Source of the DNA: Thermogladius sp.
GTDB lineage: Archaea; Thermoproteota; Thermoprotei_A; Sulfolobales; Desulfurococcaceae
NCBI GenBank assembly: GCA_022759365.1
Contig: JAEMPJ010000020.1
Span: forward strand, 1 to 51,036
Reading direction: 5' to 3'
Length of the DNA: 51,036 bases
The translations under genes were made by a program, and so were the position numbers. This document shows positions 1 to 51,036 of the stretch, in pieces (position 1 is the first letter of the stretch; every line of letters starts with the position of its first letter). The notes below the pieces were generated by a model. It had not been told where the DNA came from and did no database searches. It saw only the letters and a list, made by a program, of their open reading frames with translations.

Positions 1-26
1 AATCGGTTTTAAATCGGTTGATTAAA

Positions 27-956
27 CTAGGCTGTACCCTTCTCCCATATGAAGTCTACTACCTCCTCGTGGCTTGGGGCCTCATGCGAGCCGAGCCTCG
101 TGATCTTCAAAGCTGCCACGGCATTCGCGTAGGATAAGGCTTTCCGGGGGCTGTAGCCTCTCAGGAGGCCGGCTATGAAGCCGGCAGCGAACGCGTCTCC
201 CGCCCCAGTCGTGTCAACCACCTCACCCACATTGTACGCCGGCAACTCCTCCTCGAAGCCCTTGCTCTTCAAGTAAGCCCCTTTCTCACCTCTCTTCACA
301 ACAGCCATCTCAGCGCCTGCTTCGAGAACCTTCTGAGCGGCCTGCTTGTAATCGCTCAGCCCAGTCATGTTACGGTACTCCTGCTCGTTGGCCAGCACCA
401 CGTTAACCCTCCCCACGATCTTCTCTAGTTCGGCCCAAGGCCTCCTCGACAGTAACCTACCTGGATCCCAGGATGTTGAAACCTTGTGTTTCTCAGCTAA
501 CTCTAGAACCCTGAGCGTGGTCTCGGGGTTCAAGCTGGCTATGTGAACCCATTTACTCCGGGATATAACGTACTCGCTTACCTCCGCGGGGGATAGCTCT
601 TCAGCTACACCTTTATAGCCGTACATGACTATCTCGCCGCGCGAGTTTATTACAACTATCGTCACACCTGTGGGAGACAAACCTATTCTAAGCCCACTGA
701 TGTCCACGCCTTCCCGGAGGAGCTCGTCTACTATCAGCCTCCCGAAATTGTCGAAGCCGATCTTCGCTATTATAGAGGTCTTCAACCCAAGCCTCTTCCC
801 AGCTATAGACACGTTGACAGCCGAGCCCCCAGCGCCCCACGTCTGTTTTTCCACGTCCGACTCCTGGTCTGGTTGGGGGAAGTCTTTTACGACAAGCCTT
901 ATATCGACGAGGGCGTGACCCACAGCGACTAGGTCGAAGCTCTTCTCACCGGCCAA
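27..956 (-). CDS. PfkB-family carbohydrate kinase
   Basis: 309 aa ORF with N-terminal GGSAVNVS and C-terminal DTTGAGDAFAAGF, the PfkB signature motifs. Confidence 0.93.
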   Translation of the reverse strand: MAGEKSFDLVAVGHALVDIRLVVKDFPQPDQESDVEKQTWGAGGSAVNVSIAGKRLGLKTSIIAKIGFDNFGRLIVDELLREGVDISGLRIGLSPTGVTIVVINSRGEIVMYGYKGVAEELSPAEVSEYVISRSKWVHIASLNPETTLRVLELAEKHKVSTSWDPGRLLSRRPWAELEKIVGRVNVVLANEQEYRNMTGLSDYKQAAQKVLEAGAEMAVVKRGEKGAYLKSKGFEEELPAYNVGEVVDTTGAGDAFAAGFIAGLLRGYSPRKALSYANAVAALKITRLGSHEAPSHEEVVDFIWEKGTA

Positions 957-957
957 C

Positions 958-1710
958 CTACTTCACCAGCTGGTAAGCCTCCTCCGCCGTCTTACCCTCG
1001 TGGACGATAGCGGAGATCGCCTTAACAGCCTTCTCAGGATTAGGGTGCCTGAACACGTTCCTCCCAACCACCACACCGCTCCCCCCAGCCCTCATGACGT
1101 TCTCCACGTCCCGCAGGAACTCCAGGAAGTTCTCTCTCGGAGGGCCCCCGCTCATTAGAACCGGGATGCCTGAAGCAACCTTAACGACCTCTCTAAACGA
1201 CTCCTCGCTACCAGTGTAGTATGTCTTGATGAGGTCTGCCCCGCTTTCAACCGCGGCTCTCACACCGTACCTCACGACCTCGACGTCGTAGATGTTCTTT
1301 ATGCTGGGGCCTCTTGGGTAGGCTAGCTGGAGGCATGGAATCCCGTATAAGTCTGCTTTCCCCTTTATGCTAAACCATTTCTCCAGCATTTGATCCTCGA
1401 ACTGGCTCCCCCAGTAGACTGTTGCGGCCACAGCGTCGGCCCCGAGGCTCACAGCCTCCTCGAACAAGCCGAAGGTGCTCTGCCGCAACCTCTCGTCAGG
1501 CGGCCTTAGATTCGTCTTACTGGTCAGCTTAACAATCAAGCTTGTCCTACCAGCCCAGGCATCTCTGGTCTGATAAGCCATAGCGGGAAGCATCATTATC
1601 GCGTCCACACCGCCCTCCACAACTCTGGAGATGATCTTACGGGGATCCAGGAACTCACGCGGGAAATCGGATGGCCCGTGCTCCACCCCGTGGTCGAACG
1701 CGAATACCAC
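958..1710 (-). CDS. Archaeal class I fructose-bisphosphate aldolase (DhnA/DeoC-LacD type); N-terminus probably extends upstream of the ORF-track start
   Basis: VFAFDHGVEHGPSDF motif, Schiff-base region DLIKTYYTG, and a phosphate-binding C-terminus (MSGGPP..GGSGVVVGRNVFRHPNPEKAVKAISAIVH). Confidence 0.9.
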   Translation of the reverse strand: MVFAFDHGVEHGPSDFPREFLDPRKIISRVVEGGVDAIMMLPAMAYQTRDAWAGRTSLIVKLTSKTNLRPPDERLRQSTFGLFEEAVSLGADAVAATVYWGSQFEDQMLEKWFSIKGKADLYGIPCLQLAYPRGPSIKNIYDVEVVRYGVRAAVESGADLIKTYYTGSEESFREVVKVASGIPVLMSGGPPRENFLEFLRDVENVMRAGGSGVVVGRNVFRHPNPEKAVKAISAIVHEGKTAEEAYQLVK

Positions 1711-1916
1711 GGCCCTACCCTGCTTCAGTATTCTCGAGAGCCTTATCTTTTTCCCAACAGCAGAGTACGTGATCTCACCTAAATCAAGCTATACTTTGGA
1801 AAAGGGAGATAAGTATTGCCTAAAAAGACTTACAAACAGTTTAAGCCTCCTAAACGTTTGTTGAATACCTATAGAAATCGAGGATCCCTGGGAGAGCAAA
1901 CTAGTTGAGGGGACGC

Positions 1917-2612
1917 TTATAGAAGAGTGAAAAATAAGATGAACAGCGTAGCAACGCCTGCTATGAGTAGATTATCGTCGATATAGGGCGGGAACTCAAA
2001 ATGTTCTGCAATCGAGGCTAGAACACCCACAACTATACCCTGAACACCCATGTAAATATAACCGATAAGAGTCGTGACAGCCAGCATGCCTATATTGCCG
2101 ACCCATGATTTTGTCCTCACACCGTACAGCGCGTTCCTTATAATCCCTGTCACGGCGTCACCGAAGGATATGAATAAGCCCGGCACAACTGCGTAGAAAG
2201 GGTTGGATGTGGCAAGCCACACCACTAACAGGGAGACCCCCCAGGCTAGGCAGAAATTCACCTCGTAAATGTTCTCGCTTGTCTGGAACCAGTCGAGCAA
2301 TTGTTTTCTCCTATGGTTCAGATACAGAGTTGCCGCCAGTATTAGAGCGAAGACGAACGGGATTAAAGGAGAGGTGAAAATATACGGGGTTAGGATAGCT
2401 GTCACACCCCCCGCTAACATGTGGATTATCTTCCTATTGTAGTAAACAGCTACATTCCTCTTAACGCCTCTCTTCACGAGGTATCTGTAGAAAACTCTAG
2501 TTAAGCCCAGGCTCCCTATCACATTCGCTAAGAGTAGAGCCGCGTAGGCTAGTTCATTAACCGGGTTTTTAGGGGTTAGCTCGCTCAGCAAATCCGGGTT
2601 CATCGGGGACAC
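1917..2612 (-). CDS. Membrane protein of the SEC59/DGK1/VTE5 (dolichol/phytol kinase, CTP-dependent diacylglycerol kinase) family
   Basis: Multiple TM helices; NRKIIHMLAGG and FGDAVTGIIRN..KSWVGNIGML motifs. Confidence 0.75.
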   Translation of the reverse strand: MSPMNPDLLSELTPKNPVNELAYAALLLANVIGSLGLTRVFYRYLVKRGVKRNVAVYYNRKIIHMLAGGVTAILTPYIFTSPLIPFVFALILAATLYLNHRRKQLLDWFQTSENIYEVNFCLAWGVSLLVVWLATSNPFYAVVPGLFISFGDAVTGIIRNALYGVRTKSWVGNIGMLAVTTLIGYIYMGVQGIVVGVLASIAEHFEFPPYIDDNLLIAGVATLFILFFTLL

Positions 2613-2737
2613 CGGCTTTAAGCATGTTGCTATAGGTTGGTTCTACTACGCCGCGGCTTATATTTTTTGCTAGGTCAGGCAGTAATGGGAATACCGTTTA
2701 TTAGTTTCCAGCCACTTTAAGACAGTCAGGTGGGAGC

Positions 2738-4684
2738 GTGTTTAGACAGGCTCTCCTAGTATTCCTACTTGCCATGGCTTTAACTCTACCTTTATTCCAA
2801 GGCGAAACCTTCAATTACACATATGTGAAAACTATTGTTATACATGCTCCCGCTGTTTCCTCCAGCGGTGGAGGCGTGTTAACCAACATCACCCTCACGA
2901 TCGCGTACCCTGGGATAGGGCGAGTATACTTCTCAGCCCTCCCTCTCACAGAGCTCGACACGCAGGCAGCCGCGAGGGTTGCCGCGTGGGTTGCCGCTAG
3001 CTTAAGTGGCGTGAACTTCTACGACTACGACTACTTCGTGTCAATGGAGGCCAGCGCCCCTGTTGTCGGGGGGCCTAGCGCGAGCGGGTTGATGACCGTG
3101 GGGTTCCTGAGCCTGTTCTTCAACACTAGCCTGAAGGCCTATGCCACGATGACCGGGATGATCAACCCGGATGGGTCTATAGGCCCTGTCGGGGGTATTA
3201 AGGAGAAGCTGGACGCGGCTAGGAGCATGGGCTTCACGCTGTTCCTAATACCCTACGGCCAGAGGTACTACACGTACCCAATTGTCAACGAGACTGTGAC
3301 ACCGTTCGGTATTATAAGACGCGTAACATACGCCACAGTCGACTTGGTAGAGTACGGTAGGAAAATAGGGGTTGACGTAATCGAGGTGAAGACAGCCAGA
3401 GAGGCATTCCAGTACTTGACGGGCTACTCTATAGCCTGCCCTCCACCCAGCAGGATTATCCTCCCCGAGGGCGTTGTCGATCTGGTGGACAATATCACGC
3501 TCAAAATATTGAATGAGACAAATAGGAGTATTGATGAAGCACAGAGGAGCCTCCAGTACATCTCGGGGAATACTCTCTACTATAATTACGTCACGCAAGT
3601 CTTATCTGATGCGAGGGCTTACTCCAATAATGCCACCCACTACCTTGGGCTGGGGCTAGATATAATAGCTAACTCGTATGCCTTCAGATCGCTCGTATAC
3701 TCCACCTACTCCCTCTGGTTGACGAGAGTACTTTCGGGTAGAACTAGCTTGGATGATGTTGCGAGAGAGGTGAATAACACGGTCAACTCAGCTGGCAATC
3801 TCTTCGCAGGGGTCGACCCGTTTAAGCAATCGTATTTCAGCCTTGAAGCCTACATCGATAATCTGGCCTCGTACTACGACTCGCTAATACTGTTTTACAC
3901 AGCCCTCAACTCAACGAGCCTTACAAGCCAGCTTAGCACTCTAGCATACTCGTATGTTGAAGCGAGGTTCCTGCCCGACTGGATGGAGCTGGTATCGATA
4001 GTTTCAGGCGGCCCGCCGGTCAACGAAAGCGTCGTCGGAAAACAGGCTTTAACCTTGTACAGCCTGGCCTCGACTACTGTACCATACGCTGAGACGCTGG
4101 CCAGCGAGACTGGTTCAAGCGTCGAAAGCCTGACGCTTGCTGGAGACTACTATTCGGCTGCCCAACAAGCCCTGAACCTCAACGACACCCTAGCCCTAAT
4201 AGGTTTAAGCATATATGCCTCAGCCTACTCGAGCCTAGCATTACACCAAATGTTCTCGCAGGGCCAAGCTATTACTCCGGATCTAGTTGAGACGATTGGA
4301 GGAGAGGCTTACTGCCTCCTCTCAAGAACCAACTTTTCCTCCATAATGGCGCAGATATACTACGAGTACGGTCTCGAAGCCTTAAACGCCTCATCGCTGG
4401 ACGAGGCCCTAGCCGCATTCTCCATGTCCATACTGTACTCCCAGGCCGTCCAGCAAACAGGTGTATCCATCCCAAGCGAGATAACCCCCTTCACCCAGAC
4501 ACCTCCACCAACCACCCTGACATCCACTGCCACTACATCGACCCCTCAACCTAGCCCGGAGACCTCCACCTCAACGACACCTGGAAAACCCGTTGCGACA
4601 GCGCTGATAATTAGCTTGATCGCGTTAATATCCCTCGTCATAGGCATTTTACTCTTGTTAAGGGGCTCGAGGTCTACTAGATGA
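2738..4684 (+). CDS. Secreted, membrane-anchored Lon-like (S16) serine protease
   Basis: N-terminal signal peptide; VGGPSASGLMTVGF (Ser) and MTGMINPDGSIGPVGGIKEKLDAA (Lys) Lon-type catalytic motifs; Thr/Pro/Ser-rich stalk and C-terminal TM helix. Confidence 0.85.
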   Translation: MFRQALLVFLLAMALTLPLFQGETFNYTYVKTIVIHAPAVSSSGGGVLTNITLTIAYPGIGRVYFSALPLTELDTQAAARVAAWVAASLSGVNFYDYDYFVSMEASAPVVGGPSASGLMTVGFLSLFFNTSLKAYATMTGMINPDGSIGPVGGIKEKLDAARSMGFTLFLIPYGQRYYTYPIVNETVTPFGIIRRVTYATVDLVEYGRKIGVDVIEVKTAREAFQYLTGYSIACPPPSRIILPEGVVDLVDNITLKILNETNRSIDEAQRSLQYISGNTLYYNYVTQVLSDARAYSNNATHYLGLGLDIIANSYAFRSLVYSTYSLWLTRVLSGRTSLDDVAREVNNTVNSAGNLFAGVDPFKQSYFSLEAYIDNLASYYDSLILFYTALNSTSLTSQLSTLAYSYVEARFLPDWMELVSIVSGGPPVNESVVGKQALTLYSLASTTVPYAETLASETGSSVESLTLAGDYYSAAQQALNLNDTLALIGLSIYASAYSSLALHQMFSQGQAITPDLVETIGGEAYCLLSRTNFSSIMAQIYYEYGLEALNASSLDEALAAFSMSILYSQAVQQTGVSIPSEITPFTQTPPPTTLTSTATTSTPQPSPETSTSTTPGKPVATALIISLIALISLVIGILLLLRGSRSTR

Positions 4685-5244
4685 GCAAACCCTCACATGT
4701 AGATCTGGCTAACTCAAAATATCTCTTTAGGGCAAGCATCCTGTTCACCATAGGATTACCAGTGTGGGTTGCTGGCGTCTTACTCTCTTTGACGTCCGCC
4801 ATACCAATACTACTCTATGCTCTGAGGCTTCTCCCGGGCATAAGCTCGCTGAAATATGCTCCAGGGCTACTATTGTTGGAAGCAGGCTCCGCGATACAGC
4901 TAGGGGGACTCATCTACTTGTGGAGGTATATGACAGCGGCCTCCAGCACGGACATCATCTTGAGATCCCTTAGAAATATAGTTGGCGTAGGGTTCGCTGG
5001 CGGCCTTCTCACATCAATACTCGTGGTTTCTCTACCCATAGCTATAATACTCTTCAGCGTGGGCTATATCGGGCTGGGGGCTTTCCTCCTTAGGGAATAC
5101 AAGACCACTAAAAGACCCGAGCTCTATGGTGCCTCGATAATATTCCCCCTGAGTGTCGCGACTCTGTTTACCCTGAGTATCGTGGGCTGGATACTACTGC
5201 TATCGATCCCGGCGGCGGAGAGCACGCGTGAAGAAACACCTTAA
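4681..5244 (+). CDS. DUF973-like polytopic membrane protein
   Basis: 187 aa, about 5 hydrophobic segments; overlaps the upstream stop codon by 4 nt. Confidence 0.55.
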   Translation: MSKPSHVDLANSKYLFRASILFTIGLPVWVAGVLLSLTSAIPILLYALRLLPGISSLKYAPGLLLLEAGSAIQLGGLIYLWRYMTAASSTDIILRSLRNIVGVGFAGGLLTSILVVSLPIAIILFSVGYIGLGAFLLREYKTTKRPELYGASIIFPLSVATLFTLSIVGWILLLSIPAAESTREETP

Positions 5245-5290
5245 ACAAGTTTAAACCCCTTAAATCACATCACTCAAGCCTGGTGATAGA

Positions 5291-6442
5291 ATGATCTTCT
5301 ACGGACCCTGGTGGTTTAACCCTGTCGCAATGGCGTCTATAATTATAGCTTACATCATAGGCATGGTCGTCATGATCCTCGGGGCCTACTTGATAGCCCC
5401 CAGAGTAGCGAGGAGGATAAGTGGCAGGGTGTCGCTGAGGTTATCGATGATCATACTCGGCGCGGTGATACTGGTGGGAGGGCTCGCAGCACTCCTACTC
5501 CTCGCGGGTTTAACCCTAGCCGCGCTCGGGGTTGAGGGGGACGCGCTGACAGGCTTGTTCGTTGTGCTCAGCGTCCTACTCCTCGTCCTGATACTGAACG
5601 GTATAACATACCTCATCTCGCCGTGGATGATAAACCTCATGTACAGAGCTCGCAGAGACGAGGATCTACAGAGGATCGTCGACGAGGTCGCCTACCAAGC
5701 TGGGTTTAAAAAGCCCCCTAGAGCCGTTGTCGTCGAGGGGCCCCCGAACGCGTTCGCCTACGGCAACTTCCTAGCTGGTAGATGGGTTGCTGTTTCAAGC
5801 GAGATGATCAGGATCACGAGCGAAAACGAGTTGAAGGCTGTGATCGGGCACGAGCTAGGCCACCACAAGCACGGGGACAACGCGATCATGCTGTTCATGG
5901 GCCTGATACCAAGCACCCTCTACTACTTCGGGCTAATGCTCATACAAGCCAGCTTCTACTACTCTGGCATGTCTTCCAGGAGGGACAGGAGTAGCGGGGG
6001 GATAGTCTTCCTGGCGGCTGGTGTAGTCGCGATCGTACTGAGCTTCCTGCTACAAATACTCGTACTAGCGTTCAGCAGGTTGAGGGAGTACTACGCGGAC
6101 GCCCACGGGGCTAAAGTAGCTGGGGCTAGGAATATGCAGAGAGCCCTAGCCAAACTACACGTCTACTACAACTTCAACAGGTATGCGAAAAGCGCTTTAA
6201 GCGACAGCAAGCTGAAGGCGTTGTTCATATACGCTTTCACCGAGGCTTTCGCAAACCCCTACTACCCAGCATACCTCCCGAGGCCGCCGGCCGATATAAG
6301 GGACATAGATATCGACGATGTTATCGAGGAGTTGAGGAGAACCAGTACAAGTAGCCCAGAAGAATTCTTCAGCACTCACCCGCCTATCCCGAAGAGGATT
6401 AGGTTCCTAGATGAGATCGAGGCTAAGCCCATTAAAGCCTAG
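5291..6442 (+). CDS. htpX: HtpX-like M48 membrane zinc metalloprotease
   Basis: HELGHHKHGD zinc motif, downstream EYYADAHGAKVAG, TM helices, STHPPIPKRI near the C-terminus. Confidence 0.92.
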   Translation: MIFYGPWWFNPVAMASIIIAYIIGMVVMILGAYLIAPRVARRISGRVSLRLSMIILGAVILVGGLAALLLLAGLTLAALGVEGDALTGLFVVLSVLLLVLILNGITYLISPWMINLMYRARRDEDLQRIVDEVAYQAGFKKPPRAVVVEGPPNAFAYGNFLAGRWVAVSSEMIRITSENELKAVIGHELGHHKHGDNAIMLFMGLIPSTLYYFGLMLIQASFYYSGMSSRRDRSSGGIVFLAAGVVAIVLSFLLQILVLAFSRLREYYADAHGAKVAGARNMQRALAKLHVYYNFNRYAKSALSDSKLKALFIYAFTEAFANPYYPAYLPRPPADIRDIDIDDVIEELRRTSTSSPEEFFSTHPPIPKRIRFLDEIEAKPIKA

Positions 6443-6445
6443 AGG

Positions 6446-6504
6446 TCAGTGTGAGCTTAGGGTCTTCATCTCTTTTTAGACTCCGAAGCTGCCCACTTCA
6501 TCAT
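6446..6504 (-). ncRNA. Candidate box C/D sRNA
   Basis: Minus strand: box C ATGATGA (6498-6504), 12-nt guide, D'-like CGGA, C'-like GAGATGA, box D CTGA (6446-6449); TTAATAT about 24 nt upstream; lies between htpX and tbp stop codons. Confidence 0.35.
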
Positions 6505-6532
6505 TCGTTGAAAAACATGGTTTACCAGGATA

Positions 6533-7117
6533 TTAACCCTCCTCTTCCTCCCTCCTCGGCCCTATAATACACTCCAACCTGGTGAGCTCTTCAGCTATCT
6601 TTTTAACAGCCTCTTCTACCTCTCTCTCCTCCTTCGCACCCGTTATCACCATTTTACCACTGCTGAAGATGAGTAGAACGACGCGTGGATCTCTCATCCT
6701 GTGTATTAAGCCCGGGAACTGCTCGGGCTCGTACATGCTGTCTTCAAGCATGTAGGCTGCTTTCTCGAGGTTTACTAGAGCCCCGATATCCCCGCTGGCC
6801 ACAATATTCTGTATCTGGATCCTTGGCTTACCCGAGATTTTTATACCATGTCTCGCCAGTATCCTTATCATCCTTTTAACCACCTCTATGAGCTCGTTAG
6901 TGCTCTTAGTACCGGTGACCACCATTTTACCAGACCTGAATATCAATGCTGTAGCCTTCGGCTTGTCGAGCCTGAATATGAGCCCCGGGAATTGGTCTGG
7001 CCTAAACGTTATATTCGGTATCCTTGACTCGAGTAGGTCTAGGTCTATCCCGTGCTCTAGGATAACTGTGGCAACAATATTCTCTATCCTCGTTGTAGGC
7101 TTGACAACTGGCTCCAT
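6533..7117 (-). CDS. tbp: TATA-box-binding protein
   Basis: Two imperfect repeats, [34 protein letters not shown] and [31 protein letters not shown]. Confidence 0.98.
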
Positions 7118-7212
7118 TAAATAGCACCTTCCACGAAAAATATCTATTGGGGAAGGTATATAAGCATGTTAAATACCTCTGGAACAAGGCAATAGTTCTA
7201 CGCCTAACCAGG

Positions 7213-8889
7213 TTATGCTACTGGCAGAGTCAACAGTAGTCTCGCTAGGATGGGGGATACGAGGAAAACATACGCAATCAAGAGAAGAGTTGTCTCGAGA
7301 TAGCTCTTCTTAAGGAGGTATTCTAGCTCGTAGGCCACATTGTTAAGTAGCTTGAGCTTAAGCCTGAAAGTAGTTAAGCGTAGACCCCTAGAGTATGGTT
7401 TTTCAATCAACCTCTTTAAACCCTCCTTTAAAGATGATAAAGCCTCCTCTGTTATGTGGACTGGTACATACGTTATATGGGCTCTAACACCCGTTTCAAT
7501 GTGTTCGTCGTTTGTTAAAACCTCTATCAAACCGTTGAACTCCCCGGATAGCGCTTTAATCACCTCGTCTCTTGAGCCAGGGGCCATATTATTACCGCGG
7601 AAGAAGACTAGTAGGACAGGGCTTCTCCCATCCTCGCCCTTAAACTCGACTAGTCTAGCAACACCATTTACAACTCCCGGCGAATCAACCTTAATCGTAA
7701 GCGATCTCACGAGGACAGGGGTGGGGTTGCTCCGTTTAACTATCGCCGCCTCCTCTACCGCCCTCGTTAAAGCCTCATCTAAACCTTTGGTATCAGGGGG
7801 CCCGGGCCTCTCCCAGTTATGTGTTTCAACAAGAAGTAGCTTGGAACCAAGCTTCTCTAGCGCGATCCGAGAATACTTCAAGCTGAAAGAGTATGGAAGG
7901 TCGTCTATCCCCGACACCGGTCTTGAAACAAGGAGTAGAAGGAGTTTATCGAAAACCAGCCCTACCACCCTCCAATTGCTTGGACCGCTTACAGCGAAGG
8001 AGCCGTGGTACATGAGTTCCTCCCCCTCGCTAAGGGCACCGCTGATTATAAGCTGGGTCAACTTGGACGCCTCCCTCCCCGATACGACGTCCCTGTCGTG
8101 GCTTCCAAACCCGTGGAAAACAACAATGTTATATTTCCCCGCGAAAATCCTCTCGAGCTCCTCGGGTAGGAGGCTGCTCCCGACGTTCGAGAAGGGGCCG
8201 TAGTGGAGGCTCGTGTGGATTAAAATAGTTTCACCTGATTTCAAGACGGCTACCTCGACATCCCTCGGAGATCCCACCTCCTCGAAGAAAGTTTCAATAG
8301 ATTTATCTTTGTCGAGCCAGTTCTTCAAGAAGAGTGTCCCTATATCCCCCGCACCATACCCATCGATCCTCCTCCTGTTAATGATCTTGTAGATTATGAA
8401 ATCCGTGAGCGATATTAACACTGTCGCCAATAGAGCGTTCACTAATGTAACCTTCTTCAACCCGCCTACAAGCCATCCAATAGACAAGGGTAGAGTAGCC
8501 AACGCGATGGGCACACTATACCTCCAAAGCCTTGTCCCATCAAGGCCCAGTACAACAACTGAGATTAGAGATGCGGATGCCGCCACGGCTGCTACCCAGT
8601 CTCCTAGTAGTTTTGTGTATATCAAGACGTAGAGTAGGGCTGTTAGAGCCAACCCTAAAATCCTCTTAAACTTCCAGAAAACGGTTCCAGGAGTTAACCG
8701 TGAGTACACGTAGAGTACTATGACAGCACTAAAGAAGTAGAGAATGAAGGGTTTCGAGGCCTCGCCCATAAATAATACTATGAGGCAAAGTATCCCAATT
8801 ATGAACCCGGCCAATACCCTCCAGTGAGGTAGCGAGAAAAGGATAGCGTAATACTTACTCACCACAGATTTCGGCCTGTACAGCCTCAA
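7213..8889 (-). CDS. DUF2070-family membrane protein
   Basis: About 6 N-terminal TM helices, large soluble domain with HTSLHYGPFSNVGSS and HGFGSHDRD, C-terminal TM helix. Confidence 0.75.
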   Translation of the reverse strand: MRLYRPKSVVSKYYAILFSLPHWRVLAGFIIGILCLIVLFMGEASKPFILYFFSAVIVLYVYSRLTPGTVFWKFKRILGLALTALLYVLIYTKLLGDWVAAVAASASLISVVVLGLDGTRLWRYSVPIALATLPLSIGWLVGGLKKVTLVNALLATVLISLTDFIIYKIINRRRIDGYGAGDIGTLFLKNWLDKDKSIETFFEEVGSPRDVEVAVLKSGETILIHTSLHYGPFSNVGSSLLPEELERIFAGKYNIVVFHGFGSHDRDVVSGREASKLTQLIISGALSEGEELMYHGSFAVSGPSNWRVVGLVFDKLLLLLVSRPVSGIDDLPYSFSLKYSRIALEKLGSKLLLVETHNWERPGPPDTKGLDEALTRAVEEAAIVKRSNPTPVLVRSLTIKVDSPGVVNGVARLVEFKGEDGRSPVLLVFFRGNNMAPGSRDEVIKALSGEFNGLIEVLTNDEHIETGVRAHITYVPVHITEEALSSLKEGLKRLIEKPYSRGLRLTTFRLKLKLLNNVAYELEYLLKKSYLETTLLLIAYVFLVSPILARLLLTLPVA

Positions 8890-8899
8890 ACCCGTGACC

Positions 8900-9469
8900 C
8901 TACTTCCGTCTTCTATGCCCAGTCTTAACCAATATAGCGAGAACCAGCATTAGAATCACCGCAACCAACGCCCAGTCCCCGCCTGCTAAAGAGTTGACTG
9001 AGATGTATATTAGTGCTAGGCCTGCTAGAGCGGCTACAGCTGTTATGATGTAGTCCATAGCCAAATAGAAGATTACAATCAGTATTATGGCTAGTAGAAG
9101 AGTGTAGAGGAGGTTTAGACTCATGTATCCTCCTAGGAGTAGCGCTGTGCTTAGCCCGGCGATTATGGATAGGGATAGCTTGAATATCGCCCAGCCGACT
9201 AGGAAGCCGATCACGAAGAGTATTAGTATAACCAATATCGAGGCTATCTGGCCGAGTTTCAAACCACTAGAAACCCTTAGGCCGATGTAGGCTAGTAGAA
9301 CCCCGAAGCCCACGCTTACAGTAAGCTTGAGTATAAGCCGACCCGCGAACAATAAGGCTATGCCCGCTATCAATAGGACTAGGGCGGAGCCGGCACCCGC
9401 CTTAGTCAGCTCGCTCACAGTAATACTAGTTAAATTGTTTAAGCCGAAACCCAAGTTCACAAAAGACAC
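8900..9469 (-). CDS. Hypothetical polytopic membrane protein
   Basis: 189 aa, almost entirely hydrophobic helices; 10 nt upstream of the DUF2070 gene, likely same operon. Confidence 0.6.
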   Translation of the reverse strand: MSFVNLGFGLNNLTSITVSELTKAGAGSALVLLIAGIALLFAGRLILKLTVSVGFGVLLAYIGLRVSSGLKLGQIASILVILILFVIGFLVGWAIFKLSLSIIAGLSTALLLGGYMSLNLLYTLLLAIILIVIFYLAMDYIITAVAALAGLALIYISVNSLAGGDWALVAVILMLVLAILVKTGHRRRK

Positions 9470-9628
9470 CTTTCCAGCTTACTCTAAGCCTTACAGTCCA
9501 GGGTATAAAAACCTATTTTCAACTCAAAAATTATTACAACTCCACCTATGAGGGGGCACCCCGGCAGTACCCTCTACAAGTTAATAATAATTATAGAGGA
9601 AAAGCTACTGGGAGGGCGATAAACGTGT

Positions 9629-11461
9629 TTAAACTGCTTCACCCTCACTAGGCTTTTCGACAATTTTCTTCAGCTGCCTCTTGTACATCTCCACGAGCTC
9701 TGAGGAGGTTGTCGCGTCCTCCGGCCCCTTGTCATCCCTCCACCTTATAAACCTGGGGAACCTAATAGAGATTCCCGCGTCGCTTCTAATTTTACCTACA
9801 CCACATGTGTGGAGTGGGGAGAGTGTCAGCTCTGCGCCTATGATCTCGGCGACTAGTTTCGGCTCAACCCACACGTCGGGCTCTATGTTTGAGACCACTC
9901 TTACAGGCTTCCTCTCCATTATGTAGGGTTTGAGTAGATCTGGTAGCTTGTTTAAGTCCTCGTCCGAGAAACCGCTTCCAACTTTGCAGACAGTCTCGAA
10001 GACATCCTTCTCATCATTATACGCCGCCATCAACAGGGCGCCGAACTTACCTCCCCTCCTCCCCTTCCCGTAGAAGGCGCCTACGACAACCAGGTCAACG
10101 GTATCTATCATCTCGCTCCTGTAGTCTCTCTTATACTTTATCCAAAGCCACCCTCTTGTACCAGCCTGGTAGATCGAGTCCTTGTGGAGAGCCTTCACCA
10201 TAACCCCCTCAGCGCCGTTACCTATTGCCTCCATGAAGAATTTCTCCAGGTCTCCGGGGGTCTTCACAGTAATGTACTCTGCTATGTCCAAGCCCTCATT
10301 CCTCTCAACGATCTCCTCTAGGGCCCTCCTCCTCTCAGGCAAGGGTTTTACAGTGTAGTCGACCCCGTTAGCATACAATAAGTCGAATAAGAAAACCTTT
10401 ACAGGTATCTCTTTAACGACTGCCTGAATATCATGCTTCCTCTTCCTATGCATCAACTCCTGGAAGGGCTTGAAGTCCCCAGTATCGGGATCCACGGCAA
10501 CTATCTCGCCTTCGACAATAGCTTCATCCGCTTTAATCCCCCTCCTCGCGTAGTCTACCACATCAGGGTACTGGTGTGTTATGTTCTCGAGTCTCCTAGA
10601 GTAGATTATCACCTCGCTACCCTTTTTGTGTATCTGGGCTCTCTCCCCATCATACTTGTATTCTACGAATCCTACACCGCCAACTTTCTCCAGAATCTCC
10701 ACAGGGTCGTTGTGTCTCTCAGCGAGCATGGGCCTAATGGGGATGCCTACAACGGGCTTCAACGCTTTCAACTCCTCAATACCTTTAGCGGCTACTATTT
10801 TAGCCACCTCGCCTAAATCAGCCCTCAGGTTGTAGGCTCTCTCGATTATAGGCCTTGCGAAGGATCCTCCCCCGAAGGCTATCGCAAGGGCATCCATTAA
10901 AGTGGCCTCCCCAACCCCCAGCCTCAGCTTCCCCTCCACGAACCTAACAATATACCTCGCCTCCTTAGGGGATGCCTCTGTCAACAGGCCTGAAAGCAAC
11001 CTTATCTTAATGTCTTTACTCCCCTCGCCCTGGGCCATTGCGATCCTCGCGAGGGTTTCATATACACGTGAAACCGTCAGCTCCCTCTTAGTTGAAACAA
11101 AGGATAGCAAGGTAGTAGCCTTCTTCTGCTTCTCCCTCGAGGCAGATATGAGGCTCTCAGCCGCTTTCCCGAGGTCGCCTAGAGTCTTAGCCGTCTTCTC
11201 AACTATATCCTCGCTTTGACCCGTCGCAATCGCTATCGCCTTGATAATAGACTTCTCGGCTACGCCTAGCTCGGGCAAGCCCTTCCAATCCGGCCACAAC
11301 TTCTCCTCGATGATATACACAACTTTATCTATTATCTCCGGCGGAGTCTTCTTCAGCAGGCTTGCAAGAATGTTCGTCATCTGCGTCCTCGAGGTAATGC
11401 TCTCCAGAGCCTCAAACGTGTCTGCTAAAACTTTGAAGGGTAAATCGTTAGCAGTGGACAC
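9629..11461 (-). CDS. lig: ATP-dependent DNA ligase
   Basis: [13 protein letters not shown] adenylation motif, [30 protein letters not shown], archaeal N-terminal DNA-binding domain. Confidence 0.98.
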
Positions 11462-11536
11462 TCGAAACCCTCCACTATGAATATAGGGGTTAGAAGCGTA
11501 TAATAGTTTTGTGCCAAACTAATGTAAAGAGAAATG

Positions 11537-11562
11537 GTGTCGCAGACGACACTTATTTAAAT
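11537..11562 (+). promoter_or_regulatory. Perfect inverted repeat GTGTCG-CAGA-CGACAC abutting a TATA-like CTTATTTAAAT; putative operator and promoter
   Basis: IR at 11537-11552, TATA-like element at 11552-11562; TATA centre about 27-30 nt upstream of the candidate C/D sRNA start. Confidence 0.55.
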
Positions 11563-11586
11563 AATGGGTCTTAACATTATTTTTCA

Positions 11587-11648
11587 CAGTGATGATGACT
11601 ACCCGGCAAGATTGAGGCTTGCAATGATATCTCAGTGTTACTCTGAGC
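11587..11648 (+). ncRNA. Candidate box C/D sRNA
   Basis: Box C ATGATGA (11592-11598; alternative GTGATGA at 11589), 13-nt guide CTACCCGGCAAGA, D' TTGA (11612-11615), C'-like ATGATAT (11624-11630), 12-nt guide CTCAGTGTTACT, box D CTGA (11643-11646); TATA box at correct spacing. Confidence 0.65.
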
Positions 11649-11695
11649 TTGTGCCCCCAACTACTTCGAATCCTAGAAGATTGCAGTCAGCTTAG

Positions 11696-11960
11696 TTTTG
11701 TTTTTCCTCGCCCATTGCTCCCTCCAGTACTTTAATGTTTATCAGCGTTGAGAACGCGAGGGACGGTGGTTTAAACCCTCAACTGTTTCTAACAATGCAT
11801 GCTGAAACGTCGCGCGATCCCTTGGCTCTAGAGAAGCAAGCATTGCTACCCCTGAGACCGTGATCCGGCTCTATACGTAGCCACGTTCTCTGGAAAGGGG
11901 TGAACTAGGAGGAAGCTCCTGGATGCAATGAGGGAGCGTTGGAGTGATGGTGGATGTTTA
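11696..11960 (+). pseudogene. Probable decayed IS200/IS605-family TnpB (OrfB) 3' remnant with right-end/omegaRNA-like tail
   Basis: Open frame 11696-11863 ending ..ENARDGGLNPQLFLTMHAETSRDPLALEKQALLPLRP*, followed by GGTGAACTAGGAGGAAGCTCC...GGAGCGTTGGAGTGATGG, resembling archaeal IS605 3' ends recalled from memory. Confidence 0.45.
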
Positions 11961-11987
11961 GAGGCACGCGGCGAGCTTGCTGGCCGG

Positions 11988-12644
11988 CTACTTTTTAATA
12001 AACTTCAGCAGGCCTTTCTCCCCTCTCCCAAAAGCCTCGTCTATGACTTGTTTGATAGGGCCCTTGAAATCCTTCTCGATGTCCTCTTTTAAACCTGGAT
12101 TGTAGAGCCCTGATGCCGGGTGGTATGTCGCGACCAGCTTAACTTTTAAGCCCAGTATTTCTACATCTCTCACTCTGCCGTGCTCCCTCGTCATGCTGGT
12201 CCAATTCAGCCCAGCAAGCTTGTAGAGAAACCTCCCCGAGTGTCTTCCAAGAGCTACTATGGCCTTTGGCTTCAACAGCTTGATCTGCCTCACGAGGTAT
12301 TCAGAGCAGGCCTGGATCTCCTCTTCTGTTGGATCCCTGTTCCCAGGCGGCCTACACTTCACGACGTTTGTTATATACACTCTACTCCTCTCAACCCCGA
12401 TCATGGATAGTAGTTGAGTCAAATACTGCCCTGCGGCCCCGACAAAAGGCCTCCCCGTTTCATCCTCCGTCCTCCCCGGCGCTTCCCCAACGAACAATAC
12501 TGGTGAGCTAGTGTCCCCTTCACCTGGTACAGGGTTCTTCCTATATTTATGTAGAGGGCACTTCTCGCATCTCTTTATTTCCTGGACAAGCGACTCCCAG
12601 CTATCACTCAAGGGAAACACCGGTGTCATCTTAAAATATGTCAA
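11988..12644 (-). CDS. Family 4 (Fe-S) uracil-DNA glycosylase
   Basis: CEKCPL..NPVPGEGD..VLFVGEAPGRTEDETGRPFVGAAGQYL, NVVKCRPPGNRDPTEEE, ATYHPASGL; four cysteines for a [4Fe-4S] cluster. Confidence 0.97.
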   Translation of the reverse strand: MTYFKMTPVFPLSDSWESLVQEIKRCEKCPLHKYRKNPVPGEGDTSSPVLFVGEAPGRTEDETGRPFVGAAGQYLTQLLSMIGVERSRVYITNVVKCRPPGNRDPTEEEIQACSEYLVRQIKLLKPKAIVALGRHSGRFLYKLAGLNWTSMTREHGRVRDVEILGLKVKLVATYHPASGLYNPGLKEDIEKDFKGPIKQVIDEAFGRGEKGLLKFIKK

Positions 12645-12727
12645 ATGTTTTGGTTGATAAATGAAGGTGTTCGGGAATAGATGGGGAAATTATCACACTG
12701 AGACTAGGGTGTTGTTCAAAGACGGGA

Positions 12728-13480
12728 TTGGAAAAACTCAGGGAGACTTCAAGGAGCATTGATGTTCAAGGGAGGGATGTATATCTTCTTGTAACACCGG
12801 AGTTCGTCAGCAAGAGCGACCTTGAGAGAATGAGGGAGGTTGCTAGAAATAGCTTGGGAGAGGGGCTCATATTATTCAAAGCAGAAGGCCCCCTCCGTTT
12901 TGATTGCGAGATTTTTCGGATTGAGGGTTTAAGCAATATAATCGGCGTTTACGGTGAGGCAGGCAAAGTGTTAGATTTCATCCAATATGGAAGACCCGGT
13001 GGAAGAACCCAGGTTATAGGAGTGAGAGCTGGGCTTATGACAGCATGGAGTTATCTGGTGGGTAGACTTCCGAAACCATTAAACATGATCCTCGGGGAGC
13101 CTACCAGGCTTTTGAAGTTCAGCTTTGTCGGGGCGACAGGCACCCTCGTAAACCTGTTTGTGTCATCCCTCATCTTCTACCTGAAGTTAGCCGGCGCATA
13201 CATCTCTACAATAGTGGGCTTCGAAGTCAGCACCCTATGGAATTTTATACTCCACGAGCACTGGACTTTCAGGGATCTAGCCTCTCTTCAACCGGGGCTC
13301 GTCCTTAACAGGCTGGTGAAATTCCACTTGTCAGCACTCGCCAGCCTGTTTTCACAGCTTGGGTTAGTGTACTTAGGAAATATCGTCCTCGGCTACAACT
13401 ACACGGCCAGCCTGCTAGCGGGGATAATCGTGGGCTTTCTAATAAACTACGTTATAAGCAGATACTATGCGTGGAAGTAG
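12728..13480 (+). CDS. GtrA-like membrane protein with an N-terminal soluble region
   Basis: C-terminal 4-TM domain FSFVGATGTLVNLFVSSLIFY..STLWNFILHEHWTFRD..INYVISRYYAWK. Confidence 0.8.
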   Translation: MEKLRETSRSIDVQGRDVYLLVTPEFVSKSDLERMREVARNSLGEGLILFKAEGPLRFDCEIFRIEGLSNIIGVYGEAGKVLDFIQYGRPGGRTQVIGVRAGLMTAWSYLVGRLPKPLNMILGEPTRLLKFSFVGATGTLVNLFVSSLIFYLKLAGAYISTIVGFEVSTLWNFILHEHWTFRDLASLQPGLVLNRLVKFHLSALASLFSQLGLVYLGNIVLGYNYTASLLAGIIVGFLINYVISRYYAWK

Positions 13481-13571
13481 CACTATCCGCTTCCAAGTGT
13501 TTCTATCCTGGCACCCCTATCGATTCTTGTTTAAAAGCCTTGAACGTATTGACTACATAGAGGTGCGGGGC

Positions 13572-13805
13572 ATGGGTTTAAAGCACGGGAAGTATATCTA
13601 CGTGGAGAGAGAAGACGGCTTCTACGTCAAGGTTAGACTGCTTAAAATTAGGTTCGGGAAGAAAGGGAAGGAAGCCGGCGACTTAAACAACCCGGGGAAC
13701 TATGTCGTGACACCGGTGAAAACTAGAAACCCCCCTCCTTCAGCCACGGTGATTAAGGAGCAGGATCTACCAGATGAAGTTAGAAGGATTGTTGGAGAAG
13801 TCTAG
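13572..13805 (+). CDS. Small conserved crenarchaeal protein (DUF5622-like; name uncertain)
   Basis: MGLKHGKYIYVEREDGFYVKVRLLKIRFGKKGK..; ATG at 13572 preferred over the ORF-track start at 13467. Confidence 0.55.
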   Translation: MGLKHGKYIYVEREDGFYVKVRLLKIRFGKKGKEAGDLNNPGNYVVTPVKTRNPPPSATVIKEQDLPDEVRRIVGEV

Positions 13806-13816
13806 GGGTCGAGGCT

Positions 13817-14107
13817 TTGTCTCTAAAAGCCGAGCTAAGCAAGGTATTTGGTAAAGTCTACGAGGAAGATCAAGGGGAGTACAAGCTTTACATACTGCAC
13901 GAAAAAGGCGAGCCGAAGTTCATCCTCTGCGTCGAGAAGATCGAAGACTTCATTGTAGGGAAGATCACTTTGTTCTCCAAGTCTACTTCAACAGATTGCT
14001 ACTCGCTTGAATACCAGCCGGAAGGGCTATATATAATCGCTAGTAGCGATAATGAGCTTATCAAAAGATTGGGAGACAAAATAAACCGCCTCGCCCTCCT
14101 CGAGTAG
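13817..14107 (+). CDS. Hypothetical small protein
   Basis: 96 aa ORF directly downstream of and co-directional with the preceding gene. Confidence 0.6.
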   Translation: MSLKAELSKVFGKVYEEDQGEYKLYILHEKGEPKFILCVEKIEDFIVGKITLFSKSTSTDCYSLEYQPEGLYIIASSDNELIKRLGDKINRLALLE

Positions 14108-14242
14108 ACGGAGGCACCTAATACCTCAAACCTACTTGTGTAGAGATCCTTTTCACCGTTTGATCCAAGGCAGCAAGTTACCGTTTAAATACAAAGATCC
14201 AAAGAACCACTTTCTCCCTCTCCACACGTAGAGCATTGTTTC

Positions 14243-14563
14243 TTAAGTGAGCTCTCTGAAATCTTTGATCAATTTTTTGAAGAGTTCAGCATCTTTCTCA
14301 TTCAAAACATGGATCTCTACCCTCCTATTTGGCACTAGACTCCTTGCCTCGTGTAAGACTCTCAACCTATCTATTTCATCTGGTATCTCTATTAGAACGT
14401 CTATGTCGCTAGCCCCTATGTTCTCCCCTCTTAGATAGGAGCCGAACAAATAGACTTTACCGCGATAATTCTCTGCGAGTTTTTTCAATGCAGAGAGGTA
14501 TTTATCCAGGTTTTCCTCTAGATCCTTCTTTGTTTTCTTTAAGTAATCGATATGCCTATACAC
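14243..14563 (-). CDS. MNT-type minimal nucleotidyltransferase (antitoxin-like)
   Basis: VYLFGSYLRGENIGASDIDVLIEIP: GSxxRGx(n)SDIDV nucleotidyltransferase motif. Confidence 0.9.
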   Translation of the reverse strand: MYRHIDYLKKTKKDLEENLDKYLSALKKLAENYRGKVYLFGSYLRGENIGASDIDVLIEIPDEIDRLRVLHEARSLVPNRRVEIHVLNEKDAELFKKLIKDFRELT

Positions 14564-14892
14564 TTGAAGACCCCTTCCACGAAGTTTTTTGCCTCAACAT
14601 ATTCCCTCTCGCCGTAGGTACGGAGAAAATAACGTGCACCTGTATAAGCGTCCTCAAGTATGTCTATAACATACCATTTTTCTTCGGAAAGCCTCATGAG
14701 ACAATTGTCCTCGGTGAGCTCAACTAAGTCTTTTATGGAATGCGTCCTAGGAAAGTCTCCAATGGTTTTCAACAAGTATGCTTTCAAGGAGAGTTAAACG
14801 GCCTGCTCGAGGTGAAAGAGCGCGATGTCGTATCTCCCAGCGGCAATATCGTTAACGCTGATTCTATACAGGTGCTTAGCTCTTTCAATCAT
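14539..14892 (-). pseudogene. HEPN-domain gene (toxin-like partner of MNT) interrupted by an in-frame TAA
   Basis: Minus-strand frame from ATG 14892: MIERAKHLYRISVNDIAAGRYDIALFHLEQAV*LSLKAYLLKTIGDFPRTHSIKDLVELTEDN..; stop at 14796-14794; homology-like sequence continues across it. Confidence 0.85.
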
Positions 14893-15040
14893 CTCCCTGT
14901 AGAGCGTGATGCTCAGCGAGACCACCAGCCCAATTATACTCGATCTCTCCACCCTATTAATAAAACATAGCGGATGTTTAGAGCAATGTATCTCTTGGAA
15001 GCAGATACAGCAAGCTTATCGAGATTAGATACCAGAGAAG

Positions 15041-15454
15041 CTAATATTTCTCTAGCAGATAAGCGTATACCCCAGCGAAGCCGAGCCCGGCCACTATGAC
15101 TGCCGCGGCCATCCTGGCATCTAAAGACAGGGTGATGCTCAAGGAGAGGGAGAGCAGGATAACGCCAAGTGCGCCTCTCACGCTACGCCTTGAAACGAGA
15201 AGGGCGTGCTCCCTCTCTAGGAGGAAGCCTGTTAAAGCCAGCCACGCTGAGATTAAGAGGAGGCCTGTAGCCACCGATTTAGCCGCTGGTAGATTATAAG
15301 ACGAGATTATCCCTAAGACCACGCCTGCGACTAGGATTATGAAATCGTAGAGCGGGCGGTATTTAAGGAATCCGCACACACTAGACCACCATACTCTCAA
15401 AACTGCTAGGGCTCTTAATATATAATCTAACCGTGCCATCGCATAGTTCGACAT
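15041..15454 (-). CDS. Hypothetical small membrane protein
   Basis: About 4 TM segments; overlaps the upstream gene end, so the start may be internal. Confidence 0.5.
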   Translation of the reverse strand: MSNYAMARLDYILRALAVLRVWWSSVCGFLKYRPLYDFIILVAGVVLGIISSYNLPAAKSVATGLLLISAWLALTGFLLEREHALLVSRRSVRGALGVILLSLSLSITLSLDARMAAAVIVAGLGFAGVYAYLLEKY

Positions 15455-16790
15455 AGCCCTGTTTGACCTTCGCAGGCAAATATATCAAGTCTCCAACATC
15501 CACAGCCACGTTTGTAACCTTAAGCTTCCCGCCACCCGCCCTCCATTGGTCATAGAAGTACCTTTCGGCGAGCCGTCTCGTTGTGAGTGGCGGTAGAACA
15601 CGGGTGTTTGGGTTCAAGTAATCGTTTCTAAGACTAACCTTAACCTTCTGAATACAGAGGGTTGTGTAAGCACTTATCTTCCTATACAGGTCTTTTTCCT
15701 TTGCCTCTAGGAAGTAGTTTAAATCGACTACAGGCGGGTGTGTTAGAGGCGTGGATGCCGGAATCAGTGTGTCGAAAGCGGCTTCGTCACCCCTCCTGCG
15801 TAGTAGACCTCCCGCGACCAGTGTGAGGGCAACTCTCGCTAGATAGAAAGGCATGTAGATATCCCCGACACCAGCCACATACCTCACTGTTGAAACACCT
15901 GCTTTCGAAGTATTCAGCCTCGCGTACTCTTTCACAAGCTCTGACAACTGCTCTTCAACGATCCCACCTGTTATCGAGGCGTATTTTTGAATGTAGTCTA
16001 CCACCCTAACATAAGGCTCGAGAGGGTCTCTACCTTGCTGGAACCAAGTGTTGGACCAGTCCACTATGGTTGCTACAACTTCAACACGGTTTCTGTCAGC
16101 TGGGTCAACGCTCGACAAGCCTTCTAGTATGGTCTTAGAGGCCTGCGGGTTCCTGTTCATGATTTCGCCGAGCGCCCTGTAGACCTCGCTTGCCACCCTT
16201 ATTCTCCGGGCAAACGCGGACTCCCCTATTGCCTCAACTATCTTGTATGCTTCAGCGAGATTCCTAGCCGCCTCAGAATAATTTTCCTTGGCGGCGTTAA
16301 CTAAGGCATTGTTTATGTATGCCAGCGCGTTATAGTACCCTGTAACCTGGTTTAAGAGAGAGGAGTCCTCCTCAGTCACCACTAGCTCGCTCAACCCCTC
16401 CAGCTTAACGGCCTCCTCGAAATACCTTTTAGGGTCGTTGGAGCCCTCCCTCCCGAAGAGGCCTTTGATATCTATGAGGCTTCTCGCCATTGTTCTATAG
16501 AATTCCGCCCTGGCTGTGGCTAGTTTAGGGGTTAGTTTGGGAAGGATGTTCTCCTGGAACAAGTGGTGTCTCGCGACAAGGTCTGCTGTGGTCGAGGTGA
16601 TTATCTGCCTTGGGATCAGGCTGTAAACCCACTGTTTAACTTCCTCAAGGAGTTTAACCGTGTAGGCCTCAGAGTCCGCGATCTTGTTCCAGTACCCGCA
16701 GTACTCGCACCTTACATACTCCTCGCCCTGCCTCGGTTGCGGGAGAGGCGCGCCGCAGTTGGCGCATCTCAGCTTATATGCCTGGGCCAC
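15381..16790 (-). CDS. Hypothetical protein with an N-terminal zinc ribbon
   Basis: LRCANCGAPLPQPRQGEEYVRCEYCGYWNKI (CxxC..CxxC) followed by a long helical region; no TM helix. Confidence 0.7.
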   Translation of the reverse strand: MAQAYKLRCANCGAPLPQPRQGEEYVRCEYCGYWNKIADSEAYTVKLLEEVKQWVYSLIPRQIITSTTADLVARHHLFQENILPKLTPKLATARAEFYRTMARSLIDIKGLFGREGSNDPKRYFEEAVKLEGLSELVVTEEDSSLLNQVTGYYNALAYINNALVNAAKENYSEAARNLAEAYKIVEAIGESAFARRIRVASEVYRALGEIMNRNPQASKTILEGLSSVDPADRNRVEVVATIVDWSNTWFQQGRDPLEPYVRVVDYIQKYASITGGIVEEQLSELVKEYARLNTSKAGVSTVRYVAGVGDIYMPFYLARVALTLVAGGLLRRRGDEAAFDTLIPASTPLTHPPVVDLNYFLEAKEKDLYRKISAYTTLCIQKVKVSLRNDYLNPNTRVLPPLTTRRLAERYFYDQWRAGGGKLKVTNVAVDVGDLIYLPAKVKQGYVELCDGTVRLYIKSPSSFESMVV

Positions 16791-17787
16791 TTCTCCTATA
16801 CCCCGCTCTAACCGAGGCTATTGAGGCTCTTAGAATCTCCACCTCGGATCTGAGGGCGGCTATCTGAGCCATCAACCTCTCCTCCAGCCTCCTCATCTCC
16901 TCGATCGCCTTTTCATAGTAGTATTTTGATATCTTGTCGCTGAGCTTGTATATAGAGCCGTAGCAAACAGCGCACACAGCCACCCTCCCTTCCTGGAGCA
17001 TCAACTGGTCTTCACCACCGTACTTCTTCAACATGTACTTCGTGGTGAAGGTGTCCAAGTAGATGAAGTTTACCTCCTCTCCCTGGATAGGCCTGTGGCA
17101 GATCCAGCATCTAGTAGCCTTGCTGAGCTTGCTTATCCTGTCGTTTACTTTTTTAACCAGTTGCTCCGCGCGGGCAGCTAGGTTGAGGTAGCCGAGAGCC
17201 TCCGTGTAGATCTGAACCGCTTTGTCAGGATCCTCACCTTCCACATGGGCCGCCGAGATCATTTTTGAGATGGCTAGGAACCTGTACCCAATAGACTCGA
17301 ATGTGTCGTGGATGTCCACTAGATCCTCAATAGCGAATCTCCCACCGTTCTTGGAGATGAACTCTTTGGCGGCCTGATCGTATCTCCCAGCATCCTCAGG
17401 GGTATACTTCGAGAGGTTGGAGAGGTCTACTGGGGGTAGACTATAGATTATGCTCAAGAGGCGGAGATCCTCTGCTAGCTCGCCTGCTTTAATCCTCCTT
17501 GGTAGCGCGAGGTCGAATTCTACATCGGGTTTGAGGGCTGAAACCGCCTTGTAAGCCTCTTCGAAATCCCTGCTACTCCTACTCTTTAAAGCCTTGTAGA
17601 TGGTTGCATACGAGTACGCTATCTGGGCCTTCTCCCTCAAATTCTCGTCTCTCGATTTCACGGCTAGCTCGTACGCTTTCATAAAATGCTCTATGGCTTC
17701 ATCGATCTTCCCTTTATTCCTGGCGTCGAAGGCTTTATTCATCTCATCCTGGTATTTCTCCAAATCGCTTTTCCAAAACTTCATCAA
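16774..17787 (-). CDS. Hypothetical helical-repeat (TPR-like) protein with CxxC pairs
   Basis: N-terminal ALPHA-helical MNKAFDARNKGKIDEAIEHFMKAYELA; CWICHRPI..CAVCYGSI; C-terminal coiled coil. Confidence 0.65.
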   Translation of the reverse strand: MMKFWKSDLEKYQDEMNKAFDARNKGKIDEAIEHFMKAYELAVKSRDENLREKAQIAYSYATIYKALKSRSSRDFEEAYKAVSALKPDVEFDLALPRRIKAGELAEDLRLLSIIYSLPPVDLSNLSKYTPEDAGRYDQAAKEFISKNGGRFAIEDLVDIHDTFESIGYRFLAISKMISAAHVEGEDPDKAVQIYTEALGYLNLAARAEQLVKKVNDRISKLSKATRCWICHRPIQGEEVNFIYLDTFTTKYMLKKYGGEDQLMLQEGRVAVCAVCYGSIYKLSDKISKYYYEKAIEEMRRLEERLMAQIAALRSEVEILRASIASVRAGYRRSGPGI

Positions 17788-17804
17788 GAAGTATGAACCC
17801 CGCT

Positions 17805-18770
17805 CTACGTTCTCTTGAATTCCTCGAGAAGCTCCTTCTTCAATTTCTCATATTCTTCTTGCGTTATCAGGCCTTCATCCAGCATCTTCTTCAACTCCCT
17901 CAACTTCTCTATGATGGGCTTTTCCTCCTTCACCGGTTGCTGTACCTGGGGTTGCTGTGGCTGTGTGATTGGTTGCATGAGGCCGGGTAGGGCTACAAGA
18001 GCCCCCAGTACACCCACGCCTGGAGATCTACCCAGCGCCCTCAAGCTCTCCACTGTTCTAATAATCTCGAGCACCTTGTCCTCGTCTCCTTTCTGTATGG
18101 CGATTAACAGCGGGAGACCGTATGTTGGATCCTCTTTCTCCATTTTCTCCAATTGGGGTAGAGACACGCCTGCTATCTTAACATCGATTAATTCAAGCCC
18201 CCTGCTCTTGAAGGCCTCGTATATACTACTCGACTTAACTTTTGTCTCGACGTCCCTGAGGTTCGTGTATATGTCGATAGCTGTATACTTAGATACCTCT
18301 TGCATAAACAGCTCTACGAAATAGGATCTCAGGAACTCGGTTACGGCTGGAGTAGTCAGGGAAGGCACTGCGCCACCTATTTGGGTAAGGAATAGAACTG
18401 GGTCTACGACTCTAAACCAGTAGTCCCCGTACATTTGGAGCTCGGTCATGTAGAGTGTTCTCGGCCCGAGTTTCACACGTGTCGAAAGGCCGAACCTTCC
18501 CCTGAACTGCTTAGTGGATACGAATACAACCCTGGCCTTGAACGGTGTCTCCCCGTAGCCCATGACGAGGTTGTATGCCTTGGTTAACAAAGGTATGTTC
18601 TGGGTTGTAATCATGTGCCTGCCAGGGGGTAGGACATCGTAGACTTTCCCATCCCTCATGAAAACAGCTACCTCATACTCGTGTACGACAACTACGCTAC
18701 CCCACCTGATGTCCTCGTGGGGGTAGACCCACAGGATGTCGTCTGGGCCAGGGTTAACCCATTCAATCAC
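17805..18770 (-). CDS. SPFH/band-7 (YdjI/virion-core-like) protein with a C-terminal SHOCT domain
   Basis: VVVVHEYEVAVFMRDGKVYDVLPPGRHMITTQNIPLL..; LKKMLDEGLITQEEYEKLKKELLEEF SHOCT motif. Confidence 0.85.
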   Translation of the reverse strand: MIEWVNPGPDDILWVYPHEDIRWGSVVVVHEYEVAVFMRDGKVYDVLPPGRHMITTQNIPLLTKAYNLVMGYGETPFKARVVFVSTKQFRGRFGLSTRVKLGPRTLYMTELQMYGDYWFRVVDPVLFLTQIGGAVPSLTTPAVTEFLRSYFVELFMQEVSKYTAIDIYTNLRDVETKVKSSSIYEAFKSRGLELIDVKIAGVSLPQLEKMEKEDPTYGLPLLIAIQKGDEDKVLEIIRTVESLRALGRSPGVGVLGALVALPGLMQPITQPQQPQVQQPVKEEKPIIEKLRELKKMLDEGLITQEEYEKLKKELLEEFKRT

Positions 18771-18805
18771 GTTGGTCTGCCTAGAGGACGTTTAAACCAC
18801 CTCCC

Positions 18806-19327
18806 TCAGAGTAATTGAATGTAGTTTTCCCTCGTATTAACCAGCTCCTCGATCTTCTCGATCTCTGCGAGAACCCTCTGGAACAAACCCCTTATATCAT
18901 CAATGGTTGAAACCTTCCCCGACTTCTCTTTAACCTCGTTCAAGAGAGCGGCCACAGACTCGCCGAGTGATAAGTCGAATTCGAGAAGCCTGCCCAGCTT
19001 CCCCTCATCTACTTTCACAACATTAAACAACGGCTTGTACCCGCTGGGTGAGTGAAGGATTTTTTCCGCTACAGAGTCCACTCTGTAAATAGCAGAGTCC
19101 ATCATGTTCAAGTCGCTTGGCGTGAGTTGGATTAAACCCGCTCTCGAATACAGCCCTCTCAAGAACCCCTCGATCTCCTTCAACATCAAATAGAGTCTTT
19201 GCCTAACGAGTTTATCCGTCTCGCGGATTAGCTCCTTTTCCTTATAACCCTTGTAACCTGGGAAAATAGCCATGAGCTTCTCGTATAAGGCTACCTCAGG
19301 CTTAATCTTGTCAGACATGTGTTCCAC
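18806..19327 (-). CDS. Hypothetical helical protein, first gene of the SPFH cluster
   Basis: 173 aa, predicted largely helical; 36 nt upstream of the SPFH gene, same strand. Confidence 0.55.
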   Translation of the reverse strand: MEHMSDKIKPEVALYEKLMAIFPGYKGYKEKELIRETDKLVRQRLYLMLKEIEGFLRGLYSRAGLIQLTPSDLNMMDSAIYRVDSVAEKILHSPSGYKPLFNVVKVDEGKLGRLLEFDLSLGESVAALLNEVKEKSGKVSTIDDIRGLFQRVLAEIEKIEELVNTRENYIQLL

Positions 19328-19437
19328 TAAGACAAATTATCCCCTACCCGATAATTAAGTTTTGCGAGCGTGCCGAACCTTATAGTGGTTGAGTGAGGTT
19401 TAATAAGTGGCTGAGCCTATAGGTTAAGCCGGAATCG

Positions 19438-19995
19438 ATGATGGAGCCCCGAAAACACAGGATAACGATAATGTCCACGTTTGTCGAGGTCGATGATAGG
19501 AGGCTGAATGCTACCCAGGTGTCGATTAGATCACGCGGGGATTTTACCATAGAAGTTAGCCCCGGCACATTCAAACTAACCGGGCTTATATCAGATGAGC
19601 CGAAGATCATAGATGAGGGGGATGTAGTTACAGTTATCTCGGAGGATATCCCTGTGAACACGAGAATGGAGAGAGAGGATTTTATTGTAGAGGAGAACGT
19701 CCTCTACGGTTACTCTAGGCCTGTAGTGCTCTCAATCAACGTTAATAAGGATGTAACCATTAAGTTAAACTACAAGTACACCTACAAATCTCCCGCCGCC
19801 AAGATTAAGATAGATAACAGTCTCGTGTACTTCAACGCCATAACCTCGCCGTTCTTCTCCGCCTGGCTCTACATCAACGAGGGGGCACTCTATATTGAGA
19901 GAGACCTAACTACTCTACTAATAACTACTTCCAGTAAGCCCGAGAGGGGGCAGGTCATATCTCAGCGAGAGGGTTTCCAACCCAGCTTAACTTGA
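19438..19995 (+). CDS. Conserved hypothetical protein, beta-rich (possibly DUF432-like; uncertain)
   Basis: 185 aa ORF divergent from the SPFH cluster; no recognisable catalytic motif. Confidence 0.5.
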   Translation: MMEPRKHRITIMSTFVEVDDRRLNATQVSIRSRGDFTIEVSPGTFKLTGLISDEPKIIDEGDVVTVISEDIPVNTRMEREDFIVEENVLYGYSRPVVLSINVNKDVTIKLNYKYTYKSPAAKIKIDNSLVYFNAITSPFFSAWLYINEGALYIERDLTTLLITTSSKPERGQVISQREGFQPSLT

Positions 19996-20782
19996 CGAAC
20001 TTAAACCCCTGCCTCTTGTGCCTAGTAGACCTGTGCATGGCTAGAACCCTGTTAACTACCTCGAGAGGTAGACCCGTCGCCTCCGAGGCCTCTTCCACGC
20101 TCATCCTCATATCGAATAACGCGTACAGTACTCTATCTACATCCTCATACTTTAACCCGAGCTCCTCCTCCGCAAGGTGCCGCTCCCATAGACCTGGGCT
20201 ACTAGGCTTGCTAACTATCTCCTCGGGTAGACCTAGAAACCTTGCTAGCCTCCTCAACTGCGTCTTGTATAAGGAGGCCTGAGGCAGGAAGTCGCTTGCG
20301 CCGTCACCGAACTTAGTGTAGTAGCCGATTAGAAGCTCGCTCCTATCGCTTGTCCCCACCACGGCGCCCCCCAGCTTGTTGGCATAGAGGTAGAGGATGC
20401 TCATCCTCACTCTCGCCCTTAGGTTTCCAACCGGTAGCTTATCTCTAAAGGATACCCCGGGGAGCTTGAGGTATGAGTCCACTATTGAGTCAATCGGGAT
20501 CACATAGTATTTCACCCCAAGGGATTCAGCTAAGTTCACGGCATGATGGGCGTCCAGGGGATTGTTCACCCTTGTATCAGGCATTACAAACGCTAGGATC
20601 TTCTCTCTTGGAATAGACCTTGAGAGTAGCGTTAAAGCGACAGAGGAGTCTAAACCGCCGCTCAAGCCGATAATAAGAGTTTTAGCCCCAGACTCTTCCA
20701 TGAAGCTTCTTAAGCCCTGCTTTATCTCTTCAACCGTCTGCTCCAGGGGGAAATTCAGCAAATCCTCTACACTAATCCTCAT
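19955..20782 (-). CDS. nadE: NAD+ synthase (NadE)
   Basis: LIIGLSGGLDSSVALTL P-loop, GTSDRSELLIGYYTKFGDGASDFLPQASLYKTQL. Confidence 0.97.
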   Translation of the reverse strand: MRISVEDLLNFPLEQTVEEIKQGLRSFMEESGAKTLIIGLSGGLDSSVALTLLSRSIPREKILAFVMPDTRVNNPLDAHHAVNLAESLGVKYYVIPIDSIVDSYLKLPGVSFRDKLPVGNLRARVRMSILYLYANKLGGAVVGTSDRSELLIGYYTKFGDGASDFLPQASLYKTQLRRLARFLGLPEEIVSKPSSPGLWERHLAEEELGLKYEDVDRVLYALFDMRMSVEEASEATGLPLEVVNRVLAMHRSTRHKRQGFKFVKLSWVGNPLAEI

Positions 20783-20824
20783 CTAAGCGCCTCCGATCCC
20801 AACATCTAAAAGAAGGGAGTTGTT

Positions 20825-21502
20825 CTAATAAACACGCTTCCTAAGACAACGGCTTGAATACTCCTCGGCCAGGCTTCTCTCGAACACCTCTCCCCTAGGC
20901 GTCTTCTCCCTGAACACCCTTGCTTCATAAGCCAGAACTTTCACGGAAGGATTCAACCAGCATGTAGGCTTCAACCCTGCTTTAATACATGTCTCGCTTA
21001 GGAATGTCTCTTCATCCCAGCAGTACTCGATGGGAACTTCGGGGAGTAGAGTGCCCTGGTACAACCTACCGTATTCCACGATTAACCCGTGTTTACCGAT
21101 CTCCACCATCCTCACCAGATCCTTTCGATCAGCAGCTTTCAGCTCCACTGGTTGGGAGAGAACTGATACTTCTACAATGATTTTATCCAACTCCCACTCC
21201 TCGACCGGGTGGAAGCGAGGATCGTTTACCGCTGCGCTGATGGCGCTCTCGATAAGGGATTCAATTAAACTGTAGACTGGTGAGAGGAACCCTATGCAAC
21301 CCCTTAGGCTAAACTTGCCCTCACCCTCCATTATCTCGAGAGTTGTAAAAGTCATGCCAGGCCTTCTAAACCTGTCAGGGATGCCCGCGGGGGGTTTAAT
21401 CCTCTTATTCGACTTAACGATGCTTTCAACCGCCTCGCGGGCGGTTCTAACTAAGAGGACTCCTTCTTCAAAGGTTAACTCGGATGGGTGTACTACGCTC
21501 AA
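20825..21502 (-). CDS. AMMECR1-domain protein
   Basis: [35 protein letters not shown], a conserved AMMECR1 motif. Confidence 0.95.
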
Positions 21503-22023
21503 GCAGACACCCTCACTTTGAACGCTTTTGCAAGCTCCCTATATTTCTCACGGGCCTGCTTAAGCGTTTCCTCAATAGTCCTCCAGTGTGACCCAACCCA
21601 GTACACGTTCCCGCACTTAGAGCAGACCCAGAAGTCGTTGTACAAGCTGTAGACTCTTGCTGGAACCTTATCCTTCACTCTCTCCTTGCTTACCTTCATT
21701 AACTCGCCGTTGCACAGGGGGCACCTGGTTTTCTCGAAGTCGACTCTAAGCCTAATCCCGGTCAGCAATGCTATCAGGGCTAGAGACCTCGGGATATCGC
21801 CGGGGTCATCTATGTATATACTTCTCAAACCGCTCTTCAGGGCCCTGTTGTGTAAACCCCTATCCCTGGTCACCACTACACGTTCCTCTTCTTTGGCGAT
21901 CTTAATTATCTGCCAGTCCTCGATTTTTCTCTCATAGATAGTGTCGTAGCCCAGTATCCTAAGCCACCTAGCGAGACTACCCAGCATTGTGTCGACGATG
22001 AACTTGTTGTCCTCCTCCAACAC
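21499..22023 (-). CDS. Mut7-C RNase (PIN-like) domain protein with zinc ribbon
   Basis: [48 protein letters not shown]. Confidence 0.93.
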
Positions 22024-22077
22024 GCACCACTATTCCTATGATCGCTTTACACTCATGTAGATGCCTGCTATTAAAGC

Positions 22078-23025
22078 CTACTTAGGCATTGTGATAGCGT
22101 ACAGTATGTCCCGCTCTGTTACAATCCCCTGGAGAACCCCGCTCTCATCTACTATGAGTACACTGCCTACATTATTAGCCTCCATCAGCCTTACAAGCTC
22201 GCTAACATCCGTGTCGGGGTGTGCTGTGACAGCGTTCTCACGCATGACATCCCTCACGCTAATAGAGTTGGCCTCCCGGATATCACCGGTCGTGCACTTC
22301 TTGAAGACCTCGTGGGAGCCGTAGTATCTTACTACATCGACCACTGTTAGGATACCTACCACAGCCTCGTCTTCGACTACCGGTAGACGCCTGAAACCTG
22401 TGGCAACCATCTTTTCCATAGCTTCCTTCAAAGTGCTCCCGGAGCTTATTGTTATCACAGGCCTCGACATTATCTTAGAGGCTTCTACACCGAACTCGTA
22501 GAGTCCAGACAAAACTTTTACGAGGTCGTGCTCCGTAATAACGCCTACAACCCCTCCCTCATCATCTATTACTGGGAGGAAGCCCACGTTGTGGACGACC
22601 ATTTTATATAACGCGTCGTACACCTTCTCCCTGGCCCCCGCTGTCACAACGTTCTTCTCGTATATTGATTCAACCGCCTCATTGCCTAGAGCCGAATATA
22701 TATTATACCCGTGTTTCCGCTCGACGATCCTATAGAATGGGCCTCCTCCGAGGTAGTTCACCACATGGGTAGCCAAAAGTATTCCATCAAGCTTATCTTT
22801 CTGCGAGACTATTAGACCCCTGTAACCCTTCGCCATCTCCTCGACAGCTTTCATGATCGGCGCTGTTAAAGGTATTCTCACAGCTGGTTTACTAGCTATA
22901 ACCTCAAGCTCTCCTTCAACTCTATATATCTTATCCGAGAAGTTGGGTGAACCATCGCTTCTAAGCCAACGGTAGTGATCCTGCCCTCTCCTGGGCTTTA
23001 AAACCCTTGATGCTATATGCTTCAC
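22078..23025 (-). CDS. Four-CBS-domain protein
   Basis: Repeated CBS motifs: GVVGVITEHDLVKVL, VVGILTVVDVVRYYG, GVLQGIVTERDILYAI. Confidence 0.95.
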   Translation of the reverse strand: MKHIASRVLKPRRGQDHYRWLRSDGSPNFSDKIYRVEGELEVIASKPAVRIPLTAPIMKAVEEMAKGYRGLIVSQKDKLDGILLATHVVNYLGGGPFYRIVERKHGYNIYSALGNEAVESIYEKNVVTAGAREKVYDALYKMVVHNVGFLPVIDDEGGVVGVITEHDLVKVLSGLYEFGVEASKIMSRPVITISSGSTLKEAMEKMVATGFRRLPVVEDEAVVGILTVVDVVRYYGSHEVFKKCTTGDIREANSISVRDVMRENAVTAHPDTDVSELVRLMEANNVGSVLIVDESGVLQGIVTERDILYAITMPK

Positions 23026-23057
23026 CTAATATTATATCGCGTTTAAGGCAAATAACC

Positions 23058-23318
23058 CTAAACACCGACTTTCTCAGGAGCGACCTGGCCGTAGTTCACG
23101 CTTACAAATACTATATGGCTCCCCCTAATGAGTGCTCTACCGTACCTTGCGACTGGTTTCCCGTCGGAGGATGTCTCTTCACAGTCGCTTAGGACAACAT
23201 TCATTGTGGGGTCAACCATCTCCAGGTTACCAATATACTCGTTCCCGTCCTTAACCCGGACGAGGACTATCTGGTTTATGGCTGTCCTCAATACTTTCAG
23301 GGGCGAAGGGTTTTTCAT
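23058..23318 (-). CDS. LSm/Sm-like RNA-binding protein
   Basis: LKVLRTAINQIVLVRVKDGNEYIGNLEMVDPTMNVVLSD..GRALIRGSHIVFV Sm1/Sm2 motifs; ATG at 23318 preferred over the longer ORF start. Confidence 0.93.
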   Translation of the reverse strand: MKNPSPLKVLRTAINQIVLVRVKDGNEYIGNLEMVDPTMNVVLSDCEETSSDGKPVARYGRALIRGSHIVFVSVNYGQVAPEKVGV

Positions 23319-23396
23319 ACTCCTGGACTGGCTGCTCAAGCAACCACCTCGTCTACCGGGTATCACACACATAATTCTCTGTTGTGACGTTTTAAA

Positions 23397-23942
23397 CTAT
23401 TTGCCTCCCCGGGTATATACAAAGAACCGGTCGACTCTAAAGCCTATCTCCTGGAACGAGGGGTCAATGCTCGCCGGCGTTGGAGAGGTGGATTTATGGT
23501 GTTGTGAGACAACAACGACGTGGGCAACCCTCTTCAGCTCTGAGAGGGATTTCCGCTTATCCTCGAGGTTGTCCCACACGGTTATCGAGTAGGCTACGTC
23601 GAAGTACTCGTCGACTACAGGGGTCTCCTCGATGAACGCGACTATAGGTATGAATCTCGGATCCCTCACCTTGGATAAGGCCTCTTTAATCATGCCCTCG
23701 CTTGCATCCAAGCAAACGTACACCATGAAGTCCACGGCTCCTTTACCAGTCATGTACTCGAACAGCAATGCTGTGCCGCAACCAGCGTCTAGAACTCTCT
23801 TGAACCCACCTAGTAGATTCTTCTCTTGGAGGAAAGCGTATTTGAGGAACTGTTCGTCCCTGTAAAGCTGGTCGTAGCTCCCGGCTGTCGCATTGTAAAA
23901 TTCAACGACCGACGTATTTAAACAATCCTCCAACTCTACCAC
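23397..23942 (-). CDS. Class I SAM-dependent methyltransferase
   Basis: YNATAGSYDQLYRDEQ..VLDAGCGTALLFEYM..LDASEGMIKEA. Confidence 0.9.
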   Translation of the reverse strand: MVELEDCLNTSVVEFYNATAGSYDQLYRDEQFLKYAFLQEKNLLGGFKRVLDAGCGTALLFEYMTGKGAVDFMVYVCLDASEGMIKEALSKVRDPRFIPIVAFIEETPVVDEYFDVAYSITVWDNLEDKRKSLSELKRVAHVVVVSQHHKSTSPTPASIDPSFQEIGFRVDRFFVYTRGGK

Positions 23943-24684
23943 GCTTCTTCAAGTACTCTAAAACCCTCTTAGGGTCAATATACCTCCACTCCAACCCCAG
24001 TCTCCTAAGCGAGTCGAGTGCCGCCGGGGTAAAAGAGGGCGCTACTAGAACACCCCTTGGCTTACACCCCTTCTCCTTCTCAACCGACACCACGTACTTG
24101 TACAACTGGTAGACAGCATCTCTCGTAGCTGTACCCCGCTTAACCTCGACAACCATGTACCTTCCCGCTGAATCCTTTGCGAGGATATCTATAACGCCCG
24201 CGCTAGTCCTCACCTCCCTGGCCAGCGCCTCCACGCCCTCCCCTAGTACGCCGGGGTTCTCGAAGATGTAGTCTCTCAACTCGCCTTCATCAAAGTACAT
24301 TATGAAGTCACCCCTGTCGACCAATTTTTGCCTAATGAAAACCTCTACTCTGCTGAAAGTTATCTTCAACGCTTCTCTCGGCTTATCTCTCACAGCTATA
24401 ATGGACAGCCTCCCATCGGGTTCGATCCAGGATTCTATTGAGTCCGTGTCCGGCTGGTAGTTGACTGGCTGGAACCCGTAGGGCCTGTGGACTATGACCG
24501 ACCCATCGGTTTTCACCAAAACGATCCTCTCCCCGCTGGCCAGCCTTGAGTAGCCCCTTCCCTCGTATTCTACCTCGCACTCCCCGACTATGATGAGAGT
24601 GTCCTTTTGCCGGGGCCAGTTTTGTACCTCCTTCAGCACGTCCTCTAGGTTAGGCCTGTATAGGGCCTTTATCAATCCCCGCAA
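23902..24684 (-). CDS. nucS: Endonuclease NucS/EndoMS
   Basis: EVEYEGRGYSRLASGERIVLVKTDGSVIVHRPYGFQPVNYQP; nuclease core GVIDILAKDSAGRYMVVEVKRGTATRDAVYQLYKYV. Confidence 0.96.
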   Translation of the reverse strand: MRGLIKALYRPNLEDVLKEVQNWPRQKDTLIIVGECEVEYEGRGYSRLASGERIVLVKTDGSVIVHRPYGFQPVNYQPDTDSIESWIEPDGRLSIIAVRDKPREALKITFSRVEVFIRQKLVDRGDFIMYFDEGELRDYIFENPGVLGEGVEALAREVRTSAGVIDILAKDSAGRYMVVEVKRGTATRDAVYQLYKYVVSVEKEKGCKPRGVLVAPSFTPAALDSLRRLGLEWRYIDPKRVLEYLKKRGRVGGLFKYVGR

Positions 24685-24716
24685 CCATTAGAGTAGAGTA
24701 GTGTTTTGGTTTAAAA

Positions 24717-25616
24717 GTGGTTGAGATGAGGGTGGAGCTCTTAGGGTTTGACAGCATGGGTACTAGGGGTATGGCTGTTTTCCTCGAAGTAAACGGCACC
24801 ACGATTTTCATAGACCCCGGGGCGAATCTAGCACCCCGGAGATATGGCCTCCCACCCCATAGACTGGAGTTAGAGGCGTTGGATAGAACCCTAGGGAGGA
24901 TCCACGAGCTAATGGGGGAGGCGGAGCATGTTGTTATAAGCCACTATCACAGAGACCACTTCCTGTACAGGAGGGGTGAAGAAGACTACTACAACGGTAA
25001 AAACGTCTATGCTAAGGACTACACTAGAGACATAAATTTCAGCCAGAGGTCGAGGGCTTACAACCTCTTTGTAACGAGGGGTGTCTCGAAGATGGTTAGA
25101 AAACTCGAGTTCGCCGATAATCGTTCCTTCAAAATAGACGAGGATCTCTCGATAGAGTTCTCGCCCCCTATGCCGCATGGGCCTGAGGGCACGCGCCTAG
25201 GCTTCATCCTCTATACCGTTGTTAAAACAAGTGAATTAACCCTTGTCCACGCCAGCGATGCCCAAGGCCCTATTTCAAGGAGGGGCGTGGATTTCATCAA
25301 GAACGTTAGGCCCAGCATACTCATAATCAGCGGGCCGCCGACCTACCTCTCTCAAAGCAAAGTGGAAGAGAACACCATCGAGGAGGGGATTAGAAACCTC
25401 GCCGAGATAGCAAAGTCGATGCCCGACAACTCTACTATCATAGTAGACCACCACCTGCTCAGGGATCTCAACTACAAACAGGTTCTCAGGGTGGTTGAAG
25501 AGGCCGCATCTTCTTCGGGTAGACGGGTTAGAGTGGTGACCGCAGCCGAGTACATGAACCAGCCCGTGAACCAGTTGGAGGCTAGGAGGAGGGAGCTTTG
25601 GGGAAGCCGGTTATAG
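24717..25616 (+). CDS. Metallo-beta-lactamase-fold protein (UPF0282-like)
   Basis: LLGFDSMGTRGMAVFLEVNGTTIFIDPGANLAPRRYGLPPH..VISHYHRDHF..HASDAQGPISRRGVDF..DHHLLRDLNY. Confidence 0.88.
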   Translation: MVEMRVELLGFDSMGTRGMAVFLEVNGTTIFIDPGANLAPRRYGLPPHRLELEALDRTLGRIHELMGEAEHVVISHYHRDHFLYRRGEEDYYNGKNVYAKDYTRDINFSQRSRAYNLFVTRGVSKMVRKLEFADNRSFKIDEDLSIEFSPPMPHGPEGTRLGFILYTVVKTSELTLVHASDAQGPISRRGVDFIKNVRPSILIISGPPTYLSQSKVEENTIEEGIRNLAEIAKSMPDNSTIIVDHHLLRDLNYKQVLRVVEEAASSSGRRVRVVTAAEYMNQPVNQLEARRRELWGSRL

Positions 25617-26233
25617 TGATCGAGCATTTAGAAGAGGGTCTTAGCCCCTGGCTCGTATTAGAGTACAGGCATGCCAGCATGCTAGCCGGGAGGGACAACC
25701 TGGTTTTCACCAATGTGCCTGCAAAGTACAATAATATCCTCGCGAGGTATGGTAGAGTATTCAACGAGAGCATTGTAGACTTGGTTAAGAAGAAGGTTAT
25801 CCCACCAGGAGACGTGGTCATACTTGATCCAAAGGCTTCTAGGAGGCTTGAATACAGCGATTTCGAGAGAGCAAGGTACTTTGTTATCGGGGGTATCCTC
25901 GGAGACCACCCTCCCCGCGGTAGAACCTTCGAGTATCTGACTTCAAGACTCCCCGAGTGCGAGTCGAGGAGCATAGGGGATAAGCAGTTCAGTATAGACG
26001 GAGCCGCCTACTACGTGCTCTACCTCTATAGTAACGGAGATGATAAAGGCCTCAACTTCATAGATGGCGTTGACATAGAGATTGAGGGGGGCTCCGTACA
26101 CCTCCCGTACAGGTATCCTGCCGTTGAGGGCAGGCCTCTCCTGGCCCCGGGCTTAGAATACTACATAAAGTATAGGAGGCTTCCACCCGAGGTAGTTGAG
26201 GAGGTGTATGGTGGGAGGCTTCGAGAAAAATAG
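25598..26233 (+). CDS. SFM1/DUF431-like SPOUT methyltransferase
   Basis: VIVIEHLEEGLSPWLVLEYRHAS..VILDPKASRRL..YFVIGGILGDHPPRGRTFEYLTSRLPECESRSIGDKQFSIDGA. Confidence 0.8.
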   Translation: MGKPVIVIEHLEEGLSPWLVLEYRHASMLAGRDNLVFTNVPAKYNNILARYGRVFNESIVDLVKKKVIPPGDVVILDPKASRRLEYSDFERARYFVIGGILGDHPPRGRTFEYLTSRLPECESRSIGDKQFSIDGAAYYVLYLYSNGDDKGLNFIDGVDIEIEGGSVHLPYRYPAVEGRPLLAPGLEYYIKYRRLPPEVVEEVYGGRLREK

Positions 26234-26234
26234 C

Positions 26235-28172
26235 ATGGATGTGATCGACGTACACGTTGCTTCAAGCCGGTACGCAGAGAGGCTTCGGGGCTGCTTCCTA
26301 GACAACTTCTACAAAGCCAGCTTCTACTGGCTCATGCGGGTGAGGTGTAGAGATGGGGTTTTAAGTGTGAAGATGGAGCCGGGGGTGAGATTCCATGTAT
26401 CTACTGTCGAGCCCGTGAAGAAGAAGGTAGACCCCTTCACGATATTCGTTAGAAGGAGGTTGGGGAATGCACGGATAAGAGATGTGAGACAGCTGGGCTG
26501 GGAGAGGCTTCTGAGGGTAGATCTTGAACGCGGCGGGGAAGTTTACGGTGTTGTAGTTGAGCTACTTCCAAGAGGGGTTGCCTTGGTTGTCGACGACGAG
26601 GAAAAAGTTTTGTTCACCACAAGGTATTTAGAGTTAAAGGACCGCGTTGTTAAAACCGGGGTCAAGTACCAGCCTCCCCCTCCTAAAGGGCTAAGCCCTA
26701 AAGCAGAAAACCTTGTTGATGTACTGGCAGCCTACGACACCCTGGTGAAAGCCGTTGTGAAAGGGTGGGGCTTGCCAGGCTACATCGCCGAGGAGGTTAT
26801 CTACAGAGCGGGTTTATTCGAGGAGAAGAGCGCTGAGCCAGCGAAGATAGCAAGGGCAGACTTGTCTAGACTAGCTGAAGAATATGGCCGCCTAGTGGAG
26901 GAGGCAGGGTCTGGGAGGGGGTACCTGGTCTACTACACTGAAGGGTCTGAGCCAGCGTTGTTCACGTCTTTTAGACCTAGGGTCATAGCCGAGGAGTACG
27001 GCTGGAGTGTTAGAGAGCTGGATTTTGACACAGCCGTCGACACGTTCTTCAGCTTCTATGAGAAGAACATTGCGAGAAAGATGGTCGAGAGGAAGCTGGC
27101 TGAGAAGAAGGGGGAGGTTGAAGCCGCTATCAAGGGTATTCTTGAACGAGTTCGATCATTCCAGGCTGAACTCGAGGAGTACAAGAAGGCTTTGAACGCG
27201 ATATACGAGAACTACGAGTTCGTGGAGCAAGCCCTCTTATGCTCTCAAGAGGCTCGGAGGACGCAGGGCTGGGATTCTATACCAAAGCTATGCAGTGGGG
27301 TGAAAGCCTACCAGCCCGCGAAGGGTTTAATCCAGTTGAGGGTAGGGGGCGTTGAGTTCTGGCTGGATATCAGGCTGGATTTGAAAGGGAATATCATCGA
27401 GTTGAGGAAGAAGATAAGCGAGCTCGAGAAGAAGATCGAGAGCGCTTTAGAGAAGAAGAAATCTCTTGAGGAAGAGTTGGGGAAGATTGAGGAGTCGGCT
27501 GTAGAGGAGTCGAGGATTGTCATCAGGCCTCGTGAATGGTATGAGAGGTATCACTGGTTGATAACTACCAGCGGGCTCCTCGCCATCGGGGGGAGGGATG
27601 CCAGCCAGAATGAGGTTATCTACAGGAAGTACTTGGAGGACTCGGATATCTTCCTTCATGCGGATATACACGGCGCACCAGTCGTTGTCTTGAAGACTCA
27701 TGGGAGAGAGGCCTCTGAGAGAGATATACTCGAGGCAGCCTACCTAACAGCATGCTATTCTAAAGCCTGGAAAGCCGGCTTCGCCTCCATCGATGTTTTC
27801 TGGGCTAGAGGCGACCAAGTCTCGAAAGCCCCGCCGAGCGGGGAGTACTTGGCTAAGGGTTCTTTCATGGTGTACGGGAGGAGGAACTATGTCACCATCC
27901 CGCTCGAGCTCTCCCTCGGCTTGGAGAAGGTGGAGAGTAGTGTCTACGGCGTCTACTACAGGGTGATCGTTGGCCCGGAAGAGCTTGTTAGGGAGAGGTC
28001 TGTGGGATACGTTGTTTTGAAGCCAGGGGATAAACCTGTAGAGAACGTTGCGTCTGAAATCTACAATAAACTTGTGAAGACCAGGGCCCGCGAGTTCATA
28101 ACACTCGACGAGATAGCCAGCCGGATACCAGGCCCATCAACGATTGTTAAAATAGTTGAAAAAGAGGGTTAA
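26235..28172 (+). CDS. NFACT-family protein (archaeal Rqc2/RqcH homologue)
   Basis: NFACT-N plus central coiled coil; NFACT-R region REWYERYHWLITTSGLLAIGGRDASQNEVIYRKYLEDSDIFLHADIHGAPVVVLK. Confidence 0.93.
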   Translation: MDVIDVHVASSRYAERLRGCFLDNFYKASFYWLMRVRCRDGVLSVKMEPGVRFHVSTVEPVKKKVDPFTIFVRRRLGNARIRDVRQLGWERLLRVDLERGGEVYGVVVELLPRGVALVVDDEEKVLFTTRYLELKDRVVKTGVKYQPPPPKGLSPKAENLVDVLAAYDTLVKAVVKGWGLPGYIAEEVIYRAGLFEEKSAEPAKIARADLSRLAEEYGRLVEEAGSGRGYLVYYTEGSEPALFTSFRPRVIAEEYGWSVRELDFDTAVDTFFSFYEKNIARKMVERKLAEKKGEVEAAIKGILERVRSFQAELEEYKKALNAIYENYEFVEQALLCSQEARRTQGWDSIPKLCSGVKAYQPAKGLIQLRVGGVEFWLDIRLDLKGNIIELRKKISELEKKIESALEKKKSLEEELGKIEESAVEESRIVIRPREWYERYHWLITTSGLLAIGGRDASQNEVIYRKYLEDSDIFLHADIHGAPVVVLKTHGREASERDILEAAYLTACYSKAWKAGFASIDVFWARGDQVSKAPPSGEYLAKGSFMVYGRRNYVTIPLELSLGLEKVESSVYGVYYRVIVGPEELVRERSVGYVVLKPGDKPVENVASEIYNKLVKTRAREFITLDEIASRIPGPSTIVKIVEKEG

Positions 28173-28229
28173 ATATAAAATGTCAATGTATACTTAAGGG
28201 TTATCAACCTGGGCTCACGGTGAGTTGAA

Positions 28230-29462
28230 GTGGCGAGGAATATAGTTGTTGAACCCATTAAATTTCAAAGCGTTAGGGAAATGCGTGTAGAACTAGTTGA
28301 GCGGAAGGGTGTGGGGCACCCGGACTACATAGCCGACTCAGCGAGCGAGGCTGCTTCTAGAGCGTTATGCGAGTACTATCTCAAGGAGTTCGGCACTATC
28401 CTCCACCACAACCTTGATAAAACACTTCTAGTGGGTGGCCAAGCTAACCCGCGTTTCGGCGGGGGCGAGGTCATAGAGCCAGTATACATCGTGGTCGCGG
28501 GGAGGGCTACAACAGAGGTTAAAGTCGGCGATAGGGTTGAGAAAGTGCCCTTCGGCAGTATAATTGTTAAAGCCGTCAAGAAATGGATTCGGGAGAACAT
28601 GAGGTTCCTGAACCCCGAGGAACACGTCGTAGTAGACTACATGGTTAGAAAAGGTAGCGCTGACCTCGTAGCCGTTTTCGAGACGGGGAAACAACAGATA
28701 CCTCTTGCCAACGACACGAGTATAGGAGTCGGCTTCTACCCGATGACACCGCTTGAGCAACTTGTCTTTGAGACAGAAAGGCTTCTGAACTCTCGTGAAT
28801 ACAAGAGCAGAATGCCTGCCGTTGGAGAAGACGTGAAGGTAATGGGTTTAAGGAAGGACAAGAACATAAAGCTCACCGTCGCCGCCGCTTTCATTGACAG
28901 CCAGGTGAAAGATATAGGCGAATATTTGAATTACAAGCAACACGTCGTGGAGGACATCCTCAACCTAGCATCTAAAATAGTCCCAGACTACAATGTCGAG
29001 GTAAACGTGAACACCGCTGATATGCCTGATAAAGGGATCGTCTACTTGACTGTGACGGGGACTAGCGCCGAGCACGGGGATGACGGCGCCACGGGCAGAG
29101 GTAACAGGGCGAACGGCTTGATAACTCCTATGAGGCCTATAAGCCTTGAAGCGACAGCCGGTAAGAACCCCGTCAACCACGTAGGAAAAATATACAACGT
29201 ACTAGCGGGGATACTCGCTAAGAAGATCTACGAAGTCTCCAGCGACTACGTTAGAGATGTGTACGTAGAGATACTAAGCCAGATCGGTAAGCCGATCGAC
29301 AACCCGCAGGTAGTGAGCATCAAGGTCATCCCACTAGACTTCTCCAGAAGCGAGCTACCATCCAACATCGTTGGTGAAATCGAGGGTATTGTCAACGAAG
29401 AGTTTAACTCAATCAAGAATATAACAAGGATGATACTGGAGAACAAGGTTTCACTATATTGA
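28230..29462 (+). CDS. mat: Archaeal S-adenosylmethionine synthetase
   Basis: [106 protein letters not shown]. Confidence 0.98.
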
Positions 29463-31478
29463 CCTGTCGAAACTGGTCACGCCGAGTTTTTTCATGCGTT
29501 GGGCCTGATACTCCTCTATCATCTTGACAACTCTGATGTACTCTTCCTCTCTCTCCTTCTTCTCTAGTTCAGCCCACATTCTCTCCCCCTCTTCAAGGAT
29601 CTTCTTTTCTACTACGACAAACTCCTCGAACTCCGCAACAGGCTGGTACTCCAGGATTACCACTGGTTGCTCGGTTAAGGGCTTCCTCCTTGTCAACACA
29701 ATTGTTTTATTAGTCTTCAAGTACCCTGCTACCTTATCGTCGAGTTCAGGTACTTCATCTACGAAAACAATCCTCGCTCTCGAGGGTGGAACCTCCAGGA
29801 TATCGCTTGGCTTCTTCAACCTCGGGATCGCAAGTAGGCTACCATCGGCTACGCCCTTGAATGCGAGAGCTAAATTGTTGATTTTGTTTAGGAGGTCTTC
29901 TATCCTCTTATCCCTCTCCTCCAGGCTTCTCCTCAACTCGTTAAGCTCATTTGTTAAGACATACGTTTTCCTCTCACACTCCTCGCTCCACTTAAGGTTT
30001 CTCAACAGCCTTAGTTCCAGCTCGAGGTTCTTAATCTGCTCGTCTTTATCGGCCAACTGTTTTTGAAGGGACTGGATTGTTGCCTCTAGTTCGACAACTC
30101 TTTGCCGCAAGGATTGAACCTCGCCTGAATCATGTATCCTTCTGCTAGACCGGTCTCCAACCACGGGGCCCGATGTCTTCGCCCCTCCAATCTCCAAATT
30201 AATGTATTTCTCCACGACCTCGTTGACAGGCCTCCCGCTCAAAACGTCTCTAACGATGAACGGGAGTTTTTCCCTGAGGTTGTATTGCCTCACAAACTTG
30301 TTTATCTCTAGGATCTTGTCTGAGAACATGTTCAACGCCTTGAACGCTGAGGCCAAGGCGTCTTTAACATGCGAGTCTTTCAGGTACAAGCCTTTGTTCA
30401 AGCTTAGGGCTTTCTCCACAAGCCTCTGCTTCTCGCTGGAGTCCAGGTCTCTTGGTGGGGTTACCAGGAGGGCGCCCGTCTGAGCGGCTATTTTCTCAAC
30501 TAACTCGGGGGCCTGGCTTACATCGGTCGCTACGGCGACTGGGATACCGTGCTGGGAGATGATGCTAAGTATAATAGATCTATCGACGCTCCTGTACGAA
30601 GAGGCGTGTATGACTCTACCATCAAGATCCACTAAAGCTATACCTGTCGTCATCCCCGGGTCTATTCCAACTATTATCGGTCGCGAGGAACCCTCTTTTA
30701 CTTCGTTGCCCATCAGGATATCTGAGACTGGTTTTACTACTACTTTAACCCCCTTTGACTTAACTGGTTTAACAAGGCCGTATAACTCCTCTCTCGTTGC
30801 GTAGACTATGAAAACACTTCTCTCAAGCCCACCCTTACTTTTTCTCATGTAAAGATCGTAGTCTATTTTGTTCTCATCCAGTATCTTCTTAATGTCCTTA
30901 GTAACAGACAATATGCCGGCTCTTATGCTCCTCATATACCTGTTGAAGCTCATGCCTCCATGGCTTACACTCCTACCCCTCGTCACAATTATTTTTGTCT
31001 TAACCACCCTCCTTTTAATCCTCAAGCCTATTCCTTTACTAGCAGCGTATGCTATGATGCGGGCTGAGCTTAATGGATCTGATGTGTTCTCGCGGTCTAA
31101 GCCAAGTATCCTCTTCAACTCATCGAGATCCCTGAAGCCTCCTTCACCCGCTGTGACCTGGATGATCTCTGTAGACTCCGGGAGCATCTCGAATAATTTA
31201 ATGAGAGTCTTCTTATCTGGGGCCAGCTCGTAGACATTATCCACAGCTATAATCGCCCAGCCGCACTCCCAGGCCAGCCTCACAATCTTTCCGATCGTAG
31301 CATCCCTGAATTCCTGCCCGATCGCATTGTTCCTCAAGACGACTACAGAGTATTTGGCCTCACTGGCAGAAGAGGGCGAGGAGCCAGGCTGAATATCCAC
31401 ACCTATTATACAAACATCTTTTAAATCCCTTCCGCTCCTTTCCCCCGCATCCGGCAAAAATACAACCCTTCTCTTCAC
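29454..31478 (-). CDS. DUF460 protein (RNase H-like fold plus coiled coil)
   Basis: [23 protein letters not shown] core with a central coiled coil; overlaps the mat 3' end by 9 bp. Confidence 0.9.
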
Positions 31479-31556
31479 GGGTAATGTAAACCCAGGCCAT
31501 TTAACCTATAACGTAAAGCCTTAATTAAAGTTGACTCAGCCGGATATTTTTACATG

Positions 31557-32435
31557 CTACGAGGTAACGTATTTTAATGCCTCCTCAAGGGGCTTTGAGA
31601 CACGATATACTTTCATGAAGAAGTTGAGGATGTATTTCAGGTCTCTTCTCAAAAGCTCCAGCGCGTTCACCTCGTCTTTGTAGATGTACTGCGGCCAGTC
31701 TATAATATAGGGTTTCTCGCTCTCCTTCTCGACTATTATGTTATACTCGCTTAGATCCCCGTGGATGATCCCAGCGTTAACATACGCGATCCTAATAGTG
31801 TCGAGTATCTGCTGGAGAGCATCCTCCGGCCTCTTCAGCATCGGCCTCCGGTACAACTCCACACCGTCTATGTATTGTATTACTGTCGCATGCCTGTTGA
31901 AGCCGTAGGGCTTAGGGACACCGGCCTTTAAAGCGTGTAATTCGACTAAAGCCTTATACTCTCTCTCAGCGGCTACCTTAGATTGATCAAACCAAGAGGA
32001 GACGGGGAGCTCAGCCCAGCTTCTCACAATCCTCGTCCTCCTGAAACTTTGCCGCCCCAGCCTTATGAATTTCACAGCCAGCAGGTCGCCTTGAGGGGAT
32101 AGAGCCTTATACAACTCGCTCTCTTTCCCAACACCTATTCTCTCACCTATGGCTGAGATGACGTTATGATCGACTAGACCTTTTAGAGCTAGCATGTCAA
32201 GACCTAGGTACGTTAGCCTGTAAGACCTTGATGAACCTGTAAGCCTTGACTTCACGAGTTTAAGCTTATACAGCTTGGAGAGAATTAGAGACGTCTTCTC
32301 CTCGAAAAGACCCGACTCTCTGACAATTGCTTCTAATGGCGCATACTCATATCTCTTAGACAACTTCTCCATAGCCCTCAAAACCCTGAAGTCCTCCTCA
32401 GCCAACTGCTTGAAGATCAAGCCTAGGCTAGGCAT
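31557..32435 (-). CDS. rio2: RIO2-family serine/threonine protein kinase
   Basis: N-terminal winged helix; GVGKESELYKALSPQGDLLAVKFIRLGRQSFRRTR; IHGDLSEYNIIVEKESEKPYIIDWPQ. Confidence 0.97.
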   Translation of the reverse strand: MPSLGLIFKQLAEEDFRVLRAMEKLSKRYEYAPLEAIVRESGLFEEKTSLILSKLYKLKLVKSRLTGSSRSYRLTYLGLDMLALKGLVDHNVISAIGERIGVGKESELYKALSPQGDLLAVKFIRLGRQSFRRTRIVRSWAELPVSSWFDQSKVAAEREYKALVELHALKAGVPKPYGFNRHATVIQYIDGVELYRRPMLKRPEDALQQILDTIRIAYVNAGIIHGDLSEYNIIVEKESEKPYIIDWPQYIYKDEVNALELLRRDLKYILNFFMKVYRVSKPLEEALKYVTS

Positions 32436-33582
32436 TGGTAGTCGACCTCGAAATACTTCTCAGGGAGTCCAGGAGCCTCCCGATCAAGGCCTTATTGAAG
32501 TGAGGCATTATAACCACTCTCAAACCCCCTATACTCGGGGCCTTGTAGAGGAGGAGCCCTTTTTCAGCTAGATAGTCCAATATCACGTTGCTTGGAAGCC
32601 TCTTATGCCTGAAAGCCACAATCGTTGTCTCCGGTTCAATCGCCTCAAACCCCTCTACGGAGTTTATACTCAAGAACAGCTCTCTTGCCACGTTAAAAGC
32701 CCAGACGGCTTTATCCCTCAAGTAGTCTAGACCCATCCCTTTCACCACAGCCCATATCCCGGCTAGGCTCCCCCCAGGCCTTGTCCCAAGAACGCCGCAT
32801 ATTTTTCCGGAGAGCGTGTAAGAGTATTCGAAGCAACTAGCGTTCAGGTACTCCTCGTTCGAGAACAATATAAGCCCCGCGGGTGGTGGGGCCCCCGCGA
32901 ACTTGTGGAAGTCGACTGCAATGCTTGAAACACCCTTGTAGAAGTACACGTTCTTCTTCACAAGCCCCCTCTCGTATAGGAATGGGATTATCAGGCCTCC
33001 GTAAGCGGCGTCTACGTGGAGGTAAACGTTGTTCGTTGAAGCTATCTCCGCGACCTCTTTAATCGGGTCAACCAGCCCCAGCTCTGTGGTCCCAGCTGTG
33101 ACTACGACTGCGAAAGGCGAGTATTCCCTGACATATTTCGCCAGCAAACCGGGGTCTAATGGTTTATTACCTACTGGTATCTTCACAAGTCTGCAGGCCA
33201 GGAACCTGCATGCTTTTTCGACCGAGTAGTGGACTGTATCTGGCGCTAACACGGTTTTACTACTACTCCCATGGATCTCTCGGGCCACGTATAGGGCTAT
33301 CAAATTTGATTCTGTAGCACCGGCTGTAACATAGCCTAGATTAGAGCCGTAAATTCTCCCTGCTAAATCCAGTACATCCTTGTACATTTCTTTAAGCGAT
33401 GGGAATAGTTCTAGGTCTGCTAGATTCGTGTGGGAGAAAATTGTGAAAGCGTAAACGGCCAGGGGGTCGGGCTTAGTCGTCATCGAGCCCAGTATGCTGT
33501 CCTCATGCCTAGTTGTTTTGGAGTAAATCTCATGGAGTTCTCGTAGTAGCCTGGCAACATCCCTGCCTCCCACAGAATTCAT
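32428..33582 (-). CDS. mfnA: PLP-dependent L-tyrosine/L-aspartate decarboxylase (MfnA)
   Basis: GYVTAGATESNLIALYVAR, VTAGTTELGLVDPIKEVAEI, HVDAAYGGLIIPF, SIAVDFHKFAGAPPPAGLILF. Confidence 0.93.
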   Translation of the reverse strand: MNSVGGRDVARLLRELHEIYSKTTRHEDSILGSMTTKPDPLAVYAFTIFSHTNLADLELFPSLKEMYKDVLDLAGRIYGSNLGYVTAGATESNLIALYVAREIHGSSSKTVLAPDTVHYSVEKACRFLACRLVKIPVGNKPLDPGLLAKYVREYSPFAVVVTAGTTELGLVDPIKEVAEIASTNNVYLHVDAAYGGLIIPFLYERGLVKKNVYFYKGVSSIAVDFHKFAGAPPPAGLILFSNEEYLNASCFEYSYTLSGKICGVLGTRPGGSLAGIWAVVKGMGLDYLRDKAVWAFNVARELFLSINSVEGFEAIEPETTIVAFRHKRLPSNVILDYLAEKGLLLYKAPSIGGLRVVIMPHFNKALIGRLLDSLRSISRSTTNA

Positions 33583-33588
33583 TAAACA

Positions 33589-34944
33589 TCACTTTAGGAA
33601 TTTCGACTCGTACTCCTTCAAGTACTTGACGCTCGCAGAGAGGTCTATGAAGAGCTGGCGGGCCCTCCTCACATCATCAACAGTCACTTCCTCACGCCCG
33701 TTCTCACCGGCTATAACGCTAGCCGGCTCAAGTAATTGAACAGCATACCTCAGGCTTGTCTCGGACGCCAGTTTAACCAGCTCTTCGAGAGCCTCGCTCG
33801 CCAGCTTGATGTCTTCTTCCTCGGCCCTGATCTTAATTATCTCCCGCATCTCATCCGGCGAGTACGGTTTCGTTGGGATTATTAGAAGCCTATCCAGCAA
33901 GTCGAGGGGTATACCGTGGGGTGACTCGATGTCTGTGCCCCTTATCTTGGCTATACCCCTGTTCGTGGCGAGTATTATTAGCGGTGAGAACTCGCTTTCC
34001 ATGGCCCTCGTCAGGAAGCTGAAGGCCTCTATGTCAAGCATGTGGGCGTCGTCTATGAATAAGACCCCGGGGACAATCTCGCCTTTATTGCTTTCAATCC
34101 ATTTCCTAACCATCTCATCCACATCTCTTCTAACCTCTGGGGGTATCTCCCTTTCGAAAGTGAAGCCGAAGAAGCTAATTATAGCCCTCTGGGACGCCAC
34201 GAGAGTGTCCAGCTCGTGAAGGGTTAGAGTCCTAACAATCTCCTTTTCTTTCTTCACAGGGCCCCTAGGTATTTCAACAAGCTTCTTTGTCTCAACATCA
34301 TATGTTTTAGCCTCAACGAAGTCCTTGGCCTTGCCCTCCCTGAAAACCCTACCTGTCTCCGCGTCAATCCATATGACGTCTCCCTTCCTAATACCCATCT
34401 CGATGATCTGCTCTGTTATCTCCTCTCCGACTGTTAGCGGGACTTCCTCGTCCTTGGTAGCCAGTACTATCCGCGCCTCCCTGGGTATGGCTAGATACGG
34501 GGCCATCGGGTGCCTTACTTTTTTCACCTTAACGTCTTTTACAACCCCCTCGTAAACCAACCTTTTCTCTCTCACTCTGACACCGAGGGATCTGCGAAGG
34601 GCCTCCATTAGGATCTCGGTTTTCTTCTTTTCACTGCTGTATATTTCGCTTCCACTCATTATGACGAAGGGGGTGTCTTCACCTAGTTCTCTCGCTATCG
34701 CTATGGCTAAAGCAGTCTTGCCTGTCCCAGGCGGCCCAACTAGCAGGATTCCTCTACCGCTCATCTTCCCCGATTTAACTATTTGCACTATGATTCCAGC
34801 TGCCTCCCTTGCCTCCCTCTGCCCCACAAGCCCGTCTGCCACCGGGATGGCGCGGCCTTTCTCATCTAGACCCAGGCCCCTGATGTGGCTGTGAGTGCTG
34901 ATTCTAGCTCTTCTCCTAACGGCTTCAACTTTGATCTCAGGCAT
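33589..34944 (-). CDS. TIP49/RuvB-like AAA+ helicase
   Basis: [73 protein letters not shown]. Confidence 0.97.
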
Positions 34945-34994
34945 ATATACCCCCGTGTCTTGAGATCCTAACTATTAACCAAGGTTTTATCCAT

Positions 34995-35837
34995 TTAACG
35001 CTGGAGGAAAAACTTCATCCTCTCCAGTATCTCCTCGTCGGAGAAACCGTTTGCTTTCATCACGTTGACTTTATACCTGGCGAGGTCTACTCCTGCCTCA
35101 CCGTACTTCTCGTTGAAGAAGAGAATAATCATTGGATCTATCACGGGCTTAGATGTCATAGACCTCTCGAGACGGACATACCTTAGAGCTTCACGAGTTA
35201 GAATTACCTCGAAGACCCCTCTCCTCGTCTTAACGAGCTCATACATACTTAAGTAAGTGATATCCGCAAGGGCTGAAAGCATGTACAGAGCTACTTCTAG
35301 AAGCCCCTCGGTACCCTTATACGTTGCCAAAACCAGGATAACACCAGTGAAACCTCCTATAATCGCCAGCATGTAGGATATCTCCAAAGACCTAGTTTTG
35401 TAAAACAGGAGAATAGAAATAATAGTTAAACCCACCGGGATCATAAGCGGGAGGAGGCCTAGGTTTAGATAACATAATATGTAACCTAGGAGTGATAGGA
35501 TAAGGGGAGTCGCTAGTTGAACCCTCTGTCTTTTAAACTGATTTAACCCTGAAGCATATGCCTCCCTAAATAATTCCCTAAGCTCCTCAAGCAAAATCAG
35601 CACGCTATTCCTATCTAAATTTGTCTCAAGCGCTACCTCCAGCTGGGCTATTCTATCTAGCATTAAATAGGTCTCCCGAGCCGAATCGGCGTCGAGGATG
35701 TAGAGTTCAAGGTTTACAAGTTTATCGTATAGATCCTCGACCTCCCTTAGAAGGGTGCTGGGGAGAGAATACTTTTCCACAGCGCTCCTCACGAGTTCAA
35801 CCACGTATCGCTCGCGTTGAGTAGCTCCATTCTTCAA
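34995..35837 (-). CDS. Hypothetical membrane protein
   Basis: Central TM cluster flanked by helical soluble regions. Confidence 0.55.
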   Translation of the reverse strand: MKNGATQRERYVVELVRSAVEKYSLPSTLLREVEDLYDKLVNLELYILDADSARETYLMLDRIAQLEVALETNLDRNSVLILLEELRELFREAYASGLNQFKRQRVQLATPLILSLLGYILCYLNLGLLPLMIPVGLTIISILLFYKTRSLEISYMLAIIGGFTGVILVLATYKGTEGLLEVALYMLSALADITYLSMYELVKTRRGVFEVILTREALRYVRLERSMTSKPVIDPMIILFFNEKYGEAGVDLARYKVNVMKANGFSDEEILERMKFFLQR

Positions 35838-35937
35838 GGCTGATCATCACGTGATCTAAAAGGCTATATCGAGACCCCTGCTTAAAGTTGTTGAGGTTGA
35901 TTTTTATTTTAGTGATATAAGGTAGTAAAGTATTAGT

Positions 35938-36423
35938 TTGAAGTCGGGTGTTAGCGTGTCGAAACCACAACAACCACAAGCAACCAAGGGCAAGGAGTTG
36001 AAGATCGTTACGAGGCATGTCGTCTCGCTCACCGATGTAGAGAAGAACCCTCGGTTGATTAAACTATTGTACATCACATCCCTCTTCAAGGATATAAGCG
36101 AGAAAGCACTCCTCCACCTGTTATACTACATGCGGCAGAATGGCTACGACTTAGGGTATAATTTTGTTGTTATAGGTCAGACGCCTACTAGCAAGGATGT
36201 CTCAAGTGATCTAGCCGTGCTGAAATACCTGGGTTTACTCGAAGTAAACGAGAAGAAGAAACTGGTCACAAGTAGCCTCGGGAAGGAGTTCATTGCCAAA
36301 CACTTGGAGACCACTCTTAAAAACGAGAAGGAGGCAATTGATAAGCTGGTGAACGAGCTGAAAGTTAAAATCGCGCCGATAGATGCAGAAGTTGAAATAA
36401 AGGTTAAGAGACGCCCGGGTTAG
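35938..36423 (+). CDS. Hypothetical winged-helix-like protein (possible transcriptional regulator)
   Basis: SEKALLHLLYYMRQNGYDLGYNFVVIGQTPTSKDVSSDLAVLKYLGLLEVNEKKKLVTSSLGKEFIAK. Confidence 0.5.
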   Translation: MKSGVSVSKPQQPQATKGKELKIVTRHVVSLTDVEKNPRLIKLLYITSLFKDISEKALLHLLYYMRQNGYDLGYNFVVIGQTPTSKDVSSDLAVLKYLGLLEVNEKKKLVTSSLGKEFIAKHLETTLKNEKEAIDKLVNELKVKIAPIDAEVEIKVKRRPG

Positions 36424-36429
36424 TGCGGT

Positions 36430-36828
36430 TTAGATCTGTAGCTGAATCCTCTTAGACTCCTTTTCCCCCTTCTCGTAGAACAGGAGCGGGTTCAGCTTCC
36501 CTTCAGCAGACAGTTTCTTCAGGAACTCGTTATATTTACTTGTATGCTCTATATCTAAATCTATCAGCCCGTACAACAGAACCCTTAGCTTTTCCCATAG
36601 CTCAACGAGCATCTCCCTCGGCATATGGGCTGTAATAGCGGGATCCTTCAACCACTGGTCGAAGGCTTCAATGGTTCTCATCATGTGCTGGAAGGCCATC
36701 CTGGAAAGCAATATCAACGCCAGCCTGTCAGCCTCCTTGTAGTCTGCCTCTGCTTTTTTAAAGCTTTCCCTAACCTCCTCCTGTCTTTTAACCCAGGCTT
36801 CCAGGTTAGAGAAGAAGTCTGCCATCAC
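36430..36828 (-). CDS. Hypothetical helical protein
   Basis: 132 aa ORF, helical, charge-rich. Confidence 0.55.
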   Translation of the reverse strand: MMADFFSNLEAWVKRQEEVRESFKKAEADYKEADRLALILLSRMAFQHMMRTIEAFDQWLKDPAITAHMPREMLVELWEKLRVLLYGLIDLDIEHTSKYNEFLKKLSAEGKLNPLLFYEKGEKESKRIQLQI

Positions 36829-36889
36829 ATCTCACTCCCACATTCGTTACCTAGCTTCAATTATTTAAGCTCCTTAATAAGCTTCAGTG

Positions 36890-37285
36890 TCACGATGACT
36901 TGAGCAGGTTAAACGGCTTCCCCTCCTTCACTATTTTCTCCGGGAGCTTATCCTTGTATGTTTCGAGGAATTTAATATCCGACTCAGCCTTCCTCTTCTT
37001 GTCTGGTAGCAAGTAGACTATACCGTTCTTGATCGGGTACCATCTACCACAGTTGGGGCAGTACAAGACCCCCGTCTTAATGCCTATCCTAATACATTTC
37101 TCGCATGGGTACTGCTCCCCCTTCACCACAGGCTTGTTTAGGAACGCACAGTAGTTGCGGCAAATAGGGAATTCGAGGCCTGATGTATCCACATCCTGCT
37201 CCTCGGACTCCAATACAATGAGCTGTAACGGGTGGTGCTTGCACTCCACGCACCTGATGAAGTCTACTCCCCAGTACCTCATCAT
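36890..37285 (-). CDS. Trm112-like zinc-binding protein
   Basis: CVECKHHPLQLIVLESEEQ, C..C, YCPNCGRWYPIKNGIVYLLPD. Confidence 0.8.
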   Translation of the reverse strand: MMRYWGVDFIRCVECKHHPLQLIVLESEEQDVDTSGLEFPICRNYCAFLNKPVVKGEQYPCEKCIRIGIKTGVLYCPNCGRWYPIKNGIVYLLPDKKRKAESDIKFLETYKDKLPEKIVKEGKPFNLLKSS

Positions 37286-38658
37286 TGTTCTCCACCCTCG
37301 ATACTCCTGACGATCCCCTCGATCACATCGAGTAACTCCTTTGCCTTGTCTTCACTCTCGGCTTCCAGCATTACTCTGAGTAAGGGCTCGGTTCCGCTCG
37401 GCCTCACGAGGAACCAATACCCCTTGCCAATCACCTTCACACCGTCGACTGTTATCTGCCTCTCGTGTTTGAACATTTCTTTCACCTTTTCCACAACGAT
37501 CAAAGCCTTCTCCCTATCCATCCTATATTTCTTCTTTACAACAAACATTTTGGGGAGCCTATCGTAGAGCTCGCTTGGCTTCAATCTTAGGCGCGCGAGC
37601 ATCTCAAGGAAGAGAGCCATGGTCATCCCCCCGTCCCGGACATACTGGTGAGGAGGATACATGAAGCCCCCGTTCTCCTCGAACCCGCAGAGCGCGTCGG
37701 GGTGTTTCTTCATCTCGTGTGCTATGTCTACGCTCCCGACTCTAAGCCAAACAACGCTCACTCCTAGAGGTTTAAGCACATCTTCAACCACCATGCTACT
37801 CGAGACTGCCGTGAAGACTTTAACGCCTTTTTCACCGCGCTCCTTCTTCAAATAGCTGGCTAGGAGAGTTGCCGTCCTATCCCCCCACTGTACAACACCG
37901 TTCTCGTCTATCACTATAACCCTGTCCGCGTCAGCGTCATGCGCGAATCCAGCTACAGCACCATACTCTCTTACAAGTTTGGCCGTCGTGACAAGGGTCT
38001 CAGGAGTTGGCTCGGGGTTTCTCGAAGGGAAGTACGGGTTGAAAGTCCCGTTCACCACGATTGGCTGGACACCCAGCTTCATCGCGATTCTAGGCGTAGT
38101 CAACGCCCCAACACTATTAACCGGGTCTACCAAGACCCTGAAGCCCGCTTTTGATATCGCCTCCCTGTCAACCAGCTTGACCACGTTGTCGACGTATATC
38201 TCATTGCAAACCTTGTAATCCACGACATCGCTTACAATACTCCTCCAGCTTGGTGTCCTGAATCTAGTGTTCAAGTATATGTCCTCGATCGCGTCCTCGC
38301 TCTCCCTCGGGATCTCAATACCATCCGGCCCTATCACCTTGATACCGTTATACTCGGGTGGGTTATGGCTGGCCGTGATCATAACTCCCCCATCAAAGCC
38401 CCCTTCCTTAACGCAGTATTGTAAGGCAGGGGTCGGCGTATACCCTGCGTCGTAGACTCTCACACCCGAGGATAAAAGAGCACCTATAACAATACTCTTA
38501 ATCATATCTCCACCAGCCCTAGCATCCCTGCCCACAAGTATCCTAGCACCCTCGTCGAAGAAGCTACCGATGGCCAGCGACATCTTTAAAACAAACTCGG
38601 GTGTAAGAGTCTCGTTAACCACGCCTCGAATACCGTCTGTCCCGAAGAAACGGCCCAA
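37282..38658 (-). CDS. Phosphohexomutase (phosphoglucosamine/phosphomannomutase)
   Basis: FFGTDGIRGVVNETLTPEF, GVMITASHNPPEYNGIKVIGPDGIEI, DADADRVIVIDENG, VRPSGTEPLLRVMLEA. Confidence 0.97.
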   Translation of the reverse strand: MGRFFGTDGIRGVVNETLTPEFVLKMSLAIGSFFDEGARILVGRDARAGGDMIKSIVIGALLSSGVRVYDAGYTPTPALQYCVKEGGFDGGVMITASHNPPEYNGIKVIGPDGIEIPRESEDAIEDIYLNTRFRTPSWRSIVSDVVDYKVCNEIYVDNVVKLVDREAISKAGFRVLVDPVNSVGALTTPRIAMKLGVQPIVVNGTFNPYFPSRNPEPTPETLVTTAKLVREYGAVAGFAHDADADRVIVIDENGVVQWGDRTATLLASYLKKERGEKGVKVFTAVSSSMVVEDVLKPLGVSVVWLRVGSVDIAHEMKKHPDALCGFEENGGFMYPPHQYVRDGGMTMALFLEMLARLRLKPSELYDRLPKMFVVKKKYRMDREKALIVVEKVKEMFKHERQITVDGVKVIGKGYWFLVRPSGTEPLLRVMLEAESEDKAKELLDVIEGIVRSIEGGEQ

Positions 38659-38744
38659 TGATCACACCCTCGCCTAGTTAAATATAAGTCGTTCTATCAA
38701 ATATTTTAACATAAGCTGACACGTGTAGCATAAGGATTCAGGAG

Positions 38745-39062
38745 ATGTATGTCGTGATAATAGTGTCGAAGGGTTGCCGTAGCTTGAAGGCTATTCTCGC
38801 CGAGAGCAGTGGCTGGAGGAGAGTTCTAATGTTTAGCAGGGAGGTTGAGGAGGATGCTAGAGAGGCTGCAAGGGAGTTAAAGGGGGATGCGGTGATAATC
38901 AATGTGAGGAATTTAAGCGAGGAGAACTTGTTGAAGATCTATACGAAGTATCCTCCTCGGCTTGTCTTAAACTGTGACTGCTCCTCCACGTTCAACCATT
39001 ATATTGAGCTTGTTAGAGCAAGTGGCGTTAAAGAGGTAAATTACTGTCTTGACGGGAGGTAA
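38745..39062 (+). CDS. Hypothetical protein
   Basis: 105 aa ORF overlapping the start of rnhB by 14 nt. Confidence 0.55.
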   Translation: MYVVIIVSKGCRSLKAILAESSGWRRVLMFSREVEEDAREAARELKGDAVIINVRNLSEENLLKIYTKYPPRLVLNCDCSSTFNHYIELVRASGVKEVNYCLDGR

Positions 39063-39771
39063 AATTATAATAGGTATAGATGAGGCTGGCAGAGGCCCGT
39101 TAATAGGCGATATGGTCGTCTCATGTGTAGTCATACACGACATACATTTGGCTAAGCTAACTGAGATAGGGGTGAGAGATAGCAAGGTGCTTTCACCCAA
39201 GAAGAGGGAGAGGATTAGGGAGATCGCTCTAAGAGACCTGCCATTATCATTCATAGCGGTCTACGTTAACACGAGGAGAGTTGACTCGGAGAACCTGAAT
39301 ACAACTACCTCCGAGGCTATCAAGAAGCTCCTCCACGTGGTTTCCACGTTGTTTTGGCGTGGCGAGGAGGTTGAGATATATGTTGACGAGGTGAAAGGTG
39401 TTGAAACAAGTCTGAGAGCCTATTCTAGAAGGCTGTTTGGAAATAGACTGGTCCGCTTCGTCATGGAGGCGAACGCGGACTCGAAGTACCCTGTCGTCTC
39501 AATGGCGAGTATTATAGCCAAGACGCTTAGAGACGAGAGTATTACGCCGGGAAAGCTTTTGTTTGGCGATTATGGCTCGGGATACTCAACCGACCCAAAA
39601 ACCATCCAGTGGGTTAGGGAGAATGCTGGCTTAAACCCCCCTCTCATTGTCAGATTAAAGTGGAAGAACCTCAAACACATTGCACCCAACTGGTATAGGG
39701 GCTCGCCGAACCTCCTGTATTTCATTAGAGGTGGGGGCGAGGATGGTAACAAACCTTCCAGCCGAGGCTAA
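39049..39771 (+). CDS. rnhB: Ribonuclease HII
   Basis: IIIGIDEAGRGPLIGDMVVSCVVI, DSKVLSPKKRE, VMEANADSKYPVVSMASIIAKTLRD, FGDYGSGYSTDPKT. Confidence 0.97.
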   Translation: MTGGKIIIGIDEAGRGPLIGDMVVSCVVIHDIHLAKLTEIGVRDSKVLSPKKRERIREIALRDLPLSFIAVYVNTRRVDSENLNTTTSEAIKKLLHVVSTLFWRGEEVEIYVDEVKGVETSLRAYSRRLFGNRLVRFVMEANADSKYPVVSMASIIAKTLRDESITPGKLLFGDYGSGYSTDPKTIQWVRENAGLNPPLIVRLKWKNLKHIAPNWYRGSPNLLYFIRGGGEDGNKPSSRG

Positions 39772-40906
39772 GGCAAAGTGGTTGAAGGTGCTTGAGGCAC
39801 GTACTATAGAGGAGAAGATTAAGGCCTTAGAGGACTTCCTGTCCGCTGTACCAAAGCATAAGGGTACTGAGAACCTGAGAGAGTGGGCTACGAAGAGGCT
39901 TGCGGAGCTTAGAGAGGAATTAGAGGAGAGGAAAAAGAAGAGTGTGAGAAGAGGGCTCAGCTTCCTCGTTGAGAAAGAGGGTGCCGCCCAAGTAGTCTTG
40001 GTCGGGCTACCTAACTCCGGGAAAAGCCTGTTGATTCAGAGATTAACCGGGGCTAGGACAAGAGTTTCGGATGTCCCCTTCAGCACTACATTCCCTCAAG
40101 TAGGCATGTTGAAATACGAGGACATATACTTCCAGCTGGTGGACACGCCGCCTATCCTACCTGGGAGAGGCCCCTTCAACAATCGTGTCATGGGATTATG
40201 CCGGAACGCGGACTTGATTATGATCATCCTTGACGCCACGAGGGATGTCGTGAAGGATTACCTAGACATAAGAGGAGAGCTCGAGTCAGCTGGGATACTC
40301 CTATCCAAAGCTAAGGGAAGAGTGGAGATAGAGAGATATAAGACCGGGAAGGTTGGGATCAAGGTTACTATGATGGGGGAGCTCGTGGACGCAACTATTG
40401 AGGACGTCAAGAGGCTTCTTGCCTCCTACAATATACACAACGCCCACGTGAGGATTATAGGTAGAGTTACGCTTGACGATGTAGAACACGCTATATTCGG
40501 GAACGTCCAATACAAACCTTCCATAGTGGTTGTAAATAAAATTGACGTAGGGGATGTAAGAGCGGTTGAGTACTTGAGGAAAAACACGGATGTGGAGGGA
40601 AGTATACTAGGTGTCTCAGCCCTAACAGGCCAGGGCCTAGAGAAGCTTGGCGAGCTCATTTTCAAAGAGCTCGAGATCATAAGGGTCTACACGAAGTCCC
40701 CTAATAGCGGTGTCTCGGATAAACCCCTCATATTGAGGAAGGGCGCTACAGTGCTCGACGTCGCTAAGAGAATCCACAAGGATTTCGTCGAGAACTTCCA
40801 CTACGCCAGGGTATGGGGGCCCTCCTCGAAATACCCTGGGGAGCGAGTCGGGTTAGACCATGTTCTAATGGATAAGGATATTGTTGAGATCCACCTAAAA
40901 GAGTAA
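39743..40906 (+). CDS. DRG/OBG-type GTPase with TGS domain
   Basis: VVLVGLPNSGKSLLIQRLTG, DTPPILPG, VVNKIDV, C-terminal TGS LRKGATVLDVAKRIHKDFVENFHYARVWGPSSKYPGERVGLDHVLMDKDIVEIH. Confidence 0.95.
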   Translation: MVTNLPAEAKAKWLKVLEARTIEEKIKALEDFLSAVPKHKGTENLREWATKRLAELREELEERKKKSVRRGLSFLVEKEGAAQVVLVGLPNSGKSLLIQRLTGARTRVSDVPFSTTFPQVGMLKYEDIYFQLVDTPPILPGRGPFNNRVMGLCRNADLIMIILDATRDVVKDYLDIRGELESAGILLSKAKGRVEIERYKTGKVGIKVTMMGELVDATIEDVKRLLASYNIHNAHVRIIGRVTLDDVEHAIFGNVQYKPSIVVVNKIDVGDVRAVEYLRKNTDVEGSILGVSALTGQGLEKLGELIFKELEIIRVYTKSPNSGVSDKPLILRKGATVLDVAKRIHKDFVENFHYARVWGPSSKYPGERVGLDHVLMDKDIVEIHLKE

Positions 40907-40961
40907 AAATTCCCTGTGGCCTACTCATTCCCACACGTTAAGCAAGCCTATATTCATCGGC

Positions 40962-41014
40962 TCGGTTACCCCTGAGCCTTTCACCAGCTCAAGAGGCATG
41001 ACTTACCTCATCGC
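40962..41014 (-). ncRNA. Weak candidate small RNA or terminator hairpins (degenerate C/D-like on minus strand)
   Basis: GCGATGA - 15 nt - TTGA - 2 nt - TGGTGAA - 14 nt - CCGA on minus strand; also short inverted repeats GGCTC..GAGCC and GAGGC..GCCTC; in a convergent intergenic gap. Confidence 0.2.
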
Positions 41015-41054
41015 CTCGAATCAAGTAATGGTTTTGTAAGTTTATGTTTTAACG

Positions 41055-42242
41055 TTATGACGCACCATGCTGGTCATACCATATCTTGTAAGCCTCGATT
41101 ATTTTAGGTGATATACTCGGCTTCCTCCTCTTAATGACCTGGATGAAATCGTCCATGGTGAGCTTCCTCTCAACTGTGGGTGTGTTCTTGCCGTCAGATT
41201 TTTCATTGAGCTCCTCAGCTATATTGTTCTGAACCTCCTTCACTATTGATGCTATATCGGCGGAACTATAGCCCTCCGTCATCTCGGCAAGTTTATCTAG
41301 ATCCAGCTCGTCAGCCTTGTATACGTTCGAGAGCTTATCAATGTAATATTTGAAGAGCTGTTTCCTGACCTCTTTGTCGGGTGGAGGGACGTAGATCCTC
41401 TTCTCGAACCTCCTTATGAAGCCTATGTCCAGTTTCCAAGGCTTGTTTGTAGCACCTATCACGAATACGGGGAGTTTACTATTCTCCTTCTCCTTCAAAC
41501 CATCCATCTCCATAAGGAACTGGTTTCTCATCCTCTTCTCACCTCCAACCTCGTCGCTGTACTCCTGGAATAACCCGTCGACTTCGTCGATGAATATTAT
41601 TACAGGCGTCCCTTTGGACGCGATCTCCCGCGCCTTATCGAATACTTTAGCCACATTTTTCTCAGCCTCACCAAGCCACTTGCTCATGATTGTGGCTGGG
41701 CTAACGTTTATTAGAGCGGCATTGATCTCGTTCGCGAGCGCGATCGAGATCTCTGTCTTACCGCAACCAGGGGGCCCGAAGAGAAGTATACCCTTCGGCC
41801 AGCCCAGTGGATAAAGGTGCGGTGTTTTAACAGGGTAGATCACAGCTCTCTTCAGAGCTTTCTTGACCTCCTCTAAGTCGACGAGGTCGTCGAATTTTTT
41901 CTTGTTGCTCCTCTTATCTGGCATTAAGACCTCAACATCGTCTTTAGCCGACTCAGCAGTGGACCCGCCCGGCACGCTAGCTTTCTCCATGTGTTTTTCC
42001 AGGATTTCTATCCTTAGTTTGTACTTAGCTATCAAATCCTTGTAGAAGTCGGCTAGCGAGTTATCTGGGTAGAGGGAGAGATACTTCGAGAACAGCTCGA
42101 TTGCCTCCTTGTAGTACTTTATAGCCTTCTCGTATTCACCCTTCTTATCTAACTCTACAGCCAGCTTAGCGTACTCCGTTCCTTTCTCGACAAGATAATG
42201 CATGGCCATGTGGCCCCCTCCCCCGCGGGAAAAAGTGTTCAA
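41055..42242 (-). CDS. cdvC: CdvC (Vps4-like AAA+ ATPase with MIT domain)
   Basis: MIT region KGTEYAKLAVELDKKGEYEKAIKYYKEAIELFSKYL; GILLFGPPGCGKTEISIALA; VIIFIDEVDGLFQ. Confidence 0.95.
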   Translation of the reverse strand: MNTFSRGGGGHMAMHYLVEKGTEYAKLAVELDKKGEYEKAIKYYKEAIELFSKYLSLYPDNSLADFYKDLIAKYKLRIEILEKHMEKASVPGGSTAESAKDDVEVLMPDKRSNKKKFDDLVDLEEVKKALKRAVIYPVKTPHLYPLGWPKGILLFGPPGCGKTEISIALANEINAALINVSPATIMSKWLGEAEKNVAKVFDKAREIASKGTPVIIFIDEVDGLFQEYSDEVGGEKRMRNQFLMEMDGLKEKENSKLPVFVIGATNKPWKLDIGFIRRFEKRIYVPPPDKEVRKQLFKYYIDKLSNVYKADELDLDKLAEMTEGYSSADIASIVKEVQNNIAEELNEKSDGKNTPTVERKLTMDDFIQVIKRRKPSISPKIIEAYKIWYDQHGAS

Positions 42243-43063
42243 TACCTTTTGACTTTGATCAACCCTTTCTCCTCAAGAAACCTCAACGCTTCGAAGACCT
42301 TCTCTTTACTAACCCTGTATTTCAGGGTAAACGTCTGAATATCCAGGATGCCGCCGTTACCTCTTATCTCGTCTAAAAGCCAGTGGGCTACCACGTTGAC
42401 AGGTACAGCTATCTCTGGTGTAGCTTTCTTACTTGGGCTTTGCTTAGTTTGGTTGCTGGAAGCAGGTATCTCCTGCGGGGGTGGAGGGGGTAGCTGAACT
42501 TGTTGTTTAGCTCTTGCTTCTACAGAAGACTCCTGGGTTTCTCTCCTAGGAACAGTGATAGTTGTTGTAACCGGCTCCATATTAGATGCGACCATGATGC
42601 TGGCCACCTTCCTCTCCACCTCGTTCAGCATGCTCGTCAGCTCAGGCGCTATCCTCTCGACCTCCGGCCTCACATCTTGTAGCTCTCTGATCACCTCTGG
42701 CAACATCTTCATAGGTTCTTCTACGAGCGTGAGCGTCTCAAGCCTATATCTCACTCTCAGTAGATCGTATGTGACTTTCTCGAAAATCCCGATGAGGCTT
42801 GAAATATGCTTCATCTCCTCGTCGAATATTGCTTGATACTCGGATTTACCATCCTGGGCAGCCATCTTCGACCTTTTGGAATGCTCCTCTAACGCTGACT
42901 TCAAACCCCTCTTAGACGACTCTATCCCGTTAATTATCCTGTCTAATATGACTATGGCATCGTAGAGATTCTTCACGGTTGGATCCTTTGGCTTAAACAT
43001 CCACATGAGTCTCGACAATACTCCTCCTCGCGAGATAGTGCCGGACATAGACAAGCTTGACAC
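42239..43063 (-). CDS. cdvB: CdvB (ESCRT-III-like) with MIM2-like proline motif and C-terminal winged helix
   Basis: ESCRT-III-like helical core, QLPPPPPQEIPASS, C-terminal GGILDIQTFTLKYRVSKEKVFEALRFLEEKGLIKVKRY; 4-bp overlap with cdvC. Confidence 0.93.
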   Translation of the reverse strand: MSSLSMSGTISRGGVLSRLMWMFKPKDPTVKNLYDAIVILDRIINGIESSKRGLKSALEEHSKRSKMAAQDGKSEYQAIFDEEMKHISSLIGIFEKVTYDLLRVRYRLETLTLVEEPMKMLPEVIRELQDVRPEVERIAPELTSMLNEVERKVASIMVASNMEPVTTTITVPRRETQESSVEARAKQQVQLPPPPPQEIPASSNQTKQSPSKKATPEIAVPVNVVAHWLLDEIRGNGGILDIQTFTLKYRVSKEKVFEALRFLEEKGLIKVKRY

Positions 43064-43126
43064 CTTGCTGTTGGAAACATGGGTTTAGGAAGGCTTTTAA
43101 AAAACCGTCAGAGTCTTATCCCGATA

Positions 43127-43825
43127 TTACTGACTGCCCTCTAATACCACAACGGGGATGGGTTGACCCGCGGGCTGACCCTGTGCTTGAGGGGCAGGTG
43201 TTGATTTAACTGTCAAGTCAACGGGCTGGGACTCCAGCGCCTCTATTTTGTCCAGATGCTGTTTCACGCTTTCCTTCTCTAGCTCGCAACTATCTAAATG
43301 CTTCCTTATGTGCTCGACCGCTGATTTATAAGCTTTCTCGGGTATCTCCCCTGAGAGGTAGCTGACTTTAATGCTCGTCAACGCCTTCTCTAATTCGAGG
43401 ATATTGTCCTCGAGCTCGTGAATCCTCTTCCTCAATAACTCTTTGACAGCCTTAGCGTCCTCCTTAGCCTTCATCAAGCTCTCCTCGAGGTTTTTCTTGA
43501 ATGAGTCATAAGCATGCTTGGGTAGGTCTTTCCTAGCATTCAGCTCTTCTAGGGCAGCCATTCTCTTCTTAAGCCTCAGAATCCTGTTCTCTAATTGCAA
43601 TGCCAGGAACTCCCACTCGGGTAGAAGAATTATGTTCCCATTTTCAAACTTGAACCTCTCTATATCTAATTGCTTGAATTCCACGTCACCGAGGCTTATC
43701 TCCAGGGCTCTCACTCTACCATCGGGGTCGCTGTAGAACCCGATAACGTATCCAAGCCTCCTATTGTAGGGGTCTGTAACCGGCTTCCCCAAATATTCAT
43801 CTACTTGATCCACTAGTATATCCAT
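43127..43825 (-). CDS. cdvA: CdvA cell division protein
   Basis: N-terminal PRC-barrel-like VDEYLGKPVTDPYNRRLGYVIGFYSDPDGRVRALEI plus long coiled coil, first gene of the cdvABC cluster. Confidence 0.93.
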   Translation of the reverse strand: MDILVDQVDEYLGKPVTDPYNRRLGYVIGFYSDPDGRVRALEISLGDVEFKQLDIERFKFENGNIILLPEWEFLALQLENRILRLKKRMAALEELNARKDLPKHAYDSFKKNLEESLMKAKEDAKAVKELLRKRIHELEDNILELEKALTSIKVSYLSGEIPEKAYKSAVEHIRKHLDSCELEKESVKQHLDKIEALESQPVDLTVKSTPAPQAQGQPAGQPIPVVVLEGSQ

Positions 43826-44028
43826 AACTCCACCTCGCTATCAAACTCTTATCCCAATTGAGATCCGTTATAAATGAACGGGCTATACTGCATCACATAT
43901 TGCGAGGAGTCGAGTGAAAGGTTCTCTAAAAAATGTCTTATTCGAGCCTACCCTAAACCCCCTAGACGATCATGGCGAGGTGGGAGGGTTTTACGCGTCT
44001 CAAGGAAATCGATGTGGACCACTCTAGA

Positions 44029-44089
44029 TCAGAAGCCTGGTGCCTGGCATCGCCTTAGCGCATCCCACGCTTTTAACCCTCATCATCAT
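44029..44089 (-). ncRNA. Candidate box C/D sRNA
   Basis: Minus strand: overlapping ATGATGA boxes (44080-44089), CTAA D'-like, GCGATGC C'-like, box D CTGA (44029-44032); TATA-like TTTAAA about 28 nt upstream; 61 nt total. Confidence 0.3.
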
Positions 44090-44152
44090 ACTGCCCATAA
44101 AGGCCACCTCCCTTTTAAATCTTGCCTAGGGCATCTATGGAAGGGGTTGAAA

Positions 44153-44398
44153 ATGGGTCTAGGCGTCGCGTCCCAAGTGTTAGGCAACATAGCTAGCGCG
44201 CTAAGCGGTGCCGGCGGGGTTGGCGCGATATTATTCTTCGTTGGCTTCGCAATAATACTAGTGATGTTGGTCACGATAGCTGTAATAGGGTTGATAAAAC
44301 TGATAAAAGCCCTGCCGAACATCCCTGTAAGCGGCTTCCTGAAGTTAATGGTTGTGACAGCCCTAGTCCTAATCGCGCTCGGCCTCATACTACCATAA
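44153..44398 (+). CDS. Small hypothetical membrane protein
   Basis: MGLGVASQVLGNIASALSG.. with two TM helices; ATG at 44153 preceded by TTTTAAAT. Confidence 0.65.
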   Translation: MGLGVASQVLGNIASALSGAGGVGAILFFVGFAIILVMLVTIAVIGLIKLIKALPNIPVSGFLKLMVVTALVLIALGLILP

Positions 44399-44412
44399 TT
44401 TTTTAACAATGT

Positions 44413-45729
44413 CTATGGTTTCCTCGGGAACACGCTGAAACCAGGGTATTTCGGTTTTTCGACCTCTTCCTCGATTTCAAGCAACCTATTGTACTTCGCC
44501 GTCCTCTCCCCTCTAGCGGGGGCACCTGTCTTTATTAAACCGGCCCTGACCCCTACAGCTAGGTCTGATATAGCTGTATCCTCTGTCTCACCGCTCCTAT
44601 GGCTTATAATAGTCCTATACCCAGCAGTCCTAGCGATGTCTATAACCGCGAACGTCTCGGTGAGCGTGCCGACCTGGTTGACCTTGACGAGAACAGCGTT
44701 GGCGGCCCTCATTGATATCCCTTTCTCAAGCCTCTCGGGGTTTGTCACAAAGAGGTCGTCGCCGACCACTAGAATCCTGTGGGAGAACTCGCTTGTAAAC
44801 TTAGCGAAAGCCTCGAAATCGTCCTCGTGGAACGGGTCTTCAATGCTAACTATAGGGTAATCGTTAACCAACTTAGAGTAGTAGTCGATGAGCTTGTCAA
44901 CGGACAGTTCTTGACCCTCGATTACATAGACGTTTCTATCGCGATTGAACAGCCTGGAGCTAGCGACATCTAGTGCGAGAGCCACTTGGTCGCCCGGGGA
45001 GTACCCGGCTGCTTTAATCGAGTCGACCAATAGATCCAGGGCCTCTCTCGTCTTCTCTAATGGTGGCGCGAACCCGCCCTCATCGCCAACATTGATCGCC
45101 TGGGGGCCGTAGCGGTTCTTCAAGATGTTTTTCAACTCGTGGTAGATCTCCACGCTCGCCCTCAGAGCCTCGCTGAAAGTGCTGAAGCCGGCTGGGACGA
45201 TCATGAACTCCTGGAAGTCCAGCTTGTTGCCAGCGTGGACGCCGCCGTTTATTATATTCAACATTGGTACAGGCAGTAGGTCTGCCTGCTTCCCACCGAT
45301 ATACTGGTAGAGCGGTAAATCCATTGTTGAGGCGGCTGCTTTCGCCACAGCAATGCTGGTGGCCACAATAGCGTTACCGCCGATCCTAGCCTTATTCCTG
45401 GTGCCATCCATTTCGATCATCTTCATGTCTATCTCACGCTGCCTCCTCGAGTCCATGCCTATGATCGCGGGCGCTATCATTTTATTCACGTTTTCAACCG
45501 CTCTCCCAACCCCCTTCCCGTGGAACTCTCTCCCACCGTCTCTTACTTCAACAGCCTCATGCACGCCTGTTGAAGCGCCGCTAGGTGCGTAGCCAACCCC
45601 TACGCCGAGGCCCTCGGTAACAACCTTCACCTGGACTGTTGGATTCCCCCTGCTATCTAGAACCCACCTACCTCTAACGCTTTTTATCAAGAATGCTTCA
45701 TCATACTCGGAGTGGTATATCACGTGCAT
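44413..45729 (-). CDS. eno: Enolase
   Basis: RGRWVLDSRGNPTVQVKV, SGASTGVHEAVE, VGDEGGFAPPL, SIEDPFHEDD, VLVKVNQVGTLTE, SHRSGETEDT. Confidence 0.99.
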   Translation of the reverse strand: MHVIYHSEYDEAFLIKSVRGRWVLDSRGNPTVQVKVVTEGLGVGVGYAPSGASTGVHEAVEVRDGGREFHGKGVGRAVENVNKMIAPAIIGMDSRRQREIDMKMIEMDGTRNKARIGGNAIVATSIAVAKAAASTMDLPLYQYIGGKQADLLPVPMLNIINGGVHAGNKLDFQEFMIVPAGFSTFSEALRASVEIYHELKNILKNRYGPQAINVGDEGGFAPPLEKTREALDLLVDSIKAAGYSPGDQVALALDVASSRLFNRDRNVYVIEGQELSVDKLIDYYSKLVNDYPIVSIEDPFHEDDFEAFAKFTSEFSHRILVVGDDLFVTNPERLEKGISMRAANAVLVKVNQVGTLTETFAVIDIARTAGYRTIISHRSGETEDTAISDLAVGVRAGLIKTGAPARGERTAKYNRLLEIEEEVEKPKYPGFSVFPRKP

Positions 45730-45753
45730 GAAACCACCTTAGAGGAGTAAGCT

Positions 45754-46068
45754 ATGTATTCAGCTATAGTCGGCGAAGTAATAACTTTAACTTTGGTTTA
45801 CTTGGCCTACGCCGCTTACACTGTAGCATATTTCGGGAAGATCAAGAACAAGTCAATATATACTTCGTACCCTTCAACCCTAATGTTCTTCGCTGTAACC
45901 CTGGTCTCGTTGGAACACGGCTTCACATTATACCCGGTGTTCACGGGTTTACTATCTGTGGCGACCTACTTTTATTCAAATAAGCTTATGGGCGGGTTAG
46001 CGTCAGCATTATTAGCTCCACTCATCCTATACATAGCACTAATCGCCCTATTATGGTGGGAGCCATGA
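45754..46068 (+). CDS. Small hypothetical membrane protein
   Basis: 104 aa, about 3-4 TM segments. Confidence 0.6.
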   Translation: MYSAIVGEVITLTLVYLAYAAYTVAYFGKIKNKSIYTSYPSTLMFFAVTLVSLEHGFTLYPVFTGLLSVATYFYSNKLMGGLASALLAPLILYIALIALLWWEP

Positions 46069-46358
46069 GCAAGCGTTTGACATGCCCTAGATGCGGTAGC
46101 ACCGATATCACTATTGAGAAAACATGGCAACTTGTCTCGCCGCTACCGGATAGTATGGGGAGGATAACCATCACCGTCATGGGGATAGCTAGGTGCAACA
46201 AGTGCGGGCACAGGTGGAGGGCTACCGTCAGCAAACTCAAGGTTGGTGGGGCTAGTGTTGAGATAGAGGGGGGTAAGAAGCTGGAGGAAAAAGAGGAGAG
46301 GAAGCCAAAGGAGATCGTCCTCGACGCGGATGAAATACTCCGTGAGGGGGAGGCTTGA
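46065..46358 (+). CDS. Zinc-ribbon protein
   Basis: MSKRLTCPRCGSTDITIEKTW..ARCNKCGHRWRATV. Confidence 0.75.
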   Translation: MSKRLTCPRCGSTDITIEKTWQLVSPLPDSMGRITITVMGIARCNKCGHRWRATVSKLKVGGASVEIEGGKKLEEKEERKPKEIVLDADEILREGEA

Positions 46359-46828
46359 AAGACCCCTCCTTCAGCCCCTCGAAAATATTGCTGGGCGTAC
46401 TCTTAGTCCTCTTCTTGGCTCTACTCCTCGTATCGTTGAGACAAGTCGCCTACTCCCAGCCCACCCTCGCAGTTGTTGAAGGCTCAAGCATGTACCCCCT
46501 CCTCAGAGAGGGTGATCTCGTCTTCGCCTACCGTCCCCCGCCAGCGGACATCAGGGTGGGAGACATCGTAATATACAGGTTTTTCAACAAGCTGATAATC
46601 CACCGTGTTATAGACGTTAAGGTCGTTGACGGCGACTACTACTATGTCACACAAGGAGACAACAACCCGATACCAGACTTCATATATTTCGACGTAGTCA
46701 ACGGTGAGCCTGTGGGTGTTTCATACGACAGGGTGGTAGGAGTCGTCTTCTCGGTTGATGGTTCCGCGCTCAAGATACCCTACATCGGCTACCTTGCTAT
46801 CTGGTACCACGAGTTAACCGGAACCTAA
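46355..46828 (+). CDS. Archaeal-type signal peptidase I (S26B)
   Basis: VVEGSSMYPLLREGDLVFAYRP..VGDIVIYRF..IIHRVIDVKVVDGDYYYVTQGDNNPIPD. Confidence 0.95.
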   Translation: MKDPSFSPSKILLGVLLVLFLALLLVSLRQVAYSQPTLAVVEGSSMYPLLREGDLVFAYRPPPADIRVGDIVIYRFFNKLIIHRVIDVKVVDGDYYYVTQGDNNPIPDFIYFDVVNGEPVGVSYDRVVGVVFSVDGSALKIPYIGYLAIWYHELTGT

Positions 46829-48892
46829 GTCGCCTCCCTTGAGAATAAAACTAGCTACCTCCGCAACCCACTTCCCAGTCGCTTTAGACTTGGCGACCGC
46901 TTTCAGAAAATCATTGTATGACACTTCTTCTCTCCTCCTCCACTCATTGTATCCCTCCAAGAGCCTATTGTAGGCTTCGTAGTGGTACCTGCACAGGTTC
47001 TTAGCGTAGACCTGCCTATTACAGAGAAGGCATTTCTCCACCGGTTTAACAACCCCAAGCCTCAAAGCCAACTCTCTTCCCACAACCTCCTTCCTCGCCT
47101 CGAAACTCTTAAGTAGGTTGAGAAGTGTCTGCTTCGCCTTTTCAACCACCATGGATCTCGTGGTTTTACCCAGCTTAATGTCCTCCAGATCCTTCTCAAA
47201 CATCCTGGTTAAATCCACTTTAGTCAACTCGGGGAAGAACTCCTCTATAACTTCTATGACACCCAGACCTAGATCCGTTATATCCACTCCTCTAGGAGTA
47301 CTCTTCAAATAGCCTCTCTCAAATAATGTTTCTATGATACGTGCCCTCGTCGACTCTGTCCCGATTTCGACAGACTCCATCCATCTTAGAATGCTCATCT
47401 TGCTCGGTCTTTGAGGTGGTTTAACTGTTGTCTTCTTCAAGACGACATCTACTAATACCACAGCCTCTCCTCTCGTGAAGTGTGGCAACCTTTTCTCAGC
47501 CGGGGCGTAGAAGGGGTAGTACGCTAACCAGCCTTTTTTAACAAGGTATTGCCCCTCGCTAGCGAATAGCTCGCCGGGTAGACCGGTTGAAAAAACCACT
47601 TTTTGCTTAACTATCTCAAACGGCTTGCTGAAGACTGCCAGGAATCTCCTGACGATGAGATCGTATATTTTAAGCATCTCCGAGGGCAGATTAGAGGGTG
47701 GTCTAACGCCTGTTGGATATATTGCCGGGTGCGCTGGATCCTCCTTGGGGCCCTCCCTCGGCTTCAGATACCCCCCTGTTTCAGAGAGCAACTGGTTTAC
47801 CAGGCTCCTGTAGGCGGGGTTTTCAGCGATTTGCGCTAGGACACCCCTGTAGTTGAGAGTTGGGGGCAGCTTCTGGCTGTTGGTTCTGGGGTAGCTTATC
47901 AAGGCCTCTAGGTAGAGCCTCTCAGCGATCTCCTGCGTCTTATACGGGCTGAAACCGTATATTCTGTAAGCCTCCTCCTGCAGGTCGCCGAGGTTGAAGG
48001 GATATGGTGGGGGCACCGATATCTTCTCTTCACTATATTCTTCGACGCGTACGTGTTTTCTCTCTCTGATATATGAGGCTATACGCATAGCCTCGTTCTT
48101 CGAGTCAATAGTTCCCTTGAGCCTGGTCGCGGTCACCCTAACGTTGTTTTTCTCAACTACAATACTTAACGTGAACAGGGGGTATGGGATGTGGAGATTC
48201 CTCTCCTTCAACTGAGCGGCGACGTGGGCTAGCGTGGGTGTTTGCACTCTGCCAGCACTTAATACAACTCTTCTACCCGTGACCGCTCCAACAGCTGTCA
48301 TCAGAGCCCTGCTTATGTTTATACCCCACAGCCAGTCTAATTCATGCCTGGCTAGGCCGGCCTCAACCATCTCTTGATCCAAGCCTGTTAGCTTTCTAAA
48401 AGACTCCCTCAGCTCTATGGGGGTCAACGAAGAGAACTTGGCTCTGAAAGCTCTCCGTAGGTCGCCGAGAAACTTTATTATTAGGTAACCTATAACTGAG
48501 CCTTCTATATCGTAGTCGCAGGCGTTGACATAATAGTCTACGCCCTTGCACACCTCGCTTAGAGCTAGATAATACTTCTTCGTGTATGAAGACTTCTTCT
48601 CAACGAGGTAGAGCGGGGCCCACTCATAAGTGAAAACCGGGTACCCTGTCTTGCTTGTGGTTAAGTTGTATATGTGGCCGACAGAGCTCGCTATGATGAC
48701 CTCCAGCCCGTTTCCTTTGTAGACGTAGACTGGTACTCCATGCATTATTATCCTGCGGTAGCTGGGTAGTATGGCAGCAGCTATTTTACCCGCCGCCTTC
48801 GGCTTCTCGGCTATAACGACGACCCTTCCCCTGAGAGACCATAAGTCGATGTATTTCTGCACGTGCGCCACCATGATACCGCTACCGCCCAT
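46814..48892 (-). CDS. Type IA DNA topoisomerase
   Basis: VVIAEKPKAAGKIAAAI TOPRIM start, DYYVNACDYDIEGSVIG, SAGRVQTPTLAHV, ALISYPRTNSQKLP active site. Confidence 0.96.
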   Translation of the reverse strand: MGGSGIMVAHVQKYIDLWSLRGRVVVIAEKPKAAGKIAAAILPSYRRIIMHGVPVYVYKGNGLEVIIASSVGHIYNLTTSKTGYPVFTYEWAPLYLVEKKSSYTKKYYLALSEVCKGVDYYVNACDYDIEGSVIGYLIIKFLGDLRRAFRAKFSSLTPIELRESFRKLTGLDQEMVEAGLARHELDWLWGINISRALMTAVGAVTGRRVVLSAGRVQTPTLAHVAAQLKERNLHIPYPLFTLSIVVEKNNVRVTATRLKGTIDSKNEAMRIASYIRERKHVRVEEYSEEKISVPPPYPFNLGDLQEEAYRIYGFSPYKTQEIAERLYLEALISYPRTNSQKLPPTLNYRGVLAQIAENPAYRSLVNQLLSETGGYLKPREGPKEDPAHPAIYPTGVRPPSNLPSEMLKIYDLIVRRFLAVFSKPFEIVKQKVVFSTGLPGELFASEGQYLVKKGWLAYYPFYAPAEKRLPHFTRGEAVVLVDVVLKKTTVKPPQRPSKMSILRWMESVEIGTESTRARIIETLFERGYLKSTPRGVDITDLGLGVIEVIEEFFPELTKVDLTRMFEKDLEDIKLGKTTRSMVVEKAKQTLLNLLKSFEARKEVVGRELALRLGVVKPVEKCLLCNRQVYAKNLCRYHYEAYNRLLEGYNEWRRREEVSYNDFLKAVAKSKATGKWVAEVASFILKGGDLGSG

Positions 48893-48919
48893 GGAACCGT
48901 GTAGGGGGTTGTGTATCTT

Positions 48920-50038
48920 CTATGGGATAGGCGCTGTCAAGACAAGTAGGGCCAAGTACATGGCTAAATGTACGGGGCTGTGCGACATGCTGTACTGGTT
49001 TGCAGAGCCCGGGTGCTGGTATTTCCCGAAGATCAGCTTGAAGACTAGAGCTATCACCCCAAGCCAAAGGTAGAAACCGTAGAATAATCCTAATAGTAGG
49101 AGAACCGCTATACTTGTCCAACCAATTACATCATATAGTTCCGGCGACACGTAGCTTCTAACGACATGCCCGCCGTCGAGCTGGCCTATTGGAATTAGGT
49201 TGAGGAACGTCACAAGGAATACAATGTAGCTAATGATCGCCAGAGGGTGGAGGAGTATGGTGTAGCCCTGGGGAACCAATAGTTGCTCAAGTATCTGGAA
49301 GACTAGGGGGACACCCGTGAGGGGTGCCGCCTGCCCAGCCTCCACCATTTCCTGCGCTTGCTGAATGGTTACCGGCTGAGATAAAAGGATGCCTACTGGG
49401 GCTATGGCTAAACCAGCTAGGAACCCGAACAACGGGCCCGATATCCCAATCCTCGAAAGGCTCTTCTTGTCCGGCGGGATTGTCTTCATATTGATGACAG
49501 CGCCGAAGGTACCTATGAATCCCAACTGTATCGGCGGGGCCGGTATAAAGAAGGGCCCATCAATCAAAACCCTATTTCTCCTGCTCGCGAGGATATGCCC
49601 GAACTCGTGGACGGCTAGGGCTGATATGAAAATTACCGTGTACGCTAAGCCCCAGACAATAACCTCGGGCAAGCTGGTGTAAAACGAAGCAGACAAACCG
49701 TAGCCTGTAGCAAAAACGGTTGCAAACGTTGCTAGAAACAAAGGTAGCTTCCACTTAGACCGCCCTTTCCTAACAGGGATTATCCTTAGAACAGGCCTCT
49801 CGGATCTAAGCTGGATAACCATGTAGTTTTTATCCATTAAATCCGCGTATAGTTTATCGAAGAAATCCTCGCTTAGAGGCTCAGATAACACTATGTCGGC
49901 GACTTCACCTAGGTCGCCTGATGTGTATACGCTATAGCCTTCTACCCTGACCCCAGCTGTTGAGAATTGACTCAAGATATCGCTTATTATCGTCTGTAAG
50001 AAGCTTGTTGACGGAGACGAGCTCGACGCTTCCATCAA
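48920..50038 (-). CDS. Site-2 protease (M50) family membrane metalloprotease
   Basis: [15 protein letters not shown] zinc motif, [16 protein letters not shown] second motif, multiple TM helices. Confidence 0.93.
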
Positions 50039-50246
50039 CGCCTCTCCTCTTTATAGACATTGGCAACAATCCTCTTATTAACTCAGCTATGGCTATAGCG
50101 ACAGGGTCTTTCACGGGGAGTGTGGAGACATCTATTAGCGGTGGCGCCCCGTATGCTAACTGCAGGGCTCTAGCGCCCACGATCCTCGCCATTTCAAACC
50201 TCGTCAGCTTCCTGTAGTATAACTTCCCGGTTTCCGAAGACGTCAT
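49932..50246 (-). CDS. rpoK: DNA-directed RNA polymerase subunit K
   Basis: [49 protein letters not shown], typical RpoK/Rpb6 core. Confidence 0.92.
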
Positions 50247-50319
50247 CCAGAAACACCAGGATCCCGATGAATAATAGCATGGAAAGTGGGATTTGTAATT
50301 TCGGTTAAAAAATATTTCC

Positions 50320-51036
50320 TTAGAAGCTCGATTTACCGAAGGATGTTTCCTCTTTTCCTTCCTCTTTCTCCTTCTTCTCCTCTTTCTTCAACGGGCTGGC
50401 GGCAATTATATCGTCTATCTTAAGGATTGCCGCAGCAGCCTCAGCCGCCGTCTTGATCATCGAGCTCTTTACTAGGAGCGGTTCGACGACGTTGATCGAC
50501 GTCATGTCCTCCTTTACCACGCCGTTTATCACGTCGATCCCGGCGTTGATCTTGCCATTGCTGTGGAACTGCCTGAGCTTCATCAGCGTCTCTAATGGGT
50601 CTAAACCAGCTGTCTCAGCCAATATTAAGGGTATCTCCTCGAGCGCTGAGGCGAAGGCCTCTATCGCCAGCTGTTCTTTACCGCCGATCTTGGCAGCGTA
50701 GTCCCTCAGCCTCATAGCCACCTCTATCTCGGTCGCTCCTCCACCCGGCACTATCTTTGGCACCCTCAAGACGTTCCTGAGGACGTTTAAAGCGTCCTTC
50801 AGGCTTCTCTCAATCTCGTCTAGAACCATGTCGCTTGCTCCTCTCACCAGTATCGTGACAGCCTTCGGGTTCTTGCATCCCTCTACGAACACCATCTTGT
50901 CGTTGCCGACTCTCCTCTCCTCGACTACAGCCGCGTAGCCTAGGTCTTCTGGCTTCAGGTCTCTGACACTGCTTACAATCTTACCTCCCGTCGCCCTCTC
51001 AAGCTTCTCGAGGTCGCTCCTCTTCACCCTCCTCAC
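50320..51036 (-). CDS. Thermosome (group II chaperonin) subunit, C-terminal part; N-terminus beyond window edge
   Basis: [84 protein letters not shown]; open to the window end. Confidence 0.97.

Follow-up and report, generated by a model that had tools for sequence, protein, structure and literature searches.

What occupies the gap between the DNA ligase and uracil-DNA glycosylase genes of a Desulfurococcaceae archaeon (Thermogladius), and, if it is the gene for a small RNA, which nucleotides would its product address? In a window of 51,036 nt (the whole stretch of DNA analysed), an initial annotation had placed here a candidate box C/D methylation-guide sRNA with its own promoter, and had tentatively given it a target in 16S rRNA.

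Layout and genomic setting

The sRNA gene, on the forward strand like all its parts, extends from 11589 to 11646 and is about 58-60 nt long, as judged from a layout that is unique in the window and from the span conserved in relatives; the range given initially, 11537-11648, exceeds the RNA because upstream promoter-like DNA was included. Read 5′ to 3′, it comprises a box C, ATGATGA (11592-11598), whose GATGA core is conserved in A1, with an overlapping alternative box C, GTGATGA, at 11589-11595; the D′ guide, TACCCGGCAAGA (11600-11611), which pairs with 23S helix 71; a degenerate box D′, TTGA (11612-11615), at whose equivalent place relatives carry ATGA or AGGN; a box C′-like ATGATAT (11624-11630), identified from the sequence and from A1; the D guide, CTCAGTGTTACT (11631-11642), which pairs with 23S helix 69 and also with 16S GAGTAACAC; and box D, CTGA (11643-11646), identified from the sequence and from the relatives' copies. 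The spacers measure 13 nt (C to D′), 8 nt (D′ to C′) and 12 nt (C′ to D), and direct reading of the letters confirmed all the boxes and spacings, and the position of a TATA-like element, as they had been annotated. The features by which archaeal box C/D sRNAs are recognised, namely box C (RUGAUGA), box D (CUGA) and internal C′ and D′ boxes, are present in the window copy, and its guide spacers of 13 and 12 nt agree with the length of about 12 nt expected of the class. Motifs as short as these boxes, some of them degenerate, might in principle fall into such an arrangement by chance in intergenic DNA, yet a regular-expression scan of both strands of the whole window found the C-D′-C′-D layout at one locus only, 100 first-order Markov sequences of window length gave 0 matches, and the order-wide conservation described below already refutes a chance origin, to which we assign a negligible probability.

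The element is flanked by two reverse-strand genes, for an ATP-dependent DNA ligase (9629-11461; Pfam PF01068, PF04675 and PF04679) and a uracil-DNA glycosylase (11988-12644; Pfam PF03167). Both are also its neighbours in a congener (G001), where the order ligase, sRNA, glycosylase is retained and the glycosylase stop codon lies 14 nt from the sRNA. In the window, a 331-bp stretch (11655-11985) separates the sRNA from the glycosylase gene; it is absent from the congener and had no match in 20 relatives or in Rfam. Elsewhere in the genome lies a fibrillarin gene (PF01269, E 2.6e-104).

The TATA-like element, CTTATTTAAAT (11552-11562, forward strand), is found 27-37 nt upstream of position 11589, and the TATA box of an independent archaeal promoter is expected about 25-35 nt before the start of the RNA. 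Across copies of the sRNA, TATA-like hexamers occur most often between 26 and 40 nt upstream of box C; 52 of 116 copies have one in that interval, as does the window copy. Such a motif has been found in only about 20% of the archaeal C/D sRNA genes studied (review, PMC7994747). The "own promoter" of the initial annotation is supported only as a motif, enriched from -40 to -26 across copies, and an independent promoter for the sRNA is accordingly putative.

Conservation across the order

When a 161-bp query was compared with 41 genomes, congeners matched with 91% identity over query positions 51-107 only, that is, from box C to box D or just beyond it, and the conserved core is confined to the boxes and guides. 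A DNA pattern derived from the two guides retrieved 38 records from public genomes, 35 of them archaeal, and all but a few of the latter are named as Desulfurococcales or Sulfolobales or as one of the families or genera that these comprise; the bacterial matches (L079, L084 and L100) were put down to chance. With a profile search, 159 of the 197 genomes of the order were matched at E ≤ 1. The profile also matches, more weakly, some other genomes in the phylum, and many of these weak matches may be due to chance or to other C/D sRNAs.

Guides and boxes were counted in 132 copies extracted from relatives, the window copy excluded. The distance from the GTT core of the D guide to box D is exactly 3 nt in 131 of the 132 copies with a D guide (the exception is in genome G057), and box D reads CTGA or CCGA in 125 of the 131 copies scored. 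Most copies have a degenerate box D′, often AGGN in relatives. Several copies in one family (f8, including L163, L164 and L224) have a D guide with the 3′ end A/GGTTTCG, which breaks the pairing beside box D; their match to helix 69 is shorter, and the N+5 spacing is nonetheless kept.

Targets of the two guides

The organism's own 16S and 23S rRNA genes gave no match in its assembly (G000), although completeness is given as 99%, and the rRNA contigs are probably absent from it; targets were for this reason read from the congener and other relatives. The D′ guide, TACCCGGCAAG, forms 11 of 11 contiguous pairs with 23S CTTGCCGGGTA in helix 71, with no gap or mismatch, and only 5 of 2000 shuffles of this guide reach 11 contiguous pairs with 23S. 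The D guide of the window copy, TCAGTGTTACT, forms 10 of 11 pairs with AGTAACTCTGA in 23S helix 69, with one U-U mismatch. In the family as a whole the D guide is complementary to 23S helix 69 (GUAACUCUGA), and most other families have TCAGAGTTAC, its perfect complement, or a near variant. Taken by itself the D guide is unremarkable, with 12 of 400 shuffles reaching 10 of 11 pairs and about 7% reaching a contiguous run of at least 9, whereas none of 1500 shuffled guide pairs reproduced the joint match of both guides within 100 nt, so that the weight of the D-guide assignment comes from the paired targets and from the relatives, not from the single match.

In the 23S rRNA of relatives the bases at N+5 are Watson-Crick paired in both guides, and the two sites lie 32 nt apart where the 23S gene is intronless. 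The constant 3-nt spacing between GTT and box D fixes the target nucleotide, placing the same A at N+5 throughout. We take the predicted sites to be the equivalents of E. coli A1913 (D guide) and G1945 (D′ guide). Both 23S targets are intact in relatives, and neither they nor the 16S target varied in any relative read, which leaves no covariation between guide and target to observe. Several relatives (L054, the 23S gene of G001, positions 3593-4208; L045 and L059; L046, L056 and L058) carry insertions that either separate the helix 69 target from the one in helix 71 (insertions of about 583, 141 and 33 nt) or directly follow the helix 71 target. They are probably rRNA introns, in which case intron positions lie between the two guide sites or immediately beside them.

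The reading as a box C/D methylation-guide sRNA, the class proposed at the outset, is strongly supported because the layout, an order-wide conservation limited to boxes and guides, the matches of both guides to neighbouring parts of 23S rRNA, and the fibrillarin gene all agree with it. We regard this sRNA as very probably a genuine double guide, with the D′ guide directed to helix 71 and the D guide to helix 69 of 23S rRNA. Transcribed from its own promoter, the RNA would form an RNP with L7Ae, Nop5 and fibrillarin, its guides would pair with the two helices, and 2′-O-methylation would fall on the target nucleotide that is fifth from each D-type box, on a G in helix 71 and an A in helix 69, both at the subunit interface. 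The gene is then one of an ordinary kind, well supported, and with better targets than first proposed. A role mainly as an rRNA folding chaperone, in which the guides would keep helices 69 and 71 in place while assembly proceeds and methylation would be secondary, might draw on the chaperone role proposed for such sRNAs (PMC4644070), on the fact that both guides address neighbouring interface helices and on the probable introns between or beside the targets in several relatives; but an N+5 spacing to box D that holds in all but one of 132 copies is what would be expected if the position of methylation matters, and we consider a mainly chaperoning function improbable.

What, then, of 16S rRNA? 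The match proposed initially exists, and its 8 nt extend to 9 contiguous pairs with GAGTAACAC (segment GAGUAACAC) when the first base of box D is counted, but it does not stand as the main target of the family, whose D guide complements 23S helix 69. Were the D guide to address this 16S segment alone, the nine pairs would satisfy a published nine-pair rule. Runs of at least 9, however, arise in about 7% of shuffled guides, A-form relatives (below) pair poorly with 16S and perfectly with 23S, the UCAG of the guide is conserved without any 16S partner, and the double-guide geometry would be left unexplained, all of which makes an exclusive 16S target very unlikely.

A second possibility is that the D guide serves both subunits. 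At one position the window guide has U in place of A, which weakens its pairing with helix 69 and leaves the 16S pairing about equally stable: duplex energies for this U form are -13.9 kcal/mol with 23S (mismatch included) and -13.4 kcal/mol with 16S, unlike those of the A form, at -18.2 and -8.5 kcal/mol, respectively. U is the main alternative base at this position (A 79, U 49, G 3, C 1), and monophyly of its carriers is rejected (p-AU 2e-6), the 23S tree requiring 4 or more changes. Moreover, guide positions 2-3 are AC in 23 of 24 U genera as against 13 of 33 A genera. When other perfect targets of the U-form guide (GTAACACTGA) were sought in several genomes, the sRNA itself was the only match in G000, G001, G020 and G008, and further matches were scattered in G006, G012, G016 and G022. 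Together with the invariance of both rRNA targets, these observations fit a dual-target D guide, for 23S helix 69 and 16S GAGUAACAC, in the U-variant lineages, the window included. Against this, the AC constraint may just as well make up for the U-U mismatch with helix 69, the association of AC with U is not independent evidence given that the genera are related, and UCAG, needed by the 23S pairing only, is conserved in U copies, which argues that the 23S pairing is kept in both A and U forms. We therefore view dual targeting as plausible on sequence grounds, if somewhat short of an even chance, and as an extension of the double-guide explanation that is not exclusive of it. More tentatively, this one base may be an evolutionary switch, A restricting the D guide to helix 69 and U adding 16S GAGUAACAC, that has been toggled repeatedly while the rRNA targets stayed fixed; if so, a single sRNA would link the methylation of two ribosomal subunits. 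In any case, the A/U variation allows one to ask, as in a natural experiment, whether a guide is able to switch targets or serve several when the rRNA itself stays constant.

Comparison with known guide RNAs

No Rfam family reached its gathering score in the window. At relaxed settings the Rfam search returned only sub-threshold matches, the best to an archaeal family being sR15, whose 17.5 bits fall short of the cut-off of 40. The Rfam sR families (sR15, sR60 and sR2) belong to the same RNA class, but their guides differ and their scores lie far below the gathering thresholds. Searched as text in the literature, the guide sequences gave no relevant match.

A close parallel is with archaeal double-guide sRNAs (Dennis et al., 2015; PMC4644070), which share with the window sRNA the C-D′-C′-D layout, guides of about 12 nt and the N+5 rule, as well as two guided sites in a single rRNA no more than 100 nt apart and targets in the helix 68-71 hotspot. 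Helices 68, 69 and 71 are published hotspots of archaeal methylation, and double guides with sites within 100 nt and one mismatch allowed form an accepted class (PMC4644070); the window D guide satisfies the published pairing criteria only through this relaxed one-mismatch rule for double guides. The text read contains no mention of the order-wide spread of this sRNA family or of its A/U switch. What had been a tentative motif call can be read as a family of sRNAs found throughout the order, with two exactly placed predicted methylation sites in the inter-subunit bridge region.

Another parallel exists in yeast, where Am2256 of 25S rRNA (helix 69) is guided by snR63 and Gm2288 by snR75 (PMC5199042, PMC8307265). 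The yeast sites are 32 nt apart, as are the predicted archaeal ones, and their numbers exceed those of the E. coli equivalents by a constant 343, an equivalence of position that is drawn from numbering and helix assignment rather than from an alignment with yeast. With the same two positions methylated in yeast, the sRNA family bears on the age of these modifications. Yeast employs two snoRNAs, snR63 and snR75, for this purpose, whereas in the archaeal case one sRNA would serve both sites.
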